Shown here: in pieces, positions 1-64,000 of the stretch
Layout of the letters: each line of letters begins with the position of its first letter
Numbering within the stretch: the first letter of the stretch is position 1
IMG/VR virus record: IMGVR_UViG_3300033273_000513
Location: 1-64,000 of that record
DNA: 64,000 nucleotides
Direction: 5' to 3' (one strand)
Source of the DNA: a virus
Position numbers and translations under genes: made by a program
The notes under the pieces: model-generated
What the model was told of the DNA's origin: nothing
Seen by the model: only the letters and a program-made list of their open reading frames with translations
The model's database searches: none

Positions 1-2
1 AA

Positions 3-158
3 CGCAAGAAAGGTGGATCTGCTACACTCAAAGGAACTTCCAAAACATCTTGGCCAGGTAAGGGCAAGAATGTTAAAGTAGGGAAGATGAAACCAGGACG
101 CACTGGTGAATTTGATACCAAAGTCAAAAACAAAACATTTACTTATGAAGAAGACTAA
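3..158 (+). CDS. C-terminal part of a small basic protein (5' end off window)
   Basis: An open frame enters from the left edge and ends at a TAA at 156-158, giving at least 51 residues. It is rich in Lys and Gly with several short K-G-K blocks and a short acidic end. The small basic composition recalls the protein at 58317-58463. The next gene starts inside its last codons. No function is recognised, and the start lies outside the window. Confidence 0.6.
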   Translation, partial: RKKGGSATLKGTSKTSWPGKGKNVKVGKMKPGRTGEFDTKVKNKTFTYEED

Positions 159-336
159 ATTTCCATGGCCACATCATATTGACGAAGAGACAAAAAGTGT
201 CTCTGTTTATGTTGCTAGTGGGTATCCAACTGTTATGATGGTTCCTAAGAAAGTAGAAGAATACTTTCCTGGATATAAAGGTAAAGTAGTATCCAAAGAT
301 TACTTTGATAAATTGACGAAGGGCAACGCACTTTGA
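145..336 (+). CDS. Small conserved-type cyanophage protein, 63 aa
   Basis: The ATG at 145 lies in the end of the preceding frame, the overlap style used throughout this genome; the frame is open further upstream to 106 but that would overlap the neighbour more. The product is soluble, mixed-charge and has no motif I recognise. A strong terminator follows at once, so it is the last gene of its operon. Confidence 0.6.
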   Translation: MKKTKFPWPHHIDEETKSVSVYVASGYPTVMMVPKKVEEYFPGYKGKVVSKDYFDKLTKGNAL

Positions 337-347
337 TATCCTGACAG

Positions 348-372
348 AGACTCTCTTCGGAGAGTCTTTTTT
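348..372 (+). terminator. Intrinsic terminator with UUCG loop
   Basis: A perfect 8-bp stem (AGACTCTC / GAGAGTCT) closed by a TTCG tetraloop is followed by a run of T. It lies 11 bases after the stop at 336 and separates the upstream operon from petE. Confidence 0.92.
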
Positions 373-402
373 ATGCTATATAAAAAAGTTGCATAAACTC
401 AC

Positions 403-726
403 ATGAAGTTTATCTTCGCACTCATTGCATCAATCGTTTTCGCTGCGCCTGCATGGGCAGTCGATGTTCAAATGGGTTCTAACGGAAACCTAGTCTTTGA
501 TCCTGCAGAAGTCACGATCTCTGCAGGTGAATCAGTTCATTTTGTCAACAACATGCTTCCACCACATAACGTCATTGTTGAGGATCGTCCTGACTTAGGT
601 CATGAAGCCCTTGCAATGATGCCTGGTGAGGAGTTTGATGTTGCATTTCCAGAGGCAGGGGATTATACTTATTGGTGCGGACCTCACAAGGGCGCAGGTA
701 TGATTGGAACCGTACACGTCGAATGA
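403..726 (+). CDS. petE: Plastocyanin (phage-encoded)
   Basis: Type-1 blue copper protein carrying electrons from cytochrome b6f to photosystem I in the thylakoid lumen. The 107-aa precursor has a signal peptide (residues 1-19, ending A-W-A). The four copper ligands are visible as H55 (PPHNV), C92, H95 and M100 (CGPHKGAGM). The mature length of about 88 residues is slightly short for plastocyanin. It is the first gene after a terminator and is followed closely by talC and a plastoquinol oxidase, so the cluster acts on host photosynthetic electron flow. petE is a known auxiliary metabolic gene of cyanophages. Confidence 0.95.
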   Translation: MKFIFALIASIVFAAPAWAVDVQMGSNGNLVFDPAEVTISAGESVHFVNNMLPPHNVIVEDRPDLGHEALAMMPGEEFDVAFPEAGDYTYWCGPHKGAGMIGTVHVE

Positions 727-743
727 AGTACACACACAACTAC

Positions 744-1409
744 ATGAAAATCTTTCTTGATACAGCAGACACCGAACTTATTCATAAGTATCATCGGACA
801 GGTCTGATTGATGGTATCACTACAAATCCCACTCTCATCATGAAGAGTGGAAGAAACCCAGAGGATGTCTATCAGGAAATCAAGGACATCGGCATCAAAG
901 ACATCAGTATGGAAGTCGTTGGTGATGAGGGTCAGATGTATTGCGAAGGCAAACGTCTGTATGAAAAGTTTGGTGATGTATGCACGGTCAAAGTACCTTG
1001 CACCAGAGAAGGCCTGGCGGTCTGCAAATCCCTCTCTGACCAGAACATTAGGGTGAATGTCACTTTGATCTTCACCGCCCCTCAGGCGGTTCTGGCTGCG
1101 AAGGCAGGTGCGACATATGTTTCACCATTCGTGGGTCGTCTAGATGATCAACAGGTTGCAGGTCTTGAAGTCGTGAGAGCCATCGCCGATCTGTATCGTA
1201 TTCACGGTGTCAGAACTCAAGTTCTCTCCGCATCTATTCGTAGTGTCCAACGTGCCGTTAGGTCCTGGTATAACGGTGCTCAGATCTGCACGATGCCTCC
1301 TAAGGTGTTTGATCAGATGTATGATCACATGCTGACTGATAAGGGCATGGAGATTTTCAATAACGATTGGGAGTCTGTAAATGCAACAATTCAACAAAAC
1401 TATTCTTGA
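744..1409 (+). CDS. talC: Transaldolase, TalC/FSA-like short form
   Basis: A 221-aa (beta/alpha)8 aldolase of the small transaldolase/fructose-6-phosphate aldolase family, acting in the pentose phosphate pathway. Family signatures include FLDTAD at the N-terminus, G-I-T-T-N-P-T at about 24-30 and the Schiff-base lysine K83 in T-V-K-V-P. The start at 744 gives the usual MKIFLDTAD beginning; an in-frame ATG at 723 overlapping the petE stop is possible. Its 3' end overlaps the oxidase gene by 29 bases. In cyanophages TalC is thought to push carbon through the pentose phosphate pathway for NADPH and ribose. Confidence 0.95.
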   Translation: MKIFLDTADTELIHKYHRTGLIDGITTNPTLIMKSGRNPEDVYQEIKDIGIKDISMEVVGDEGQMYCEGKRLYEKFGDVCTVKVPCTREGLAVCKSLSDQNIRVNVTLIFTAPQAVLAAKAGATYVSPFVGRLDDQQVAGLEVVRAIADLYRIHGVRTQVLSASIRSVQRAVRSWYNGAQICTMPPKVFDQMYDHMLTDKGMEIFNNDWESVNATIQQNYS

Positions 1410-1896
1410 GATAACAATCTCAATCATTGATTATCTCTACAGGGGTAGACACTTTCAAAGGTTCTGGGTTTTAGAGGAGATTGCTCGCGCACCTTACTTT
1501 GCATTCCTGAGTGTTTTACATTTAAGAGAATCATTAGGTTTGCGTGGTCCAGAACATCTATACTTGATGAAAGAACACTTCGCACAAACGGTCAATGAGA
1601 CAGAACATCTGGAGTACATGGAATCTAGGGGCGGTAATTCTTATTGGATTGATCGCTTTTTTGCCAGACACCTGGTACTTATCTATTATTGGGTCAACGT
1701 GGTTTATTATTGGGTATCTCCTCGCTCTGCTTACCACCTCTCCTACGAAATAGAAGTTCATGCTGCGGTTACTTATGCAAAGTATCTTGCAATGAATGGA
1801 CCAGATGAAAGGATCCTTGAGATCTTGAATGATGAACTACACCACTCAAAAGAACTTCAAGATGCGATGGAGATGATTAATGGCTCATCGATTTGA
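1381..1896 (+). CDS. PTOX: Plastid-type terminal oxidase (plastoquinol oxidase)
   Basis: Di-iron plastoquinol:oxygen oxidoreductase related to alternative oxidase. Of 171 aa, the iron-ligand motifs are in order: LEE at 31-33, NETEH at 72-76, EIEVHAA at 123-129 and DELHH at 151-155, matching LET/NERMHL/LEEEA/DEAHH of alternative oxidases. Hydrophobic stretches lie between them (about 97-112). It is much shorter than plant PTOX but all ligand helices are kept. It overlaps talC and the next gene, so the three are probably co-translated. It would drain electrons from plastoquinol to oxygen during infection. Confidence 0.92.
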   Translation: MQQFNKTILEITISIIDYLYRGRHFQRFWVLEEIARAPYFAFLSVLHLRESLGLRGPEHLYLMKEHFAQTVNETEHLEYMESRGGNSYWIDRFFARHLVLIYYWVNVVYYWVSPRSAYHLSYEIEVHAAVTYAKYLAMNGPDERILEILNDELHHSKELQDAMEMINGSSI

Positions 1897-2152
1897 ACAG
1901 ATTCAACCTTCACATTGTTATACTAAACAGGAGGTTGATGACCTAATTAAAGATGCGATTGAAGAGGCAATGCGGAAACACAACCGCAATGCCTCTTTGA
2001 TTAGTATGACTCTTGGAATTCTGTTCCTTGCTGCATTTACTGATGGGTTCTTCAGAGCCATTGGAATCATCCCACCGTTCATGAACATTGACATCAATCT
2101 TATGAATCAAGTTGTTGATGCAGTTACTGACAAAGTTGCAAACAAATTATGA
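1880..2152 (+). CDS. Single-span membrane protein, 90 aa
   Basis: A charged N-terminal half (1-40) precedes one hydrophobic segment at about 40-64 and an amphipathic end. It overlaps PTOX by 17 bases and the next gene by 4 (ATGA). Function unknown; being next to a membrane oxidase suggests, without proof, a role at the membrane. Confidence 0.7.
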   Translation: MAHRFEQIQPSHCYTKQEVDDLIKDAIEEAMRKHNRNASLISMTLGILFLAAFTDGFFRAIGIIPPFMNIDINLMNQVVDAVTDKVANKL

Positions 2153-2337
2153 GTTACGACCTGATTAAATCAAGTGATCCTCAGTATTTCACTCAGACAT
2201 CTGATGATCCATACGATCGTCACAAATACAAAGTCATCTCAAAGACTGGAGATGAAGTCACCGTCGATGATTGGGAGTCAGCTCAACTCATCTGGTGGAA
2301 CAGCAAGTCCTTTCTATCACACATCGAAGTCATATGA
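2149..2337 (+). CDS. Hypothetical protein, 62 aa
   Basis: Starts in an ATGA overlap with the preceding stop and ends in an ATGA overlap with the next gene. The product is soluble and rich in Asp, Ser and Trp. No family recognised; the tight coupling on both sides is the main evidence that it is real. Confidence 0.65.
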   Translation: MSYDLIKSSDPQYFTQTSDDPYDRHKYKVISKTGDEVTVDDWESAQLIWWNSKSFLSHIEVI

Positions 2338-2453
2338 GTTGTCCATACTGCGGGAGAGACGATACACCTTGTACAGAAGTCAATAGTCTTGCTAGTGCAT
2401 GGGCAAGACAATCGTGTAAATACAAGTACGAAAAATCTAAGAAAGAAGAATGA
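2334..2453 (+). CDS. Tiny four-cysteine protein, possible zinc knuckle, 39 aa
   Basis: The ATG overlaps the previous stop (ATGA) and the stop overlaps the glutaredoxin start. It opens with S-C-P-Y-C-G and has further cysteines at 13 and 28, then a basic tail. This C-x2-C plus two Cys arrangement could bind zinc, or act as a redox partner for the adjacent glutaredoxin; both are inference. Confidence 0.6.
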   Translation: MSCPYCGRDDTPCTEVNSLASAWARQSCKYKYEKSKKEE

Positions 2454-2686
2454 AATTCATTGTTTATTCAAAGGACGGATGTCCTTATTGCACTAAAGTA
2501 AGTCAAGTTCTGCAACTTGCGGAACAGAAACATGTGGTCAACAAACTAGGGGTTGACTTTACCCCAGAAGAGTTTTACTCTAAGTTTGGTAAAGGCTCTA
2601 CGTTCCCTCAAATTATCGTTGATGATAAATCAATTGGAGGGTGTATGGACACCGTATCGTTTCTCAGGGAGAAAAATCTAATCTAA
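2450..2686 (+). CDS. grx: Glutaredoxin
   Basis: Small thiol-disulfide oxidoreductase of the thioredoxin fold, 78 aa, the usual phage glutaredoxin size. The dithiol motif is G-C-P-Y-C (C11, C14), the cis-proline region is T-F-P-Q-I, and the glutathione-site G-G-C-M-D follows. Likely electron donor for ribonucleotide reductase. It is coupled to both neighbours by overlap. Confidence 0.93.
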   Translation: MKFIVYSKDGCPYCTKVSQVLQLAEQKHVVNKLGVDFTPEEFYSKFGKGSTFPQIIVDDKSIGGCMDTVSFLREKNLI

Positions 2687-3039
2687 TGGAAGATTTAGAC
2701 GCAGTTGTAGAATCCGCTATCGATTACGTTTTCACAAAGAGAAAGTATGTTTTTGACTTCGACCATTATCTTCGGTCTGCGAAGATCACTGGACCTGAAA
2801 TCAAACGATTCATAGAAAGTTCGACAGCTGCAAACCTGTCATTCATGGTTGATGATTTAGATTTGTACTTAGAGGGCGGGAGTGATAACCTCCATAAACA
2901 ACTCCGCGAAGCCTATGGTTACATTCCTAAACCAGAGGCAAGAAAGATTAGAAATTATTTGTATAAAATTCTTGAAGATGCCTGGAATTACGAAAAGACC
3001 CGTAGACGAGGAAGACGCCCCAAAGCTAAGAATAAATAA
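2686..3039 (+). CDS. Hypothetical protein, 117 aa, basic C-terminus
   Basis: Starts on the last base of the glutaredoxin stop. The body is predicted helical with acidic stretches; the last 15 residues are strongly basic (KTRRRGRRPKAKNK), which suggests nucleic-acid contact. No family recognised. Confidence 0.7.
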   Translation: MEDLDAVVESAIDYVFTKRKYVFDFDHYLRSAKITGPEIKRFIESSTAANLSFMVDDLDLYLEGGSDNLHKQLREAYGYIPKPEARKIRNYLYKILEDAWNYEKTRRRGRRPKAKNK

Positions 3040-3052
3040 AGGTGTTGAACTA

Positions 3053-3349
3053 ATGTTAAGGAAGGAGGATCCCCCGACACCAAAAGAGACCAAACTTAAT
3101 CTGGGAGAAATAAAAATGTTAGCACTCACCTTAACTTTGAGCACACTCATTTCCGTGCTTTTCCTTGCTGTTGGTGGTATAATTGGATGGTTGTATAAAG
3201 ATCACATCCAAAAGACTGCCCCACTTCCATTACATCCTGAGATGTTTGATGAACAAGGTAATGTAATCCCAGATGAGATCATCACTTTCCGTGTTGAGAA
3301 CTCCGACTTTCTTTATTCCGATCTAGATGACGACTACGAAGAAGATTAA
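3053..3349 (+). CDS. Membrane-anchored protein with acidic tail
   Basis: 98 aa from ATG 3053, preceded by AAAGGTG; a second good start is ATG 3116 (after GGGAG), which puts the membrane segment at the very N-terminus. One strong transmembrane helix (ALTLTLSTLISVLFLAVGG) is followed by a polar domain ending in D-L-D-D-D-Y-E-E-D. Function unknown. Confidence 0.7.
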   Translation: MLRKEDPPTPKETKLNLGEIKMLALTLTLSTLISVLFLAVGGIIGWLYKDHIQKTAPLPLHPEMFDEQGNVIPDEIITFRVENSDFLYSDLDDDYEED

Positions 3350-3351
3350 TT

Positions 3352-3837
3352 ATGCCCATGACTGACACACATCCTGAACTTGGTGAATCGAGACTCCCAA
3401 GTAATCCTCTGTTGAGTGAAGTCCTCGCAAAGGTTTCCAAACAGAGAACTAAAGCCAAAAAGATTCAAGTTCTGAAAGAGAATGAGTCCTTGCATCTCAA
3501 GGCTATTCTGATTTGGAACTTTGATGATACCGTTGTATCTGTTCTGCCTGAAGGGGAAGTTCCTTACAATAAGAATGAGGCACCTGCAGGCACTGAACAC
3601 ACCTACCTTGCACATGAGTGGAAAGTTCTTTACAACTTTGTGAAAGGTGGTAATGATTTCCTTCGTCCAGTCAAGAGAGAACAACTGTTCCTCCAACTTC
3701 TTGAAGGACTTCATCCAGATGAAGCCGATATTGTTTGTCTGGTGAAGGACAAGAATCTGACTGAAAAATATAAACTCTCACGACCAGTTGTAGAAGAAGC
3801 ATTCCCAGACATCGAATGGGGTAACCGAGGAGGTTGA
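3352..3837 (+). CDS. Conserved-type T4-like cyanophage protein, 161 aa
   Basis: Begins two bases after the preceding stop. The N-terminal third looks like a basic helix (KVSKQRTKAKKIQVLKEN), followed by a mixed alpha/beta region with a conserved-looking L-L-E-G-L-H-P-D-E-A segment. I recognise the general type from T4-like cyanophages but know no function. Confidence 0.75.
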   Translation: MPMTDTHPELGESRLPSNPLLSEVLAKVSKQRTKAKKIQVLKENESLHLKAILIWNFDDTVVSVLPEGEVPYNKNEAPAGTEHTYLAHEWKVLYNFVKGGNDFLRPVKREQLFLQLLEGLHPDEADIVCLVKDKNLTEKYKLSRPVVEEAFPDIEWGNRGG

Positions 3838-3839
3838 AC

Positions 3840-4196
3840 ATGACTCAAAAAGTCCAAACAACAGAAGAAGTAATGCAGGAAAATTACTGGACTCCTTCGG
3901 ATAAGAAGGACCACAAAACAATTTACTCTACAGAACTTCTTGTTGAAAATTGTAATGAGATGGACGCCACTAACCCATCAAATCCAACTGATGCATATCT
4001 GATTACCTACCGTAGTCCTGACGGAGACATCCGAAGAGACTTGGTACGAACAACAAAACGTTCTAGGTTGTTTGATATGTACTATGATAAGTTTGGACCA
4101 AACACTGTAATCTCCATTGACTTTGGTCCTGGAACTATCAATCCTAAACTGTGGAACTTACCTAAACCTGAAGCTAAGAAGAAGAGGGAACGATGA
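3840..4196 (+). CDS. Hypothetical protein, 118 aa
   Basis: The ATG at 3840 is preceded by GAGGAGG at good distance. The end is basic (K-K-K-R-E-R). It overlaps the next gene by 4 bases. No domain recognised. Confidence 0.7.
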   Translation: MTQKVQTTEEVMQENYWTPSDKKDHKTIYSTELLVENCNEMDATNPSNPTDAYLITYRSPDGDIRRDLVRTTKRSRLFDMYYDKFGPNTVISIDFGPGTINPKLWNLPKPEAKKKRER

Positions 4197-4420
4197 GTAT
4201 TGGTTTTGGTTTTGATGGTAATGAAAAGAAGAAGGGTATTCGCCTCAACATGGAGGAGGTGAATAAACTCACCAAAGAATACAAGAAACTCAAGAAGTAC
4301 ATGAAAACAAACTTCTATGAGATTCAGAGTATCAATGGGAGTGAAAAAATTATTTCTGAACTTTTGAATAATTATGGAGACAACGATGGACAAGGAGAAA
4401 CTGAAACTGATCGTCCGTAA
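4193..4420 (+). CDS. Hypothetical helical protein, 75 aa
   Basis: Starts in an ATGA overlap. The Lys/Glu-rich central part (about 20-45) is likely helical. It overlaps the following gene by 35 bases in another frame. Function unknown. Confidence 0.6.
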   Translation: MSIGFGFDGNEKKKGIRLNMEEVNKLTKEYKKLKKYMKTNFYEIQSINGSEKIISELLNNYGDNDGQGETETDRP

Positions 4421-4613
4421 TCTGGAATCTCTGGTAGAATGTTTGAAGTCTGAGGTTTACTCTGATGTGACTTCATACAAATACGAAGAGATCGCACCAC
4501 ACATTACTGACTACGACGAAATTTTTGAGGATGATGACTATGACGATAGTGTGACTAATCGTGTAAATAATTCATACAGATTAGTTAACGACGATGATGG
4601 AGATGGATTATAG
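4386..4613 (+). CDS. Acidic hypothetical protein, 75 aa
   Basis: ATG 4386 is chosen because GGAG lies just upstream; ATG 4374 is possible. A helical start is followed by a very acidic end. Its last 20 bases overlap the start of the HNH endonuclease, so the real ancestral end may have been changed when that gene arrived. Confidence 0.6.
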   Translation: MDKEKLKLIVRNLESLVECLKSEVYSDVTSYKYEEIAPHITDYDEIFEDDDYDDSVTNRVNNSYRLVNDDDGDGL

Positions 4614-5097
4614 GATACTCGATGAGTATCCTCATTATAAAATATATCCAGATGGAAAAGTTTATTCAATTAAACTTAAAAAATATATTAACGGGCATAA
4701 AAACAAAAGAGGATATTATGCTTTTACCTTGTATGATTTAAAAGGAAAAAGAAAACATAAGGGATTACATCAACTTCTTGCTATGGCATTTATTCCAAAT
4801 CCAAAGGGATATGAAATAGTCAGACATCTTGATGATGACAAAGATAATAATTCTTTGTCTAATCTGAAATGGGGAACAATAAAAGAAAATATTGAAGATG
4901 CCATTAGGAATAATGTTTTTAAAATGCCAGACAACTCTAGAAAATGGTTGATTAAAGATCCTAATGGTGTTATAATAGAAGTTGAAAATCTTTCAAAGTT
5001 TTGTTCTGAAAATAATCTATCAAAACAAAATTTACATAAAACATACAAGGGTGATAGAAATCATCACAAAGATTATAAATTGTTGAGAATGTTATGA
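4594..5097 (+). CDS. HNH homing endonuclease (NUMOD4-HNH type)
   Basis: 167 aa with the layout of free-standing phage HNH homing enzymes: an N-terminal NUMOD4-like segment (Y-K-I-Y-P-D-G-K-V-Y-S about 14-24), an HNH core with H-L-D-D-D-K-D-N-N and N-L-K-W-G-T about 78-95, and a C-terminal helical DNA-binding part. The DNA is clearly more AT-rich than its neighbours, a sign of recent arrival. Starts at 4597 and 4603 are also possible. Its stop overlaps the thyX start as ATGA. Such enzymes spread by cutting unoccupied alleles. Confidence 0.88.
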   Translation: MMEMDYRILDEYPHYKIYPDGKVYSIKLKKYINGHKNKRGYYAFTLYDLKGKRKHKGLHQLLAMAFIPNPKGYEIVRHLDDDKDNNSLSNLKWGTIKENIEDAIRNNVFKMPDNSRKWLIKDPNGVIIEVENLSKFCSENNLSKQNLHKTYKGDRNHHKDYKLLRML

Positions 5098-5753
5098 GTC
5101 AAGAAGTCAAACTAGTAAGCGTTACTCCCGATGCGGAGCAGACTATGGCTTACATTGCCAGAGTCTCTAACCCAAATAACCAGACCAATGAAAACTATGC
5201 TAAGTTGTTGGGTTACTGTATTAAGCACAATCACTGGAGTGTGTTCGAACAATCGTTCATGACTCTGGAGATCGAGACCACCAGAGCTATCGCGGCTCAA
5301 ATTTTGCGCCACCGCTCATTTACATATCAAGAGTTTTCGCAACGGTATGCAGACTCTTCTTTACTTGGTAATCAGATCCCTCTGCCTGAACTGCGTCGTC
5401 AGGATGAGAAGAATCGTCAGAACAGTATTGATGATCTGGATCCCTTTGAGGTTCAGATTCTAGAGAAACAGATGCAGACTCTGTTTGACTCGTCTATGGC
5501 TCTGTACCAACAGATGTTGAAACGAGGTGTTGCAAAAGAATGTGCTCGTAATGTTCTTCCATTGTGTACTCCCACTCGCATCTACATGAGTGGATCTTGC
5601 CGTTCGTGGATTCATTACATCGCACTCCGAGAAAAATCAGGAACTCAAAAAGAACATATGGATATTGCCAAAGGATGCAAAAAAATCTTTGCAGAGCAGT
5701 TTCCAACTTGTACCGAAGCCCTTGGAGGTTTAGATGTAGATTGGGTATTGTAA
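5094..5753 (+). CDS. thyX: Flavin-dependent thymidylate synthase
   Basis: Makes dTMP from dUMP with methylenetetrahydrofolate, FAD and NADPH. The ThyX signature is R-H-R-S-F-T-Y-Q-E-F-S-Q-R-Y at residues 72-85, with the RHR flavin/dUMP residues and closing Q-R-Y. At 219 aa it is a normal family length. It supplies dTTP for phage DNA synthesis. Translation is probably coupled to the HNH gene just upstream. Confidence 0.96.
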   Translation: MSQEVKLVSVTPDAEQTMAYIARVSNPNNQTNENYAKLLGYCIKHNHWSVFEQSFMTLEIETTRAIAAQILRHRSFTYQEFSQRYADSSLLGNQIPLPELRRQDEKNRQNSIDDLDPFEVQILEKQMQTLFDSSMALYQQMLKRGVAKECARNVLPLCTPTRIYMSGSCRSWIHYIALREKSGTQKEHMDIAKGCKKIFAEQFPTCTEALGGLDVDWVL

Positions 5754-5759
5754 TGTATC

Positions 5760-5767
5760 CATAAATA
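5760..5767 (+). promoter_or_regulatory. Late-type promoter motif CATAAATA
   Basis: Matches the T4 late consensus TATAAATA at 7 of 8 positions and sits 28 bases before the start chosen at 5795. It could drive that gene and phoH late; the short intergenic gap supports a promoter here. Confidence 0.5.
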
Positions 5768-5794
5768 AGTTCATATCATTAAGAGGTGAAAATT

Positions 5795-6049
5795 TTGGCA
5801 ACATATCCAGTAAAACATAAAGAGACTGGTGAACAAAAATCGATCTCACTGAGTGTTCATGAATGGGATGATTGGTGTAAAGATAATCCAGACTGGCAGA
5901 GAGACTGGTCTGATCCCTCAACCGCACCTGGATGTGCAGAGATAGGTGAATGGCGAGACAAACTCATCGCCAGAAACCCAGGATGGAATGATGTACTTCA
6001 TAAAGCATCCAAAGCACCAGGAGCCCGCGTTACCAAAATCAATCACTAA
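5795..6049 (+). CDS. Conserved-type cyanophage protein with TTG start, 84 aa
   Basis: The frame opens at GTG 5786, but the Shine-Dalgarno AGAGGTGA overlaps that codon, so TTG 5795 six bases further is the better start and gives M-A-T-Y-P-V-K. The product has W-D-D-W and W-R-D-W-S-D-P-S motifs and resembles a small protein I associate with marine T4-like phages beside phoH; function unknown. Its stop overlaps the phoH ATG. Confidence 0.72.
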   Translation: MATYPVKHKETGEQKSISLSVHEWDDWCKDNPDWQRDWSDPSTAPGCAEIGEWRDKLIARNPGWNDVLHKASKAPGARVTKINH

Positions 6050-6798
6050 TGGCAAGAAAAGGAAACTCACCCATCGGCGTCGGAATGACCGCGAAACAAA
6101 TGAAGAGAAAGAAACCGATCAACACTGATCTGTTGACAAAAATTGAACCGATCACGGATAATCAGAAAGTTCTTTTTGATTCATACAAAGAGGGTAAGAA
6201 TATTTTTGCATACGGTGCAGCTGGAACGGGTAAGACGTTCGTTGCATTGTACCTCGCACTGAGAGACGTGCTTGATCAATACACTCCTTACGACAAAGTG
6301 TATGTGGTTCGTTCTCTTGTTTCGACACGGGAGATTGGTTTCCTTCCTGGTGACCATGAAGACAAGTCATCTTTGTATCAAATTCCATACAAACATATGG
6401 TAAAATATATGTTTGAGATGGCTACTGATGCTGACTTTGAAATGCTGTATGGTAACCTGAAAATGCAGGAGACCATAAAGTTCTGGTCAACTTCTTTCAT
6501 TCGTGGTACTACGATTGACAAAGCTATCGTTCTGGTTGATGAGTGTCAGAACCTCAACTTCCATGAACTTGACTCCATCATCACACGTTGTGGTGAGGAT
6601 TGTAAGATCATCTTCTGTGGTGATGCAACTCAGACAGACTTGCAGAAGACTCATGAAAAGAATGGCATCCTGGACTTCATGAAGATCCTGGAACAGATGC
6701 CTGAACTCTTCCAGATGGTCGAGTTCAATGTCAATGACATTGTTCGTTCTGGTCTTGTACGGGAGTATCTCATTAGGAAACTTGCTCTAGGTATGTAA
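6049..6798 (+). CDS. phoH: PhoH-like P-loop ATPase
   Basis: 249 aa. Walker A is G-A-A-G-T-G-K-T (56-63) and Walker B is L-V-D-E-C-Q-N (162-168), both typical of PhoH. A further R-S-G-L-V motif lies near the C-terminus. PhoH is common in marine phages; the reaction is not settled, and RNA helicase/nuclease links have been suggested for bacterial relatives. It overlaps the exonuclease gene by one base. Confidence 0.95.
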   Translation: MARKGNSPIGVGMTAKQMKRKKPINTDLLTKIEPITDNQKVLFDSYKEGKNIFAYGAAGTGKTFVALYLALRDVLDQYTPYDKVYVVRSLVSTREIGFLPGDHEDKSSLYQIPYKHMVKYMFEMATDADFEMLYGNLKMQETIKFWSTSFIRGTTIDKAIVLVDECQNLNFHELDSIITRCGEDCKIIFCGDATQTDLQKTHEKNGILDFMKILEQMPELFQMVEFNVNDIVRSGLVREYLIRKLALGM

Positions 6799-7472
6799 TG
6801 TTCATTGTTGAAAATCACCTCGGTGATCTTGAGTTAGATAAAAAAGAGACTAATGGAATGCGCCTATATAAGTTACCCAATGGTGATTGGGTGCCTTCTA
6901 TTACTTCAGTCACCAGTTTCTACAACAGAGACGTTTTCATTAAGTGGAGACAACGGGTAGGTGATGAGGAAGCCAATCGTATTACGAAGAGAGCCACAAC
7001 AAGAGGCACGGATTTTCACGAAGCCGCACAGGCGTATCTAGAAAACAGAGAGTTGAAATGGGAGGACTATCTTCCCGCAACTCGATTCATGTTCCACCAC
7101 GCAAAACCTTATCTTGATAAGATAGGTACGATCCATGCAATCGAAAGAACTCTATACTCTGAGTATCTGGGACTTGCAGGCCGAGTGGATTGTATCGCAG
7201 AGTATGAAGGAGAACTTGCAGTCATCGACTTCAAGACATCTGACAAGATCAAACCTGAAAAATGGATTGAACAATACTTTGTCCAAGAGACTGCATATGC
7301 GTGCATGTATTACGAATTGACTGGCATTCCTGTCAAGAAACTCATTACAATTATGGTAACTCCTGGTGGTGAGGTTCACATTTATGATAAACGCAACAAA
7401 AGTGACTTTATTAAACTCTTGGTGAATTATGTTAAAAACTTTGTCGAAAACAGAATGGTGGTTAATGGATGA
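6798..7472 (+). CDS. PD-(D/E)XK exonuclease, RecB/MGME1-like
   Basis: 224 aa with the RecB-type nuclease motifs: R-G-T-D-F-H-E-A-A (motif I histidine region, about 73-81), G-R-V-D-C-I-A (about 129), A-V-I-D-F-K-T-S (about 141-148, the D-x-K core) and Q-E-T-A-Y-A (about 164). Likely degrades or processes DNA ends during replication or recombination; in the phoH-gp33-gp59-gp32 block this fits a replication role. It overlaps gp33 by 8 bases. Confidence 0.86.
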   Translation: MFIVENHLGDLELDKKETNGMRLYKLPNGDWVPSITSVTSFYNRDVFIKWRQRVGDEEANRITKRATTRGTDFHEAAQAYLENRELKWEDYLPATRFMFHHAKPYLDKIGTIHAIERTLYSEYLGLAGRVDCIAEYEGELAVIDFKTSDKIKPEKWIEQYFVQETAYACMYYELTGIPVKKLITIMVTPGGEVHIYDKRNKSDFIKLLVNYVKNFVENRMVVNG

Positions 7473-7716
7473 CATCAACAAGGCTCTAGAGAAGAAGTTC
7501 TTGTGTTCCGCAAGATTCGCACAAGAGATCGAAGGTATTGTCTCTAAGGACAAAATGAGTTATATTGATGCAATCATCTACTACTGTGAAAAGAATGCGA
7601 TTGAACTGGATTCAGTACCCAAACTCATTTCAAAACCTCTGAAGGAGAAACTGAAATGGGAAGCTCAGGAACTCAATTTCCTCAAAAAAACATCACGCGC
7701 AAGACTGCCCTTATGA
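7465..7716 (+). CDS. gp33: Late promoter transcription accessory protein gp33
   Basis: In T4, gp33 binds the RNA polymerase beta flap and the sliding clamp and couples replication to late transcription. This 83-aa protein matches the short cyanophage version: start D-I-N-K-A-L-E-K-K-F, middle S-Y-I-D-A-I-I-Y-Y, end S-K-P-L-K-E-K-L-K followed by K-K-T-S-R-A-R-L-P-L. Position next to gp59 and gp32 agrees. ATG 7465 overlaps the exonuclease end. Its presence explains the ATAAATA motifs elsewhere. Confidence 0.8.
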   Translation: MDDINKALEKKFLCSARFAQEIEGIVSKDKMSYIDAIIYYCEKNAIELDSVPKLISKPLKEKLKWEAQELNFLKKTSRARLPL

Positions 7717-8309
7717 CTGCGTTTGATTGCTATAAGACTTATCTAGCATTCAAAAATCATTTTACGAAGGACAACTTCGACTACTTCAAATACGGCGGTA
7801 AGACGAGAGCGTCTACCGCTTCTTTCAATAAGAGGAAAGATAAATATTTTTTTGAAAAGATGTCCCGTCAGAAGAAAGACGGAGAGATCATTGATTATTT
7901 CACCGCGATCTTCTCACAGTGTGATAACCCAGAGAAGATGTGGATCGGTGAGATCATTCAGATAGGAGAGGAACAGTATCAGACTTGGCAAAAGAAAGTG
8001 CAGAGTCTACGGTATGTGTTCCGACAAGAGATGGAACAGTTGTTTGATGGTAGAGACTTCAACTCTGTGTTTCAGTGTCAGAGTGGTAGTCATCCCATTC
8101 TTGTCAAAGAACATCTGAGGAAGAACGTATCTGTAGAGTCACTGATCATCCTTGACGCCATCCTGTCTTACAAGAGAAATTTCGACGGTAAACTTGATGA
8201 CTTCGTGTGGAAAACCATAAGTCTCAAGGTTGACAAGTACAAACCGTTCCTGTTAAATAATATCGATACCCAAAAGTACAAAGAAATTCTAAGGAGAGTC
8301 GCACTGTGA
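7713..8309 (+). CDS. gp59: DNA helicase loader gp59
   Basis: gp59 loads the gp41 helicase on gp32-covered forked DNA. The 198-aa product is close to T4 gp59 (217 aa), basic and helical, with the F-D-C-Y-K-T-Y-L-A opening and the R-Q-K-K-D-G-E-I segment seen in cyanophage gp59. It starts in an ATGA overlap with gp33, and gp32, its partner, follows one gene later. Confidence 0.82.
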   Translation: MTAFDCYKTYLAFKNHFTKDNFDYFKYGGKTRASTASFNKRKDKYFFEKMSRQKKDGEIIDYFTAIFSQCDNPEKMWIGEIIQIGEEQYQTWQKKVQSLRYVFRQEMEQLFDGRDFNSVFQCQSGSHPILVKEHLRKNVSVESLIILDAILSYKRNFDGKLDDFVWKTISLKVDKYKPFLLNNIDTQKYKEILRRVAL

Positions 8310-8653
8310 GTGAGTTTTTTGAATCTGATTTTGTCCGCAAAGGAATGCAGGACATCGAAGATCTGCAAGTCGATCTGCAGAGAGGATTCATGCGGTTTCC
8401 TTCCTTAGATGAAGAAGAACAACAAAAACAATTAGAGTTGTTGGAAACTCTGTTGGAGAAACAACAACTCATGTACACCCGCATGAAACTGTCTGACGAT
8501 CCGAAGGCACACCAGATTGTAACAGATATGAGAGACTCTCTTCCACTACTTGGTATGCCCCCAGGTTCATCAGTCGAACAGGTGTTTATGAATATGAAAG
8601 AAACTCTCAGGAAAGTCCGCGACGGAGAACTTGACCCCTCTGAAGAAATGTAG
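8306..8653 (+). CDS. DUF1825-like cyanobacterial/cyanophage protein
   Basis: 115 aa, starting at GTG 8306 after AAGGAG and overlapping the gp59 stop. The mostly helical sequence, with the pattern F-F-E-S-D-F-V near the start and repeated Leu/Glu helices, resembles the short cyanobacterial DUF1825 family; function unknown. The gp32 promoter lies over its last codons. Confidence 0.72.
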   Translation: MSEFFESDFVRKGMQDIEDLQVDLQRGFMRFPSLDEEEQQKQLELLETLLEKQQLMYTRMKLSDDPKAHQIVTDMRDSLPLLGMPPGSSVEQVFMNMKETLRKVRDGELDPSEEM

Positions 8654-8659
8654 TATTAT
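8631..8659 (+). promoter_or_regulatory. Sigma70-type promoter for gp32
   Basis: TTGACC (8631-8636), a 17-base spacer and TATTAT (8654-8659) form a near-consensus host promoter ending at the stop of the preceding gene. It lets gp32 be transcribed apart from the operon. Confidence 0.75.
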
Positions 8660-8665
8660 TCAGAG

Positions 8666-8678
8666 GTGTTCACAACAC
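8666..8678 (+). promoter_or_regulatory. Small hairpin in the gp32 leader
   Basis: GTGTT-CAC-AACAC forms a 5-bp palindrome 22 bases before the gp32 ATG. T4 gp32 represses its own translation through a structured leader; this hairpin is a candidate for the same role, by analogy only. Confidence 0.35.
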
Positions 8679-8699
8679 AAGCCAAATCCGATTTAATCC

Positions 8700-9632
8700 A
8701 TGTCTTTTTCTAATCTCAAAAAACAATCCAACCTTGGTTCTCTGACTGCCAAACTGGTGCAGCAGGTGGAAAAAATGAATAAGACTTCTGGTAGTGGGGA
8801 CGATCGTCTCTGGAAACCTGAAGTTGATAAAGCTGGTAATGGTTATGCCGTTATCCGTTTCCTGCCCGCCCCCGATGGTGAGGACCTGCCTTGGGCGAAA
8901 CTCTACACTCACGCCTTCCAAGGACCTGGTGGTTGGTATATCGAGAACTCTCTGACCACTCTGGGTCAGAAAGATCCCGTGTCTGAATACAACTCCCAAC
9001 TCTGGAACTCTGGTATTGAGTCCGACAAGGAGATTGCACGTAAACAAAAACGTAAACTCTCCTACTACGCCAACATCTATGTGGTGAAGGATTCTGCCAA
9101 TCCTCACAATGAGGGTCAGGTGTTCCTCTACAAGTTCGGTAAGAAGATCTTTGACAAGATCACCGCAGCAATGCAACCCGAGTTTGAAGATGAGGATCCC
9201 ATCAACCCCTTCGACTTCTGGGCTGGTGCAAACTTCAAACTGAAGATCAAAAAGGTCGCTGGTTACTGGAACTATGACAGTTCTGAATTTGATCGTCAGT
9301 CTGCACTCCTGGATGATGACGATGCAATGGAAGCCATCTGGAAGAAAGAATACTCTCTTGCAGAACTGGTTGCTCCTGATCAGTTCAAGTCCTATGACGA
9401 ACTGAAGAAGCGTCTGGATTACGTTCTGGGTAATGCACCCTCCCGTAGTCAAGTCAATGAGGACCTGGAGGATGAGTCTGAAGGTCGTGGGTCATTCACC
9501 CCTGACTTCAAGTCTTCGACGCCTCCTGCACCCTCTGACGGTGGTTTTAATGACCCCGACATCACACCCTCCAACACCAGTGAGGATGAGGACGATGCAC
9601 TGTCCTACTTCGCTAAACTGGCTGAGGAGTGA
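8700..9632 (+). CDS. gp32: Single-stranded DNA-binding protein gp32
   Basis: 310 aa with the gp32 plan: basic N-terminal segment for cooperative contacts (F-S-N-L-K-K-Q-S-N-L), a central OB-type core, and a long acidic C-terminal tail (about 250-310) that recruits partners. The W-K-P-E-V-D, I-R-F-L-P and F-G-K-K-I-F-D-K-I segments fit the family. It contains no cysteine, so the zinc site of T4 gp32 is absent. It has its own promoter and ends at a hairpin terminator facing the minus-strand genes. Confidence 0.93.
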   Translation: MSFSNLKKQSNLGSLTAKLVQQVEKMNKTSGSGDDRLWKPEVDKAGNGYAVIRFLPAPDGEDLPWAKLYTHAFQGPGGWYIENSLTTLGQKDPVSEYNSQLWNSGIESDKEIARKQKRKLSYYANIYVVKDSANPHNEGQVFLYKFGKKIFDKITAAMQPEFEDEDPINPFDFWAGANFKLKIKKVAGYWNYDSSEFDRQSALLDDDDAMEAIWKKEYSLAELVAPDQFKSYDELKKRLDYVLGNAPSRSQVNEDLEDESEGRGSFTPDFKSSTPPAPSDGGFNDPDITPSNTSEDEDDALSYFAKLAEE

Positions 9633-9639
9633 TTTGAAA

Positions 9640-9666
9640 ACCGCTTTTTAATTACAAAAAAGCGGT
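9640..9666. terminator. Bidirectional terminator between gp32 and gp53
   Basis: A perfect 10-bp stem (ACCGCTTTTT / AAAAAGCGGT, loop of 7) lies between two convergent operons. On the minus strand it is followed by a short T run, so it works best for the gp4-gp53 operon; the A/T-rich stem may also stop gp32 transcripts. Confidence 0.75.
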
Positions 9667-9704
9667 AAAAAATTTTCCGGCATTTTTCACGCCCCAGGGT
9701 CGCT

Positions 9705-10391
9705 CTATCGAGGAGCAATGATCCTGGGGTTTTCTGTCTTCTTGAGTTTATCGTCGATGTATTGACTTGAAGTCTCATACGTCATATTTTCCTTATTATC
9801 GCGGAAAACCAATTCTAGGTATTCTGGTTTCAAAATATCAATTTCGCGTTTTGCGTCATTTAAGTCAATTTCGTGTTGTTGGTAACTTACAGAGATAATG
9901 CTACTTACGGTCTTTTCGACACCACCGTCGATATATGTGACAGTATGGTCAGCATCAACAAAAACACCCTCAGGTTGAATTAGTCTATTCTGACTATCAA
10001 GAACCTTTTTGGTCTCATAGTGATGAATTTGTGCCAATTGTTCGTTTGTATATTTTTCACTCAGATAGTTAGATAGATCTGCATTTGACATTGGCCACTG
10101 ATCTCTAACATTGGTGATGTTGTTGGTAATCAGAATCACCCAATCAAGATCTGGTGTACCATAAACAAACTCAGCTACGTTATCAGGACGATCATCACCC
10201 TCAACGTTATATTGGTCAAAGAGAATGAATGACTCTAAAACGTCCTCTCTGATGACAGAACGTCTGAAGATGTTTCTGACTTGTGTGTAGTCATAGATAG
10301 ACCTTCTATCATTACCCAGATATGGGTAAGACAGTTTTGGAAACTGTCTGAAATAGGTGTTTTTGATTCTGTTGTTTCCTGAATAAGTCAT
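9705..10391 (-). CDS. gp53: Baseplate wedge protein gp53
   Basis: 228 aa, near T4 gp53 (196 aa). The N-terminal Y-F-x-Q-F-P region, F-V-Y-G-T-P-D-L-D-W-V-I-L-I-T-N-N (about 89-105) and R-D-Q-W-P-M-S are characteristic. It is the last gene of the minus operon, one base from gp48, and helps join baseplate wedges. A second inverted repeat (CCCCAGG/CCTGGGG) lies over its stop. Confidence 0.9.
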   Translation of the reverse strand: MTYSGNNRIKNTYFRQFPKLSYPYLGNDRRSIYDYTQVRNIFRRSVIREDVLESFILFDQYNVEGDDRPDNVAEFVYGTPDLDWVILITNNITNVRDQWPMSNADLSNYLSEKYTNEQLAQIHHYETKKVLDSQNRLIQPEGVFVDADHTVTYIDGGVEKTVSSIISVSYQQHEIDLNDAKREIDILKPEYLELVFRDNKENMTYETSSQYIDDKLKKTENPRIIAPR

Positions 10392-11734
10392 TAGTAACCC
10401 ACTCCATTAGCTGATTTAAGAGCACCTCCATATTCGTCAGCATTTGCGACTGGACCAGTTTGATAGTCTGAATCATAAACTGGTCTAAGTTCAGTAAATT
10501 GAAGACTCATACGAACTGCAACTGGTTGAGAGTCTTCATAAGCACTCCAGAACCCGTCAGGTGCATAATCTACGGTGATTGTTCTTAGTGCCATATCATG
10601 AAATCTATTCAAAATCCCTGGATTACCAGGTGTCTGATATTCCAATGAAAAAATGTCAGGTGTAGCTAATAATGCTTGATTTCGATATTTAGGTGCTGCA
10701 CCTTCTTTGAAGAAACGAATAATTCTTCTGATTTGATCACCTTCTTCTTTACTTCTCGCCACCATCAAATATTGAAATCCAAAGTCCCTCAGAACAGGTC
10801 CTTGAAATAATAACTCTGCATTAGGATTAATGATTTTTCCTGTAGATCTTGCAAGTAATGCATCAGGTTCAACCGTGATACCAGCTGCTTTCAGAACTTC
10901 TGATCCGCCTAATGCACCAGCAACTGATATAGCACCCACGGCATCTCCAATGAAAGCGTTAACCCCGCCAGCTGTTGGCGCCTTAAGTTTCATCGATTGT
11001 TTAAGGTTATCGATATTAAATCCGTCTTTGGCAAAGTTAATTAAATCCCCTACCGCATCGCTGGCGGACTTCAACCCAGTCACAGCACCAACACCAAAAA
11101 CATTCAAATCACTTTCACCCCACTCTGCACCGTTAGAGTCACTAACCTTCGGCATCGGAAGAATAACTGTTCCTTTAGATTGTTTTCCTCTAGTGATACG
11201 GTCTCCTGGTTTACTTAAATTTGCACCACCAGTTTGAGCATTTCTAGTATATTCAAATTTATTAATCTGCAAGTGGTCTTGACCCAGATCAATATTGAGT
11301 GGATAAGACATTGCCGTGGACACAAAATTTCTTCCAGAACCATAACGAACCGATCCTGGCGATTGATATTGTCTTGGTCTACTAACTACACCGTTTCTGT
11401 AAAAGTTTCTATCAGCAGTTTCTAGTTCAGTTGGATTAGTTGCAGCATTATTCTCATTTCCAAATTCAATCAAGTACCTAGCATTCAAAATATCATCGTC
11501 AGCTACCTTAATCGATGAACCCGTTGTTCTACCATATCTGGCAATATTATAAGCTTGCTTTGCTTCATCACTGTCCTTAGCAGTTGTCCAGTCGTTTTCA
11601 CTGGGTGCAAGAACTTTACCATCTTTATCAATACGAACTAGTTCAGTGTTTTCGTCAAATCCTTCAAAATAGAAGACAAATTCCGAAACACCTAGTCCGT
11701 CAAGTCCACTGTATTTTTTACTAGCTGCTGCCAT
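10391..11734 (-). CDS. gp48: Baseplate tail tube cap gp48
   Basis: 447 aa. Gene order between gp53 and gp4 and a tube-like domain (D-R-I-T-R-G-K-Q-S-K-G-T-V region, and a C-terminal beta-rich half ending in M-S-L-Q-F-T-E-L) fit gp48, which with gp54 starts the tail tube. It is longer than T4 gp48 (364 aa), with an added Ala/Gly-rich middle (about 210-290). Assignment rests on order and general likeness. Confidence 0.78.
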   Translation of the reverse strand: MAAASKKYSGLDGLGVSEFVFYFEGFDENTELVRIDKDGKVLAPSENDWTTAKDSDEAKQAYNIARYGRTTGSSIKVADDDILNARYLIEFGNENNAATNPTELETADRNFYRNGVVSRPRQYQSPGSVRYGSGRNFVSTAMSYPLNIDLGQDHLQINKFEYTRNAQTGGANLSKPGDRITRGKQSKGTVILPMPKVSDSNGAEWGESDLNVFGVGAVTGLKSASDAVGDLINFAKDGFNIDNLKQSMKLKAPTAGGVNAFIGDAVGAISVAGALGGSEVLKAAGITVEPDALLARSTGKIINPNAELLFQGPVLRDFGFQYLMVARSKEEGDQIRRIIRFFKEGAAPKYRNQALLATPDIFSLEYQTPGNPGILNRFHDMALRTITVDYAPDGFWSAYEDSQPVAVRMSLQFTELRPVYDSDYQTGPVANADEYGGALKSANGVGY

Positions 11735-12228
11735 TAATTTTTTGTGTATACTTTATGTTTGGGAATCATGATTCCGCGCATATCAACGAATCTTTCAGTT
11801 GGAAGTTGAGCAACGTCACTCCATTCCGTTTCTGGAATTTTGTATGGGACGCCCTGAACTCCAGTATACAAATATCGGTGTAATGTGTTTCTAGGTACTG
11901 CGACGGCACCTTGCGCTGAGTTATTTAGAAGACTTATTGCGAGTTCGTCTCTTCTCTTGAGTTTTACATAGTGCAAGTTACAACCTAAGAATCCACCTGG
12001 TTGCATCTCAATCACATATGTGAGAGGATACATGTCATAATATGGTTGTTCTGTGGTTGCATTATAAGTATACTGATATAGATTGCCAGGTGAGAATCCA
12101 CCAGTGTCCATATCATTGAAGTTGAGGTCTGGATTGTTGTCCAGTTCTTCCATCAGTTGTGTACGAAACCATTCACCACTGCGACTGCGGTTTCCAATCT
12201 TATTGGTGATGTTTTGTAGGATGCTCAT
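11734..12228 (-). CDS. Unnamed virion/assembly protein
   Basis: 164 aa between gp4 and gp48, with which it overlaps by 4 and 1 bases. A distinctive block is P-Y-Y-D-M-Y-P-L-T-Y-V-I-E followed by P-G-G-F-L-G-C-N-L-H-Y. Its place beside gp4 recalls T4 gene 2 (DNA end protector), and proteins with this block occur in marine T4-like phages, but I cannot confirm the match. Confidence 0.75.
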   Translation of the reverse strand: MSILQNITNKIGNRSRSGEWFRTQLMEELDNNPDLNFNDMDTGGFSPGNLYQYTYNATTEQPYYDMYPLTYVIEMQPGGFLGCNLHYVKLKRRDELAISLLNNSAQGAVAVPRNTLHRYLYTGVQGVPYKIPETEWSDVAQLPTERFVDMRGIMIPKHKVYTKN

Positions 12229-12662
12229 ACTCCGAGTTCCTTCTCTGTCATAATTTTGAACTCTAGTTTTCTATCTGCACAAAACTCTCTTGCAGCTTTC
12301 CACTTTGCTTGATTTTTTGCGTAGTTGATGTTCTCTGTCAACATTGTCTTTCTGGACTTACCTTTAGTTTGAACAGGTTTGACAGTTTCTCTCATTGGTT
12401 TGACTTCAATCACCGCGTTTCGAACTTTTCCATTCTTATCCTGGTATTTGACAAAGAAGTCTGGAAAGTATCGACGAACACGATTCGTTGTTGGGTCAAG
12501 ATATGGGATAAAGAACTCTTCAGACGCCCACTCCATGATATTTTCATTCAAATCACAGTAAACCATGAACTTACGTTCCCAAAGTGACCTATAAATAATG
12601 TTAGTATGATCACCCTTATATTTCTTTGGGTTTGAAGGTTTAAATACCCCTTTATAACTCAT
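12225..12662 (-). CDS. gp4: Head completion protein gp4
   Basis: 145 aa, like T4 gp4 (150 aa). The F-K-P-S-N-P-K-K-Y, Y-R-S-L-W-E-R-K-F-M, W-A-S-E-E-F-F-I-P-Y and R-Y-F-P-D-F-F-V-K segments are highly characteristic; the fold is related to TnsA/restriction-type nucleases. It completes the head before tail joining. First gene of the minus operon, with a late-promoter motif 22 bases upstream. Confidence 0.93.
   Translation of the reverse strand: MSYKGVFKPSNPKKYKGDHTNIIYRSLWERKFMVYCDLNENIMEWASEEFFIPYLDPTTNRVRRYFPDFFVKYQDKNGKVRNAVIEVKPMRETVKPVQTKGKSRKTMLTENINYAKNQAKWKAAREFCADRKLEFKIMTEKELGV
12590..12597 (+). promoter_or_regulatory. Exact T4 late promoter TATAAATA inside gp4
   Basis: The perfect T4 late sequence on the plus strand lies within the N-terminal coding part of gp4 (minus strand), 96 bases before the gp54 start. 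No other late motif lies before gp54, so this probably drives the plus tail operon. Confidence 0.65.
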
Positions 12663-12683
12663 ACATAGTATAGATGCTCCAGA

Positions 12684-12692
12684 CTATTTATT
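12684..12692 (-). promoter_or_regulatory. Late promoter motif AATAAATAG for gp4 operon
   Basis: Read on the minus strand, AATAAATAG lies 22-30 bases before the gp4 start, in the 30-bp gap between the divergent gp4 and gp54 starts. Confidence 0.6.
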
Positions 12693-13577
12693 GTGTCCTT
12701 TCCCACTCGCGGTCAGATATATCAAGAACCACTTGATAGAATCAGGTCTACGTTAGGTCGTGTTTCTTTAGACACTTTCTATCAGGTTGTGTTTTCTTTT
12801 GGTAAGGATAGCAATTGGTTCAGAAGACGATCTGGTATTTCTGGATCTTCTCTGAATGCTGGTTTAGATTATAAACAGAAGATGAGTCTTCTGTGTGCTG
12901 AAGCTGAATTACCAGGCACTGGATTCAGTGCAACCTCTGCTATTGGACACTTTCAAGGTATTCAAGAACAGTTTGCAACAATTAAGGATTATCCACCTCT
13001 CAACTTAGTTTTCTATGTTGATGCGGATCACGTAATGATTGAGATATTTGACCAATGGATGGAATATATCAACCCCACTATGGGAAATAGAAGAAGACTG
13101 AACGCATATAAGAGACTTAGTTATCCAGAATCCTACAAAGAAGTCATTCATATTACCAAGTTTGAAAGAGATACATTTAACTCTAAGTCATCAAGAAATC
13201 CAGCTAGGTTATTGACATATGAGTTTGTCAATGTATGGCCGACTAACATGACATCTATGAAGGTGAACTATGGTGGTTCAAATGTGTTAAAATTATCTGT
13301 GCAACTTGCATATGATAGATTCTTCACATCATATACAACTGAAAACGTGCATTCCTTTCCTAATGATACTGGATCTAATGCAACTGCAAAAGATTTGGTT
13401 AATCGACATGCAGGATTTGACAGAACCTTTGGAAATACAGCAGGTCCTGGTACAGATTTTGTAGAACGAGACACTGCAACTGGTGCTAGAATGGATGCGG
13501 GGGGCGATGGACCACTTAGATATGCAAATGGTAAACTTGTCTATGATGCACAAGGAAACATTCAAGATATGTTCTAA
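12693..13577 (+). CDS. gp54: Baseplate tail tube initiator gp54
   Basis: 294 aa, GTG start, close to T4 gp54 (320 aa). The L-T-Y-E-F-V-N-V-W-P-T segment, then a beta strand ending L-S-V-Q-L-A-Y-D-R-F (about 165-212), is typical of gp19-like tube fold proteins. It polymerises on the baseplate hub so that the tube can start. Divergent from gp4. Confidence 0.85.
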   Translation: MSFPTRGQIYQEPLDRIRSTLGRVSLDTFYQVVFSFGKDSNWFRRRSGISGSSLNAGLDYKQKMSLLCAEAELPGTGFSATSAIGHFQGIQEQFATIKDYPPLNLVFYVDADHVMIEIFDQWMEYINPTMGNRRRLNAYKRLSYPESYKEVIHITKFERDTFNSKSSRNPARLLTYEFVNVWPTNMTSMKVNYGGSNVLKLSVQLAYDRFFTSYTTENVHSFPNDTGSNATAKDLVNRHAGFDRTFGNTAGPGTDFVERDTATGARMDAGGDGPLRYANGKLVYDAQGNIQDMF

Positions 13578-13580
13578 ATA
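13575..13580 (+). promoter_or_regulatory. Late-type motif TAAATA before gp26
   Basis: TTCTAAATAAAT overlaps the gp54 stop, 20-25 bases before the gp26 ATG, the usual spacing for late promoters in this genome. The match to TATAAATA is incomplete. Confidence 0.4.
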
Positions 13581-13599
13581 AATCACTGAGAAAATTATT

Positions 13600-14325
13600 A
13601 TGCCACTGCCGACTATTGCAACTCCCACGTATGAGTTGATTTTGCCATCCACTGGAAAAAAGATCAAGTATCGTCCTTTCTTAGTAAAAGAAGAAAAGAT
13701 TCTGATTCTTGCTCTTGAATCTCAAGATCAATCTGAGATTACCAATGCGGTCAAGGATGTTCTGAAGAAGTGCATCATGACTCGTGGTATCAAAGTTGAT
13801 AGTTTACCTACATTTGACATTGAATATATCTTCTTGAATATTCGTGCCAAGTCAATTGGTGAATCTATCAAGGTGGTCGTTAAGTGTCCTGATGATGGTG
13901 TCACTGAGGTTCCTGTCACCATTTATGTTGATGAGATTAAAGTATCAAGACCTGAAGGACATACAACGGATATTGTCCTTGACAAGACAATGACTTTGAG
14001 AATGAAATATCCATCTTTAAGTCAATTCATTGAAAGTAATTTCGATGTGTCCATGACACCTGAAGAGACTGTTGAGAAGACTTTTAAGGTGATTGCAGAT
14101 TGCATGGATACAGTCTTCACCGCAGAGGATGCATGGGAAGCTAAAGACTATACTGCAAAGGAAAGACTTGCATTCATCGAACAACTGAACTCAAAACAAT
14201 ATAAGGATGTTGAAAGATTCTTCTCAACGATGCCGAAACTTTCTCACTCCGTTGAGGTAGAAAATCCCAACACTGGTGTTAAGAATACTGTTGTACTTGA
14301 GGGTTTAGCTGATTTTTTCGCTTAA
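13600..14325 (+). CDS. gp26: Baseplate hub assembly protein gp26 (T4_baseplate family)
   Basis: 241 aa. The opening Y-E-L-I-L-P-S-T-G-K-K-I-K-Y-R-P-F with V-K-E-E-K-I-L-I-L-A, then F-D-I-E-Y-I-F-L-N-I-R-A-K-S-I-G-E, is the T4 gp26 family pattern. It ends D-F-F-A-stop on a slippery T TTT TTC; a -1 shift there would extend it by 65 residues into the gp51 frame (305 aa in all). The order gp26, gp51, tape measure is that of T4 and of tail-assembly chaperones. Confidence 0.85.
   Translation: MPLPTIATPTYELILPSTGKKIKYRPFLVKEEKILILALESQDQSEITNAVKDVLKKCIMTRGIKVDSLPTFDIEYIFLNIRAKSIGESIKVVVKCPDDGVTEVPVTIYVDEIKVSRPEGHTTDIVLDKTMTLRMKYPSLSQFIESNFDVSMTPEETVEKTFKVIADCMDTVFTAEDAWEAKDYTAKERLAFIEQLNSKQYKDVERFFSTMPKLSHSVEVENPNTGVKNTVVLEGLADFFA
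14313..14319 (+). other. Candidate -1 ribosomal frameshift site T TTT TTC
   Basis: In the gp26 frame the codons are GAT TTT TTC GCT TAA, a canonical X XXY YYZ heptamer two codons before the stop. After a -1 slip the frame reads R-L-S-I-A-R-E-D-L-E-S-Y-Y-K and stays open through gp51 to 14516. No strong downstream stem was seen by eye. Confidence 0.65.
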
Positions 14326-14375
14326 GTATTGCACGAGAGGACTTGGAATCTTACTATAAGATTAACTTTTCTCTC

Positions 14376-14516
14376 ATGCAATACCATAAATACTCTTTGA
14401 CAGAGATTGAAAATATGATCCCCTGGGAAAGGGAAATCTATCTTGCATTACTCAAGGATCATATCGAAACCGAAAATCTTAAACGACAACAAAGAGAAGG
14501 AAAAATGAATGGCTAA
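14376..14516 (+). CDS. gp51: gp51-like C-terminal piece of the gp26/gp51 pair
   Basis: 46 aa from ATG 14376, but the frame is open and protein-like back to 14319, and no Shine-Dalgarno precedes this ATG, so it is more likely made as the -1 extension of gp26. The sequence H-K-Y-S-L-T-E-I-E-N-M-I-P-W-E-R-E looks like the helix of tail chaperone extensions (short helix, then W-R-E/W-E-R). It overlaps the next gene by 8 bases. Confidence 0.6.
   Translation: MQYHKYSLTEIENMIPWEREIYLALLKDHIETENLKRQQREGKMNG
14385..14392 (+). promoter_or_regulatory. Late-type motif CATAAATA inside gp51
   Basis: Seven of eight matches to the T4 late consensus, 117 bases before the tape-measure start. It could be an internal late promoter or chance. 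Confidence 0.3.
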
Positions 14517-16098
14517 GATAACTGTTGCTAAATTATTTGAAACAGTTGCTGAGGTTGATAAAAGATCTCAGGTTGCTTTGATGCAGTCTGAAGATAGCAT
14601 TCAAATTTCTGAGAAGACAAGAACAGATTTAGAAAGACTTATTGCGACACTGAGAACAGACTTTACTGATATTGAACAAACGCAAGAGATTATAAGAGCT
14701 GATAAGGAAGAAGACAATACTATCAAAAATTCATTCTTTGAACTTCAGAAGAGTTTTGATGGTTTGGTAGGAACCGTTGACATTCTCCGCACAGACCTTG
14801 ACAACCTGTATCAAGCGTTCTATACTTCACAGATCGTGAGACAAGAACAGCTGGAGAAAGAAGAGGATGCAGTCTTTAAAGAACAGGACGATCTTCAGAA
14901 AAAACGAGGTGGAAAAAAAGAAGGGAGAGGTGTTCTGTCTAACATGATCAAGGGTAAGAAAGACCCAAATCAAATTCAACAGGATAGGAAAAAACAGGTG
15001 AAATCTTTGACTAAAAGTATTTTGAGAACCCTTGGACTCGGTGCCTTAGCTGGTGCTGCCATGGGACTTGGCCCTGCTTTCGCTACTGATAGTGCTGGAA
15101 ACGTCGCTACTGATAGGGATGAATCTTCATCAACACTTACACCATCAAGAGAAGAATTGATCAGACAAACAGAACGTAGAAGTGGTATGTCATCATTCCG
15201 TGAGGATACTGCAGAAAATGCTGCTTTACAAGAATCTGTTCGAGCTCAATTCTCAGTTCCAACAGTGGTTGCAGATGATACGTCATTCCAACAAGGAGTA
15301 ACTGATTTAGCGAAAAAGTATGGTCTTTCAGAAGATGCTTTATATGCGGTGATGGATTTTGAGACAGGAGGAACTTTTGATCCGGCTCAGAAAAACGCGG
15401 CAGGATCTGGTGCAACTGGTCTTATTCAGTTCATGCCATCAACAGCAAAGGAATTGGGAACAACCACTGAAGATCTGGCAAAAATGACCAGAACAGAACA
15501 ACTTGTGTACGTTGACAGATATCTTGCAAGTAAAAACATTCAAGGTGCGGGTGTAGAAGATCTTTATATGTCAGTTTTATTTCCTGCTGCTGTAGGAAAA
15601 CCTAATGATTTTGTTTTGTTTGGAAAAGGTGCGAGTACTTTTGGTAATACAGATTATTCCAAACCAATATATTATGATCAAAATAGTGGATTGGATCTTA
15701 ATAAAGATGGAAGTATCACTAAAGCAGAAGCTGCATCTAAAGTCGTAGAAAGAATGACTAAACCACAGAGTCAAGAGAAAACAAATACATCTTTACAAAG
15801 TCAAGAGAAAACAAATACATCTTTTAACTTTTTTTCTGATCGTGATAAAGATAAATTATACACTCCATCGAATTTTCTTAGAGCATCATATACCTCATCT
15901 GAAGAGGGTAAAGATATTGCATCCTTACAATCAAACAGATCTCCTAGTGTATCCGTTGTGAATTTGACACAAGGAATGGATGGCGGAACTCAAGTTCAAC
16001 AATCAAGAGGAGCTGCAAGATCAAGTTTCACTGCATTATCGAATACCACGAATTCGGCTCCTGTATCATTGATGATTCGAAATACTTTTCTAACATAA
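14509..16098 (+). CDS. Tape-measure-like protein with lytic transglycosylase domain
   Basis: 529 aa. Residues 1-130 look like coiled coil with heptads; a charged linker leads to a hydrophobic segment at about 168-192 (T-L-G-L-G-A-L-A-G-A-A). A soluble lytic transglycosylase-like domain follows (about 262-345: Y-A-V-M-D-F-E-T-G-G with the candidate catalytic Glu, then G-A-T-G-L-I-Q-F-M-P-S-T-A). Coiled coil, membrane segment and murein-cutting domain fit a tape measure or hub protein that enters the cell wall on injection. The place after gp51 corresponds to T4 27-28-29. A 30-bp tandem repeat lies at 15769-15826. Confidence 0.75.
   Translation: MAKITVAKLFETVAEVDKRSQVALMQSEDSIQISEKTRTDLERLIATLRTDFTDIEQTQEIIRADKEEDNTIKNSFFELQKSFDGLVGTVDILRTDLDNLYQAFYTSQIVRQEQLEKEEDAVFKEQDDLQKKRGGKKEGRGVLSNMIKGKKDPNQIQQDRKKQVKSLTKSILRTLGLGALAGAAMGLGPAFATDSAGNVATDRDESSSTLTPSREELIRQTERRSGMSSFREDTAENAALQESVRAQFSVPTVVADDTSFQQGVTDLAKKYGLSEDALYAVMDFETGGTFDPAQKNAAGSGATGLIQFMPSTAKELGTTTEDLAKMTRTEQLVYVDRYLASKNIQGAGVEDLYMSVLFPAAVGKPNDFVLFGKGASTFGNTDYSKPIYYDQNSGLDLNKDGSITKAEAASKVVERMTKPQSQEKTNTSLQSQEKTNTSFNFFSDRDKDKLYTPSNFLRASYTSSEEGKDIASLQSNRSPSVSVVNLTQGMDGGTQVQQSRGAARSSFTALSNTTNSAPVSLMIRNTFLT
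15769..15826 (+). repeat. 30-bp tandem repeat, two copies
   Basis: The word AGTCAAGAGAAAACAAATAC starts at 15769 and again at 15799, encoding S-Q-E-K-T-N-T-S-x twice in the linker of the tape-measure-like protein. An in-frame duplication that lengthens the linker by 10 residues. Confidence 0.85.
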
Positions 16099-16099
16099 T

Positions 16100-16813
16100 A
16101 TGTCAGTCATTACTAAGAACAGTCTGCCAGTAAGTCAGATTACATCAAGTATTAGTGATTCTCTCACTAGAGTAAAGATGAGTAATTCATCCAATAAATC
16201 TCTATTGAGATCCACACTTGCATTATCTCAGAGACTCGATGAAAAGGAATCTGTTCTTGGTAATGAGAGAAGAAAGATAAGTGCAGAGAAACTTGCTGCA
16301 CAAGAACAAGAACAAGTTATGGTTGATGGTGGATATCAACAGGGTCTTAATGATGGATTTGTATCAGGTTTTACTGTAGGAATCAAGAAAGGCGTGGAAG
16401 TTGGCCAAAACAACATCTTTGATCAAATATTGAAAATACCTGGAGTGAAAACTATTTTAGATTCACTCAAACCTAAAAAGATGAATGTGGGTGGTGTTGT
16501 TCCTGGTTATGGAGATCAGGATACTGTTCCTACAATGTTGACTCCTGGTGAATTTGTTGTTAGAAAAGAAGTTGTAGAAAAAGTTGGAGTCGATAATCTG
16601 AAAGCAGTCAACGACATGGATGACAAGATTACTCCGATGGATATCAGTGAAGACACAGATTCTGGCACGAGTGAAATTCTTGTCATAAACAGAACTAATG
16701 TAGTAACACAATCTGTGGTAAATAATAGTGGCGGTGAAGTTGTCCCTGTTCCTATTCCTATCCCTGTGGGTGGACAGAATGACTTTATCTCTTACGTTAA
16801 GAGTATCAGTTAA
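16100..16813 (+). CDS. Second tape-measure-associated protein
   Basis: 237 aa, starting two bases after the previous stop. The N-terminal half is helical, and the middle carries the motif G-G-V-V-P-G-Y-G-D-Q-D-T-V-P-T-M-L followed by T-P-G-E-F-V-V-R-K, which is the hallmark found near the ends of many phage tape-measure proteins. It looks like the C-terminal part of a tape measure made as a separate chain. Confidence 0.75.
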   Translation: MSVITKNSLPVSQITSSISDSLTRVKMSNSSNKSLLRSTLALSQRLDEKESVLGNERRKISAEKLAAQEQEQVMVDGGYQQGLNDGFVSGFTVGIKKGVEVGQNNIFDQILKIPGVKTILDSLKPKKMNVGGVVPGYGDQDTVPTMLTPGEFVVRKEVVEKVGVDNLKAVNDMDDKITPMDISEDTDSGTSEILVINRTNVVTQSVVNNSGGEVVPVPIPIPVGGQNDFISYVKSIS

Positions 16814-18075
16814 TGGAAAATAAATTCAGAATTACTGAATGCGAACTCGTGGGAAACGAGGGCACAACTTTAAATGGGAAGTTTAGTCTTCTCAATGGCG
16901 GACCTGTCATAGAATATTACGAGAGTGTCAGATCACCATCAATTAGTATCAATGTTTCTTTTCGTGATACTGATGGTGTGGTCAGTAATGAATCGATCAT
17001 GGGTGGTGAATATTTAAATCTAAACGTAGAATTTGCTGAGTTTGGTAGTTTCAAATTAGATCCAATCAAACATCGAATGATGGTGAATGCTGTCAGAAAT
17101 GTTGAAACAAAGTCAAGTAATCAGACAGCATCATTGGAGTTCATCTCTGTTGAGACAATTATCAATGAGACTGCAAGAATCAATAGAAGATTTACTGGTA
17201 ATATTTCACAGACCGTATCAAGACTGATTGGCCCTAGTGCAGAATCAAAAGGTGTCAGGACAACAAAAGAACTGTTCAGTGAATCAACAGGAAACGCATA
17301 TACTTTTGTTGGTAATCTAAAACGTCCTATTGATACAATTCAATGGTTATGTCCTAAAGCTGCAATCTCTCCTGGTGGTTCTGGTAGTGTGAGTAGTCCA
17401 GCAAAGATCTATGGATTTCTGTTCTTTGAAAACCTAGATGGATACGTGTTCAAGTCTATCGATACTTTATTGAAACAACCAACCGCAGTCAGATATCGAA
17501 AAGAAGAGATTGCCAGTGAAAGTGCTTTCCGTATTCTGAATGAAAACTTCAATCGTAGTAATGACATTGGTATAAATTTGAGAACTGGTATGTATGCAAA
17601 TAAAACCATATATGTTGACATGGAGTCCGCAGAATACTCTGTCACTGACTATACCGTCTCTGAATTAAAACCAACAAATCCACCTAAACTTCCCACTGGT
17701 TTAGAAGAATCTCCGACTCGTTTGATGATGAGAATGAAAGACCCAGGAGCAATGCAAACTGGTGCAAAGAGAGATGAGTTGGAACCACAAGAAAACCTTG
17801 CCGTTTATCAAAACTACTCCTATGCTAGAAACAACTTGTTATTCTCTCAATCTCTGAACATCGTCGTTCCATGTAATCCAACTTTACGAGCTGGACAGAC
17901 TGTAGACATTGATTTACCACTTCCTACATCTGATCAAAAAAGTCTTGGATATGGAACGGATGGAACAGATTTAAGTGGGAAATATCTCATTTCCGAACTT
18001 AAACATGAGATTGGTGGTAACAAGGCACACACACAACTGTCTCTTGTAAGAGACACTTTCACGGCAACCGCTTAA
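16813..18075 (+). CDS. gp27: Baseplate hub protein, gp27-like
   Basis: 420 aa (T4 gp27 is 391). The mostly beta sequence with S-I-S-I-N-V-S-F-R-D-T-D-G-V near the start and a C-terminal S-L-N-I-V-V-P-C-N-P-T-L-R-A-G-Q-T-V-D-I region fits the tube-like hub domains shared by gp27, VgrG and P2 gpD. It directly precedes gp5, its partner. Family choice is by order and fold-like pattern, so moderate certainty. Confidence 0.68.
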   Translation: MENKFRITECELVGNEGTTLNGKFSLLNGGPVIEYYESVRSPSISINVSFRDTDGVVSNESIMGGEYLNLNVEFAEFGSFKLDPIKHRMMVNAVRNVETKSSNQTASLEFISVETIINETARINRRFTGNISQTVSRLIGPSAESKGVRTTKELFSESTGNAYTFVGNLKRPIDTIQWLCPKAAISPGGSGSVSSPAKIYGFLFFENLDGYVFKSIDTLLKQPTAVRYRKEEIASESAFRILNENFNRSNDIGINLRTGMYANKTIYVDMESAEYSVTDYTVSELKPTNPPKLPTGLEESPTRLMMRMKDPGAMQTGAKRDELEPQENLAVYQNYSYARNNLLFSQSLNIVVPCNPTLRAGQTVDIDLPLPTSDQKSLGYGTDGTDLSGKYLISELKHEIGGNKAHTQLSLVRDTFTATA

Positions 18076-18097
18076 ATAGTAAAAACCATACACCATT

Positions 18098-18325
18098 ATG
18101 GAAAGCATCGAAAAACATATCGAGAAGGATAAAGAGATCCTTCAGGACCCAACCGTTTCTCCTCAGATGCGTCGTCACACTGCTGATGAACTAGAACATC
18201 TGGAACGTTACGCCAAAGAACACGCAAAAGAAATCGAAGCAGGAGATCATCACGATCCAAGTTTTCTTGAAATGTATTGTGATGAAAATCCAGAAGCAGA
18301 CGAGTGTAGAATTTACGAAGACTGA
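18098..18325 (+). CDS. Small acidic His-rich protein, 75 aa
   Basis: Lies between the hub gene and gp5, sharing one base with gp5. Helical, with an acidic C-terminus (D-E-N-P-E-A-D-E-C). A TTAAATAG late-type motif precedes it at about 18072. Function unknown. Confidence 0.65.
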   Translation: MESIEKHIEKDKEILQDPTVSPQMRRHTADELEHLERYAKEHAKEIEAGDHHDPSFLEMYCDENPEADECRIYED

Positions 18326-20511
18326 TGCAACAATTCTCTAGTAATTTTTTTGGTAAAGACCCCTTCAAGTGGTGGATCGGTCAAGTGACTGATCCTAAGA
18401 AGGCTAATTGGACTACTGCTCTGCACACGTATGAAACAGAGTCTGGTGAAGAGGTCTATAGTCATCGTGCTAGAGTTCGTATTGTTGGTTATCACGATCC
18501 AGAACCTGATCTTCCAGACAAGGATCTTCCCTTAGCGCATGTTTTGTTACCTGCAAACATGTCTGTCACGGGTGGACAGGGTGAAAGCATGATGCTTCAG
18601 GGTGGAGAGACTGTTCTGGGATTTTTTGCTGATGGTGAAGATGGTCAACAACCCGTTGTTTTTGGAACTCTTTTCAAACAAGTTGCTGACCAATTAAGTG
18701 GTAATCAGTTTTATTCTAATGGACAAACGGAATTCATTCCGTATACTCCACCTGAGGTGAGACAGAAGATGGGTTTGCACACCATCAATCCAGCTACACA
18801 ACTAGGAAAGGTTACTCACACTGAAAATGTAAGAGACAAGGTACAATCTCATAAAGCAAAAGAACTTAATACAGATGAAACTGTAGATGCTAGAAGTCCG
18901 TGTGAGGATACTGAGATCGGTAGAATCACAAAGATGATTCAGGACTTCATCGCTAGACTTCGACAGGTTCAAAAAATTCAGAGTGTTTACATTGATCCAG
19001 TTGTTGGAAAGATCATTAACCTCAATGAGGAAGTAAAGACCGTTGTTTCTAGAGTCCACAGTTCGATGACGAACTTGGTTCGTCGTGCGAGAGCATGGAC
19101 TGTAAAAGAGATCTTAAAAAAATTAGACATAACATTTGGAGCTGTCGTTCCAAAACCACTTCAACCACAAACAGGTAAAGCTGTAAAATCTATCGTTGAT
19201 TTGATATTCTGTTTGTTTGAGAAAGTTGGTAAACAACTGAAAAACTATCTCAAAGATAGTATTGAAAATATGATCAACAGAGTTTTTGATGTACCTGCAT
19301 GTGCGATCGAAAACTTCCTTGGTGATATGTTTGGTCAGTTGTTCAATGTTTTAGACAACACTGTTGGTCCTCTTGTAGCTCAACTGAGTAATGTATTTGG
19401 TGGTGTTCTTGGAAATGTAAGTAGTATCATTTCGAAAGGAATCAAACTTGCAAACCTGTTCCTGAGTGTTCTTGCTTGTGATGGACTCAAGTGTCCTCCT
19501 GCTAACTCCTGGTCAAGTCGTTATGGTCCATACAAGAATGATATTGATAACTTTGACAAGATACTTCAGAAAGCAGATCTGAATCGTCTGGTGAATCCTC
19601 TTATTGAAGATATGGACAATGCTATTGATGCAGATCCAGTCGCTCCAGATTGTAGTACAAATGTCTTGAGATGTGGTCCACCTAGAGTTGACTTCTTTGG
19701 TGGTGATGGAAGTGGTGTAACTGGTAGTGCTGTTGTCAATGCTTTGGGTCAGATTATTGGTGTTGCGATTGATAACTCTGGTTTTGGATTTACATCTCCA
19801 CCACTAATCACATTTGTTGATGGATGTAGAAATGGATATGGTGCAGGTGGATATGCTGTCTTAGGTTCTGTATCACGAGTTCTTGATGAGAATGAAGAAC
19901 CAGTCTCTGATGATAATGGTAATCCATTATATGAACCAAATGAGTTTGGTGATGAACAAGGTGTTGTCGCTGTGACGATCGTATCTCCTGGTGAAGGTTT
20001 CTTACCTAATACTGTAGAAACCACATTTAGTGTTGATGATGATGGTAATGTAACTGAATCCACCACTGGTGTCACTGTTCCAGCCGCAGATGGTGATCTT
20101 CCTACTGGTGCAATAGCTCCTGATGGTGCGGGTGGCAATGGATCTGATGGTTCTACATCATATGTAACTGGACTTGATGATGTTGCAGTCATTGACACTG
20201 GATTTGGATATGATGATAACGACACTGCTGATGTGATGATTCCTGACGGTAATGGTGGTGAAGTTGTGGATGAGAGTGGTTCACAAGTTGAGTTGGATAT
20301 TTCTGATGGATTCATCATTGGTGCATCTGTCGTACCTGGTGGACAAGGATTTGGATTTACAGAACTTCCTAGAATCAGAATAAATAGTGATACTGGAGTT
20401 GGTGCTACTCTGCGACCTATTCTCAAGTTCACCAGAGTTGATGATGCTAACGCGTTAGCTGCAACGTCCCAAAATGCGGTACTAACTGTGATTGATTGTG
20501 TACAAAAATGA
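18325..20511 (+). CDS. gp5: Baseplate central spike protein gp5, no lysozyme domain seen
   Basis: 728 aa. The N-terminal OB-fold of gp5/VgrG type is visible (K-W-W-I-G-Q-V-T-D-P about 14-23; R-V-R-I-V-G-Y-H; P-L-A-H-V-L-L-P; V-L-G-F-F-A-D-G-E-D-G-Q-Q-P-V-V-F-G-T). A long helical middle (190-430) and a Gly/Asp-rich beta part with N-x-G-x-G-F-x-x-P-P repeats follow. The T4 gp5 lysozyme domain is not recognisable; a murein-cutting domain sits instead in the tape-measure-like protein. The stop overlaps the next start. Confidence 0.82.
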   Translation: MQQFSSNFFGKDPFKWWIGQVTDPKKANWTTALHTYETESGEEVYSHRARVRIVGYHDPEPDLPDKDLPLAHVLLPANMSVTGGQGESMMLQGGETVLGFFADGEDGQQPVVFGTLFKQVADQLSGNQFYSNGQTEFIPYTPPEVRQKMGLHTINPATQLGKVTHTENVRDKVQSHKAKELNTDETVDARSPCEDTEIGRITKMIQDFIARLRQVQKIQSVYIDPVVGKIINLNEEVKTVVSRVHSSMTNLVRRARAWTVKEILKKLDITFGAVVPKPLQPQTGKAVKSIVDLIFCLFEKVGKQLKNYLKDSIENMINRVFDVPACAIENFLGDMFGQLFNVLDNTVGPLVAQLSNVFGGVLGNVSSIISKGIKLANLFLSVLACDGLKCPPANSWSSRYGPYKNDIDNFDKILQKADLNRLVNPLIEDMDNAIDADPVAPDCSTNVLRCGPPRVDFFGGDGSGVTGSAVVNALGQIIGVAIDNSGFGFTSPPLITFVDGCRNGYGAGGYAVLGSVSRVLDENEEPVSDDNGNPLYEPNEFGDEQGVVAVTIVSPGEGFLPNTVETTFSVDDDGNVTESTTGVTVPAADGDLPTGAIAPDGAGGNGSDGSTSYVTGLDDVAVIDTGFGYDDNDTADVMIPDGNGGEVVDESGSQVELDISDGFIIGASVVPGGQGFGFTELPRIRINSDTGVGATLRPILKFTRVDDANALAATSQNAVLTVIDCVQK

Positions 20512-21116
20512 GTAGAAGTAGTTTACCTATCGACGGAAAAGAGACCTACAGAAAGGCAGGTGTCCGTCACGCAGAACAGAGTGGTCAACCCAGTATTCAT
20601 GGAATGACTCTCTGGGATATTCAAACACAAGAGGGACAATCCTTAGGATTTTACTCTGGTATGGGTCAGGGAACTGACGGCACCAGCACTGGTAGTGGTC
20701 GGATGGTGATGAATACACCTGGACTTTCTATGGAAGTCTGTGGTTATGGTCTCAAATCTGGTCAAGAAAATAATCCTGGAAAATACATACACTGCAAACA
20801 TGGTGATGTTTGGATTAGTGCAGATGATGGTGATATTGTTCTCTCAGGAAAGAACGTTAGAATCTTTGCTGATGGTGCTGCACCTGATGGTGACTTCTCC
20901 GTTAATGCAAACAAAGTTGCAAACATCAAATCCCCAGACATCAGACTGCAAGGAGAGAAAATTGCGATCAATGGTAGTAATCAAATCAATATTATCTCTG
21001 AGGGTTTCTTTGAATTGAAATACAGTTTTCTGACAGCTGCATCTTCAGGTGATGTAACTTATGGTTCTCTATCTGGTATCCTTGGATCTATGGGACTTAG
21101 TGTACCTGGACTATGA
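20508..21116 (+). CDS. Spike-tip-like beta-helix protein
   Basis: 202 aa, ATG at 20508 in an ATGA overlap with gp5. Repeats such as G-D-V-W-I-S-A-D-D-G-D-I-V-L-S-G-K-N-V-R-I and I-R-L-Q-G-E-K-I-A-I resemble the VgrG/gp5 C-terminal beta-prism. It probably forms the needle that in T4 is part of gp5 itself. Confidence 0.7.
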   Translation: MSRSSLPIDGKETYRKAGVRHAEQSGQPSIHGMTLWDIQTQEGQSLGFYSGMGQGTDGTSTGSGRMVMNTPGLSMEVCGYGLKSGQENNPGKYIHCKHGDVWISADDGDIVLSGKNVRIFADGAAPDGDFSVNANKVANIKSPDIRLQGEKIAINGSNQINIISEGFFELKYSFLTAASSGDVTYGSLSGILGSMGLSVPGL

Positions 21117-21925
21117 ATATATCTAGAGCACAAGCAGACAAACTTGTTGTAGGTACGACGGATGTGGGATATCTTCCCACAGATCGAAATCCAGTAGGAA
21201 CCACAGTTCTTAATGGTCCAGTTTTTGTTGGACTTCCTGTTGCAGCACCAATCTATAAAGCTGTATTGAATGTTGGACCTCCTGCGCCACCATCGTTACC
21301 TGGACTCAATCCACCATTGGTTACACCATTCTCTATGTGGGTGGATGGTTTAAGTATTCAGGTAGGCATTCACCTTCACCAAGGTATGCGTGTCCAGAAA
21401 GGACTGAACTTTGTCACTGGACAAAGAGTCACTAATGGATTTAACTTTACGAGTGGTGTTAATATAACAACTCGTTTGCTCATGGGCAGACCAGTTATAG
21501 AGGGTGGACATGTTTTGTCAGCTAAAAAGAACTTTGATATTCCTCATCCATCAAAGTCTGGACACAGACTGAGATATGTTTGTACAGAAACACCTGAAGC
21601 TGGTGTGTACATCAGAGGTAAATCTAGATCAGAAGTCATTGAACTTCCAGACCATTGGAAAGATCTTGTTCATGAGGACAGTATAACTGTCAATCTTACT
21701 CCTGTAGGAGCTTTTCAATATCTTTATGTACAAAGTGTCAAGGATAATAAAATTACTATTGGCGGGGGATTGCCATTTAATGGTGAAATAAAGTATAACT
21801 ATCATTACACTGTCTTTGCAGAACGGAAAGACTGTGAGAGAAATATCTCTGAGTACGAAGGAGAATCACCAAAAGATTATCCTGGTGATAGTGATCAGTG
21901 TTCTGTTGCTGGTTGGGATTATTAA
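21113..21925 (+). CDS. Virion structural protein with fibre-type C-terminal domain
   Basis: 270 aa. A Pro/Gly-rich N-terminal half, then at about 137 K-K-N-F-D-I-P-H-P-S-K followed by T-P-E-A-G-V-Y-I-R-G, a domain shared by many phage fibre and spike proteins. Overlaps the upstream gene by 4 bases. Likely near the spike or a short fibre. Confidence 0.65.
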   Translation: MNISRAQADKLVVGTTDVGYLPTDRNPVGTTVLNGPVFVGLPVAAPIYKAVLNVGPPAPPSLPGLNPPLVTPFSMWVDGLSIQVGIHLHQGMRVQKGLNFVTGQRVTNGFNFTSGVNITTRLLMGRPVIEGGHVLSAKKNFDIPHPSKSGHRLRYVCTETPEAGVYIRGKSRSEVIELPDHWKDLVHEDSITVNLTPVGAFQYLYVQSVKDNKITIGGGLPFNGEIKYNYHYTVFAERKDCERNISEYEGESPKDYPGDSDQCSVAGWDY

Positions 21926-21933
21926 GGAGAACT

Positions 21934-22755
21934 ATGTCTGAAAAAACTGATAATATCCTGAAGGGATTTAAAAAGACTAAAGATCAAAACGCAGTGACTG
22001 TTGAACAGGGTAAGTTTTTGATTGATGGATTTGATGGTGTTGATAATCCAGAACTTCTCCCTTTTACGAGGAAAGATATTGAGGATGCAAAAGAACAAGG
22101 AAATGAGCTTGATCCTCCTTTACAAGAAAGGATTGATGACTATACTCCTTTTACCAGAAACATTGACAATCGATTAGTCACCATTGCGTCTAATATCACA
22201 ACACTTAAGACTGAGATTAAAGATTTGATTGTGCAAGCTGTTGGTAGCAACCCTAATGGTGGTTGTGGAACTACAACGGGATTATGCACAGCTTATTCTG
22301 GTGGAATTTCAAGTTGTCTTGCGGGTTATGAACAGTTGACGGATGACTTATTTCAAGTCAGAGTTCAAAACATGAGTTCTCGTTCATATACTGGTCTTTC
22401 CCCAGAAGATTATAGTACAAATACATTATCCTCTTCTAATGCTGGTATTGGATCTTTCAATAGTCTGACCAAGGATGGTGGGACTGGAATCGGTTATACT
22501 GTAACGATTAGTTCATCAGGAGGTTGTGCAACATATTACAATCAAGTTACCGCAAAGTTTGGTGAGATCGATACTCTTCGTGCAGAAGCGGATAATTTGA
22601 TTAGTAATGTTAATACTGCAAAACGAGAAAGAGGTAAACTTGAAATCGAAAGATGGGGTATACTATACAATAACCAACAAGCTTCCGATGAGAACTCCCG
22701 TTTAGACTCTACAGCTTCTTCAATTCAATCTGACACTATTCAATCTTTCGCATGA
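21934..22755 (+). CDS. Virion-associated protein, 273 aa
   Basis: The ATG at 21934 has a strong AAGGAGA ahead of it. Charged helical N-terminus, a middle with several cysteines (G-G-C-G-T-T-T-G-L-C), helical C-terminal end. It belongs to the tail cluster by position and coupling; no family recognised. Confidence 0.65.
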   Translation: MSEKTDNILKGFKKTKDQNAVTVEQGKFLIDGFDGVDNPELLPFTRKDIEDAKEQGNELDPPLQERIDDYTPFTRNIDNRLVTIASNITTLKTEIKDLIVQAVGSNPNGGCGTTTGLCTAYSGGISSCLAGYEQLTDDLFQVRVQNMSSRSYTGLSPEDYSTNTLSSSNAGIGSFNSLTKDGGTGIGYTVTISSSGGCATYYNQVTAKFGEIDTLRAEADNLISNVNTAKRERGKLEIERWGILYNNQQASDENSRLDSTASSIQSDTIQSFA

Positions 22756-22904
22756 GAACTGAAACTCGTAAATCTATGGAAATGCTTTGGTCTGCAAAGT
22801 GGAACTTGCCAAAAGCAGCTGAGTATTGTAATCTGAGTAACAAGGAGATGAAGATTACTTTTAATGAGTATTGTCATTTCCATCCTCCCACTTGGAAGGA
22901 GTGA
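22752..22904 (+). CDS. Small cyanophage protein, 50 aa
   Basis: Starts in an ATGA overlap. The pattern M-E-M-L-W-S-A-K-W-N-L-P-K-A-A-E-Y-C-N-L-S suggests a small helix-turn-helix-like fold (a K-A-A-E-Y-C-N-L-S helix pair), but DNA binding is not shown. I associate this type of sequence with T4-like cyanophages. Confidence 0.72.
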   Translation: MRTETRKSMEMLWSAKWNLPKAAEYCNLSNKEMKITFNEYCHFHPPTWKE

Positions 22905-22929
22905 TTTTTCGGGGAGAAATCCCACTTTT

Positions 22930-23004
22930 GCGCGAGTAGTCCAACAGGCAGGAGACACCAAACTTAAAATTTGTACAGTGCGGGTTCAAATCCCGCCTCG
23001 CGCA
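22930..23004 (+). tRNA. tRNA-Leu (anticodon UAA), short variable loop
   Basis: A complete cloverleaf can be drawn: acceptor GCGCGAG/CTCGCGC with discriminator A, T arm GCGGG-TTCAAAT-CCCGC, anticodon stem CCAAA/TTTGT (outer pair mismatched) with loop CTTAAAA and anticodon TAA, and a weak D stem (GTC/GAC). No CCA is encoded. The variable region is only about 5 bases although tRNA-Leu normally has a long arm. Total 75 bases. Confidence 0.85.
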
Positions 23005-23041
23005 GTGTTAAACAGTAGACAATACTAAATAATAACAGTAT

Positions 23042-23515
23042 ATGTCTTCTGTTATGGCAAAATCTAGAAATTACACTAATGAACAATTTGTGGAAGCAGT
23101 TGCGAATAGTGGTAGTGTCCGCCAAGTTCTACAAAAACTGAATTTGAGAGAAGCTGGAGGAAACTACCAGTGTGCCAAAGAACGTATTAGACAGTTAAAT
23201 TTAGATATTTCTCATTTTCACGGACAAGCGTGGAATAAAGGTAAAACCTTACCTAAAAAGCAACCTCTAGAAACATATCTTGTGGAGAATAGGCTGGTTC
23301 AGTCAAATAACCTCAAAAAGCGCCTTATCAAAGAGGGCGTCAAAGAGCACAGGTGTGAAATGTGCGGCATCACAGAGTGGAACGGGCAACCTACCCCAAT
23401 AGAACTTGACCATATTGATGGAAACCGATATAATAACACCATAGAGAATTTACGTATTCTCTGCCCTAACTGTCATGCTCAAACCGATACATATAGGGGT
23501 CGTAATAAGCACTAA
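23042..23515 (+). CDS. HNH homing endonuclease
   Basis: 157 aa (start 23042; 23054 also possible). An N-terminal helix-turn-helix-like region (V-R-Q-V-L-Q-K-L-N about 26-34) precedes a C-terminal HNH core: C-E-M-C, L-D-H-I-D-G-N-R-Y-N-N, N-L-R-I-L-C-P-N-C-H-A-Q-T, giving four zinc cysteines and the catalytic H. Sits directly after the tRNA gene, a usual place for mobile genes. Confidence 0.92.
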   Translation: MSSVMAKSRNYTNEQFVEAVANSGSVRQVLQKLNLREAGGNYQCAKERIRQLNLDISHFHGQAWNKGKTLPKKQPLETYLVENRLVQSNNLKKRLIKEGVKEHRCEMCGITEWNGQPTPIELDHIDGNRYNNTIENLRILCPNCHAQTDTYRGRNKH

Positions 23516-23541
23516 ATACGTTTAAGGTGTGAACTAAATCT

Positions 23542-23811
23542 ATGAAATACCGTATCGACACAAGATATGTCTGGTTCAACAAGAAAACCCAGATCGTGTT
23601 GATGTATTTCATGGAGAGTGTGCCATTCACATTCGATGATATTCCTGAGGAATATATCGATGATACGGATGTCAAGGAACTCGCAGACATGGAAAATTCA
23701 TACGAACCAGAGGATTTGTATACTTCTTCGTCATATTTGATTGAAGAAGGATGCCATCCGCTCATCAACGATGTAGAGTTGAAGAATCCTGAATCACTTC
23801 CAGTTGACTGA
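23542..23811 (+). CDS. Acidic hypothetical protein, 89 aa
   Basis: Follows the HNH gene after a TAAATACG-containing gap and overlaps the next ATG by one base. Rich in Asp/Glu, with a beta-like start (Y-R-I-D-T-R-Y-V-W-F). No family recognised. Confidence 0.65.
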   Translation: MKYRIDTRYVWFNKKTQIVLMYFMESVPFTFDDIPEEYIDDTDVKELADMENSYEPEDLYTSSSYLIEEGCHPLINDVELKNPESLPVD

Positions 23812-23981
23812 TGAAGATTAATCTCTGGTATTCAAAGAGTATGAAGAAGTGGCGTTGGACACTTGTAGAAGAGTGGAGAAATGGCGTCACCAAAACAGAA
23901 CAACATTCTGGACAACAACCAATGTTGCGGGATGCGATGGAAGATGTTGCGAACACCGTGGAGTATATCCTGAATAAATAA
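23811..23981 (+). CDS. Small Trp-rich protein, 56 aa
   Basis: Starts on the last base of the previous stop. K-K-W-R-W-T-L-V-E-E-W-R pattern, then a helical end. Its last codons contain the late promoter of the following fibre gene. Confidence 0.65.
   Translation: MKINLWYSKSMKKWRWTLVEEWRNGVTKTEQHSGQQPMLRDAMEDVANTVEYILNK
23973..23980 (+). promoter_or_regulatory. Late promoter AATAAATA, fibre gene 1
   Basis: Lies 20-27 bases before the ATG at 24000. The following leader AAAAAAGTGTAGCATA is the same as that before 29529, showing a repeated promoter-leader unit. Confidence 0.7.
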
Positions 23982-23999
23982 CTAAAAAAGTGTAGCATA

Positions 24000-25952
24000 A
24001 TGGCTCTTACAAAGGTCACTGGACAAGTTGTAAATACTAGCACTGACCTGACAGTTGGTGTTCTGACTGCGACAACTGCCACATTCACTGGGAATGTTTC
24101 GGTTGGTGGAACTTTAACATATGAGGATGTAACCAACGTAGACTCTGTTGGTTTGATTACTGCAAGAAATGGTATTAGTGTTACTGGTAGTAATATAAGT
24201 GTTGAGTCAAGTGAAGATAGACTTCTTTATCTGAAGTCAACAGATGCAAACGCATATCTTACTTTTGAGGACACTGATAGTTCAAGTGGTTTCGCTAATA
24301 GAATTGGAAGCGTAAGTGATGGACTTTACTTCAGTACAGGTGGAGGTGGAGAAAGAGCTCGTATAGATTCGAGTGGTCGGTTGCTCCTTGGCACCACGAC
24401 TGAAGGAAACTCTGGTGCTGATGATTTAACGATTGCTACCAGTGGTAATACTGGGATAACAATTAGGAGTGGAACTTCAGATTATGGAAACATATATTAT
24501 TCTGATGCAACTTCTGGTACTGGTGAATATGCTGGATATGTAAGTTATCAGCACTCTACGAATTCTCTACAGTTTGCAACCGCATCAACAGAAAGAGCTC
24601 GTATAGATTCAAGTGGTAATTTTGGCCTTGGAACGACAAGTGCTGGTGCGTTGTTACATATAGAAAGTAACAGTGCAGACGCAGCAAAACTACGTCTTGG
24701 TTTTGATTCCACAAGATACTACGATATTTTTCGAAAAAGCTCTGACGGAAGCGGCGACCTATATTTTTATGGCTCTCAGTCAGGTTATAATGGATTTGTA
24801 TTTGATACCGTAGATGGCGAGAGGATGCGAATCGACAGCTCGGGCCGGTTGTTGGTGGGGACGACTAGCGCAACTAAAAACGCTGACAGATTATCTGGCA
24901 ATGCTCTTGCACTCGTTGATGTTGGCGCTAGTAACTATCCAAGCGTAGTTGTTACTGGATATGCAAATGCGAACGCAGATGCGGCGCCAATTATTGAAAT
25001 GCAAAAAAGTCGTGGCGCTAGCGATGGCAGCATGACTGTCGTTGCAAACAATGATCGACTAGGCAGTTTCAATTTTTTAGGATCAGACGGTACAAATTTC
25101 ATCCGCGCTGCTGAAATTAAGGGGCAAGTAGACGGCACGCCTGGTACAAACGACATGCCAGGGCGGTTGGTGTTTGCCACCTCAGCGGACGGTTCTGCCA
25201 GCCCGACCGAGCGGATGAGGATCAATTCAAATGGTTTTACAAAATTTACAAATACTGGCTCTTATGTGCAAGGTGGAGAATTTTCTTACCATGAGTTTTT
25301 GCATAATATTAATGGTCTTGGCCTTGTTTTAACGTGCACAAATGCAAGTTATACTTCTGACGTTCTTTATGTGCAAGCCTCAAGAACTGGATCTAGCGCA
25401 TACAATTTAGCTACTTTTAGATCAAATCTTGGTGCTGATATTGAATTCAAATTACGCGGTGATGGTAATGCCTATGCAGACGGTTCTTGGAACGGCGGTG
25501 GTGCTGACTACGCTGAATTCTTTGAATGGTCTGATGGCAACGCAAACGCAGAAGATCGCCGTGGTATCAGTGTTGTTTTAGACGGCGACAAGATCCGCGA
25601 GGCTGTTACTGGTGAAGAACCCATCGGCGTTATTTCTGGTAATCCCAGTGTTGTCGGTGACGCAGATATTGACCGTTGGAAGGGCAAATATCTCCGTGAT
25701 GACTACGGCACCTACATTCAAGAGGACTACGAGGTTGAGGATGATGATGGAAACACTATCGTTCAACAACGCCGCAAACTCAATCCTGACCACAACCCTG
25801 ACCTTGAATACATTCCCCGCGAAAATCGCCCAGAATGGGATTGTGTTGGTCTAATGGGTAAAATTCGCATCCGTAAAGGTCAGATCACTGGTTCACGTTG
25901 GATCAAGATGCGGGATGTCAGCGACACTGTTGAAGAGTGGTTGGTCCGCTAG
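24000..25952 (+). CDS. Adhesin/tail-fibre protein with Peptidase_G2-like C-terminus
   Basis: 650 aa. The N-terminal segment T-Y-E-D-V-T-N-V-D-S-V-G-L-I-T-A-R-N-G-I is shared with the proteins at 25983 and 37799. The middle has repeats of the R-I-D-S-S-G-R-L-L-L-G-T type. The last ~160 residues (G-A-D-Y-A-E-F-F-E-W; R-R-G-I-S-V-V-L-D-G-D-K-I; C-V-G-L-M-G-K-I-R-I) resemble the Peptidase_G2/IMC self-cleaving chaperone domain. Base use changes near 24640-24700, from AT-rich to GC-richer, pointing to a module from another source. Likely receptor-binding or tail appendage protein. Confidence 0.78.
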   Translation: MALTKVTGQVVNTSTDLTVGVLTATTATFTGNVSVGGTLTYEDVTNVDSVGLITARNGISVTGSNISVESSEDRLLYLKSTDANAYLTFEDTDSSSGFANRIGSVSDGLYFSTGGGGERARIDSSGRLLLGTTTEGNSGADDLTIATSGNTGITIRSGTSDYGNIYYSDATSGTGEYAGYVSYQHSTNSLQFATASTERARIDSSGNFGLGTTSAGALLHIESNSADAAKLRLGFDSTRYYDIFRKSSDGSGDLYFYGSQSGYNGFVFDTVDGERMRIDSSGRLLVGTTSATKNADRLSGNALALVDVGASNYPSVVVTGYANANADAAPIIEMQKSRGASDGSMTVVANNDRLGSFNFLGSDGTNFIRAAEIKGQVDGTPGTNDMPGRLVFATSADGSASPTERMRINSNGFTKFTNTGSYVQGGEFSYHEFLHNINGLGLVLTCTNASYTSDVLYVQASRTGSSAYNLATFRSNLGADIEFKLRGDGNAYADGSWNGGGADYAEFFEWSDGNANAEDRRGISVVLDGDKIREAVTGEEPIGVISGNPSVVGDADIDRWKGKYLRDDYGTYIQEDYEVEDDDGNTIVQQRRKLNPDHNPDLEYIPRENRPEWDCVGLMGKIRIRKGQITGSRWIKMRDVSDTVEEWLVR

Positions 25953-25955
25953 GTT

Positions 25956-25963
25956 GATAAATA
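25956..25963 (+). promoter_or_regulatory. Late promoter GATAAATA, fibre gene 2
   Basis: Located between the stop at 25952 and the ATG at 25983, 20-27 bases before the start; followed by ACTAAAAAACTGTAGTAAG, a variant of the leader before 24000. Confidence 0.72.
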
Positions 25964-25982
25964 ACTAAAAAACTGTAGTAAG

Positions 25983-28900
25983 ATGCCATACATTGGACAG
26001 CCACCCGTATCAGGTGACACTACGAAGAGTTTTAGATTACTTGATAATCTAGCCTCTTTCACTTTAACATTCGATGCTACGAGTAGTAGTGTTGTTGACA
26101 CAACAGCGAACACTCTGACGTTTGCAAATCATAGATTCGTAACTGCACAGAGAGTTACTTATACTGATGGAGGTGGAACTGCAATCGGTGGATTGACCGA
26201 TGGAACGGCATATTTCGTTATCAAGGTTGATCAGAACACGATTCAACTCGCTTCGAGTGCATCGAACGCAAACAATAGTACAGCTATCAGTCTGTCTTCT
26301 GGTGCAGCAGGTGGATCGCACACACTGAATCTTGCATTTGACGGCACAAACACTAAGTTCAAAGCCACCTACGGAAACGGAACCAAAGCAAAGATCAGTC
26401 GTGCTGGTCAACTTCTGATTTCTATCAATGGTGTTCTTCAACAAGCACAAGAATCTTCTACACCAACGTTAGGTTTTGGTCTGGATTCTGACTCTACGAT
26501 TGTATTCAGTCAAGCTCCTGTATCGACTGATGTTCTGTTTGGTCAGATTCTTGCTGACACCATTACAAACTTTGACACACAAGATAACACTCTTGATGTC
26601 TTCACAGGTGACGGTAGCACCACAACATTCAATCTTTCCAAGAAACCTGCAAGTAATAACGATATTCTGGTCACTCTGGACGGTGTTGTTCAGTATCCAA
26701 CCACAACTTCTACGTCTAATGCATACAGTGTCACTGAAAGTACACTGACATTTACTGCTGCACCTGCTGATGGTGTAGCTATTCAAGTTCGTCATATTGG
26801 TTTTGCTGGTGCAACATCGAGTGCTGTCACTGGACTGTATGGTAGAACTGGTAATGTAACTCTGAGTAGTTCTGATGATGATATTACAGTCGGTAATGTC
26901 ACCGCAGGTATCATCACCGCAACTTCTTATGGTTCTATCAGTGGTACGACTGCATCATTCAGTGGTAACGTATCTATTGGTGGCACATTAACTTACGAAG
27001 ATGTAACTAATATTGATTCGGTAGGTCTGATTACGGCAAGAAATGGAATCAAGGTTGATGATTTAGGTGTTCAGGTAGGAACTGGTGCGACTGTAGATAG
27101 TGCTGCTGCCAATACTCTAACTTTCTTGACGAATGGTAGTGAAAGACTTCGTATTGACGGATCAGGCAACTTTGGAATTGCAGAAAGCAGCCCATCGACC
27201 CATTCAGCTGGAAGTGGGATACCAACTCTTGTCTTAAAAGGCAACAATGCAAGCTTTACAGATAGAAGTGGCGCTGTTGCTTTTGTCAGTCAAGACGACG
27301 GAAGTACCTCAAGAACGTGGATGTACCACGACACGGATTTTAACATTCAAAGCACTACAGCAACAAATATCAAGGTTCACACAAACAATACCGAGCGTCT
27401 ACGCATTGACAGTTCAGGTCGATTGCTCCTGGGCACGACGACTGAAGGTCACACTAATGCGGACAACTTTACGCTTTCAGATAGCGGCAGTTGCGGATTG
27501 TCGATAAGAAGTGGCACGAGTAATTTTGGTAGAATTTATTTCTCAGATGGTACTAGCGGAGACGATGAGTATCGAGGAATTATTCAATACGACCACAGCA
27601 ATAATCGAATGCAGTTTGCGGCTAATGCCTCAACTACAATGACTATTGACAGCTCAGGCCGTATAGGAATGGGCAACGACTCTCCTGGAAGTTACAGTGC
27701 CGTTGCTGATGATCTAGTTGTTGGTAATCATAGTGGTGCTCACGGAATTACTATTGCCGCTGAAAATAACAATACAGCATATTTGAGATTTGCTGACGGA
27801 ACTGCTAACTCCGGCCAACAAGCAAATGGACAAATTGCATATAGTCATGCAGATCTCTCGATGAGATTTAATGTCGATGCATCAGAACGGATGCGTATCG
27901 ACAGCTCGGGCAATCTTGGCATTGGCGAATCGTCTCCAGACACAACTCTGCATATTGATAGTGGAAGCACACCAACCACACTCAAAATTTCTTCAAACAC
28001 TGAATCTTCTATTGATTTTGAAGATAAGGGGGGCAGCGCAAATCGATACAAGATTGGCACAAACATAAGCAGCAATGACGGTCAGTTTGAGTTAAAAGAT
28101 ATGACCGCAAATGCTGAGCGGCTGCGTATCGACAGCTCTGGGAATGTTGGACTCGGAAGAAATAGTGCCTCTAGTCGGTTACATATAGCAACATCAGTTG
28201 CAAACGCTTCTTCACCAGTTGGGATGCAGATTGGCAATGATGGAAGCGGATCAGGAACAGGAGCCAGTATTAGTCTTGGTGCTGGCAACGCAGCAGCAAG
28301 CACTGCCGGGAATATAGCCGGGTTTTACGATGGCACAGGAACGGCACTATCTTTTAACACTTCTAGTAGCTACGGGGTTAGTGTGTATTCCGAGCGGATG
28401 CGCATCGACAGCTCTGGCCGGTTGTTGGTTGGTCATACTTCTGCCCGCACGAACTTTATTACAACAACGCTTCAATCACAAATTGCAGTTGAAGGCGGTT
28501 ATACGCCGTATATTTCAGCAACCAAAAGTACAAACGATCCGTATGAACCATACTTTCTTTTAGCTAAAACAAGAGGTTCGGTTGGCGGTAACACTATTGT
28601 CCAAAACAATGACGGTTTGGGCACTATCATGTTCCACGGAGCTGACGGTTCAACCCTACGACAAGGTGCATATATTGCAGCGTATGTAGACGGCACCCCT
28701 GGCGCTGACGACATGCCGGGACGCTTAGTGTTCGCCACTACTGCCGACGGTTCGGGCGCTGCGACCGAGCGGATGCGCATTCAGAATGATGGTTTATGCA
28801 GAGCTTATTCAAACGGCGATGGCTTTATTGCGGCATCAAATCAATCAGCTGGTACAGCATTTGCGACACTCGTTGGGCGTCATAGCGCAACATCCACAAC

Positions 28901-29291
28901 AACTGGTACCAACAGCTTTCTTGTTTATACCAATGGCAACGTCGTAAATACCAACAACTCTTATGGCGCTATTTCCGACGCTAAGTTAAAAGAAAACATT
29001 GTTGATGCCACTTCTCAGTGGGATGACTTAAAGGCATTTCGGATTCGTAAATACAATTTTATTGATGGAGAAACCCACACACAGCTTGGCGTTATTGCAC
29101 AAGAGATTGAGACCGTATCGCCTGGTCTTGTCTATGAGACGACTGACCGTGACAACGAGGGCAATGACCTTGGAACAGTTACCAAGAGCGTCAATTACTC
29201 CGTGCTTTATATGAAGGCTGTTAAAGCACTTCAGGAAGCACAAACTAGGATTGAATCACTTGAAGCAAGATTGGATGCGGGTGGTCTTTGA
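25983..29291 (+). CDS. Tail-fibre protein with Peptidase_S74 chaperone
   Basis: 1102 aa. A beta-rich N-terminal region (about 1-280) is followed by the shared T-Y-E-D-V-T-N-I-D-S-V-G-L-I-T-A-R segment and by six or more E-R-M-R-I-D-S-S-G-type repeats. The C-terminal 105 residues from S998 (S-D-A-K-L-K-E-N-I ... L-G-V-I-A-Q-E-I ... V-N-Y-S-V-L-Y-M-K-A-V-K-A-L) form an S74 intramolecular chaperone that trimerises the fibre and cuts itself off before the Ser. Base use shifts from about 27165 on. Probable host-recognition fibre. Confidence 0.86.
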   Translation: MPYIGQPPVSGDTTKSFRLLDNLASFTLTFDATSSSVVDTTANTLTFANHRFVTAQRVTYTDGGGTAIGGLTDGTAYFVIKVDQNTIQLASSASNANNSTAISLSSGAAGGSHTLNLAFDGTNTKFKATYGNGTKAKISRAGQLLISINGVLQQAQESSTPTLGFGLDSDSTIVFSQAPVSTDVLFGQILADTITNFDTQDNTLDVFTGDGSTTTFNLSKKPASNNDILVTLDGVVQYPTTTSTSNAYSVTESTLTFTAAPADGVAIQVRHIGFAGATSSAVTGLYGRTGNVTLSSSDDDITVGNVTAGIITATSYGSISGTTASFSGNVSIGGTLTYEDVTNIDSVGLITARNGIKVDDLGVQVGTGATVDSAAANTLTFLTNGSERLRIDGSGNFGIAESSPSTHSAGSGIPTLVLKGNNASFTDRSGAVAFVSQDDGSTSRTWMYHDTDFNIQSTTATNIKVHTNNTERLRIDSSGRLLLGTTTEGHTNADNFTLSDSGSCGLSIRSGTSNFGRIYFSDGTSGDDEYRGIIQYDHSNNRMQFAANASTTMTIDSSGRIGMGNDSPGSYSAVADDLVVGNHSGAHGITIAAENNNTAYLRFADGTANSGQQANGQIAYSHADLSMRFNVDASERMRIDSSGNLGIGESSPDTTLHIDSGSTPTTLKISSNTESSIDFEDKGGSANRYKIGTNISSNDGQFELKDMTANAERLRIDSSGNVGLGRNSASSRLHIATSVANASSPVGMQIGNDGSGSGTGASISLGAGNAAASTAGNIAGFYDGTGTALSFNTSSSYGVSVYSERMRIDSSGRLLVGHTSARTNFITTTLQSQIAVEGGYTPYISATKSTNDPYEPYFLLAKTRGSVGGNTIVQNNDGLGTIMFHGADGSTLRQGAYIAAYVDGTPGADDMPGRLVFATTADGSGAATERMRIQNDGLCRAYSNGDGFIAASNQSAGTAFATLVGRHSATSTTTGTNSFLVYTNGNVVNTNNSYGAISDAKLKENIVDATSQWDDLKAFRIRKYNFIDGETHTQLGVIAQEIETVSPGLVYETTDRDNEGNDLGTVTKSVNYSVLYMKAVKALQEAQTRIESLEARLDAGGL

Positions 29292-29297
29292 TAAATA
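29290..29297 (+). promoter_or_regulatory. Late promoter GATAAATA before 29312
   Basis: Overlaps the TGA of the fibre gene and lies 15-22 bases before the next ATG; part of the repeated GATAAATAACTAAAAA element. Confidence 0.65.
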
Positions 29298-29311
29298 ACT
29301 AAAAACCAGAC

Positions 29312-29506
29312 ATGGCTAACTATCATATCAAGAAGTCATCTGTTCTCTTAGTAGGCACAGATGTATATTATGTTGGGGGTAATAGATGGTCTGACGATTT
29401 TGCAGACAGAAAAATCTTTACCAGTGAAACCACCGCACAAAACACCATCTCTAACACGGATGGAACAAACGGAGGATTCTCTGGCGCAAGTGTAGTTAGC
29501 GAATAA
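29312..29506 (+). CDS. Small fibre-cluster protein, 64 aa
   Basis: Soluble beta-type sequence (V-L-L-V-G-T-D-V-Y-Y-V-G-G) with Thr/Ser-rich end. Flanked by late promoters on both sides, so it is probably a small virion or fibre assembly protein. Confidence 0.65.
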   Translation: MANYHIKKSSVLLVGTDVYYVGGNRWSDDFADRKIFTSETTAQNTISNTDGTNGGFSGASVVSE

Positions 29507-29509
29507 ATA
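29502..29509 (+). promoter_or_regulatory. Late promoter AATAAATA, giant fibre gene
   Basis: Twenty bases before ATG 29529, followed by AAAAAAGTGTAGCATA, identical to the leader of the gene at 24000. Confidence 0.7.
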
Positions 29510-29528
29510 ATCAAAAAAGTGTAGCATA

Positions 29529-32500
29529 ATGCCTCTCTCAAGACTAGAGAACTTTCTCAAGAATATTCAGGGCAATGTTATCTACGTTGATCCAAACGAA
29601 TTGGATGCAACTGACAGCATTGAGAACCAGGGCAATTCTCAGACCAGACCATTTAAGACGATCCAGAGAGCTCTTATTGAGGCTGCTAGATTTTCTTATG
29701 TTGCTGGACAGAGAAACGATAAGTTTGATCAAACGACGATCATTCTTGCTGCTGGTACGCACGTAGTTGATAATAGACCTGGATATATCCCGTATGATTC
29801 AAGTAATCAGGCAAAATATTACACGAGATTTGGTCAAGCAAACCAGACTCTGAGTCCTTTTGGTCTTGGTAGTAATTTCGATCTGACATCACCAGACAAC
29901 GAACTCTATAAACTTAATAGTGTTCGTGGTGGTGTTATCATCCCTAGAGGCACGTCTATCGTAGGCAAAGACCTACGTAAGACAAAGATTCGTCCAAAAT
30001 ATGTTCCAGATCCAGAAAATAATGCAATTGAAACGTCTGCAATCTTCAGACTGACAGGTGCATGTTATATTTCTCAGTTCACTATCTTTGATGGTGATCC
30101 ATCTGGTAACGTTTATAAAGATTATACAAGTAACTTATATACTCCAAACTTCTCTCACCACAGACTGACCTGTTTTGAGTATGTTGATGGTGCGAATGCT
30201 GTTACGATTAATGACAGTTTCCTGAACATCAGTTCGACATCAACTGACCTTGATATGTATTATCAAAAGGTCGGTGATGTTTATGATGTTGGTACTGGTA
30301 GACCGATTGAACCAGATTTCCCATCAGGTTCTCTGGATTTCCAGACAAGAGTCGAAGAATATCGTATTGTTGGTTCCAAAGGTCAACAGGTCGGTATCTC
30401 CTCTATTAAAGCTGGAACGGGTGCAGTATCCTCAACCACAATTACGGTTGATCTGGACGGTTCTCTGACTGATCTGTCTATCGATACACCAGTTCGTATC
30501 TCTGGTGTTGGAACTGCTGGATATAATGGTATTCACGTTGTATCTGAAGTTGTATCTTCAACTCAGTTTAAGTACGTTGTACCATCTGCACCAAACAATC
30601 CTCTGCCTACACTGACGAGTGCAGACGTAAACATCGAGATTGATACAATCAACTCTGCGTCTCCTTATCTCTTCAACCTGTCGAAGAGATCTGTCTTTGG
30701 TATGAATGGTATTCACCTGGATGGTTCTAAGGTCACTGGATTCAAGAGTGGTCTGTTAGCACAATTCACAGGTAACGCACTTCAGAAAGACGACAAAGCT
30801 TTTGTTCGTTATAACACAACCTCTGGACAATACGAGGACTACACTGCTGTAGATAACCTGCACCTGGATCCTGAGGCGATCTATCGTCCAGAATATAAGT
30901 CTTCGCACGTCAAAGTGTCGAATGACTCTATTATGCAGGCGGTGTCTGTCTTTGCAATCGGACACAACAACCAGTATGTTGCTGAAAGTGGTGGTGAACT
31001 GTCACTCGCCAACTGTAATGCAAACTTCGGTGAAAATGCCCTGATGTCTGAGGGCTTCAAGAAGACTGCATTCGGTCCTGATAATGCCGCATACATCACT
31101 CACATCATTCCACCAAAAGAGATCACTGATGATGAGACTAACGTTGATTATCTGTCGATTGATGTAGATAAGACAATTGATGTCGGAACAAATACGAGAC
31201 TTTACTTCGAAGGATATACTAATCAGGATGCACCACCTCCACACATTCTGGATGGTTTCCGTGTTGGTTCTAATTTCAATGATAGACTGAGAGTACAACT
31301 GAACATCAATGGAAACGAAGGTGACTTTGTTTCTAAGATTGTAATGCCAACTGCAACTGGTATCACGACTGATACTGGTGCAAAATCTTATGTTGTTGGT
31401 AATGCAGTCGGTGTTAGCAGCATTAGTTCGAATCTTCTGACTCTGAAGTCCAATCATAAACTGATTGATGGTGAGTCGATTCGTATCACTGCGGACAATG
31501 GTTTCTTACCTGATGGTCTGGAAGAGAATCAAATTTATTATGCAATCGTCAGTAGTCTTGATGCTAACACAATCAAGGTTGCAAGAACTCTGAATGATGC
31601 TCTGGACGGAACAGCTCTGACCATCAACAACACTGGTGGAGAACTGAGTGTTGTCAGTAGAGTTTCTGATAAGAAGTCTGGTGATATTGGTCACCCAGTT
31701 CAGTTTGATACTACCAATAAGAATTGGTATATCAATGTCTCTAATATCACTGTTGATAACGAAATCTATCCAACTCTTGTTGGTGTTGGAACAACAGCTT
31801 TAGGACCAAATACACCTAAGACATACTTCACAAGAAAAGGTAACTCCAGAAATCTTGATGATTCAATCTATCGTGTAAGATATGTCATCCCTGCAGGTAT
31901 CACGACTGCAAGACCTCCCATTGAAGGTTATGTTCTGCAAGAAACCAGTGATACAACTGGTGCAAATGACAGTGAAATCACCACAACATCTCTGACTAAT
32001 ATTGATGACCAAAGAAACTTCCACTTCCTGAGCGAAGCTTCCTGGAGCAGCAATGTTGCGACAATAATGTCTGAAGAACCACACCATCTGACTGTTGGTT
32101 CTGTTGTAAATGTAAACAAGATTACATCATCCAACAACACAACTGGTGTTGGTAATTCTGGTTTCAACGGCCGTTTTGCTGTTACAGGTATTACGAGTGA
32201 TAGAGGTTTCCAATATGCACTGACCAGTAATCCTGGAACTTCAACACTGAGTAATCAAACTCGTACTGTTGATGACCTGCCAAACTTTGAGAAGAATGAA
32301 TATTCCAAGTCCTTCTACATCTATAATGTAGAGGAAGTTAAAGAACACATCACGGGTGAACAGGATGGTGTTTATCACCTGACTTGTCTGCACTATGATG
32401 CATCTCCAACAGTAACACCATTTACTGGATTCAAGTTCTCTCAACCAGTCAAGGATCTGTATCCTCAGGTTGATAGAGATAACCCAGTATCTGACCCAAT

Positions 32501-35500
32501 TGCTGCACTCAGCCATGCTGAATCTAAACCAATTGGTAAGGTTGTATCGAGTGATGTCAGAGACAGTATCACCAAAGACTTTGCGAATAAGTTCCTGTTA
32601 GAGAACGGTGTCAGTGTTGGTATCACTAGTATTGTATCTGATAATGGTGCTGGACTTGCACACACTGCATACCTGACTGTTGAACACCAACTGAATTCGA
32701 TTGTATCTGTTGGTATTGCATCTTCTGGTATCGGTTATGGATCTGGTTCTGCAACCACCTTATATGGTGCAAAACTGATTGGTGTTGGTATTGGTAGCAC
32801 TTCAGGTGGTGGAGCACTTGCTAACATCACTGTTGACGCAGTTGGTGGTATCACTGGAGTCACGATCATCAACGGTGGTGGTGCATATGGTATCGGTAAT
32901 TCCCTGGAAGTTGTTGGTGTCACCACAGCTGCAGGACACATTGTTGGTATGGTAACAGTCACTAATGTCTATAATGGCATTGGTGAAGTCATTCAGATTG
33001 CAGGTATTCGTTCGGACACAAACAGCAAACTGAATGATACATTTAGAGTCACTGCAACACCTGATGCAAGAAGTGTTTCGTTTGCATCGACTGATGTTAT
33101 TGACTTTGGTAGAAGTCTTGGTGGTGGTAGCAATAACATTGTAGTTGGTTCTGCAATGTCCAATGCTACAATGTCGTTCATTGGGCCTTCGATTGGTGTC
33201 ACTGCTATCAGTTATGATGTTACGACAGGTATTGCAACGGTTGGAACAGGTAACACCGCACACGGATTCCTCACTGGTTCTAAGATCAAACTGATTGGAG
33301 CTGGACAGACAACTTATAAGGGTACATTTACAGTTCAAGAGAATGTTGGACTGTCTACCTTTACAGTCAATCTGGGTGTATCAACAGTCACTGCTCCAAC
33401 TCTGAGTGGTGAAGTCTTTGCATTACCTGGTGGTTATTCATCTAACGATGGTGCAATCACCGAGGATGATGAGAAAGTTGGTAGCAGAATGAACAGCATG
33501 TATGCTGGCATCACTACCACAATGTCTGCTGGTATTACATCTACATCCTCTTCGATCAGCATCACCAATGCAACTGCAAGTGGTCTGAACATCGGTGATT
33601 ACATCATGGTCGGAAACGAGATGATGAGAATCAAGAATACATCCATCAACTCTGTATTCAGAGGTGTATTTGGTACAGAATCTATCAACCATCCATCTGG
33701 AACTGTTATTAAGAAAGTTCGTGTTGTTCCTGTTGAACTGAGAAGAGGTTCTCTGATTCGTGCTGCAAACCAGACATTTGAGTATGTTGGTTTCGGTCAA
33801 GGTAACTATTCAGTCTCTCTGCCAGAGAAACAAACCAAGGTTCTGTCCACTGAAGATAGAAAGCTTGGACAGACTCAGAGGAGAAATGGTGGTCAGAACT
33901 ACTACACTGGTCTGAATGATGTGGGTGAATACTTCGTTGGTAATAAAGTTATCAAGGGCACCACTGGTGAGGAAGAAGTCTTTGACGCACCAATTCCTAC
34001 AGTCACTGGTGAAACCGCCGTTGATACAACTTATATAGATAGTCTGAAAGTATCTGGTGGTACAGATGGTGATGCACTGTCTAAGTTTGATGGACCCACA
34101 CTGTTCACCAATAAAGTTACATCAACATCTGAAGAGGGTATCGAAGCTAATTCGATTCAGTTACAGGGTGATGCTAAGTCTGCAAGAAAGATCACCGTTG
34201 GTATTTCCACTCCTGTCGTTGGTGGTTCTGCTGGTGACATTACATTTAGTGCCAAACCATCTCAAGGTGGTTATGCTGGTTGGGTTTACACATCCGATAA
34301 TGTATGGAGAAGATTCGGTCTCGTATCTAATGATGTAAACTCTAATAACTATAGTGTTGATAAACTGGGTATTGGCACCACGAGTGCAAATACTGTCCTG
34401 GATGTTCTGGGTGATGTCAATGTATCTGGAACTCTGACTGCAACAACCTTCGGTAATATCAACACTGGTATCATCACCGCCACGAGTTTCGTTGGTGATG
34501 GTTCTCAAATCACTGGTGTAATTGGTATTGGTTCTGGATTCGTCATTCAGAACAATGGAACCACGTTGGGTATGGCTGCAACAGTCAACTTCAACTCCAA
34601 TCTGACTGCTGAATACAGCACGGGTATTGCAACAATCTCCAGTCCTGATACAAACTACTGGAGTAATACTAACGCAGGTATCAACACTACTGCGAGTGTT
34701 GGCATCGGCACCACCAATCCAACCACAGCTCTGACAGTATCTGGTATTGTTTCTGCCACCACATTTGCAGGTAACATCACTGGTACTGGTGCTACGTTCA
34801 CTACATCCACGATCACAACTGCAACGGTTGGTTCTGCTGTTACAATCACAGAATCTGGTATCAACGCTGCAGCTGGTGTTGTTACTGCTACGAGTTTCGT
34901 TGGTGATCTCACTGGTAATGCAGATACTGCAACCACTGCAACCACCGCTGGTTATGCAAGCACAGCTGGTATCGCAACTGTTGCACAAGGATTGACAGGA
35001 ACTCCTGCAATCGCAGTTGGTATTCTTACATCCACCGAAGCTAGAATTGGTAGTGCAGTTACGATTAGTGAGTCTGGTATCAGTATTCACTCTGGTATTG
35101 TCACTGCTACAAGTTTCGTTGGTGATGGTTCTGCTCTGACTGGAATTGGTAACACTGCTGATGTCAGAACCAGCACATTGACTGTTATCGGTGTATCGAC
35201 TATCGGTGCAGGTGCTACATTTACGATCGGTGCAGGTGCTGGAAACGGTATTGAATTCCTCAATGGTAGTAGTTCTAAGATCAGACTTTCGACTGATGAC
35301 GGAGCTACATCACCAAGACTGTTCCTGGGTGCAGTATCATCGAACACTGGTGCAAAACTTCAGGTAAATGCAAGTACTGGTGCTCTGAACATTGATGCTG
35401 ATAACAACATCAACATCAGAACTGCAACAAACGAAGATGCAATCGTCGCAACCGCAAGTGGTTCAGTCGGACTGTACTTCGACGGTTCTGAGAAACTGAC

Positions 35501-36179
35501 CACTGCAAATACTGGTGCGGTTGTCACTGGTATTCTGACAGCCACTACATTCAGTGGTAATCTGACAGGAACCGCAGTAACTGCAACGACTGCAATTGTT
35601 GGTTCCGCAGTAACAATCGGTGAGTCTGGAGTAAATGTAACTGGTGTTGTCACTGCTACGAGTTTCGTTGGTGATGGTTCAGCACTGACTGGTATCTCTG
35701 GTGTATCAACCGCAGATGTTAGAACCAGCACACTGAATGTCGTCGGTGTTTCTACACTTGGTATTGCATCGATCTCTGCATCGGGTATCGTCACCACCAC
35801 AGATTCCGTTGGTATTCTTACATATCACGGTGATGTTTCTAATGCTGCACATCAGAGATGGTATCTGGGTGCAAATGGATCTAGTGATTATACATTCGTT
35901 GGTAGTGGTATGACATTCACCAGACATGATCCAACCTTGTTTGTTGCGAGAGGAAGTGTTGTTGAGTTCGTTAATAACATGGGCGCACATCCATTCCAGA
36001 TTCAACTTGAGTATCAGAACACTGGTGGCACTGCATACAATGATGGTGTTACAAACAATGGCGCGAGTGCTGGAACGGTCAGATTTGAAGTTCCACATGA
36101 TGCACCAAACACTCTTTATTATCAGTGTACTTCACACTCTGGAATGGCTGGAACGATCACAGTTTACCCAACAGTTTGA
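29529..36179 (+). CDS. Giant tail/fibre protein with beta-helix start and cupredoxin-like end
   Basis: 2216 aa, the largest gene here. The N-terminal N-V-I-Y-V-D-P-N-E-L-D-A-T-D-S with R-P-F-K-T-I-Q-R-A-L-I-E-A-A-R is a pectate-lyase-like beta-helix opening. Long Gly/Thr/Val/Ile-rich beta repeats follow, with repeated V-T-A-T-S-F-V-G-D-G-S modules at about 1650-2060. The last ~110 residues look like a cupredoxin: H2154, C2200, H2203 and M2206 (C-T-S-H-S-G-M) are placed as type-1 copper ligands. Codon use is uniform and close to the core late genes, unlike the fibre tips around it. Probably a long structural fibre or baseplate appendage. Confidence 0.82.
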   Translation: MPLSRLENFLKNIQGNVIYVDPNELDATDSIENQGNSQTRPFKTIQRALIEAARFSYVAGQRNDKFDQTTIILAAGTHVVDNRPGYIPYDSSNQAKYYTRFGQANQTLSPFGLGSNFDLTSPDNELYKLNSVRGGVIIPRGTSIVGKDLRKTKIRPKYVPDPENNAIETSAIFRLTGACYISQFTIFDGDPSGNVYKDYTSNLYTPNFSHHRLTCFEYVDGANAVTINDSFLNISSTSTDLDMYYQKVGDVYDVGTGRPIEPDFPSGSLDFQTRVEEYRIVGSKGQQVGISSIKAGTGAVSSTTITVDLDGSLTDLSIDTPVRISGVGTAGYNGIHVVSEVVSSTQFKYVVPSAPNNPLPTLTSADVNIEIDTINSASPYLFNLSKRSVFGMNGIHLDGSKVTGFKSGLLAQFTGNALQKDDKAFVRYNTTSGQYEDYTAVDNLHLDPEAIYRPEYKSSHVKVSNDSIMQAVSVFAIGHNNQYVAESGGELSLANCNANFGENALMSEGFKKTAFGPDNAAYITHIIPPKEITDDETNVDYLSIDVDKTIDVGTNTRLYFEGYTNQDAPPPHILDGFRVGSNFNDRLRVQLNINGNEGDFVSKIVMPTATGITTDTGAKSYVVGNAVGVSSISSNLLTLKSNHKLIDGESIRITADNGFLPDGLEENQIYYAIVSSLDANTIKVARTLNDALDGTALTINNTGGELSVVSRVSDKKSGDIGHPVQFDTTNKNWYINVSNITVDNEIYPTLVGVGTTALGPNTPKTYFTRKGNSRNLDDSIYRVRYVIPAGITTARPPIEGYVLQETSDTTGANDSEITTTSLTNIDDQRNFHFLSEASWSSNVATIMSEEPHHLTVGSVVNVNKITSSNNTTGVGNSGFNGRFAVTGITSDRGFQYALTSNPGTSTLSNQTRTVDDLPNFEKNEYSKSFYIYNVEEVKEHITGEQDGVYHLTCLHYDASPTVTPFTGFKFSQPVKDLYPQVDRDNPVSDPIAALSHAESKPIGKVVSSDVRDSITKDFANKFLLENGVSVGITSIVSDNGAGLAHTAYLTVEHQLNSIVSVGIASSGIGYGSGSATTLYGAKLIGVGIGSTSGGGALANITVDAVGGITGVTIINGGGAYGIGNSLEVVGVTTAAGHIVGMVTVTNVYNGIGEVIQIAGIRSDTNSKLNDTFRVTATPDARSVSFASTDVIDFGRSLGGGSNNIVVGSAMSNATMSFIGPSIGVTAISYDVTTGIATVGTGNTAHGFLTGSKIKLIGAGQTTYKGTFTVQENVGLSTFTVNLGVSTVTAPTLSGEVFALPGGYSSNDGAITEDDEKVGSRMNSMYAGITTTMSAGITSTSSSISITNATASGLNIGDYIMVGNEMMRIKNTSINSVFRGVFGTESINHPSGTVIKKVRVVPVELRRGSLIRAANQTFEYVGFGQGNYSVSLPEKQTKVLSTEDRKLGQTQRRNGGQNYYTGLNDVGEYFVGNKVIKGTTGEEEVFDAPIPTVTGETAVDTTYIDSLKVSGGTDGDALSKFDGPTLFTNKVTSTSEEGIEANSIQLQGDAKSARKITVGISTPVVGGSAGDITFSAKPSQGGYAGWVYTSDNVWRRFGLVSNDVNSNNYSVDKLGIGTTSANTVLDVLGDVNVSGTLTATTFGNINTGIITATSFVGDGSQITGVIGIGSGFVIQNNGTTLGMAATVNFNSNLTAEYSTGIATISSPDTNYWSNTNAGINTTASVGIGTTNPTTALTVSGIVSATTFAGNITGTGATFTTSTITTATVGSAVTITESGINAAAGVVTATSFVGDLTGNADTATTATTAGYASTAGIATVAQGLTGTPAIAVGILTSTEARIGSAVTISESGISIHSGIVTATSFVGDGSALTGIGNTADVRTSTLTVIGVSTIGAGATFTIGAGAGNGIEFLNGSSSKIRLSTDDGATSPRLFLGAVSSNTGAKLQVNASTGALNIDADNNINIRTATNEDAIVATASGSVGLYFDGSEKLTTANTGAVVTGILTATTFSGNLTGTAVTATTAIVGSAVTIGESGVNVTGVVTATSFVGDGSALTGISGVSTADVRTSTLNVVGVSTLGIASISASGIVTTTDSVGILTYHGDVSNAAHQRWYLGANGSSDYTFVGSGMTFTRHDPTLFVARGSVVEFVNNMGAHPFQIQLEYQNTGGTAYNDGVTNNGASAGTVRFEVPHDAPNTLYYQCTSHSGMAGTITVYPTV

Positions 36180-36182
36180 TCT

Positions 36183-36190
36183 GATAAATA
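36183..36190 (+). promoter_or_regulatory. Late promoter GATAAATA before 36222
   Basis: Lies just after the giant gene stop, 32-39 bases before the next ATG, upstream of the hairpin leader. Confidence 0.65.
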
Positions 36191-36202
36191 ATAAAAAATA
36201 AA

Positions 36203-36220
36203 GGGTGGAGAGTGAAACCC
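36203..36220 (+). promoter_or_regulatory. Hairpin leader (GGG...CCC), copy 1
   Basis: GGGTGGAGAGTGAAACCC ends one base before the ATG. The GGTGGAGAG ribosome-binding segment sits inside a GGG/CCC hairpin; close copies precede 40001, 40711 and 42278. Confidence 0.55.
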
Positions 36221-36221
36221 G

Positions 36222-37460
36222 ATGGCAGTAAACAAGAACTTTGTTGTCAAAAACGGATTAGAGGTTGACACTAATACGCTTTTTGTTGATCCCGCGAATA
36301 ACAGAGTTGCCATCGGGACGACAATCCCGACTGCAGCCTTAGATGTAAGAGGTAAAATCCTATCCGACAGTCAGGTTGAAAGTTGGGTAGGTAAATTCGT
36401 TGGTATCGTCACAGCAGGTGCTGTGGGTGTTACCACGATGACTGCGACTGATGCAACAGTCACAGGATTCTCAACACTTGGACGTGCAAATGCTTCGTCT
36501 CTGAATGTCACCACTGGATTTTCTACAGTCCAATCATTAACTGCAACTGACATCACTGTCGGTGCAGGTGTCACCATTAGTGGTGATATTAATGTCTCTG
36601 CGGCTGCAACGGTCGGTGGTGCATTAACAGTTACTGGTGCATCTAAATTTGCACTTGATGGAAGATTTGAAAAAGCATTAGAAATTGGTCAAGATCTAAA
36701 TGTCGGTGCTGCTGCAACGATTACAGGCATCTCAACATTTACAGGTGCCGCTAAGTTTGCAGAGTTTGTAAGATTTGAAAAGGACATCGCAGTCGGTTCT
36801 GCTGCAACAGTCGGTGTTCTGACCGTCACCAATAACACTTACATTGGTGGTAATTTGAATGTTGGTGGTGACATCAACTTGGATGAATTGGTATCCCGTA
36901 ACCTTGAAGTCACTGGTATTGCTACCATTGGTTTCCTAACTGCAACCAATTCGTTCACATCTGGTGTTGGTACGGTTGGATTTCTCACTGCAACAGACAT
37001 CTTCGTATCTGGTGTAACGACAGTTACGCATTTGAATTCCACTAACTCCACACTGAGTGGTATTACCACGATCAGTAATCTGAACGTGGATAATATGGAG
37101 TTAAGTGGCATTGGTACTGTCACTCAACTGAAAGCAACCACCGCAACAATCACTGGTATTATTACAACCAATAGTGGTGTTGAGGTTGGAACTGGTATTA
37201 CTTTATCACCTGAAGGTAATATCTTCTCGACAGGTATCACCACAACTTCGACCAAATTAAATGTTGGTCTTGGCGGCACTATGATGACTGTGGTTGCGGC
37301 TGGAAGTTCCGTGACTGCTGGTATCAACTCCACAAGTCCACAATATGTGTTAGATGTTCATGGCGACATAAATAGTTCTAGCGCAGTTAATGTCGCTGGC
37401 GTCAGCGTCCTGGTGACTGCATCCAACGATGCCACCGCTCTTGCAATTGCTCTCGGATAA
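36222..37460 (+). CDS. Repetitive virion/fibre protein, 412 aa
   Basis: Opens with N-K-N-F-V-V-K-N-G-L-E-V and L-F-V-D-P-A-N-N-R-V-A-I-G-T, then carries many short beta repeats of the T-V-G-x-L-T-V-T-N and G-I-S-T-F-T-G-A type to the end. No enzymatic or chaperone domain is seen. Likely a fibre shaft component. Confidence 0.72.
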   Translation: MAVNKNFVVKNGLEVDTNTLFVDPANNRVAIGTTIPTAALDVRGKILSDSQVESWVGKFVGIVTAGAVGVTTMTATDATVTGFSTLGRANASSLNVTTGFSTVQSLTATDITVGAGVTISGDINVSAAATVGGALTVTGASKFALDGRFEKALEIGQDLNVGAAATITGISTFTGAAKFAEFVRFEKDIAVGSAATVGVLTVTNNTYIGGNLNVGGDINLDELVSRNLEVTGIATIGFLTATNSFTSGVGTVGFLTATDIFVSGVTTVTHLNSTNSTLSGITTISNLNVDNMELSGIGTVTQLKATTATITGIITTNSGVEVGTGITLSPEGNIFSTGITTTSTKLNVGLGGTMMTVVAAGSSVTAGINSTSPQYVLDVHGDINSSSAVNVAGVSVLVTASNDATALAIALG

Positions 37461-37466
37461 TAAACA

Positions 37467-37799
37467 ATGGCAAACACTTTTAAACTAAAGACTAAAGCAA
37501 ACATCGGAGTTACCACGGTTGGCATCTACACCGTTCCTTCTTCGACTACCACTGTGGTTATTGGTATTACTCTCGCGAACACATCTGGTTCGGGAGTAAA
37601 TGTTGGTGTTGGTGTCACGAGACTCTCTGCAAGTGGAGAAAATATTGATCTTCTAAAAAATGCCCCTCTTCCACAAGGTTCTGCTTTGGAATTCATGCAG
37701 GGTAACAAAGTTGTTCTGCAAGCAGGAGACTGTGTAAGAGTCAACAGTGACACTAATACTAGTGTTGACGCAGCTCTCACAATCATGGAGATTACCTGA
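37467..37799 (+). CDS. Small virion protein, 110 aa
   Basis: Beta-rich, with V-P-S-S-T-T-T-V-V-I-G-I-T-L-A-N near the start and a L-E-F-M-Q-G-N-K-V-V-L-Q-A-G-D-C-V-R-V segment. It starts six bases after the previous stop and shares one base with the next start. Probably a fibre attachment or decoration protein. Confidence 0.7.
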   Translation: MANTFKLKTKANIGVTTVGIYTVPSSTTTVVIGITLANTSGSGVNVGVGVTRLSASGENIDLLKNAPLPQGSALEFMQGNKVVLQAGDCVRVNSDTNTSVDAALTIMEIT

Positions 37800-39964
37800 T
37801 GGCATTTACTAAAATTACGAACGCTGGTTTTGGTCTGACGACTGGAACCTTAGTTGGTGTAGCAGCGTCTTTTTCTAGTACTGTCTCGGTTGGTGGTACT
37901 CTGACCTATGAAGATGTAACGAACGTAGATTCGGTAGGTCTGATTACTGCGAGAAATGGTATTGAAGTTACAGATAAAGGTGTTCAGGTAGGAACTGGTG
38001 CGACTGTAGATAGTGCTGGCGATAATATTCTGACGTTCTTAACGAATGGTAGTGAGAGAGTTCGTGTAACTTCTGATGGTAGAGTTGGAATAAACACAGA
38101 CATGGGTGGAGCTCCTGCATCACTCTACCCATTTTCCGTTTACAGATCAACTGGAACTGGTTATCTTTATACAGAAACTGCTCAATCTGGTGCGAGTGCT
38201 GGACTTAGAGCAAAAGCAGGAACAGCAGACTTTACAATATTCACAACTCAAGGTACAGGTCAATTAGCAATATATGACAACACAAATACCGCAGAAAGAC
38301 TTCGTATAGATTCAAGTGGTCGCTTGATGCTGGGCACGACGACTGAGGGATATAGCAGCGGAGATGATTTAACGATTGCAACGTCAGGTCACACTGGAAT
38401 AACGCTTCGTTCTGGAACAACAAGTGAAGGTGCTGTTTATTTCTCTGATGCGACAAGTGGTGGCGGTGAATATATAGGATCCTTGGTTTATAGCCACAAC
38501 ACAAATAATATGATCTTTACGGCCAATGGTGCCGAAAGGATGCGTATTGCCAGTGATGGTGATGTTGGTGTTGGTCTTGCAAGTCCTAACAGCAGGTTAC
38601 ACGTAAAAGGTGGGAGTGACTCAACTGATAATCTTCTTTTGACTTTACAGTCAAATGGAGTTGCAAATGATGGTTCTTTATCCACAGGACTTAGATTAAT
38701 TAACTCTACTTCTGATTCTTCAATTCATGGTGGAGAAATTAGAGCAATTCGTAGTAGTGCCTCAGCAGCCGCTCTTACTTTTTCTACTTATAACGGAACA
38801 TCAATTGCAGAAGCAGTTCGTATAGATTCAAGTGGTAATTTTGGCGTCGGAACAGCGAGCCCTGGGTACAAGATTGAGGTAACTCAAGGAAGTGGTAATA
38901 GTGTTGCCAGATTTACGGGTGCAAATTCTGCCAACCTTGTTTTCAGAAACGCAACCAGCAATGTATTTGAATTAAATGCAGGCGGCAGCAATGACGAGCT
39001 TTCCTTTGGCACGGCTGGCAATAACGAACGGCTGCGCATTTCAGACACTGGAAAAGTTCAGGTTAGAGGCACTCGTGGTGGATCTTTGCAACCAAGTGAC
39101 AACGATACGCTTGAGTTATATACATCAGCTAGTAACGGCGCTGCCAATACAGGTTCTGGTCTGACTTTCTTTAACAACGACGGCAATGGTTATGAAATAG
39201 GCGGCACCATTCAAGTTGCCAAAGAGAATGGCTCAATTAATAATACAGCTGGATATATGCGTTTCTCGACTAGAGCGAACGCCTCAGATCCAGCTGAGCG
39301 GATGCGGATTACGAGCGGTGGCGAAGTTTTAATAGCTCGGACAAGCGCAAGTATCAGCAATGTCGGTCATTATTTTCTTCCTGGAGGCGCTTTTAACCAC
39401 ACAAGAAGTGGCGATACTGTCGGGGTAATCAACAGACTTGCAAGTGACGGCACATTGATCGGTTTTAGACAAGCCGATAGTCTTGAAGGCAGTATCAGTG
39501 TTTCTGGTTCTACTGTTTCTTACAACGGCGGTCACTTAGCTCGTTGGTCGCAACTTCCCAGCGGTGCAGCACGCACCGAAATTTTGCGTGGCTCTGTACT
39601 AAGTAACCTTGACGAGATGTGTGAGTGGGGTGATGAGAATAATGAACAGTTGAACCGTATGAAGGTAAGTGATGTTGAAGGTGACATCAATGTATCAGGA
39701 GTATTCCAAGCTTGGGATGATGATGACGATACTTACACTAATGACTTTTATTGCGCGATGACGGGTGACTTTGTGATCCGTATTGCTCAGGGAACAACAG
39801 TTGCACGAGGTGATTTACTGATGTCTGCTGGTGATGGTACTGCTAAACCACAAGATGATGATATTGTAAGATCTAAAACTGTTGCTAAGGTGACTAGCAC
39901 CACGGTTTCTGCTACTTACGTTGATGGAAGTTACTGTGTTCCTTGTGTACTGATGGCATGTTGA
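37799..39964 (+). CDS. Adhesin/tail-fibre protein, 721 aa
   Basis: A paralogue of the genes at 24000 and 25983: it shares T-Y-E-D-V-T-N-V-D-S-V-G-L-I-T-A-R-N-G-I and S-S-G-R-L-M-L-G-T-T-T-E-G. The C-terminal ~110 residues differ (W-G-D-E-N-N-E-Q-L ... G-D-F-V-I-R-I-A-Q-G-T ... S-Y-C-V-P-C-V-L-M-A-C) and look like another self-processing or tip domain. Base use changes in the C-terminal half. Confidence 0.76.
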   Translation: MAFTKITNAGFGLTTGTLVGVAASFSSTVSVGGTLTYEDVTNVDSVGLITARNGIEVTDKGVQVGTGATVDSAGDNILTFLTNGSERVRVTSDGRVGINTDMGGAPASLYPFSVYRSTGTGYLYTETAQSGASAGLRAKAGTADFTIFTTQGTGQLAIYDNTNTAERLRIDSSGRLMLGTTTEGYSSGDDLTIATSGHTGITLRSGTTSEGAVYFSDATSGGGEYIGSLVYSHNTNNMIFTANGAERMRIASDGDVGVGLASPNSRLHVKGGSDSTDNLLLTLQSNGVANDGSLSTGLRLINSTSDSSIHGGEIRAIRSSASAAALTFSTYNGTSIAEAVRIDSSGNFGVGTASPGYKIEVTQGSGNSVARFTGANSANLVFRNATSNVFELNAGGSNDELSFGTAGNNERLRISDTGKVQVRGTRGGSLQPSDNDTLELYTSASNGAANTGSGLTFFNNDGNGYEIGGTIQVAKENGSINNTAGYMRFSTRANASDPAERMRITSGGEVLIARTSASISNVGHYFLPGGAFNHTRSGDTVGVINRLASDGTLIGFRQADSLEGSISVSGSTVSYNGGHLARWSQLPSGAARTEILRGSVLSNLDEMCEWGDENNEQLNRMKVSDVEGDINVSGVFQAWDDDDDTYTNDFYCAMTGDFVIRIAQGTTVARGDLLMSAGDGTAKPQDDDIVRSKTVAKVTSTTVSATYVDGSYCVPCVLMAC

Positions 39965-39970
39965 TAAATA
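39963..39970 (+). promoter_or_regulatory. Late promoter GATAAATA before 40001
   Basis: Overlaps the preceding stop, 31-38 bases before the ATG and upstream of the hairpin leader. Confidence 0.68.
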
Positions 39971-39982
39971 ACTAGAAACATC

Positions 39983-39998
39983 GGGGGATAGTGAACCC
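39983..39998 (+). promoter_or_regulatory. Hairpin leader, copy 2
   Basis: GGGGGATAGTGAACCC, two bases before ATG 40001. The GGGGGAT ribosome-binding segment can pair GGG with CCC. Identical to the copy before 42278. Confidence 0.6.
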
Positions 39999-40000
39999 AA

Positions 40001-40678
40001 ATGCCATACATCGGTCGCGACCTAACGCAAGGTAATTATATCAAGATTGATGACTTACAGTCATCTTTTAATGGTACGACTAAGACATTCAATCTGACCA
40101 CTGGTGGTAATGCATTTACACCAGGATCAGCGAATGCTTTGTTAGTATCTTTGGGTGGTGTTATTCAAGAACCAATCGAATCGTATACGGTCACAAATGA
40201 CCAGATTACGTTCTCAAATCCACCCACAGCTTCTACTTCTATCTTTATCATTGCACTCGGTGCTGCAGTCAGTATCGGTACACCTGCTGAAGGAACAGTT
40301 ACTGCAACCAAGTTAGCAGATCCTTTTGGCACATATTCTGGTGTCGGTGGATTCACGATGACAGGTATCATCAGTGCTACCGAGATTCGTGGTGATGGTA
40401 GATTCCTGACTGGTGTATCTGCTGGTAAGTTTGTCACAGAAACCGCAGGCATCGTCACAAATACTTCTGTAGGTATCAATACATCTACAGTTGATGACAA
40501 CGACCTCACAGGGATTGGCAACTCCTTCCAGGGTCTTTATATCTCTAATGGCATGGTTATCCATGACAATAGATTGAATGGTGCTCATTACATTGGCACT
40601 GCTTTCAATGGTCTTATGGCTGGGCCAGTCACTATCGGTGGAACATTGACCATCGATGGCAACTATGTTGTGGTCTAA
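40001..40678 (+). CDS. Virion/fibre protein, 225 aa
   Basis: The start M-P-Y-I-G-R-D-L resembles the start of 25983 (M-P-Y-I-G-Q-P). The N-terminal ~85 residues are a beta domain that also resembles the N-terminal domain of 25983 (F-N-G-T-T-K-T-F-N-L; L-V-S-L-G-G-V-I-Q-E-P); a Gly/Thr repeat region follows. Likely a short fibre. Confidence 0.72.
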   Translation: MPYIGRDLTQGNYIKIDDLQSSFNGTTKTFNLTTGGNAFTPGSANALLVSLGGVIQEPIESYTVTNDQITFSNPPTASTSIFIIALGAAVSIGTPAEGTVTATKLADPFGTYSGVGGFTMTGIISATEIRGDGRFLTGVSAGKFVTETAGIVTNTSVGINTSTVDDNDLTGIGNSFQGLYISNGMVIHDNRLNGAHYIGTAFNGLMAGPVTIGGTLTIDGNYVVV

Positions 40679-40682
40679 ATAT
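40675..40682 (+). promoter_or_regulatory. Late-type motif CTAAATAT before 40711
   Basis: Overlaps the stop of the previous gene; weaker than the other copies (CTAAATAT against TATAAATA) but at the same spacing to the leader. Confidence 0.45.
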
Positions 40683-40691
40683 TTAAAACTA

Positions 40692-40707
40692 GGGGGAGAG
40701 TGAACCC
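40692..40707 (+). promoter_or_regulatory. Hairpin leader, copy 3
   Basis: GGGGGAGAGTGAACCC, three bases before ATG 40711; one base differs from copies 2 and 4. Confidence 0.6.
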
Positions 40708-40710
40708 GAG

Positions 40711-41886
40711 ATGACTATCATCAATCAGAAAAGTATATCTGGTATTACAAGTATCACGTTTGCGTCAGCAGGCGATGACTTGTTAACGTTCCACAGTAAT
40801 AATGGAACGGAAAGATTCCGTATTGATAATAGTGGCAACACTAAAATTACTGCTGGTATTGTTACAACACTGACTGTCACTGGCACTACCACATTAAATG
40901 GTAATTTAGACCTTCAAGATAATGATAAGATCTTGATTGGTACAGGTGATGACTTAGAGATTTATCATGATGGTAGTCATTCATACATTGATGATTCTGG
41001 CACTGGAGATCTAAGAATTCGTTCAAATAACGTCAGATTTGATAAGTATACTGGTGAAACAATAGCACAGTTTATTGGAGATGGACGTGTTGAATTATAT
41101 TATGACAACTCGAAGAAACTCGAAACCAAATCAGACGGCGTAGACATCACTGGCGAGTTGCAATGCGACAGCTTGGATGTTGATGGTGCGGGAAATATTT
41201 CTGGAATTCTCAACCTAGGCAACAACCTGGATATGCCTGACAGTACCAAAGTTATCCTTGGCAATGGCGACGACCTGCAAATTTATCACGACGGCACGCA
41301 CAGTTACATTAAAGACGGTGGAACAGGAAACTTAAAAGTTCTATCCTCAAGTATGGTAGTCAAAAATGCAGCTGATAGTGAAATCATGTTGCAGGCTACT
41401 CAAAATGGTTCTGTAGATCTTTATTACGATAACTCCAAGAAATTTGAAACATTAACCAATGGAGTCAGAGCACAAGGTGGTATCTTATTTGGGTCAGACA
41501 CAGCTAATGCAAACGCTCTTGATGATTATGAAGAGGGCACTTGGACGCCTACTGTAACTTCTTCTGGTAGCGTTACAGGCGAAGACGCAAAATATACAAA
41601 GATTGGCAATTTAGTGCATGTTTACGGAAAACTAAGCAGTTTTACTAATAGATCATCTAGCAATACCATCGTGATAAGTGGCTTGCCTTATACAGCTTCA
41701 ACTAATCAATCTGGTGGATCTATGTTCGCTCGATACTCAGACAGAACTGCATACACAGTTTATGTTTACAGCAACAAGATAGAGTTTTATTCGATCGGCT
41801 CTGGTAATTTTACATCTTTGCAGCATTTACATCTTAATAATGATAACGCTGCAATATATTTCCAAGCCACTTATAACGTGGCTTAA
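40711..41886 (+). CDS. Tail-fibre/adhesin protein, 391 aa
   Basis: Contains repeated L-E-I-Y-H-D-G-S-H-S-Y-I-D-D-S-G-T-G and Y-Y-D-N-S-K-K-x-E-T modules (each at least twice), common in marine phage fibres. The C-terminus begins with D-D-Y-E-E-G-T-W-T-P-T-V-T, a tip domain seen in many phage tail proteins. Base use changes near 41110. Confidence 0.78.
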   Translation: MTIINQKSISGITSITFASAGDDLLTFHSNNGTERFRIDNSGNTKITAGIVTTLTVTGTTTLNGNLDLQDNDKILIGTGDDLEIYHDGSHSYIDDSGTGDLRIRSNNVRFDKYTGETIAQFIGDGRVELYYDNSKKLETKSDGVDITGELQCDSLDVDGAGNISGILNLGNNLDMPDSTKVILGNGDDLQIYHDGTHSYIKDGGTGNLKVLSSSMVVKNAADSEIMLQATQNGSVDLYYDNSKKFETLTNGVRAQGGILFGSDTANANALDDYEEGTWTPTVTSSGSVTGEDAKYTKIGNLVHVYGKLSSFTNRSSSNTIVISGLPYTASTNQSGGSMFARYSDRTAYTVYVYSNKIEFYSIGSGNFTSLQHLHLNNDNAAIYFQATYNVA

Positions 41887-41894
41887 GCCCGCAA

Positions 41895-41902
41895 CATAAA
41901 TA
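41895..41902 (+). promoter_or_regulatory. Late promoter CATAAATA before 41940
   Basis: Lies 38-45 bases before the ATG of the next gene, which also has GGAGGAT at a good distance. Confidence 0.6.
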
Positions 41903-41939
41903 ATACGCCTAAACCTGTTTAATTCGGAGGATTATCCTA

Positions 41940-42242
41940 ATGGCACTTACTGAAAGAAACGAAAACGACAAGATTGAAGTCGTTGGTCAATACAAAGCAG
42001 TCCAAGTTCGTAGAGCAACTGTCATCGAAAAAGATGGTGTAGAACTCACCCGTTCATTCCATCGTCATGTTCTTCATCCTGGCACACTGGATGAGAATGA
42101 TGCTCTGGTAGACACTGACCTATCTGGAGAGGATGCTGATGTTCAAGCAATCTGCAATGCTGCATGGACTGATGCAGTTAAAGAATCATGGCGTGTAAAA
42201 CTTGTGAATGATATGGTGGATGCAGGTATCGCTACTGCCTGA
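41940..42242 (+). CDS. Conserved-type small protein in fibre cluster, 100 aa
   Basis: Starts after a clear GGAGGATTATCCTA. The pattern V-V-G-Q-Y-K-A-V-Q-V-R-R-A-T-V-I-E-K-D-G and F-H-R-H-V-L-H-P-G recurs, as I recall, in marine phage fibre clusters. Probably a chaperone-like or attachment protein; not certain. Confidence 0.7.
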   Translation: MALTERNENDKIEVVGQYKAVQVRRATVIEKDGVELTRSFHRHVLHPGTLDENDALVDTDLSGEDADVQAICNAAWTDAVKESWRVKLVNDMVDAGIATA

Positions 42243-42248
42243 TAAATA
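42241..42248 (+). promoter_or_regulatory. Late promoter GATAAATA before 42278
   Basis: Overlaps the stop of the previous gene, 30-37 bases before the ATG. Confidence 0.68.
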
Positions 42249-42259
42249 ACTAAAACAAA

Positions 42260-42275
42260 GGGGGATAGTGAACCC
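42260..42275 (+). promoter_or_regulatory. Hairpin leader, copy 4
   Basis: GGGGGATAGTGAACCC, identical to the copy at 39983 and with the same two-base gap to the ATG. Confidence 0.6.
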
Positions 42276-42277
42276 AA

Positions 42278-43744
42278 ATGGCTTCAGAAATTAGAGTCAA
42301 TAAAATAAACAGTCGCACTGGTGTGGGGACAATTACACTGTCTCCCACTGGTGTAGATTTTACTGGTATTGCAACAGTTGCAACGTTAAAAGCAACTACA
42401 GGTATCGTTACAACACTGACAGCAACTACAGGTATTGTCACGACATTAACAGTTGACACAACTAGAACCACCACTGGTATTGTTACGACACTGACAGCTG
42501 ATACTTCTAGAATTACCACTGGTATTGTTACGACACTGACAGCGGACACAGCTAAAGTTGGTGCTGCAGTTACCATCTCTGAATCAGGAATGGAGGTAAC
42601 TGGTGTTACCACAGTCACAAGTTCTATTAACATTGGTTCAGCAACTACAATCAGTTCTAGTAGTCTTGAAGTAAATGGAGTTCAATATCCGACTGCTGGT
42701 GCGTTGAGTAATCGCAACCTGATTATCAATGGTGCGATGCAAGTGGCGCAGCGTGGAACGAGTCAGACTGGAGTTACTTCTACGACCTATGCCGGTCCAG
42801 ATCGTTTTCAGCAAATACTTAGTTCGGCTGGAACTTGGACTATTAGCCAAAGTACAGAAGCGCCCGAAGGTTTTTCGACTTCGTTAAAACTAGACTGCAC
42901 TACAGCCAAAGCCAGTTTGTCGGCCAGTAATTTGTACCTTTTAGGACAAAAAATTGAAGGCTTTAATGTTCAACATTTAGATTACAATACTTCCAACGCA
43001 AAAACAACGACCCTTAGTTTTTGGGTCCGATCTAACAAAACGGGGACGTATGTTCTCGAAGTCACCTCTAGCACCTCTACTCGCAAAATATCGCAAACTT
43101 ATACTATTAACTCAGCCAATACCTGGGAAAAAAAGACGCTTCAGATACCTGGAGATACGGGTGGCTCCCTTCCAAATACAAACGCTGCTGAGTTTAATGT
43201 GTATTGGTGGGTGGCCGCTGGCACTAATTACACAAGTGGAACGTTAAACACCAACTGGGGAACACCAGCAGACACTAATAGGGCAGTCGGTCAAACAGTA
43301 AATCTTGCCGACAGCACTAGCAATGATTTTTATCTAACTGGCGTCCAACTAGAAGTTGGCGAAAAGGCGACACCGTTTGAGCACAGAAATTATGGCGATG
43401 AGCTTGCTAGGTGTCAAAGATATTACTATCGAGTCAACTCCCAAACTTCCTACAATCCATACGGCTTTGGCTCGAATAGTACCACGAGTGCTGGTCAAGC
43501 GATTGTTCAACATCCAGTCGAAATGAGAGTGGTTCCAAGCTCTTTGGATTATTCTAATCTTGCTTCTACAGTTCTTGGTGTTAGTGACGTTTTAATTACG
43601 TCAGCTGCGCTTCTTGCCGTTGGAAACGGTAAACTTATGTCAACTATAAGTACTTCCTCAAGTGGTGCTTTTACAACAGGGTTTTTTACTTTAACGGCCA
43701 AACAAACAACTTCTTCATACATTGGCTTTAGTGCGGAGCTTTGA
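42278..43744 (+). CDS. Tail-fibre protein with carbohydrate-binding-like C-terminal module
   Basis: 488 aa. The N-terminal ~130 residues contain tandem G-I-V-T-T-L-T-A-x-T repeats; after L-S-N-R-N-L-I-I-N-G-A-M-Q-V-A-Q-R-G (about 143) a different module begins with a jelly-roll-like pattern (L-S-F-W-V-R-S-N-K-T-G-T-Y; G-V-Q-L-E-V-G-E-K-A-T-P-F-E) known from many phage receptor-binding proteins. The base composition change at about 42690 marks the joint. Likely binds host surface sugars. Confidence 0.8.
   Translation: MASEIRVNKINSRTGVGTITLSPTGVDFTGIATVATLKATTGIVTTLTATTGIVTTLTVDTTRTTTGIVTTLTADTSRITTGIVTTLTADTAKVGAAVTISESGMEVTGVTTVTSSINIGSATTISSSSLEVNGVQYPTAGALSNRNLIINGAMQVAQRGTSQTGVTSTTYAGPDRFQQILSSAGTWTISQSTEAPEGFSTSLKLDCTTAKASLSASNLYLLGQKIEGFNVQHLDYNTSNAKTTTLSFWVRSNKTGTYVLEVTSSTSTRKISQTYTINSANTWEKKTLQIPGDTGGSLPNTNAAEFNVYWWVAAGTNYTSGTLNTNWGTPADTNRAVGQTVNLADSTSNDFYLTGVQLEVGEKATPFEHRNYGDELARCQRYYYRVNSQTSYNPYGFGSNSTTSAGQAIVQHPVEMRVVPSSLDYSNLASTVLGVSDVLITSAALLAVGNGKLMSTISTSSSGAFTTGFFTLTAKQTTSSYIGFSAEL
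42401..42550 (+). repeat. In-frame tandem repeats in the fibre gene
   Basis: Units starting GGTATYGTYACRACAYTRAC begin at 42401, 42431, 42476 and 42521 (30, then 45, 45 bases). They encode G-I-V-T-T-L-T-x and vary the shaft length. Confidence 0.88.
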
Positions 43745-43746
43745 TC

Positions 43747-43914
43747 ATGTACCGAATTTTCACGACAATTTCCAACGGTGTTGAGCTGACCAGCATTATT
43801 AGGGACAACGGCAACAATCAGTACACTTCTTTCCCTGCGGACCCCGACAACCGCCACTACCAAGAATACCTTGAGTGGCTTGCTGAAGGTAACACACCTG
43901 ATCCTGCTGAATAA
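43747..43914 (+). CDS. Small protein after fibre gene, 55 aa
   Basis: Begins two bases after the fibre stop. F-P-A-D-P-D-N-R-H-Y-Q-E-Y-L-E-W is a pattern seen in small proteins behind phage fibre genes. It ends exactly where a convergent minus gene ends. Confidence 0.68.
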   Translation: MYRIFTTISNGVELTSIIRDNGNNQYTSFPADPDNRHYQEYLEWLAEGNTPDPAE

Positions 43915-44070
43915 CTACGAGAAATCTACTCTTAATGTAATTTCTTTGCATCCATTCCTACGAATGTGATGTTCCCAGTTCAATGCATCACGTTCATCAT
44001 AAAAGGTTGCTACTTGTTGTGAGTAGTAACCTTTTTTCTTTGGTTTCATGTAACTGACTTTGAACTTCAT
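43915..44070 (-). CDS. Small basic minus-strand protein, 51 aa
   Basis: On the minus strand, an ATG (CAT at 44068-44070) opens a frame with K-F-K-V-S-Y-M-K-P-K-K-K-G-Y-Y-S-Q and F-Y-D-E-R-D-A-L-N-W-E-H-H-I, ending at 43915. It reads like a genuine compact protein, and it fills an otherwise empty 222-bp gap. It is the only minus gene seen outside 9.7-12.7 kb. Confidence 0.7.
   Translation of the reverse strand: MKFKVSYMKPKKKGYYSQQVATFYDERDALNWEHHIRRNGCKEITLRVDFS
44001..44037 (+). terminator. Terminator of the fibre operon, inside the minus gene
   Basis: GGTTGCTACT / AGTAGTAACC (one G-T pair, 7-base loop) with A run before and T6 after. It would stop plus-strand fibre transcripts, though it lies within the coding part of the convergent gene. 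Confidence 0.7.
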
Positions 44071-44247
44071 AGAGCTGGTTTCTATCAACCGTAACAGAGT
44101 TGATCCTACTCATGGAACAGAGTCCTGTCAAGCCCCTTGCCAAGAGTTGCCAGGGGTGATACCTTAGATGAAGTCGCGTTCCTTTATGACAGCGAAAGAA
44201 AAACTAGTCTTCGTTTCATCTTTTGTTTGGTTTCTTCACTGGGGCAC

Positions 44248-44661
44248 ATGTCTTACATCACTCATGATGGATACGGTTATTCTAAAAAACTCTGCGAGGA
44301 TGCTACCTCTTGGTTTTTGAGAACGTATTTTCCACGTCACAAGATTTCAGTCGAGATTGAACACAAGGGACTGAAACGTGAAAAGGTTGTAGGTTACTGT
44401 GATGTTGTGGGTGAATGTTATCGTCCCCGACACTTTCTGATCGAACTGCAAGCAAACATGGATCGAGAGTTGTATCTCATCACTCTATTTCATGAGTTGA
44501 CACATGTTGCTCAGTGGATTCGTGGTGACTTGCGACATCGTTATGGTAAGTTGTGTTATTCTCTAGAACCTGTGGAGAAGTATGAGTATGAGAATCAACC
44601 ACACGAAGTTGAAGCTCACAAGATGGAAAGTGTATTGTTTCGTGAATATGAACTACGGTGA
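44248..44661 (+). CDS. SprT-like zinc metallopeptidase-type protein
   Basis: 137 aa from ATG 44248; the frame is open back to TTG 44137. The zinc motif H-E-L-T-H (82-86) within L-F-H-E-L-T-H-V-A-Q-W matches SprT-like proteases, and H-E-V-E-A-H-K-M-E near the end may give the third ligand. SprT-like proteins act on DNA-protein crosslinks in cells; the phage role is unknown. Confidence 0.78.
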   Translation: MSYITHDGYGYSKKLCEDATSWFLRTYFPRHKISVEIEHKGLKREKVVGYCDVVGECYRPRHFLIELQANMDRELYLITLFHELTHVAQWIRGDLRHRYGKLCYSLEPVEKYEYENQPHEVEAHKMESVLFREYELR

Positions 44662-44662
44662 G

Positions 44663-44911
44663 ATGAACCGATGGGATAGTATTTTAGATCCCAAACCTTG
44701 TACCAGACCTTATGTTACTAACAATGGAATGTGGGCTGCCATTCCTATCTCCAACTCCAAGAAGTTAGTCATCATACATAATGGACAACGCATCAAAGTT
44801 TCCAAAAACTACACGAGTGCAAGAAACTACATCGACAAACAGGTGAAGAATGAAAAGAGTAGAAAGACATCGATACAAAGAAAAAAAAGTGTTCGAGACA
44901 AGAACTCTTGA
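44663..44911 (+). CDS. Basic hypothetical protein, 82 aa
   Basis: ATG 44663 lies in a close G-G-T-G-A-G context; ATG 44648 is an alternative that overlaps the previous gene. The C-terminal half is very basic (K-S-R-K-T-S-I-Q-R-K-K), suggesting nucleic-acid contact. It overlaps the next gene by 62 bases. Confidence 0.6.
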   Translation: MNRWDSILDPKPCTRPYVTNNGMWAAIPISNSKKLVIIHNGQRIKVSKNYTSARNYIDKQVKNEKSRKTSIQRKKSVRDKNS

Positions 44912-45350
44912 GTTTGAACCATATCCAATGTCAGAGATTGACACGGTGATGAAACTTATCCGTGACAATCTCTCACCTGATTTGTTGGGTGGTCGTAAAT
45001 CTTTGATGTATCCTAAAGACACACTCACCAACAAATACTACGGTCATTGTTATCATTCATCACAAGCTTTGTTTTACTTGATGGACACTGATTGTTTAGT
45101 GCCTATGTCGGGTGAAGATTATCGTGGTGAGAAACACTGGTGGTTGCAAGATAATGAGACTGTATATGATTGTACAGGTGAACAATACTGGTCAGTAAAT
45201 CAGAATCCTCCTTATGATGTGGGAAAGAAAACTGCATGGTATGGCTGGAAAGGTAGACCACAACAAGTTTCATTAAATCTAATGATTCGTGTTCTGGGTG
45301 ACAGATTGAAATCTGACACAGTTGCCAAACCAAACGAGATGTGTGTATAA
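44850..45350 (+). CDS. Hypothetical protein with Cys-His-Asp hydrolase-like pattern
   Basis: 166 aa. G-H-C-Y-H-S-S-Q-A-L-F-Y-L-M (C67), G-E-K-H-W-W-L-Q (H96) and T-V-Y-D-C-T-G-E-Q-Y (D107) are spaced like the Cys, His and Asp of papain/NlpC-fold enzymes, and similar proteins are common in phages. Activity is inference. Confidence 0.72.
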   Translation: MKRVERHRYKEKKVFETRTLEFEPYPMSEIDTVMKLIRDNLSPDLLGGRKSLMYPKDTLTNKYYGHCYHSSQALFYLMDTDCLVPMSGEDYRGEKHWWLQDNETVYDCTGEQYWSVNQNPPYDVGKKTAWYGWKGRPQQVSLNLMIRVLGDRLKSDTVAKPNEMCV

Positions 45351-45379
45351 TGTGAGAGTTCTAAGGTTGCTGAACAATC

Positions 45380-46303
45380 ATGCATAATACAAACGATGTT
45401 CATGTGGACATTCTTGGATTCAATCCAATCACGGATGAAATCCGAGTTTTCAGACATAATGTGACTCCAGATATGGCACGTCACATCCTTAATCATCTGA
45501 ACAAAGACAACCGTAAGATGATTAAGTCTCAAGTCAACAAGATTGCTAAGAGCATTCGTGTTGACGGTTGGATGGAAGATGGCCAACCTCTTACCTTTAA
45601 CAAAGAAGGTAACATCACCGAGGCACAACACCGTCTCGAAGCTATCATCATGGAAGATGTAACGGTTCCCATGGTGATTGTTCTTGGAGTTGACACTGGA
45701 TGTTTCACAAAGTGTGCTCCTGCTAAACCACGTCGTGCCGAAGACGAGATTCAACGTAAAGATAAGAGTGCTACTCCTAGTGAAGTGAGCACCCTTCGTC
45801 AACTTCTTGTCCGTCGTCAAGGTGTCAAACTGAATATTCAGAATGCCATCGAACAGTGGAATCACTGGCGTTTGACTATTCGTGAGGGTCGTAAGTTGGT
45901 CGATGATTTCTTCGACAACGTTGATGATTACAACCCCTGGGAACGCACTTTTGCTGCCTGGGCTTCCCTGATGGTATCTGTAGGTCAGGAAGATATTGCT
46001 GAGACTTTTATGTCACTCCTTCAATCTGAAGTATTGGATGATGAAAGTGCCTGTCGTCTCACTAAAGACTTCCGTGAGTTCTTTGAGAAGCATTCTACTT
46101 ACATGAGTAATGCTGGTCGCACTGAGTTTGTTTACAAACTTCTCTGTTTATGTGCAGACCGTCTGATGAAGAAACCTAACGGAGATATTGAGTTAGATCT
46201 CACACTGGATAAACTGGACCATGATAAACTCAGCAAACGTGGGTTTTATCGTAAGTTCCTAGAGAATCCAGACAACCTCACCGAAGCGACACTGACAATC
46301 TAA
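45380..46303 (+). CDS. ParB-like nuclease-domain protein
   Basis: 307 aa. The N-terminal part has the ParB/sulfiredoxin pattern: K-I-A-K-S-I-R-V-D-G-W then Q-P-L-T-F-N-K-E-G-N-I-T-E-A-Q-H-R-L-E-A-I (G-Q-H-R-like box about 83-93), then V-P-M-V-I-V-L-G-V-D-T-G. The helical C-terminal two thirds is of unknown fold. Such phage proteins may modify nucleic acid or use nucleotides. Ends at a terminator. Confidence 0.75.
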   Translation: MHNTNDVHVDILGFNPITDEIRVFRHNVTPDMARHILNHLNKDNRKMIKSQVNKIAKSIRVDGWMEDGQPLTFNKEGNITEAQHRLEAIIMEDVTVPMVIVLGVDTGCFTKCAPAKPRRAEDEIQRKDKSATPSEVSTLRQLLVRRQGVKLNIQNAIEQWNHWRLTIREGRKLVDDFFDNVDDYNPWERTFAAWASLMVSVGQEDIAETFMSLLQSEVLDDESACRLTKDFREFFEKHSTYMSNAGRTEFVYKLLCLCADRLMKKPNGDIELDLTLDKLDHDKLSKRGFYRKFLENPDNLTEATLTI

Positions 46304-46315
46304 TAACTGTCACAG

Positions 46316-46340
46316 GGGCTCGCCACGGGGGCCCTTTTTT
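46316..46340 (+). terminator. Terminator after the ParB-like gene
   Basis: GGGCTC / GGGCCC-type stem (one G-T pair, 7-base loop) followed by T6, 13 bases after the stop. Confidence 0.8.
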
Positions 46341-46382
46341 GTGCCATAATACCATTCACGGGGCAGTCTATGCAGGGGTGTA

Positions 46383-46416
46383 TTGACGTAAGTCCCCGAT
46401 TATGGTATAATAAATA
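46383..46416 (+). promoter_or_regulatory. Sigma70 promoter merged with a late motif
   Basis: TTGACG (46383-46388), 17 bases, TATAAT (46406-46411): near-perfect host promoter. AATAAATA overlaps its -10 box (46409-46416). The inverted words TGCAGGGGTGTATT and AATACCCCTGCA flank the site. It precedes the GIY-YIG gene by 22 bases. Confidence 0.8.
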
Positions 46417-46438
46417 GTAATACCCCTGCAATCTTATA

Positions 46439-46957
46439 ATGGATTACTATATCTACGCATATCTTAGAGAAGACGGAACGCCTTACTATATTGGTAAAGG
46501 TAAGAACAACAGATTGCACGAATATCACACTAAGTATGTTAAACTACCGCCTAGAGACAGAAGAATTGTCTTGAAGCAATTTGACACAGAACAAGAAGCA
46601 TATAATCACGAGATTTATATGATTGATATACTTGGGCGCAAAGATATTGGCACAGGTATTTTAATCGATAGAACGCCTGGGGGAGACAACCCGCCTAAAA
46701 ATAATGTAGCAGGTTGGAATAAAGGTCTTAAAATGAATTTTGGGCCAGAGAGAGGTAAGAAGATATCGAAGGCACTAAAAGGCAAACCAAAGAGTAAAGA
46801 ACACTGCGCCGCTGTGAGTGAAGCAATGAAGGGTAAAACTCCCTGGAATAAGGGTAAGTCAAGGTTTAAGAGTGAAGAAGATAGGATACAACAGAAGAGA
46901 GAATATAATAGATTAAGAGCTAAAAGAATTAGAGACAGTCGCAGAGACAGTCGCTGA
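46439..46957 (+). CDS. GIY-YIG homing endonuclease
   Basis: 172 aa. Y-I-Y-A-Y-L and Y-Y-I-G-K-G-K (18-24) form the GIY-YIG core; the catalytic-type E near 58 (Y-N-H-E-I-Y-M-I) follows. The C-terminal half holds NUMOD3 motifs (K-I-S-K-A-L-K-G-K-P-K-S; A-M-K-G-K-T-P-W-N-K-G-K) for DNA binding. Flanked by a terminator-promoter on one side and a terminator on the other, it has the look of an inserted self-contained gene. Confidence 0.93.
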   Translation: MDYYIYAYLREDGTPYYIGKGKNNRLHEYHTKYVKLPPRDRRIVLKQFDTEQEAYNHEIYMIDILGRKDIGTGILIDRTPGGDNPPKNNVAGWNKGLKMNFGPERGKKISKALKGKPKSKEHCAAVSEAMKGKTPWNKGKSRFKSEEDRIQQKREYNRLRAKRIRDSRRDSR

Positions 46958-46962
46958 ACTGG

Positions 46963-46990
46963 CCCCTACCTATTGACCTAGGTGGGGTCT
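46963..46990 (+). terminator. Hairpin between the GIY-YIG gene and uvsW
   Basis: CCCC-(T)-ACCTA / TAGGT-GGGG, nine pairs with one bulged T and a 6-base loop. It is followed by TCTTATCATATT, so termination is possible but the T run is weak. Confidence 0.6.
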
Positions 46991-46999
46991 TATCATATT

Positions 47000-48205
47000 A
47001 TGGCCATATTGAAGGACGAACGCCACTTGACTATCACTCTGCGCCCGCACCAAGAACGTATCCTGAAGCGTATGCAACAGTATACCAAAGGCCAGCTGCT
47101 AGTCCCTACTGGCGGCGGTAAAACTTTGACTATGATTCTTGACACCCAACGGCGTCACGATTCTATCACTAATGGCACTACCACTGTTGTTGTCGCCCCA
47201 AGAATTCTTTTGAGCGAACAGCTTTGCAACGAATTTTTAGAAGTTATCGACACTTCTAACACGCATATTATGCACTGCCACTCGGGGGAAACTCACCACT
47301 ACAGCAGCACCAAAGCAGACAAGATTCACCTGTTTGCTAACACTGCCCGCACGGCTGGTGAGAATGTTATCATCTTCACCTCTTACAACTCTCTTCAGCG
47401 TATTGTTGACGCAGATATTGAGGTCAACACGATCTACTTTGACGAGGCACATAACAGTGTGAAGAAGAACTTCTTCCCTGCCACTGAGTTCTTCGCAGAG
47501 AAAGCAGATCGATGCTACTTCTACACTGCAACCCCTAAACATTCCCTCACGCCTAAAAAACCAGGCATGAATTGGTCTGTTTATGGTCAGGTCATTTGTA
47601 ATGTTCCTGCAACCAAACTTGTTGACGAGGGTTACATTCTTCCTCCTAAAGTTGTCATCAAGGAGTTGCCTTCTGGTGATGCGAAACAGTCTGATTGCAA
47701 GAATCTGTTGGACACCATTGATGACAACTCTCTCAACAAAATCCTGATTGCTGCACGTTCTACGAAACAGATCATCAATCTGATTCAGGAGTCTTTGTTC
47801 TGTGCAGAGTTGACCGAACGTGGTTATTCTTGGATGGTGATTACATCCAAGACTGGTGCAATCATCAACGGTCATGAAGTCACCCGTGAACAGTTCTTCA
47901 ACACTTTGAATGCTTGGGGACGTGATTCTTCTAAGAAGTTTGTGGTTATTCACCATTCTATTCTGTCTGAAGGTATGAACGTCAAGGGACTGGAAGCTGT
48001 GTTGTTCATGCGTAACATGGACTACATTGGCATCAGTCAGTCAATCGGTCGTGTGATCCGTCTGGGCGACCGCCAGAAGACGTTTGGGCTTGTCTGTGTC
48101 CCTGTTTATGATAAAGTGGGTATTGGCACTGCCAGGAGTGTCCAGGCAGTCGTTGATACCGTGTTCAACCAAGGTCAACCCGCAATCTCCACTGTTCGTC
48201 GATGA
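47000..48205 (+). CDS. uvsW: Superfamily 2 DNA helicase UvsW
   Basis: 401 aa. Q-type start L-R-P-H-Q-E-R-I, Walker A P-T-G-G-G-K-T (36-42), DEAH (148-151), T-A-T-P (motif III) and Q-S-I-G-R-V-I-R-L-G (motif VI) are all present. T4 UvsW is a DEAH-box helicase that removes R-loops and moves branched DNA, switching replication from origins to recombination. It is somewhat shorter than T4 UvsW (503 aa), lacking part of the N-terminal extension. Confidence 0.9.
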   Translation: MAILKDERHLTITLRPHQERILKRMQQYTKGQLLVPTGGGKTLTMILDTQRRHDSITNGTTTVVVAPRILLSEQLCNEFLEVIDTSNTHIMHCHSGETHHYSSTKADKIHLFANTARTAGENVIIFTSYNSLQRIVDADIEVNTIYFDEAHNSVKKNFFPATEFFAEKADRCYFYTATPKHSLTPKKPGMNWSVYGQVICNVPATKLVDEGYILPPKVVIKELPSGDAKQSDCKNLLDTIDDNSLNKILIAARSTKQIINLIQESLFCAELTERGYSWMVITSKTGAIINGHEVTREQFFNTLNAWGRDSSKKFVVIHHSILSEGMNVKGLEAVLFMRNMDYIGISQSIGRVIRLGDRQKTFGLVCVPVYDKVGIGTARSVQAVVDTVFNQGQPAISTVRR

Positions 48206-48233
48206 CATTAAATAGTATCAGTTGCTTTATCTC

Positions 48234-48431
48234 ATGAAAGATCAAAACACCATTCCTGACGGCGAAACTAAGAAGGATAAATGGAATCGAGGACTTGACA
48301 TCTTCATTGAATCTGTCATCGAACCAGATCCTGCACTGAGAACGTGTGCTCACAATCAAAAGTGTTATCATGAGCTTATGGATATTCGACAAGATGTTCT
48401 TGAATATCTTAAGACTAAGAGGTGGCACTAA
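48234..48431 (+). CDS. Hypothetical protein, 65 aa
   Basis: Helical, charged, with D-P-A-L-R-T-C-A-H-N in the middle; preceded by a TTAAATAG late-type motif at 48209. Shares one base with the next start. Function unknown. Confidence 0.62.
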   Translation: MKDQNTIPDGETKKDKWNRGLDIFIESVIEPDPALRTCAHNQKCYHELMDIRQDVLEYLKTKRWH

Positions 48432-48610
48432 TGTATAAAGAACTAAATTGTTTTGAGGAGGCATTGAAACACTTCGGCACCCGTGTTGAAGTTATCACTG
48501 CTATGGAAATGTCAAGGAGAATCTCTCCTGAAGACGCATATCAAATGATTAAAGAAGAACTTAAAGAGGTCAAAAAGTGTCGCAAGGAGTTCAAAAATGA
48601 TAGATGTTAA
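48431..48610 (+). CDS. Hypothetical helical protein, 59 aa
   Basis: Starts on the last base of the preceding stop. Pattern S-R-R-I-S-P-E-D-A-Y-Q-M-I-K-E-E-L-K-E-V-K suggests two helices. It overlaps the next gene by 14 bases. Unknown function. Confidence 0.62.
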   Translation: MYKELNCFEEALKHFGTRVEVITAMEMSRRISPEDAYQMIKEELKEVKKCRKEFKNDRC

Positions 48611-48806
48611 TGAGATCGAGTGCTACATTGATGAGACCAAAGTTGATCGAGAAGAGTGTATAAGAGATGTGACAGACTCTCCCAAAGATTGGGAAGACTT
48701 CTGGTATAATCCAGAAGCACAAGGCACATGGGGATCTGATACTTTCGAGGAAGTATGGGAAACCATGGACAAAATTGAACCACTCACACCCCCAACAAAC
48801 AAATGA
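48597..48806 (+). CDS. Acidic hypothetical protein, 69 aa
   Basis: Very acidic with several Trp (W-E-D-F-W-Y), coupled to both neighbours by overlap. No family recognised. Confidence 0.6.
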   Translation: MIDVNEIECYIDETKVDREECIRDVTDSPKDWEDFWYNPEAQGTWGSDTFEEVWETMDKIEPLTPPTNK

Positions 48807-49021
48807 GTTTCGACCGCAAAAAACAGCTCTCTGATAGAGAAATTGAGTCGATGAAGATTGCTGTCAATGAGACAGACATCAAAGCAATTCATCCTGACAA
48901 AATGGAAGACTTTGCAGAATATATGGTGCAAAGTTTGAGGAATGCTGAAATTGTGGACGATTATGCTAACAAACTCATGGATCCTCTCACACAGAGACGC
49001 GGCGGGAAACTGAGTGACTGA
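48803..49021 (+). CDS. Hypothetical protein, 72 aa
   Basis: Starts in an ATGA overlap; helical and charged, with a basic end (Q-R-R-G-G-K). It is the last gene before a strong terminator. Confidence 0.62.
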   Translation: MSFDRKKQLSDREIESMKIAVNETDIKAIHPDKMEDFAEYMVQSLRNAEIVDDYANKLMDPLTQRRGGKLSD

Positions 49022-49041
49022 CCAGTTCGATTAGTGTCACA

Positions 49042-49065
49042 CGGGGTCGCACTGACCCCGTTTTT
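49042..49065 (+). terminator. Strong intrinsic terminator
   Basis: CGGGGTC / GACCCCG, 7-bp perfect stem, 5-base loop, T5. It follows the stop at 49021 by 20 bases and leads straight into a promoter-like CGTGTATATTAGATG. Confidence 0.92.
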
Positions 49066-49085
49066 CGTGTATATTAGATGAGTGG
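49061..49085 (+). promoter_or_regulatory. Early promoter-like element, divergent copy of the repeated module
   Basis: TTTTTCGTGTATATTAGATGAG corresponds to the TTTTCGTGTATTMTWWRAGAGTC element found six more times in 52-57 kb. It begins a ~140-bp leader before the gene at 49225, in which I see no firm gene. Confidence 0.5.
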
Positions 49086-49224
49086 AGGGGAACAGGACAC
49101 CCGATCATCACTCCTAGCGAGTCAGTTGGCAACTCTACTGCTGATGATAAACTCCACAGCACACGAGAGGTAAATCAAATGTGTTCTCATCCGCAGAACC
49201 GCCTCTCACACATTTTCTCTCATC

Positions 49225-49638
49225 ATGGCAACTCGTTCACGCATCGGCATCGAACTTCAAAATGGATCTATTCTCTCTGTTTATCATCACTGGGATGGTT
49301 ATCCTTCTTGGTTGGGTCGGATTCTTGAAACGCACTACAATACAAAGGAGAAAGTTTCCGAACTGATTGATGGCGGTGACATGTCATCCTGCTGGAGTGA
49401 TACTGTCTGGGGCAAAGATCGCACCGATGGTCAGAAATATGGCCCTGAGTATTACTCTGAACGCGGTGAAGATTGTCCTCCTCGTCTTGATGAAGACATG
49501 GAAGAGTTCTTTTCTGATAATGAAGAATACTCTTACATCTTCCATGATGGTAACTGGTTTGCTTATGACATGCACCAGTGGGAAGCTAATGTAGCACCTG
49601 AACCTGTAGAGATTCCCTCTGGAGAACTTGTCTGCTGA
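49225..49638 (+). CDS. Conserved-type phage protein, 137 aa
   Basis: Start A-T-R-S-R-I-G-I-E-L-Q-N-G-S-I-L-S-V-Y-H-H-W-D-G-Y-P is a pattern I recall from many phage and plasmid hypothetical proteins; acidic C-terminal half. Function unknown. Confidence 0.75.
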   Translation: MATRSRIGIELQNGSILSVYHHWDGYPSWLGRILETHYNTKEKVSELIDGGDMSSCWSDTVWGKDRTDGQKYGPEYYSERGEDCPPRLDEDMEEFFSDNEEYSYIFHDGNWFAYDMHQWEANVAPEPVEIPSGELVC

Positions 49639-49928
49639 TGAATTTACCTGAAGATTTTCCACATCAACCACCTGAGAATTACACCTATGAGGTTACTCAA
49701 TTCAAACGCAACACTCTTGCTATTTGGTGTTGCAATCATTCTCAATTCAATTACAACGGTGGTGATGTTGCAAAAACTATCTGGGGATTCTATGACACCA
49801 AGAAACGACAATACCACGCACCAATCAACAGTAAAAAGGTAGGTGCTGTGGTTGACATCTCATCGACAAGATCCTATACTGCTATGGCCATCAATCTCAG
49901 TCCTTTGGAGCGTGCTTTCTATGATTGA
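49638..49928 (+). CDS. Hypothetical protein, 96 aa
   Basis: Shares one base with the upstream stop. Contains N-H-S-Q-F-N-Y-N-G-G and K-K-V-G-A-V-V-D-I-S. Overlaps the next gene by 8 bases. Unknown. Confidence 0.66.
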   Translation: MNLPEDFPHQPPENYTYEVTQFKRNTLAIWCCNHSQFNYNGGDVAKTIWGFYDTKKRQYHAPINSKKVGAVVDISSTRSYTAMAINLSPLERAFYD

Positions 49929-50112
49929 TAAAACTGAGATGCACTATCAGTGTATTGAACATGTTGAGAACTTCTATATGGAACGTATGGAAGAACTTGT
50001 AGACAAAGAACAATTTGATGATTCGCACGCTCTTTGGGAAGAGTTTGTGGTCGATACTGAAGAACCTGATGAATGGATCTTCGTTGAATATATTTCCGAA
50101 ACTCTAAAATGA
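49921..50112 (+). CDS. Acidic hypothetical protein, 63 aa
   Basis: Rich in Glu/Asp with a predicted helix (M-E-R-M-E-E-L-V-D-K-E). Overlaps the dehydratase by 4 bases. Unknown. Confidence 0.62.
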   Translation: MIDKTEMHYQCIEHVENFYMERMEELVDKEQFDDSHALWEEFVVDTEEPDEWIFVEYISETLK

Positions 50113-51125
50113 AGACTGCTCTTATCACTGGAGGTGCTGGGTTTATTGCTCACCACCTCATTTCCCGTATTCTGAAAGAAACTGATTGGAATATCGTCAC
50201 TCTTGATCGACTGGATTACAGTGGTAATCTGAATCGTCTGAATGACATTCTGTTGCACGATTGCACACCAGAACAACGTCAACGTGTCCGTGTAGTTTTC
50301 CATGATCTTAAAGCCGAACTGAACCCACTTGTCCGTCGTGAGATTGGTAAAGTGGATTATGTTCTGCACCTTGCTGCTGGATCTCATGTAGATCGCAGTA
50401 TTGATTATCCCATGGAATTTGTCATGGATAATGTGGTCGGGACATGTAACATTCTTGACTTTGCACGATCTCAAGATAATCTTGAGAGATTCTTGTATTT
50501 CAGCACAGATGAAGTCTTCGGACCAGCACCTGATGGTATCAAGTATAAGGAGAACGATCGCTACAACTCCACCAATCCTTACAGTGCCACTAAAGCTGGA
50601 GGTGAAGAACTTGCGGTAGCATATCAGAACACTTATGGTATGCCGATTTACATCACTCACACGATGAATGTTTTCGGGGAACGTCAACACCCCGAGAAGT
50701 ATATTCCGATGTGTATTCGTCGCGTTCGTGATGGTGATTGTGTCACGATTCATAGTGACAACACCCGCACAATCCCTGGTTCTCGTCATTATATTCACGC
50801 TGATGATGTTGCGTCTGCTGTGTTGTTCCTCCTTGGAAAAGACATCATTGAACGTAACTATGGTGGTGCAAAGTGTCCTAAGTTCAATATCGTTGGCGCT
50901 GAAGAATTGAACAATCTGGAACTTGCTCAAATCATCGCAGATGCACAAGGTCGTGAACTCAACTATGAATTGGTTGACTTCCACTCTTCTCGTCCTGGAC
51001 ATGATCTTCGCTATGCTCTTGATGGTGATAAGATGAAAACAATGGGATGGACTCCTGCTAAATCAGTGCGGGAACGAATTGCTGAAGTGACGGCGTGGAC
51101 ATTGAACAATGAGCGTTGGCTATAA
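50109..51125 (+). CDS. Sugar-nucleotide dehydratase/epimerase, RmlB-like SDR
   Basis: 338 aa extended short-chain dehydrogenase. NAD site G-G-A-G-F-I (8-13); active-site S-T-D-E-V-F-G (132-138) with the D-E pair used by 4,6-dehydratases; Y158-S-A-T-K162 catalytic pair; late motif H-Y-I-H-A-D-D-V. Most like dTDP-glucose 4,6-dehydratase. With the glycosyltransferase at 57374 it may alter sugars on host surface or virion; that link is inference. Confidence 0.88.
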   Translation: MKTALITGGAGFIAHHLISRILKETDWNIVTLDRLDYSGNLNRLNDILLHDCTPEQRQRVRVVFHDLKAELNPLVRREIGKVDYVLHLAAGSHVDRSIDYPMEFVMDNVVGTCNILDFARSQDNLERFLYFSTDEVFGPAPDGIKYKENDRYNSTNPYSATKAGGEELAVAYQNTYGMPIYITHTMNVFGERQHPEKYIPMCIRRVRDGDCVTIHSDNTRTIPGSRHYIHADDVASAVLFLLGKDIIERNYGGAKCPKFNIVGAEELNNLELAQIIADAQGRELNYELVDFHSSRPGHDLRYALDGDKMKTMGWTPAKSVRERIAEVTAWTLNNERWL

Positions 51126-51336
51126 TCCACAGGTAGATGATTACGTCATCTGGAAAGATTCCATCGGCATTGTGCTTGAGGGATGGGTCTATTTCGTCTG
51201 TGATAGGTACATCACGATTGAAATCAGTGTGAGAGACAAACCCGATGACCTTGTAGATTTTCACAAAAAAGTTCACTGTTGTGTGCTTTGTTTCGCTGAA
51301 GATTGGCACAAATTGCGTTGCGTGGACAGTCGGTAG
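51109..51336 (+). CDS. Hypothetical beta-rich protein, 75 aa
   Basis: Overlaps the dehydratase by 17 bases. D-D-Y-V-I-W-K-D-S-I-G-I-V-L-E-G-W-V-Y-F-V suggests a small beta barrel. No known family. Confidence 0.62.
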   Translation: MSVGYNPQVDDYVIWKDSIGIVLEGWVYFVCDRYITIEISVRDKPDDLVDFHKKVHCCVLCFAEDWHKLRCVDSR

Positions 51337-51400
51337 GACAGTCCTAGAACTGTCTCAGACCCCTCGCCAAGGACTGCCAGAGGGTCTATATTGTATTTGT
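51337..51400 (+). promoter_or_regulatory. Punctuation module: palindrome, hairpin, promoter-like end
   Basis: GACAGT-CCTAGA-ACTGTC is followed by an AGACCC...GGGTCT stem (51357-51387) and by TATATTGTATTTG. It lies just after a stop and 17 bases before the next ATG. The palindrome matches those of the other modules. Confidence 0.55.
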
Positions 51401-51416
51401 TGAGAGGAACACCCCA

Positions 51417-51644
51417 ATGCAAGTCACTTCCAAGCGTCACTCCATGGTTGTCGAGTTCCGCCCTCATGCCATTCTGACTGACAAGTTCGTTTACACTCTG
51501 AAGTTCAAAGGTGAGACACAATCCATGCGGTTGATGTCCCGTCGTGATATGATCGAAACTGTTAACGCCCGTCTGGATCTGCACGGTTACACTGTTACCG
51601 ACTTCCTCACTGAGCCCCAACAATATATGCCCGCCGCCTGCTGA
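51417..51644 (+). CDS. Hypothetical protein, 75 aa
   Basis: Preceded by GAGAGGAAC. Alternating beta pattern (S-M-V-V-E-F-R-P; Y-T-L-K-F-K-G-E-T) and a helical end. Unknown function; first gene after a regulatory module. Confidence 0.65.
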   Translation: MQVTSKRHSMVVEFRPHAILTDKFVYTLKFKGETQSMRLMSRRDMIETVNARLDLHGYTVTDFLTEPQQYMPAAC

Positions 51645-51646
51645 TT

Positions 51647-51787
51647 ATGTCTCTTATTAAACAATTTCTTTTTACAATGATGAACGACGAAACTATCAAT
51701 CAATTTCTTGATGAATGTGAACCATCAGAAGATGATGTTGATAACTATTGTCAAATGATCGAAGAGGTTCAACATGCTGAGAACTAA
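51647..51787 (+). CDS. Small acidic protein, 46 aa
   Basis: ATG two bases after the previous stop; overlaps the next gene by 14 bases. Highly acidic second half (S-E-D-D-V-D-N-Y). Unknown. Confidence 0.58.
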   Translation: MSLIKQFLFTMMNDETINQFLDECEPSEDDVDNYCQMIEEVQHAEN

Positions 51788-52052
51788 TTTGTCAACGTCT
51801 CTGGGTGGCACAGTAGAGACAGATATTCCTGATGATGTAGAATGGATCGATGATGCTTTTTACATCAAAAAGACACGATTCGGTCTTTTTACCAGTGTGT
51901 TGAAGAAACCCCTGGGTCAACACTTTCTGACTGGTGGTGATAGAGAGTCGGTGATTATCATGTCCCGTTGGCATCTCAAATGTCTACAGGATGGTACACT
52001 GGATGATTACACTCGCGTCGTTAATTCTGGAGTCGTTGCAGGTAAACTATGA
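51774..52052 (+). CDS. Hypothetical protein, 92 aa
   Basis: Mixed alpha/beta with V-I-I-M-S-R-W-H-L-K-C-L-Q near residue 60. Overlaps the following gene by 4 bases. Unknown. Confidence 0.65.
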   Translation: MLRTNLSTSLGGTVETDIPDDVEWIDDAFYIKKTRFGLFTSVLKKPLGQHFLTGGDRESVIIMSRWHLKCLQDGTLDDYTRVVNSGVVAGKL

Positions 52053-52246
52053 TTGATACTTGGAGAGAATATAGTAACAGATCTATCGCCAAAAATCTTC
52101 TGGACAGTGTAGCTGAATTGACCAATGGAACATTACACACAGTCAAATGTGTCAACTCCCGAGGAGAATCCTCCACAAAATATGTCATCGAAGTCCCTGA
52201 TGCCAGGAGTTCTGATGTTTCTGGGAGTGATACTAGCGACTCTTAG
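52049..52246 (+). CDS. Hypothetical protein, 65 aa
   Basis: Helical start and beta-like end (T-K-Y-V-I-E-V-P-D), Ser/Asp-rich tail. Overlaps a second frame with a membrane protein (52182-52322). Confidence 0.58.
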   Translation: MIDTWREYSNRSIAKNLLDSVAELTNGTLHTVKCVNSRGESSTKYVIEVPDARSSDVSGSDTSDS

Positions 52247-52322
52247 TGTGATCGTCGCTGGTTATTTCAAAGGTAATATGCACATCGAAGCAGTATGGCA
52301 TTCTCTGCATAATTTCACATGA
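52182..52322 (+). CDS. Small membrane protein, 46 aa
   Basis: From ATG 52182 (GAGGAG 14 bases upstream; the frame is open back to ATG 52125). One clear transmembrane segment (V-L-M-F-L-G-V-I-L-A-T-L-S-V-I-V-A) and a polar C-terminus. It overlaps the previous gene in another frame by 65 bases. Confidence 0.55.
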   Translation: MSSKSLMPGVLMFLGVILATLSVIVAGYFKGNMHIEAVWHSLHNFT

Positions 52323-52344
52323 ACGTATTATTTGCGCTACGAGA

Positions 52345-52393
52345 TATAAATACTCTACTGAGACTTGACATAAAGTCTTTGAGAGAGTATCAT
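52345..52393 (+). promoter_or_regulatory. Late motif TATAAATA plus sigma70 promoter
   Basis: An exact T4 late motif (52345-52352) is followed by TTGACA (52365-52370), 17 bases, TATCAT (52388-52393), a near-perfect host promoter. The gene at 52427 could be read both early and late. Confidence 0.82.
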
Positions 52394-52426
52394 ACTTAAG
52401 TTCACCAACCCCTACGAGATCTTACG

Positions 52427-52591
52427 ATGTACGCTCAAACAATCCCACAAAAATCAAAATTTCGTGTCACTCTTGAATTTGATGTTTTCGATGATTTCGA
52501 TCCTTATAACATCAACTGGGACAAACTGTTTGACATCGAAGGTCAAGAGAGTTTGAGCGTACATGTCGAAGATCTGACCGACGACTGGTAA
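52427..52591 (+). CDS. Acidic hypothetical protein, 54 aa
   Basis: Beta start (F-R-V-T-L-E-F-D-V-F) and acidic end. Sits directly behind a strong promoter and is followed by a regulatory module, so it is a one-gene unit. Unknown. Confidence 0.65.
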   Translation: MYAQTIPQKSKFRVTLEFDVFDDFDPYNINWDKLFDIEGQESLSVHVEDLTDDW

Positions 52592-52631
52592 TATATTGAA
52601 CACAGATCCGCGTTCGTGGTAGTGCTTGTGT

Positions 52632-52690
52632 GACACTAATCTTAGTGTCCATAATTTCCGCCACGGACGTTTTTTTATGATATTTTAAGA
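52632..52690 (+). promoter_or_regulatory. Punctuation module: palindrome, T run, promoter-like end
   Basis: Perfect GACACTAA-TC-TTAGTGTC (52632-52649), then CCGCCACGGACG with T7, then ATGATATTTTAAGAAC. Same order as the other modules though its promoter part is diverged. Confidence 0.6.
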
Positions 52691-52708
52691 ACAATCGAGG
52701 ATTTCTTC

Positions 52709-52828
52709 ATGACTGAGCAACAAATTCAAGAAATGATGAAAGATGAACTTTTGATGGAAATTATCGAGGAAGAAGCAGCAAAGTATGAAATCACAGTTGA
52801 TTACTACATTCAAGAATTTGCACTGTGA
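52709..52828 (+). CDS. Small acidic helical protein, 39 aa
   Basis: Almost all Glu/Gln/Lys/Met/Ile: one or two helices. Its end overlaps the next GTG start by 4 bases. Unknown. Confidence 0.58.
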   Translation: MTEQQIQEMMKDELLMEIIEEEAAKYEITVDYYIQEFAL

Positions 52829-52983
52829 ACTTTACATCGGAAGAACTCAAGTATCTTGATCGTTTGTTAAGCTGTGCTTCGTCTTATACGATTGCTCGTG
52901 GCGAACAAATTGACCATCCTACAGTGAAACATAAGGAACTTCAACAAAAGATTAAAAACCAACTGCAAAGACTGCACCAATGA
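52825..52983 (+). CDS. Small helical protein, GTG start, 52 aa
   Basis: GTGA overlap with the previous stop. Pattern S-E-E-L-K-Y-L-D-R-L-L then K-E-L-Q-Q-K-I-K-N-Q-L-Q suggests an antiparallel helix pair. ATG overlap with the next gene. Confidence 0.6.
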   Translation: MNFTSEELKYLDRLLSCASSYTIARGEQIDHPTVKHKELQQKIKNQLQRLHQ

Positions 52984-53153
52984 GCAAGAAATTCTTCGGC
53001 GAAGTTTGGTTAGAATCACCAGAACATCCTCGCCAACCTGATAGAGTGATCTGCCTGCCAGATAGTATCACAACTTCAGCAGAAGGCGAAGAATTGATGA
53101 AGCGAATGATGCCCCATGCTTTTCATGTTCGAGCGTTCGTGATGGACTGTTAG
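52980..53153 (+). CDS. Hypothetical protein, 57 aa
   Basis: Starts in an ATGA overlap. F-G-E-V-W-L-E-S-P and D-R-V-I-C-L-P-D strands, helical end. Last gene of a three-gene unit. Unknown. Confidence 0.6.
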   Translation: MSKKFFGEVWLESPEHPRQPDRVICLPDSITTSAEGEELMKRMMPHAFHVRAFVMDC

Positions 53154-53156
53154 TGT

Positions 53157-53224
53157 GACAGTCCGCGAGCTGTCCACATTTTCCGCCACTGGGGTGGTTT
53201 TCATGTATTCTATAAGAGTCAAAG
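53157..53224 (+). promoter_or_regulatory. Punctuation module with full promoter core
   Basis: GACAG...CTGTC (53157-53174), CCAC-TGGG-GTGG with TTTT (53186-53201), then TCATGTATTCTATAAGAGTC (53201-53220). Terminator and promoter within 70 bases, before ATG 53239. Confidence 0.72.
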
Positions 53225-53238
53225 AAATTCACCACTAA

Positions 53239-53442
53239 ATGACACTGACCGAACGCAATCAAAAGTTGTACGAACTCCGCAAACAACTTGACAAAAAGCG
53301 TAACGAACTTGCATGGATTGAGACCGAGATGATGGCAGTTCGTTCAGAATATGATCGGGAAAGAGCTGATTTGTTTCAACAAATGTTTGAAGAGAGGAAC
53401 ACTCTGTGGGATCACCTTGATCGCGTGACTGTCAACAACTGA
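53239..53442 (+). CDS. Helical coiled-coil-like protein, 67 aa
   Basis: Heptad-like E/K/L pattern (L-R-K-Q-L-D-K-K-R-N-E-L) over most of the length. Shares one base with the next start. Unknown. Confidence 0.64.
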   Translation: MTLTERNQKLYELRKQLDKKRNELAWIETEMMAVRSEYDRERADLFQQMFEERNTLWDHLDRVTVNN

Positions 53443-53615
53443 TGAAAAATCCTTACGTCGAAAATCTCATTGAAATGGGATATGATCGTGCTGACTGTGA
53501 AACAGTCGCAGTTGCTGGAGTTGATAAGACTTTCCCACTGAACATTCATGGGAGAGTGTATCAAACTCAAGAAGAATACGATCAAGCACTTCACGATTTT
53601 CTCAACGGACAATGA
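53442..53615 (+). CDS. Hypothetical protein, 57 aa
   Basis: Starts on the previous stop. M-G-Y-D-R-A-D-C-E-T-V-A-V-A then R-V-Y-Q-T-Q-E-E-Y-D-Q-A. Overlaps the next gene by 4. Unknown. Confidence 0.62.
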   Translation: MKNPYVENLIEMGYDRADCETVAVAGVDKTFPLNIHGRVYQTQEEYDQALHDFLNGQ

Positions 53616-53908
53616 ACTACACTCTCAAACAACTGCAACAACGAGTCAACAAACTCATCGAAAAACAGGGTGAAGATGCATACTGTGGTGCATGGATTTA
53701 CACTAAAGAGGATGTTTGTATCATAACAGATGAGGGAGATGAGTTATATCCTTGCGAGGATAATCCTGAACTGACTGAACGTATCTTCAATGATGTGGGC
53801 AACATTGATTACATCTACACTGTAATTCAAGACTGCGTTAATGAAGTTTCAGAGGAACAATTCATGCTTTACCAACAAGAATTAGACGAATCGCCGTTGG
53901 TTCAATGA
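53612..53908 (+). CDS. Acidic hypothetical protein, 98 aa
   Basis: Helical start (L-K-Q-L-Q-Q-R-V-N-K-L), beta hairpin-like middle and acidic end. Last gene before a punctuation module. Unknown. Confidence 0.65.
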   Translation: MNYTLKQLQQRVNKLIEKQGEDAYCGAWIYTKEDVCIITDEGDELYPCEDNPELTERIFNDVGNIDYIYTVIQDCVNEVSEEQFMLYQQELDESPLVQ

Positions 53909-53914
53909 TAACGT

Positions 53915-53985
53915 GTGACAGTCTTAGAGCTGTTCACGATTGGTTGAAACGGGTTCGTTTTCGTGTATTATTAAAGAGTCAAAGG
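53915..53985 (+). promoter_or_regulatory. Punctuation module with promoter core
   Basis: GACAGTC...GAGCTGTTCAC, then AAACG-GGTT-CGTTT, then TCGTGTATTATTAAAGAGTC (53961-53980), 11-35 bases before ATG 53996. Confidence 0.7.
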
Positions 53986-53995
53986 GATTTCGCCG

Positions 53996-54184
53996 ATGCG
54001 CCACACCAAAGCACAAGTTCTTGAGCAGTTTCGTCTCAACTGGAAAGCACAAACTATTGCCAATCCTATACTGAAAGCTGATGTAGTTTGGAAGCGTGAA
54101 GCATGGAATAACTTCACCGATGATCTCTGCAAAGAGGGTTACATTACCAAGAATCAGCACAACAACTGGAACAATCCTTTCTGA
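53996..54184 (+). CDS. Hypothetical protein, 62 aa
   Basis: Helical, with W-K-R-E-A-W-N-N-F-T-D-D-L and Asn-rich end. Shares one base with the next start. Unknown. Confidence 0.63.
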   Translation: MRHTKAQVLEQFRLNWKAQTIANPILKADVVWKREAWNNFTDDLCKEGYITKNQHNNWNNPF

Positions 54185-54384
54185 TGAACATTTTTCCCAT
54201 TGATGACCAACTGATTATGTTAATCGATCGTTTGAATAATGCGATCAATGTTTGTTATGAAGCACCTGAAATTGAGGATCAGGGTTATCCTTATGCTACA
54301 GGATATTCGCGGTCTGCGATGATAGAAGTCGCAGATAGTTTAGGTGCTATTGTTAAACAAATGCGAGAGGGAGTGGACGGTTGA
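54184..54384 (+). CDS. Hypothetical protein, 66 aa
   Basis: Helical first and last thirds, with Y-A-T-G-Y-S-R-S-A-M in between. Followed by a punctuation module. Unknown. Confidence 0.63.
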   Translation: MNIFPIDDQLIMLIDRLNNAINVCYEAPEIEDQGYPYATGYSRSAMIEVADSLGAIVKQMREGVDG

Positions 54385-54397
54385 GCTAGTTGCACAC

Positions 54398-54445
54398 AGC
54401 CCCTTGTGGGGTCGCCGTTTTCGTGTATTATTAGAGAGTCAAAGG
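54398..54445 (+). promoter_or_regulatory. Punctuation module with promoter core
   Basis: CCCC-TTGT-GGGG (54400-54411), a GTTTTCG end and TCGTGTATTATTAGAGAGTC (54421-54440) before ATG 54454. Nearly the same promoter core as at 53961. Confidence 0.7.
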
Positions 54446-54453
54446 AACAGCAC

Positions 54454-54627
54454 ATGTCTGACCAACAATTTTCCGCAACAATCTACAAACAACTGTTCAC
54501 AGGAGCTGAGTGGGATGCGATTGCTTTTGCTATGAAAGACTACGGTGATTTTCATGGCGGTGTTGATGAAGCCATTGCAAATCGAGTTCAAGAGAAGATC
54601 AACGCAATTTTCGACCTCACTAAGTGA
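54454..54627 (+). CDS. Hypothetical protein, 57 aa
   Basis: Helical, with F-T-G-A-E-W-D-A-I-A-F-A-M-K-D-Y-G. ATG is preceded by AAAGGAAC. Unknown. Confidence 0.62.
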   Translation: MSDQQFSATIYKQLFTGAEWDAIAFAMKDYGDFHGGVDEAIANRVQEKINAIFDLTK

Positions 54628-54635
54628 ATCAAATC

Positions 54636-54980
54636 ATGACTCAAACATTGACACAAACCAAACCACAATTTCTGACCGAAGCACTCATCGAAGTGCTGAA
54701 CAATGAGTGGAAAGTTAATTCCATTGAATCTGGTCGTGACCTTTATCATCAACTTGAGGTAGAAGAAGGTCGCAAGTATTTGAAAGTATGGGATCGTCTT
54801 TATCGTGCTGGTGATGCTGATGACTGCCGCAGTTGCTGGATGTTCGTTGATAAGAATACCGGCGAATGTTACAAACCAGCATCATACAAAGCACCTGCAA
54901 AAGGTGTTCGTTATCTGATTACTCAGTTGGCAGATAATCCTCACATTTGTGATCCCTACGGTTCCTTTCTTTATCTCTGA
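54636..54980 (+). CDS. Hypothetical protein, 114 aa
   Basis: The start at 54636 is preferred; GTG 54624 is in frame and overlaps the previous stop. C-R-S-C-W-M-F-V-D-K-N-T-G-E-C-Y-K-P-A resembles a small metal-binding or beta-hairpin unit with three Cys. No family known to me. Confidence 0.68.
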   Translation: MTQTLTQTKPQFLTEALIEVLNNEWKVNSIESGRDLYHQLEVEEGRKYLKVWDRLYRAGDADDCRSCWMFVDKNTGECYKPASYKAPAKGVRYLITQLADNPHICDPYGSFLYL

Positions 54981-54982
54981 AA

Positions 54983-55186
54983 ATGCAATTCCAAGTTACT
55001 GAGATTGAGTTTGATTTTGATGATTCTGCTTCCTATGATAAGGAACCAGGATATTTTCAAACAATTATTGATGACACAATCGGTACAATTTGGGATGCCG
55101 ATGATGGAGATGATCTCATCGAAGAGATCACATCTGCCACAGGTTGGTGTGTCAAATCCATTGATTATCGTCACGTTCTCAAATGA
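54983..55186 (+). CDS. Acidic hypothetical protein, 67 aa
   Basis: Beta start (Q-F-Q-V-T-E-I-E-F-D-F) then a very acidic middle (D-A-D-D-G-D-D-L-I-E-E). Overlaps the next gene by 4. Unknown. Confidence 0.62.
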   Translation: MQFQVTEIEFDFDDSASYDKEPGYFQTIIDDTIGTIWDADDGDDLIEEITSATGWCVKSIDYRHVLK

Positions 55187-55350
55187 TTACTTCCAAGCGT
55201 TACATGCTCAAAATCATGAAAGATTGTGAGTATGCTCATCCTCTCACAAGAGAACAAAAGTTTGAAGTCTTCTGCAAAGTGTGTGATAATATGCTCGAAG
55301 CGGGGAGACTTTCCAAAGCAAAACATAAACAATGGACCGAGATCTGGTGA
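55183..55350 (+). CDS. Basic small protein, 55 aa
   Basis: ATGA overlap start. Basic helical with V-F-C-K-V-C-D-N in the middle and a K-H-K-Q-W-T end. Unknown. Confidence 0.62.
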   Translation: MITSKRYMLKIMKDCEYAHPLTREQKFEVFCKVCDNMLEAGRLSKAKHKQWTEIW

Positions 55351-55364
55351 CGAGTGGGCCCAGT

Positions 55365-55427
55365 GCGGGAAGTGTCCATATTTCCCGCCACCGCTTCTCA
55401 TTTCATGTATTCTATAAGAGTCAAAGG
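55365..55427 (+). promoter_or_regulatory. Punctuation module with promoter core
   Basis: GCGGGAA/TTCCCGC perfect stem (55365-55388), then TCATGTATTCTATAAGAGTC (55403-55422), the same core as at 53201, before ATG 55448. Confidence 0.72.
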
Positions 55428-55447
55428 AACACAACTCACCCGACATC

Positions 55448-55795
55448 ATGCGTAAGATCGAAAAGCAAATGTGTGCCGCCATTCATTACAATCAGAACTG
55501 GCAATCTGCAAACACTTCTGTTCACTTTGATCCCGAAACTGGCATCTCTGTTGTTCGTCTTCACGGCAACAAAATTGCTGAGGTTAGTGACACTGAAGTG
55601 ACAATCTTCGATGGCGATCATCAAACTAAAACCACAAAATCACGTCTGAATGCTCTTTGCACTGAATTTTGTATTGCTGGCGAAGGTGTTTTCCAGAAAG
55701 ATTTTGTCTGGTATGTTCGTAAGTTCGTCGGTGCAATCAACGGACAAAATGTTTACAAGACTGAAGACTTCGTTTCTGGTTATGTCTTCGTCTGA
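55448..55795 (+). CDS. Hypothetical protein, 115 aa
   Basis: Beta-rich, with S-V-H-F-D-P-E-T-G-I-S-V-V-R-L-H-G and a second beta part (F-V-W-Y-V-R-K-F-V-G). One Cys-rich point only. Unknown; first gene after a module. Confidence 0.66.
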   Translation: MRKIEKQMCAAIHYNQNWQSANTSVHFDPETGISVVRLHGNKIAEVSDTEVTIFDGDHQTKTTKSRLNALCTEFCIAGEGVFQKDFVWYVRKFVGAINGQNVYKTEDFVSGYVFV

Positions 55796-55815
55796 TACCC
55801 TTATCTAACATCATC

Positions 55816-55980
55816 ATGTCAGAGTCTAAGTTTCTTCTTTACGGTCAATTTCATCGTGCAAATGGTTGGATTATGGACGACTGTTTGAGTTACATCAAAC
55901 TCACAAAAGAGGATGCGATTGCTACATGTAATCGACTTAATCCTCACTTCGTTATTTCACATATTGAGGTTGAAGATTGA
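55816..55980 (+). CDS. Hypothetical protein, 54 aa
   Basis: Strand-helix-strand pattern (F-L-L-Y-G-Q-F-H ... A-I-A-T-C-N-R-L ... V-I-S-H-I-E-V-E), a small ferredoxin-like unit by eye. Overlaps a possible tiny gene. Unknown. Confidence 0.62.
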   Translation: MSESKFLLYGQFHRANGWIMDDCLSYIKLTKEDAIATCNRLNPHFVISHIEVED

Positions 55981-56054
55981 CCAAAACTAAAAAAGAATGG
56001 GCTGGAACTTATGCCCGTTTTTATACCATCTTCGCTCTTCTTATTCTTCTCTAA
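55977..56054 (+). CDS. Possible 25-aa membrane peptide (TTG start)
   Basis: TTG 55977 in an overlap with the previous stop opens a frame with a basic start (T-K-T-K-K-E-W) and a hydrophobic end (F-Y-T-I-F-A-L-L-I-L-L). The DNA also contains GGGC...GCCC followed by GTTTTT, so the same stretch might be a terminator instead. Confidence 0.35.
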   Translation: MTKTKKEWAGTYARFYTIFALLILL

Positions 56055-56056
56055 TC

Positions 56057-56251
56057 ATGACTGAAACCAAAGACAACATTGTGGATCGTGATGCACTTCA
56101 AGAGGCATACATTGAGTCGATTATTGATGGCATGGATCATAAAACAATGTACCAATATGTTTATGATAACCTGACAGATCATCTGGATAAGTATAGCGTT
56201 GATGAACTGATTACAGAGGTTGAAGATCACTATCCTGAACTGTTGGAATAG
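56057..56251 (+). CDS. Acidic hypothetical protein, 64 aa
   Basis: Helical and acidic (E-A-Y-I-E-S-I-I-D-G-M-D). Last gene before a 484-bp non-coding region. Unknown. Confidence 0.64.
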   Translation: MTETKDNIVDRDALQEAYIESIIDGMDHKTMYQYVYDNLTDHLDKYSVDELITEVEDHYPELLE

Positions 56252-56345
56252 TTGCTTTTATTCCAAAAATAGGGTAAAATGAGTGTAAATCAATTAAAAA
56301 AGGTTCAAAAAAATGTAAATCAGTGTTTTATCCTTATTGAGAACT
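56252..56345. other. AT-rich non-coding stretch before the 34-bp repeat
   Basis: Starts with GGAATA...TATTCC; contains poly-A/T runs and two copies of the word GTAAATCA (in GAGTGTAAATCAATT and AATGTAAATCAGTG). I see no gene. Its closeness to regular repeats resembles the easily melted part of a replication origin; this is inference. Confidence 0.4.
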
Positions 56346-56371
56346 ATTCTCTGGATACTACCCAATAGTAT

Positions 56372-56560
56372 GCTCAAATCTTATGAAATGTATGGCTGAT
56401 GATGTGCTCAAACCTTATGAAATGTTCTCTCTAGTTCGTGTTAAAGTCTTATGAAATGTGCTGATGATTATGTGCTCAAATCTTATGAAATGTGCTGATG
56501 ATTATGTGCTCAAATCTTATGAAATGTTCTCTCTAGTTCGTGTTAAAGTCTTATGAAATG
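56372..56560. repeat. 34-bp-periodic repeat array, six units
   Basis: The word CTTATGAAATG starts at 56380, 56414, 56448, 56482, 56516 and 56550, exactly 34 bases apart. It extends to about 20 bases (GYTMAARTCTTATGAAATGT). The 14-base interval is of two kinds: GCTGATGATTATGT-like and TCTCTCTAGTTCGT; units 2 and 5 are identical, as are 3 and 4. Unit length is not a multiple of three and no gene crosses it. Iteron-like. Confidence 0.92.
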
Positions 56561-56639
56561 TGCCAGAGTCTTGTTGTCTAAGCGCGCACGTTATCATGCC
56601 GCCGCCCAGTATAAACCACCCCGCCCAGATCTGTCAACC

Positions 56640-56656
56640 CTCAGAGCACCTCTGAG
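56640..56656. promoter_or_regulatory. Perfect palindrome CTCAGAG-CAC-CTCTGAG
   Basis: Seven-base arms with a 3-base centre, about 45 bases before the promoter core at 56697. A candidate operator for a dimeric repressor or a small hairpin. Confidence 0.5.
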
Positions 56657-56666
56657 ACACTTATAA

Positions 56667-56723
56667 GGCTGTCCACCATTCGTGCCAGAGCAGTCCTTTT
56701 CGTGTATTCTATAAGAGTCAAAG
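56667..56723 (+). promoter_or_regulatory. Punctuation module with promoter core
   Basis: GGCTGTCCAC...GAGCAGTCC, TTTTCG, then TCGTGTATTCTATAAGAGTC (56700-56719), before ATG 56736. Confidence 0.7.
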
Positions 56724-56735
56724 AAACGCAAAGCA

Positions 56736-56978
56736 ATGCAAACCGCCGCCGACAATCTGATTCAAATTGCCGCTGAGTTGAATGCTGCTGGAAAGCAGGT
56801 GAAAGTGACAGTGCTCAAACCACGCAAAGCACGTCGTTCTGAGTTGATTATGAGCAGCACAAAAGGAGTTCGCACCAACACTAATCGTCGCGGCCAAGCA
56901 TACACTGGGCACGCCACTTATGCGACTCAGAGCACTATTGAGGGTAATCGTTCTGCTTACTTCAAAACATCAGGTTGA
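56736..56978 (+). CDS. Basic hypothetical protein, 80 aa
   Basis: Helical Ala-rich start, a basic K-P-R-K-A-R-R segment at about 28-34 and a Thr/Asn/Arg-rich end. The strong positive charge suggests nucleic-acid binding. It lies between two non-coding blocks, one with regular repeats. Unknown family. Confidence 0.66.
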   Translation: MQTAADNLIQIAAELNAAGKQVKVTVLKPRKARRSELIMSSTKGVRTNTNRRGQAYTGHATYATQSTIEGNRSAYFKTSG

Positions 56979-57180
56979 GCGCTTATGAGCACTCTACCAT
57001 AAGCAGTTCGTGATGTCAAGGGGGGCGCAGTTGTCCCCCCTACGAGTGCTCGAATGAGCAGGGTTTTATGGGGGTGTTTATGTAAGCGCGAAGCGCGTAT
57101 CAAAAAACGCTAACTTCCCTAACCTACAACGAACCAAAAACGCGCTCGTTATTTACTTTCATATAAAAATTTTTTGCCCC
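56979..57180. other. Non-coding block with several inverted repeats
   Basis: GAGCACTC and GAGTGCTC (8-bp arms) enclose a second hairpin GGGGGG/CCCCCC; then GCGCGAAGCGCG, an AT-rich stretch with ATATAAAAATTTTTT. No gene is seen. The G/C hairpin could terminate transcription; the set as a whole could be an origin- or partition-like region. Confidence 0.45.
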
Positions 57181-57324
57181 ATGAAAACTCTGGCCAACCT
57201 TTTACTAGGACTCTTTGCGTTCAACTATACTTCTGCGTCCCTCCGACCAAGAAACTCCAAGATTGGTCGAAGGTCAAACTATGACTCCTCTGAGTATAGG
57301 ATACCGAACAATGGAGGGTTGTAG
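57181..57324 (+). CDS. Possible small exported protein, 47 aa
   Basis: ATG 57181 opens a frame with a signal-peptide-like start (M-K-T-L-A-N-L-L-L-G-L-F-A-F-N-Y-T-S-A) and a polar Arg/Asn-rich end. No Shine-Dalgarno is visible and a GACCAA/TTGGTC inverted repeat lies within it, so it may be non-coding. Confidence 0.35.
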   Translation: MKTLANLLLGLFAFNYTSASLRPRNSKIGRRSNYDSSEYRIPNNGGL

Positions 57325-57350
57325 ACAAAAACTAAATATTGCAGTATGAT
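57322..57350 (+). promoter_or_regulatory. Sigma70-type promoter before the glycosyltransferase
   Basis: TAGACA (57322-57327), 17-base spacer, TATGAT (57345-57350), 24 bases before ATG 57374. Matches 5 of 6 bases in each box. Confidence 0.65.
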
Positions 57351-57373
57351 GTTGAGGTAACCTTCACATAATT

Positions 57374-58138
57374 ATGGCTAAAGGATTCAAAGTTATTCCC
57401 AAAGAGACTGAACCAAAAGAAGAGTGGGATTACGACGCGATCAAGGAACGAGTCAAAGGTAAGAGTATTGTATTCTGCCTACCTGGTCGTGGGTGTTCTT
57501 ATATCTTTCTGAAAAATTTTGTACAACTTGCATTTGATCTTGTACAGAACGGCACACAGATTCAGATTTCCCAAGATTATAGTTCAATGGTTAACTTTGC
57601 ACGATGCAAAGTACTCGGAGCGAATGTTCTGAGGGGACCGAAACAAATTCCTTGGGATGGTAAACTGAAGTATGACTATCAACTGTGGATTGATAGTGAC
57701 ATTGTGTTTGATACGAATAAGTTCTGGCAACTGATTGATCTTGCGATTCCTGCAGAGGGAGAGGAGAAAGAGATTGTTGCTGGATGGTATGCAACTGAGG
57801 ATGGCCACACAACATCTGTTGCACACTGGTTGGATGAGGAAGACTTCGCAAAGAATGGTGGAGTCATGAATCATGAAACAGTGGAGAGTATCAGTCGAAA
57901 GAAGAAACCATTCATTGTAGACTACACAGGTTTTGGATGGGTACTGATCAAACACGGTGTCTTCGAACGATTGGAGTATCCATGGTTTGCACCGAAGATG
58001 CAGGTGTTCGAATCAGGGAATGTCCAAGACATGTGTGGTGAGGATGTCAGTTTCTGTCTCGATGCCAAGAAAGAAGGTATCGTGACGTGGTGCGATCCAC
58101 GCATCAGAGTTGGTCACGAAAAGACGAGGGTAATCTGA
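57374..58138 (+). CDS. GT-A fold glycosyltransferase
   Basis: 254 aa. The metal/nucleotide-sugar D-x-D motif is W-I-D-S-D-I-V-F (D107, D109), followed by an acceptor-site-type G-E-D-V-S-F-C (222-228) and a conserved-type H248. Likely transfers a sugar to phage DNA, protein or host surface glycan; substrate unknown. Led by its own promoter, and shares one base with the next start. Confidence 0.82.
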   Translation: MAKGFKVIPKETEPKEEWDYDAIKERVKGKSIVFCLPGRGCSYIFLKNFVQLAFDLVQNGTQIQISQDYSSMVNFARCKVLGANVLRGPKQIPWDGKLKYDYQLWIDSDIVFDTNKFWQLIDLAIPAEGEEKEIVAGWYATEDGHTTSVAHWLDEEDFAKNGGVMNHETVESISRKKKPFIVDYTGFGWVLIKHGVFERLEYPWFAPKMQVFESGNVQDMCGEDVSFCLDAKKEGIVTWCDPRIRVGHEKTRVI

Positions 58139-58317
58139 TGTCTGAGAAACGTTTCAAGTTAGTGTATGAAGGGCGGGATCTCTCGACTCTTCTGAGTGAG
58201 GAAGGAAAGTTTGAAGCGATGCAAAAACTTTCGATTTGGTTTGATGAGGGTCGTGAAGGTGCGATCGATCCTGATAAAGTAAAAGTCATTGATGTATTGG
58301 AGGAGAGTGAGTCCTGA
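58138..58317 (+). CDS. Hypothetical protein, 59 aa
   Basis: Starts in the stop of the glycosyltransferase. F-K-L-V-Y-E-G-R-D-L then an acidic helical end. Unknown. Confidence 0.64.
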   Translation: MSEKRFKLVYEGRDLSTLLSEEGKFEAMQKLSIWFDEGREGAIDPDKVKVIDVLEESES

Positions 58318-58463
58318 TGGCAAAGTCTAAAGTTGGTCTGAGTGGTGGAGTGTTTGTACAGTCTGAACCGAAAAAAACTCGACAAGGACAAGGAAAACAC
58401 ACATTGTATAGCGCAACCTCTCGCAATAAAGCGAAGAAACCCTATCGCGGTCAAGGCAAGTAA
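58317..58463 (+). CDS. Basic Gly/Lys-rich protein, 48 aa
   Basis: K-K-T-R-Q-G-Q-G-K-H-T and K-K-P-Y-R-G-Q-G-K repeats, resembling in style the partial basic protein at the left edge. Overlaps by one base. Possibly a DNA- or RNA-binding peptide. Confidence 0.62.
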   Translation: MAKSKVGLSGGVFVQSEPKKTRQGQGKHTLYSATSRNKAKKPYRGQGK

Positions 58464-58465
58464 TC

Positions 58466-58618
58466 ATGGATGCAGCAGTTGAAGCCTGGAACACCATGGG
58501 GTGGTTTGAGGGTGTTTTGTTTACTGGATGGATCGTTGGTTTGTATTGGGCGAAGTTGAAATTGGATCAACGTTTTTCTCGTCGAACCGTCTATCGAATT
58601 AAGATGGAAGATGATTAA
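58466..58618 (+). CDS. Small membrane protein, 50 aa
   Basis: One hydrophobic stretch (G-V-L-F-T-G-W-I-V-G-L-Y-W-A) followed by a basic C-terminus. Its stop overlaps a TTAAATAG late-type motif. Unknown. Confidence 0.6.
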   Translation: MDAAVEAWNTMGWFEGVLFTGWIVGLYWAKLKLDQRFSRRTVYRIKMEDD

Positions 58619-58642
58619 ATAGAAGAAGACATAAAACTTTAT

Positions 58643-59320
58643 ATGGCTTGTTTGATTGCAAATCTTCCTTCACAGGAAGTCTGGGTTCGTAAAGAATATT
58701 TGACGGATCATCAAAGCGGTCATGGAGAGTTCGTCAAGGGCGTCTGGGTATCGGTCAAATCGATTCCTGGACGCGCTTTTTATTTTGAGACATACTTACC
58801 AGAGTATGCAGCAATGTACGATAAACTCCCCATCAGTGCGTTTGTGGCGGATCCTGAGACTCCTTCACCTGATATGAGTCTACCTAACCTACAATTCTGG
58901 AATTGTATGGATTACGGCGTCGTTTCAGTGGACAAGAAGTTCATCGGTAGTATGAACTTTGAGTGTTATACCAGAGATCATGGTAATGTCAAAGGCACAT
59001 ATATTTGTACGATAGATAATTATCATCATGATCCAGATTATGTGGATTGGGCTACGAGTGAAAATCCCGCAGAACACAAGTCACACAACCTGATTGAACT
59101 TGAGAATGGACAATACGCATTGTATCCAAACAATCGATTGCGTATCTATGATAACAGTTTGACACCTGAGACACCCAAGATGCCTGATTTCAAGGTATCG
59201 ACTCAATATTATCAAGTTGAGAATGGATTTGATCGTCTCGGCATGGGTCGTGAGGATGAATATTTTTGGAAAACATCAAAAGAACGCCAAACGGAGGAAA
59301 AAAATGACACCGAACAATGA
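58643..59320 (+). CDS. Conserved-type cyanophage protein before gp25, 225 aa
   Basis: Mixed alpha/beta, Trp/Tyr-rich, with W-V-S-V-K-S-I-P-G-R-A-F-Y-F and a long middle containing N-Y-H-H-D-P-D-Y-V-D-W. It precedes gp25-gp6 and overlaps the next gene by 17 bases, so it may be a baseplate or assembly factor. No family known to me. Confidence 0.72.
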   Translation: MACLIANLPSQEVWVRKEYLTDHQSGHGEFVKGVWVSVKSIPGRAFYFETYLPEYAAMYDKLPISAFVADPETPSPDMSLPNLQFWNCMDYGVVSVDKKFIGSMNFECYTRDHGNVKGTYICTIDNYHHDPDYVDWATSENPAEHKSHNLIELENGQYALYPNNRLRIYDNSLTPETPKMPDFKVSTQYYQVENGFDRLGMGREDEYFWKTSKERQTEEKNDTEQ

Positions 59321-59477
59321 TTTTCTTGACAATTTAGCGAATGATCAGTATCAAAAACTGATTCAAGAAGTGTATAATGATGACATGTTGAAGAAAACGA
59401 CAAAAAATAAGAACAATAACGAATTGATCGAACGAATTGAAGAGGAAGATAGTTCGGAAGGTAAACAAGTGCTCTAA
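59304..59477 (+). CDS. Small acidic helical protein, 57 aa
   Basis: ATG 59304 follows GGAGGAAAAAA, a strong ribosome site inside the previous gene. Lys/Glu/Asn-rich helix throughout. Unknown. Confidence 0.65.
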   Translation: MTPNNDFLDNLANDQYQKLIQEVYNDDMLKKTTKNKNNNELIERIEEEDSSEGKQVL

Positions 59478-59482
59478 TTTCT

Positions 59483-59492
59483 GTCTAAATAT
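59483..59492 (+). promoter_or_regulatory. Late-type motif CTAAATATAA before gp25
   Basis: Lies in the 41-bp gap before the gp25 GTG start; partial match to TATAAATA, at 27-36 bases from the start. Confidence 0.4.
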
Positions 59493-59518
59493 AAAGAGGT
59501 TAGACCAGATTCGTATCC

Positions 59519-59917
59519 GTGGCAGGTATTTCAAGGACATTTAAAGACATTAGTTTGTCTTTTAAACGTCATCCAGTGACGAATGATATCATTTCGTTGA
59601 AAAATGAGGATGCAATTAAACGTTCAATACAGAATATCGTCCTGACAATGGTTGGTGAGAAAGCATTTGTGCCATATTTTGGTACAAATGTGAATGACTC
59701 TCTGTTCAACTTGAATACTTCTGTTGAAGCTGTGGGTTTGAAAGAACAAATTACCACAGCAATCAACAATTTTGAACCAAGAGTCAATAATCTGAACATT
59801 ACTGTCACGGTTGATGCGGATAGTAACGACATGTACGCAACAATTGAGTACGATATCATTGGTCTTCCTGTTCCTACTCAAGGAGTAGAGGTTCTTCTTT
59901 TCCCGGCTAGAGTATAA
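59519..59917 (+). CDS. gp25: Baseplate wedge protein gp25
   Basis: 132 aa, GTG start, the same size as T4 gp25. The gp25/lysozyme-like W-family features are the N-terminal strand, N-E-D-A-I-K-R-S-I-Q-N-I-V, G-E-K-A-F-V-P-Y-F-G-T-N-V and the conserved F-E-P-R-V (91-95). It nucleates the sheath on the baseplate. Shares one base with gp6. Confidence 0.95.
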   Translation: MAGISRTFKDISLSFKRHPVTNDIISLKNEDAIKRSIQNIVLTMVGEKAFVPYFGTNVNDSLFNLNTSVEAVGLKEQITTAINNFEPRVNNLNITVTVDADSNDMYATIEYDIIGLPVPTQGVEVLLFPARV

Positions 59918-61947
59918 TGGCTTTCGGTCAATACGTAAATTTAGATTTTGATCAGATCAAAGAGTCTATTAGAGACTATTTGAGGTCGAACACGACTTTT
60001 ACTGATTATGATTTTGAAGGGTCTAACCTTTCGGTGTTGATTGATGCGTTGGCATATAACACATACATCACCGCCTACAACACAAACATGGCGGCGAACG
60101 AAAGTTTTCTTGATTCTGCGACGTTAAGAGAGAATGTTGTCTCTCTCGCACGTAATATTGGTTATGTTCCACGTTCTCGTCGTTCTGCAAGAGCGAGAAT
60201 CTCATTTAGTTTGAGTGGATTGACCGAAACTGTCACAGCCACGTTGAAAGCTGGTCTGGTTTGTAATGGTTCTGCAGCAAATACAAGTTATATTTTCTCT
60301 CTTCCCGAAGACATCACGGTAAATGTCGTCGATGGTGTCGCAAAATTCGAAAATATTGAAATTTATGAGGGATTATTCGTCACTCAGAACTTCACGACGG
60401 ATTCTTCTCTCTATAATCAACGATATATTCTCAATAATTCCTTTATTGACACTGAAACTCTTCAAGTTAAGGTCAAAACTGACGAAAATGCGAATGTCGC
60501 AGTCACTTATAAGGGTATTGACAACATTATTGGTATCACTTCGACCTCTTCTTCGTACTTATTGCAAGAAATTGAAGATGAAAGGTACGAAGTTCTGTTT
60601 GGTGACGGAATTATCGGTAAAAAACTGTCAAATGGCAACTACGTTTCTGCAACTTACATCACGACATCAGGCCGTGAAGGAAATGGAGCGTCACAATTCA
60701 GTTTTATTGGTCGTTTGATTAATCAAGACGGTGGAAGTATTGATCCATCCGCAGTTTCTCTGGTTACGACGAACGAACCAGCACGCGATGGAGACGATAT
60801 TGAGTCAATTTCGTCAATTAAGTATTACGCACCAAGAATTTACTCGTCTCAGTACCGAGCCGTGACCGCATCGGACTATGAAGGCATTCTGGCATACATT
60901 TATCCGAACATTGAGTCCGTTTCTGCGTATGGTGGAGAAGAATTAACACCTCCAAGGTTCGGAAAAGTGTTTATTTCTGCAAAACCCAGAAATGGCGACT
61001 TTTTGTCTGACTTCACCAAACGTGATTTAGTCCAAAAACTGAAAAGTTACGCTGTTGCGGGTATTGTACCCGAATTTATCGATCTGAAGTACCTTTATGT
61101 TGAACTGGACTCCTTTGTTTATTATAACACAAACTTCAGTAATGATCCAAACCAGTTGAAAACGCTTGTATCGAGCACTTTGACTCAATATTCGCGTTCC
61201 ATCGATGTAAACAAGTTTGGTGGTCGATTTAAGTATAGTAGAACACAAACTTTGATTGATGGTTCTGACGCATCTGTCACTTCCAACATCACCAGAGTCA
61301 AAATGAGAAGAAATCTCATTTCTGAACTCGGAAAACAAGCTCAGTATGAACTTTGTTTTGGAAATCAATTCCACATTGCAGAATCTTCGTATAACATCGT
61401 TTCTACAGGATTCAAGATTGATGGAATCAATGATGTCGTCTATATGGCAGACGAAGTGATTGATAAGAAACGTGGTCGTCTGTTCTTCTTCACTTATACT
61501 GATGGTGGCACTCCAAATATCATCAAACGAAACGCCGGCACGGTCAAATATGACATCGGTGAAATTCTTATAGATACTGTAAATATTGTTTCTACAAACA
61601 TTTCGAATAATGTTGTTGAAGTTCAAGCCATTCCACATTCTAACGATGTAGTTGGTCTTAGAGACTTGTACATTAAGTTTGATATGACAAATACCAACAT
61701 TACGATGGTACAAGACATTATTTCTTCTGGTGAAAACACATCTGGTTCCAGATTCACAAGAGAGTCTAGTTATAATGTTCCAACATACGTTAGAAACTCC
61801 AAATCGCCAATTTCTAGTACTGCATTGACCACTGTGGCATCAAGTGCAACGTCAACCAGAGCGGTATCAAGTACAACCGCGTCATCTACGACATCAACGT
61901 CAACTTCAACATCAACTTCTAGCGGAACATCCAGTTCTTCCTACTAA
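59917..61947 (+). CDS. gp6: Baseplate wedge protein gp6 (J family)
   Basis: 676 aa, near T4 gp6 (660). N-terminal F-E-G-S-N-L-S-V-L-I-D-A-L-A-Y-N-T and A-R-N-I-G-Y-V-P-R-S-R-R-S-A-R-A are classic. Middle Y-A-P-R-I-Y-S-S-Q-Y-R-A-V-T-A-S-D-Y-E is the J-type core. The last ~45 residues are almost only Ser/Thr, an odd low-complexity tail. Confidence 0.95.
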   Translation: MAFGQYVNLDFDQIKESIRDYLRSNTTFTDYDFEGSNLSVLIDALAYNTYITAYNTNMAANESFLDSATLRENVVSLARNIGYVPRSRRSARARISFSLSGLTETVTATLKAGLVCNGSAANTSYIFSLPEDITVNVVDGVAKFENIEIYEGLFVTQNFTTDSSLYNQRYILNNSFIDTETLQVKVKTDENANVAVTYKGIDNIIGITSTSSSYLLQEIEDERYEVLFGDGIIGKKLSNGNYVSATYITTSGREGNGASQFSFIGRLINQDGGSIDPSAVSLVTTNEPARDGDDIESISSIKYYAPRIYSSQYRAVTASDYEGILAYIYPNIESVSAYGGEELTPPRFGKVFISAKPRNGDFLSDFTKRDLVQKLKSYAVAGIVPEFIDLKYLYVELDSFVYYNTNFSNDPNQLKTLVSSTLTQYSRSIDVNKFGGRFKYSRTQTLIDGSDASVTSNITRVKMRRNLISELGKQAQYELCFGNQFHIAESSYNIVSTGFKIDGINDVVYMADEVIDKKRGRLFFFTYTDGGTPNIIKRNAGTVKYDIGEILIDTVNIVSTNISNNVVEVQAIPHSNDVVGLRDLYIKFDMTNTNITMVQDIISSGENTSGSRFTRESSYNVPTYVRNSKSPISSTALTTVASSATSTRAVSSTTASSTTSTSTSTSTSSGTSSSSY

Positions 61948-61962
61948 TAGCGGAAAATATAA

Positions 61963-64000
61963 ATGATCGACACCTCTATCCAAAGAGTTAAAATTAGCCA
62001 GGTAATTGAAAATCAATTACCTGAATTTGTTCAGGCAGAAAATCCACTTTTTGTGGATTTCATGAAACAATATTATGTTTCACAAGAATTTCAGGGTGGA
62101 ACAGTTGATCTTGGAGAAAATATTGATCGATATACAAAATTACAAACCTTTGTTGGTTCCGCAACAACGGTATGCACTGGATTAAGCACAGATACTAAAT
62201 CTTTTTCGTCAACTATTCATGTTGACACCACAGATGGATATCCTGCAAAGTATGGTCTCTTAAAAATTGATGATGAGATCATTACATACACTGGACTGAC
62301 CACAAACACCTTCACAGGGTGCGTCAGAGGGTTCAGTGGCGTCGATTCTCTGAAGAGATCTGATAGACCCGACCTGTTGTCATTTAAGAGCACGGTTGGT
62401 GCAGCTCACACTGGTGGAACGAAGGTATATAATCTTTCTAATCTCTTCCTTCAGAAGTTTTTTGATAAACTGAAGGATACGTTTGCGAATGGGTTCCAAA
62501 ACAGAACACTTACTGGTGATCTAGACCAGGTTAACTTTGTTCGTCAAGTCAAGGACTTCTATAAGACAAAAGGTACAGAAGAGTCTTATAAAATCCTGTT
62601 CAAAGTCTTATTTGGTGATGATGTCAATATCATCAAACCATCTGATTTTCTTTTAAGACCATCTGATGCAGATTATCGCATCACTAATGATCTATTGGTA
62701 AAAGTTATTACAGGTGATCCTCTTTCTTTGAAGGGTTCTACTCTTTTCCAAGATAAGGACGAAAAAGATAATCGTATTCAAGGAGCTTCGGGCGCAATCT
62801 CCGAAATATCTGATTTTGTCTACGGTGGAGACCACTATTATCAGATTGGATTGTCTAGAGAATCGGTTGAGGGTTCTTTTGTCATTCCAGGTAGGACTAG
62901 GTTCACAGATAACGTTTCAGTGGGTGCCACGGTCCTTACAGTGGACACTACGGTGGGATTCCCTACCACTGGTGTATTAAACTGTATTGATAAGAACGGC
63001 ACTATTGGTGTAGTTACTTACACTGACAAGAGTTCTACACAATTCATTGGTGTTGATCCAATGATCACCGATTATGCAATCGGCAATGAAGTCAGATACA
63101 ATAATGTTGCGTATGGATATTCTGCAGCCAATGTCAATGACAAAATTGAAGTTGTCATCACTGGTGTTCTTGCCAACATGCAACTTCCACCAGATGGAAT
63201 TTATTTTGAACAGGGAGACAAGATTAGAGTTGGCACACCTGGTCTCTTAACGAGTCCAGAGGATCCAAACTTCAACTCCTGGATGCATAATGTCTCGATC
63301 AAACATAATCCAACTGTTTTTGAACAAACATCAACAACTGGTGTTTATAATGTAGTAACCGCAGCAGCTCACGACTTCTTTGAGGAAGATTTTGTTGAAG
63401 TACTTGATGCTGATGAAAATTTACTTGGTGTAGGTAGAGTTAGTAGTGTTACTAGTAGTTCCACCTTTGTTCTGAGTGATCTACCAGGTCTGCAACCAAA
63501 TATTGACCTTGTTGAATTCATCAGAAGAAGACTGCATAGAGGTAACAGCACCGTTCACGATAACATTACCAAGTATACCACAGATATTCAAAACTCGTAT
63601 GATCATGAGACTTTAAATCCTCTGGCGAAACCGCCACACCCTCATGTATACGTAACATCTCCATCTATTCCAAGTTTGGGTGGTGAACCTATTACTGTCT
63701 CGGATCGTTCTATCACATGGACTGGTACGACTGGTGGAGACATCATTCAACTCATTCAAGTTACCGATGGTTCTAGAGACCATGGTTTCTACACAGGTGA
63801 AGTAATTACTTTCAATGTAATTCAGGGTGTTCTCGGAGAACTTGAGGACGGCAAGAATTATTTTGTAAAAAGAGAGAATTCTAACGAAATTCGACTTGCT
63901 GGATCTTTGTCCGACTTGGTAAACGAAGATTATGTCAGGGCTACTGGTCAGGGCACGTTTAAGATCTCCGTTCCTGAACTGGCTAACAAAAAACTTGAAA
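61963..64000 (+). CDS. gp7: Baseplate wedge protein gp7-like (3' end off window)
   Basis: At least 679 aa, open to the right edge. Start Q-R-V-K-I-S-Q-V-I-E-N-Q-L-P-E-F-V and the segment V-N-F-V-R-Q-V-K-D-F-Y-K-T-K-G-T-E-E-S-Y are typical of the large protein behind gp6 in cyanophages; later parts show paired beta domains with D-D-E-I-I-T-Y-T-G-L. T4 order (gp6, gp7, gp8) suggests gp7. An AATATAAATG context precedes the ATG. Confidence 0.75.
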   Translation, partial: MIDTSIQRVKISQVIENQLPEFVQAENPLFVDFMKQYYVSQEFQGGTVDLGENIDRYTKLQTFVGSATTVCTGLSTDTKSFSSTIHVDTTDGYPAKYGLLKIDDEIITYTGLTTNTFTGCVRGFSGVDSLKRSDRPDLLSFKSTVGAAHTGGTKVYNLSNLFLQKFFDKLKDTFANGFQNRTLTGDLDQVNFVRQVKDFYKTKGTEESYKILFKVLFGDDVNIIKPSDFLLRPSDADYRITNDLLVKVITGDPLSLKGSTLFQDKDEKDNRIQGASGAISEISDFVYGGDHYYQIGLSRESVEGSFVIPGRTRFTDNVSVGATVLTVDTTVGFPTTGVLNCIDKNGTIGVVTYTDKSSTQFIGVDPMITDYAIGNEVRYNNVAYGYSAANVNDKIEVVITGVLANMQLPPDGIYFEQGDKIRVGTPGLLTSPEDPNFNSWMHNVSIKHNPTVFEQTSTTGVYNVVTAAAHDFFEEDFVEVLDADENLLGVGRVSSVTSSSTFVLSDLPGLQPNIDLVEFIRRRLHRGNSTVHDNITKYTTDIQNSYDHETLNPLAKPPHPHVYVTSPSIPSLGGEPITVSDRSITWTGTTGGDIIQLIQVTDGSRDHGFYTGEVITFNVIQGVLGELEDGKNYFVKRENSNEIRLAGSLSDLVNEDYVRATGQGTFKISVPELANKKLE

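Follow-up and report, generated by a model that had tools for sequence, protein, structure and literature searches.

Comparative evidence for gp26/gp51 of T4-like cyanophages as a probable single tail assembly chaperone gene with a programmed -1 frameshift

In phage lambda, one gene of the tail module yields the short product gpG and, by a rare -1 fusion, the longer gpGT (PMC5009743), and reviews up to 2016 treated T4 as an exception to this G-T frameshifting (PMC5009743). T4 gp26 and gp51 are listed as hub assembly chaperones, gp51 being needed for assembly and absent from the particle (PMC3004832). In a 2010 comparison, cyanophage gp51 was described as having approximately 20% of its normal length, with the first ~200 residues missing, while gp51 as such was reported to be "missing only in Aeh1" (PMC3037559). 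The tail assembly chaperones (TACs) of T4-like phages were identified by Vladimirov, Gautam & Davidson in 2022 (Virology 566:9-15, as cited in PMC10885494 and PMC12846349), and the statement of the initial annotation that such an arrangement is unreported for T4-like cyanophages is therefore withdrawn. In summarizing that study, the PRFect paper states that frameshifting is replaced in some T4-like phages by a short gene and a separate long, fused gene (PMC10885494), and the paper on Pseudomonas phage Adele refers to Vladimirov et al. when it mentions polyT as slippery sites of the chaperone genes of T4-like phages (PMC12846349). The central idea was thus published in 2022, and the gain of the current analysis consists of its confirmation at scale and of the RNA elements associated with the slip site. 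The abstract of the 2022 study is said to name T4 genes 26 and 51, and it reportedly describes frameshifting as apparently kept in several groups of T4-like phages.

The sequence analyzed here, referred to as the window, covers bases 1-64,000 of an IMG/VR record of 87,835 bases, the source of which is, as judged from its relatives, a T4-like cyanophage. The features relevant to this work (positions refer to the window) are the following.

12693..13577, + strand: tail tube gene (PF23849, 1.6e-15), a usual TAC neighbour, upstream of gp26
13600..14325, + strand: gp26 ORF, short product (TAC-N) of 241 aa; PF12322 T4_baseplate 2.6e-72, phrog_150 2.3e-76
14299..14303, + strand: SD-like GAGGG, candidate 5' stimulator, 9 nt upstream of the heptamer
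14313..14319, + strand: slippery heptamer T_TTT_TTC in X_XXY_YYZ phase
14317..14516, + strand: -1 frame extension (TAC-C, "gp51"), 65 codons after the slip; phrog_634
14323..14325, + strand: TAA stop of gp26, within the heptamer-hairpin spacer
14326..14384, + strand: predicted 3' stimulatory hairpin, starting 6 nt after the heptamer
14509..16098, + strand: 529-aa tail protein with SLT domain (4.1e-6), candidate tape-measure/tail-lysozyme; phrog_196, phrog_2013
16100..16813, + strand: 237-aa protein with a short segment common to tape measure proteins; phrog_3547 (4.7e-5) and others

The gp26 gene, which constitutes the sole PF12322 copy in the whole 87,835-base record, directly follows the tail tube gene, and in relatives gp54 or gp19-like genes are found upstream. 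Its 3' end reads GAT TTT TTC GCT TAA, in which the heptamer has the phase that would permit tandem slippage of two Phe tRNAs, and the coordinates of the initial annotation proved to be correct. The -1 frame comprises 65 sense codons following the slip (14319-14513) and a stop codon at 14514-14516; its sequence is protein-like, as had been proposed, and the encoded product matches PHROG 634 "baseplate hub assembly catalyst" (3.9e-27). The start of the 529-aa SLT gene overlaps the end of gp51 by 8 nt. Downstream of gp51 the evidence for a tape measure gene is confined to this SLT domain and to weak tape-measure segments, from which no clean assignment results; in the annotation of phiM12 the tape measure similarity is located two genes further on.

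Based on these features, and on the comparative data presented below, gp26/gp51 very probably represents a single tail assembly chaperone gene from which two products are generated through a programmed -1 frameshift. Most ribosomes would terminate at 14323-14325 to produce the short gp26 (TAC-N), while a fraction would pause at T_TTT_TTC, where the P- and A-site tRNA-Phe would slip one base back onto TTT TTT. The slipped ribosomes would then continue to 14513, giving rise to a predicted fusion product (TAC-NC) of about 305 aa. The rate of this event would most likely be set by the SD-like element approximately 9 nt upstream together with the hairpin 6 nt downstream, similar to the situation in dnaX of E. 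coli. If lambda gpG/gpGT is taken as a model, the common N domain may form a coat on the tape measure protein, with tube subunits being recruited through the C domain.

The locus resembles the lambda system in that a single tail-module gene would give rise to a short product and a rare -1 fusion (PMC5009743). It differs in its slippery sequence and in the lack of detectable protein kinship; furthermore, the function is proven in lambda, whereas for the window phage a chaperone role is suggested by homology and gene position, and frameshifting and its rate are what we infer from the sequences. In E. coli dnaX an SD-like sequence lies 10 nt upstream of the slip site and an 11-pair stem downstream (PMC5009743), a layout matched in the window by an SD-like element at ~10 nt, the heptamer and a stem-loop shortly downstream. 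The slippery sequences are distinct (A_AAA_AAG in dnaX, T_TTT_TTC here), and the shift generates the short product in dnaX but would generate the long one here. In Pseudomonas phage Adele and the Vandenendeviridae, a -1 extension of TAC-N is open in every genome and a polyT is present near the 3' end (PMC12846349); this polyT is GTTTTT rather than the full TTTTTTC, and the passage of that paper concerned with it makes no connection to gp26/gp51 (PMC12846349).

The initial annotation had proposed an alignment of T4-like cyanophages as a check. Two scans of viral contigs yielded 124 non-redundant loci, which were reduced by clustering at 90% identity to 106 IMG/VR relatives with gp26 identities spanning 54-99%. 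TTTTTTC was located exactly at position -10 relative to the gp26 stop in 123 of the 124 non-redundant loci and in 105 of the 106 clustered relatives, with the -1 frame being open for about 60 codons. The sole relative without the heptamer is locus L133, in which the gp26 reading extends for just 606 nt and the end of the protein is missing. Codon usage was then evaluated column by column in an alignment of 105 gp26 genes, all of which use TTC for the last Phe (TTC frequency at other conserved Phe columns being 0-44%) and TTT for the Phe preceding it. The codon before this Phe-Phe pair specifies Ser, Asp, Ala or Asn and has T at its third position in 105/105, the next best value being 0.78 among 63 comparably variable columns of the same 105 genes. 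Since the codons that make up the heptamer are fixed according to these codon-column controls, conservation of Phe-Phe at the protein level does not provide an explanation.

The main alternative, which we consider quite improbable, holds that gp51 is a separate small protein, produced from an independent start or by termination-reinitiation just past the gp26 stop. Public annotations do assign gp51 its own start, and in one of the two clades of relatives (clade B) the third codon read after the -1 slip is ATG or GTG in 59 of 69 sequences, with Met kept at this position in 97%, so that reinitiation would be possible there; in addition, TAATG/TGATG overlaps are found in some distant relatives. 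In clade A, to which the window belongs, no ATG or GTG occurs in the -1 frame earlier than codon 19 in 34 of 36 sequences. The residues preceding the first start (SIAREDLE) are nevertheless conserved as protein, being nearly invariant overall and invariant for S, I, A, R, E, L and E. In the part of the -1 frame that separates the gp26 stop from the first ATG of clade A, change per codon position amounted to 0.105, 0.07 and 0.251, third positions thus being the highest. Such conserved, protein-type change between the gp26 stop and 14376 argues for translation of the region, which independent initiation at 14376 would not explain. Direct reading of the sequence upstream of ATG 14376 revealed no Shine-Dalgarno sequence, in agreement with the earlier claim that gp51 is without one of its own. 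Reinitiation would also leave unaccounted for the fixed TTT TTC, the fixed preceding T and the hairpin, one arm of which contains, and would bury, the clade B start ATG. By these comparisons the -1 frame is open and evidently under protein selection, and the earlier proposal that gp26 and gp51 are frameshift-linked, with no usable separate start for gp51, is supported by the comparative tests.

The frameshift reading is accompanied by putative RNA elements on both sides of the heptamer. Upstream, a GAGG, GGAGG or GAAGG sequence is present ~9-10 nt 5' of the heptamer in 105/105 relatives, the GGAGG form occurring in 34 of 36 clade A and 43 of 69 clade B sequences and the rest having GAGG or GAAGG. 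The Glu codon at this site is GAG in 89% of relatives, as compared to 14-36% at all conserved Glu columns but one, the exception being an equally biased Glu/Leu column pair near the start of gp26 (105 relatives). This codon statistic supports a role of the SD-like sequence as a stimulator but, because of that other equally biased column, is by itself no proof. Synonymous positions are strongly conserved at gp26 codons ~12-13 (window ~13633-13638), where GAG is found in 90% and a Leu codon ending in G in 86% of the 105 relatives.

Downstream, the predicted hairpin of the window is formed by pairing of 14326-14333 with 14377-14384 and of 14335-14339 with 14371-14375, and an apical stem completes it; the closing arms are GUAUUGCA/UGCAAUAC plus GAGAG/CUCUC (fold z of -5.1 for 14320-14420). 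No covariation was seen in the hairpin of the 36 clade A sequences, since its arms are nearly invariant. In clade B the stem is GUAUGGCUCA/UGAGUCAUAC and exhibits paired changes, for example GGCACA/UGUGUC. In this clade, 88.1% of cells are paired, a percentage inflated by the fact that the structure was taken from single-sequence folds of the same set, for which slide and shuffle controls were used, and 19 cells are double-changed versus 5.2 after shuffling. RNAalifold recovered 4 of 11 pairs from the 69-sequence clade B alignment. Comparison of folding energies to those of shuffled sequences keeping the -1 protein gave mean z values of -4.1 (36 sequences) and -3.5 (69 sequences). The cultured phages S-PM2, P-HM1 and Bellamy have a stem near the same position whose sequences are unrelated, while the stem is weak in Syn33, weak or absent in L188 and Asswx_1, and often absent in more distant phages. 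Greater weight was placed on the double changes, on the z values from synonymous shuffling and on the unrelated arms in S-PM2 and P-HM1. On balance, it appears somewhat likely that chaperone stoichiometry in marine T4-like cyanophages is under the control of a three-part dnaX-type cassette (SD-like sequence, T_TTT_TTC and covarying hairpin), with the hairpin of the window clade having been rewired so as to retain the position of its 5' arm and to place its 3' arm ~30 nt further. If true, RNA structure would tune tail-tube assembly in ocean myoviruses belonging to a very abundant group.

A second alternative, in which the fusion is translated from mRNA edited by RNA polymerase slippage on the T run, is judged highly improbable. 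The run consists of six T, and polymerase slippage represents a known alternative route, for example in Thermus dnaX (PMC5009743). The exact X_XXY_YYZ phase with its trailing C, and the SD-like sequence and hairpin at dnaX-like spacing, point to ribosomes instead. Six T are, moreover, short for efficient transcriptional slippage. Finally, the reading of the open frame and heptamer as chance or a degraded gene has a negligible probability and is refuted by the comparative data, since, even though genes that end with an in-phase heptamer are no rarity in the AT-rich window, the heptamer is kept across 105 clustered relatives and in distant phage groups. Judged within the window alone, where some in-phase heptamer occurs at 3 of the 33 ORF ends with a -1 frame open for at least 50 codons, the combination is mildly unusual; it is the relatives that settle the matter and place the pattern, as assessed from aligned sequences, far beyond chance.

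Beyond the cyanophages, TTTTTTC at -10 is also present in the distant single-copy phages Cronobacter S13, Stenotrophomonas Yut2, Aeromonas Asswx_1 and Vibrio CZ01, and TTTTTTC was furthermore detected in Desulfovibrio 7757 and in L188-L204, likewise distant and with a single copy. Variants of this sequence are TTTTTTG in Rhizobium RHph_I46 and TTTTTTT in phiM12. The Ackermannviridae (L164, L167, L170-L187) and Vibrio D533 (L165) possess a single PF12322 gene and an open -1 C-domain frame in conjunction with no perfect heptamer. They keep GA(A/G) ATT TTC AT(T/C) TAA or CTT TTC AAG TAA, in some cases with a TAATG overlap, and these heptamer-less single-copy phages count against the frameshift reading.

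In two of the distant phages, gp26 is followed by an unannotated gap whose -1 frame codes for the C domain (4703-4870 in L168, i.e. Asswx_1, and 4709-4875 in L162, i.e. Cronobacter S13). Such gaps may account for the gp51 reported missing in Aeh1. The unannotated -1 extension of Asswx_1, a member of the Emmerichvirinae, is equivalent in kind to that of the cyanophages.

Both T4 gp26 (8.8e-64) and T4 gp51 (3.9e-52) match PF12322 across the full profile, and the C-terminal part of T4 gp51 matches phrog_634 at 1.2e-23, the same family as is matched by the cyanophage -1 frame. The predicted long form thus corresponds to the short form plus a C-terminal domain, in agreement with the PF12322 plus phrog_634 composition of T4 gp51. 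Judged by these matches, T4 gp51 is equivalent to the cyanophage fusion, with the C domain joined in frame, and T4 gp26 is equivalent to the short form. The initial annotation had regarded T4 gp26 and gp51 as split relatives of the chaperone pair; the kinship is borne out, while the notion of a split gene is abandoned because both proteins are full-length PF12322 members and hence paralogues. In T4 the same two forms would be supplied by a pair of paralogues, gene 26 (N) and gene 51 (N plus C), which, unlike the window locus, are divergently oriented and without heptamer. At the end of T4 gene 26 (L001), for which no shift is needed, Phe-Phe is kept as TTC TTT, with no heptamer; this TTC TTT may be a relic of a slip site.

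Two PF12322 copies were found in six T-even-type genomes (T4, RB43, Aeromonas 31, Krischvirus, KARL-1 and phiP4-3) and one copy in eleven other genomes. In the tree, the frameshift type is separate from the gp51 proteins, which group together (100/100), and from the gp26 proteins, which do so as well (68/86); this topology fits, short of proof, a single duplication in the T-even lineage. As far as the citing papers describe them, the T4-like TACs of Vladimirov et al. likewise comprise short and long forms, with frameshifting in some groups and two genes in the T4 group. The locus would offer a clean test of how duplication of a gene, as seen in the T4 group, can take the place of a frameshift. 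It also offers an answer to the fragment-like appearance of cyanophage gp51, the missing part of which would be gp26, joined by the slip, and in hundreds of database records that list two genes, one gene with two products would be the better reading. With regard to structure, searches of PDB sequences with gp26 and T4 gp51 found no relative, and the top PDB match of an AlphaFold2 model of gp26 (pLDDT 84) was the HK97 TAC 2ob9, a weak match (E 0.24, TMt 0.38-0.43).

Two minor observations are added. In L133 the -1 frame is still open around ~1850-1900, the possible origins of this locus being a deletion, a chimera or a true loss. Elsewhere in the window, an in-phase A_AAA_AAT, which may be there by chance, is located 7 nt before the stop of the minus-strand ORF 12228-11734, and the next gene (447 aa), which overlaps this ORF, is open in the -1 frame.
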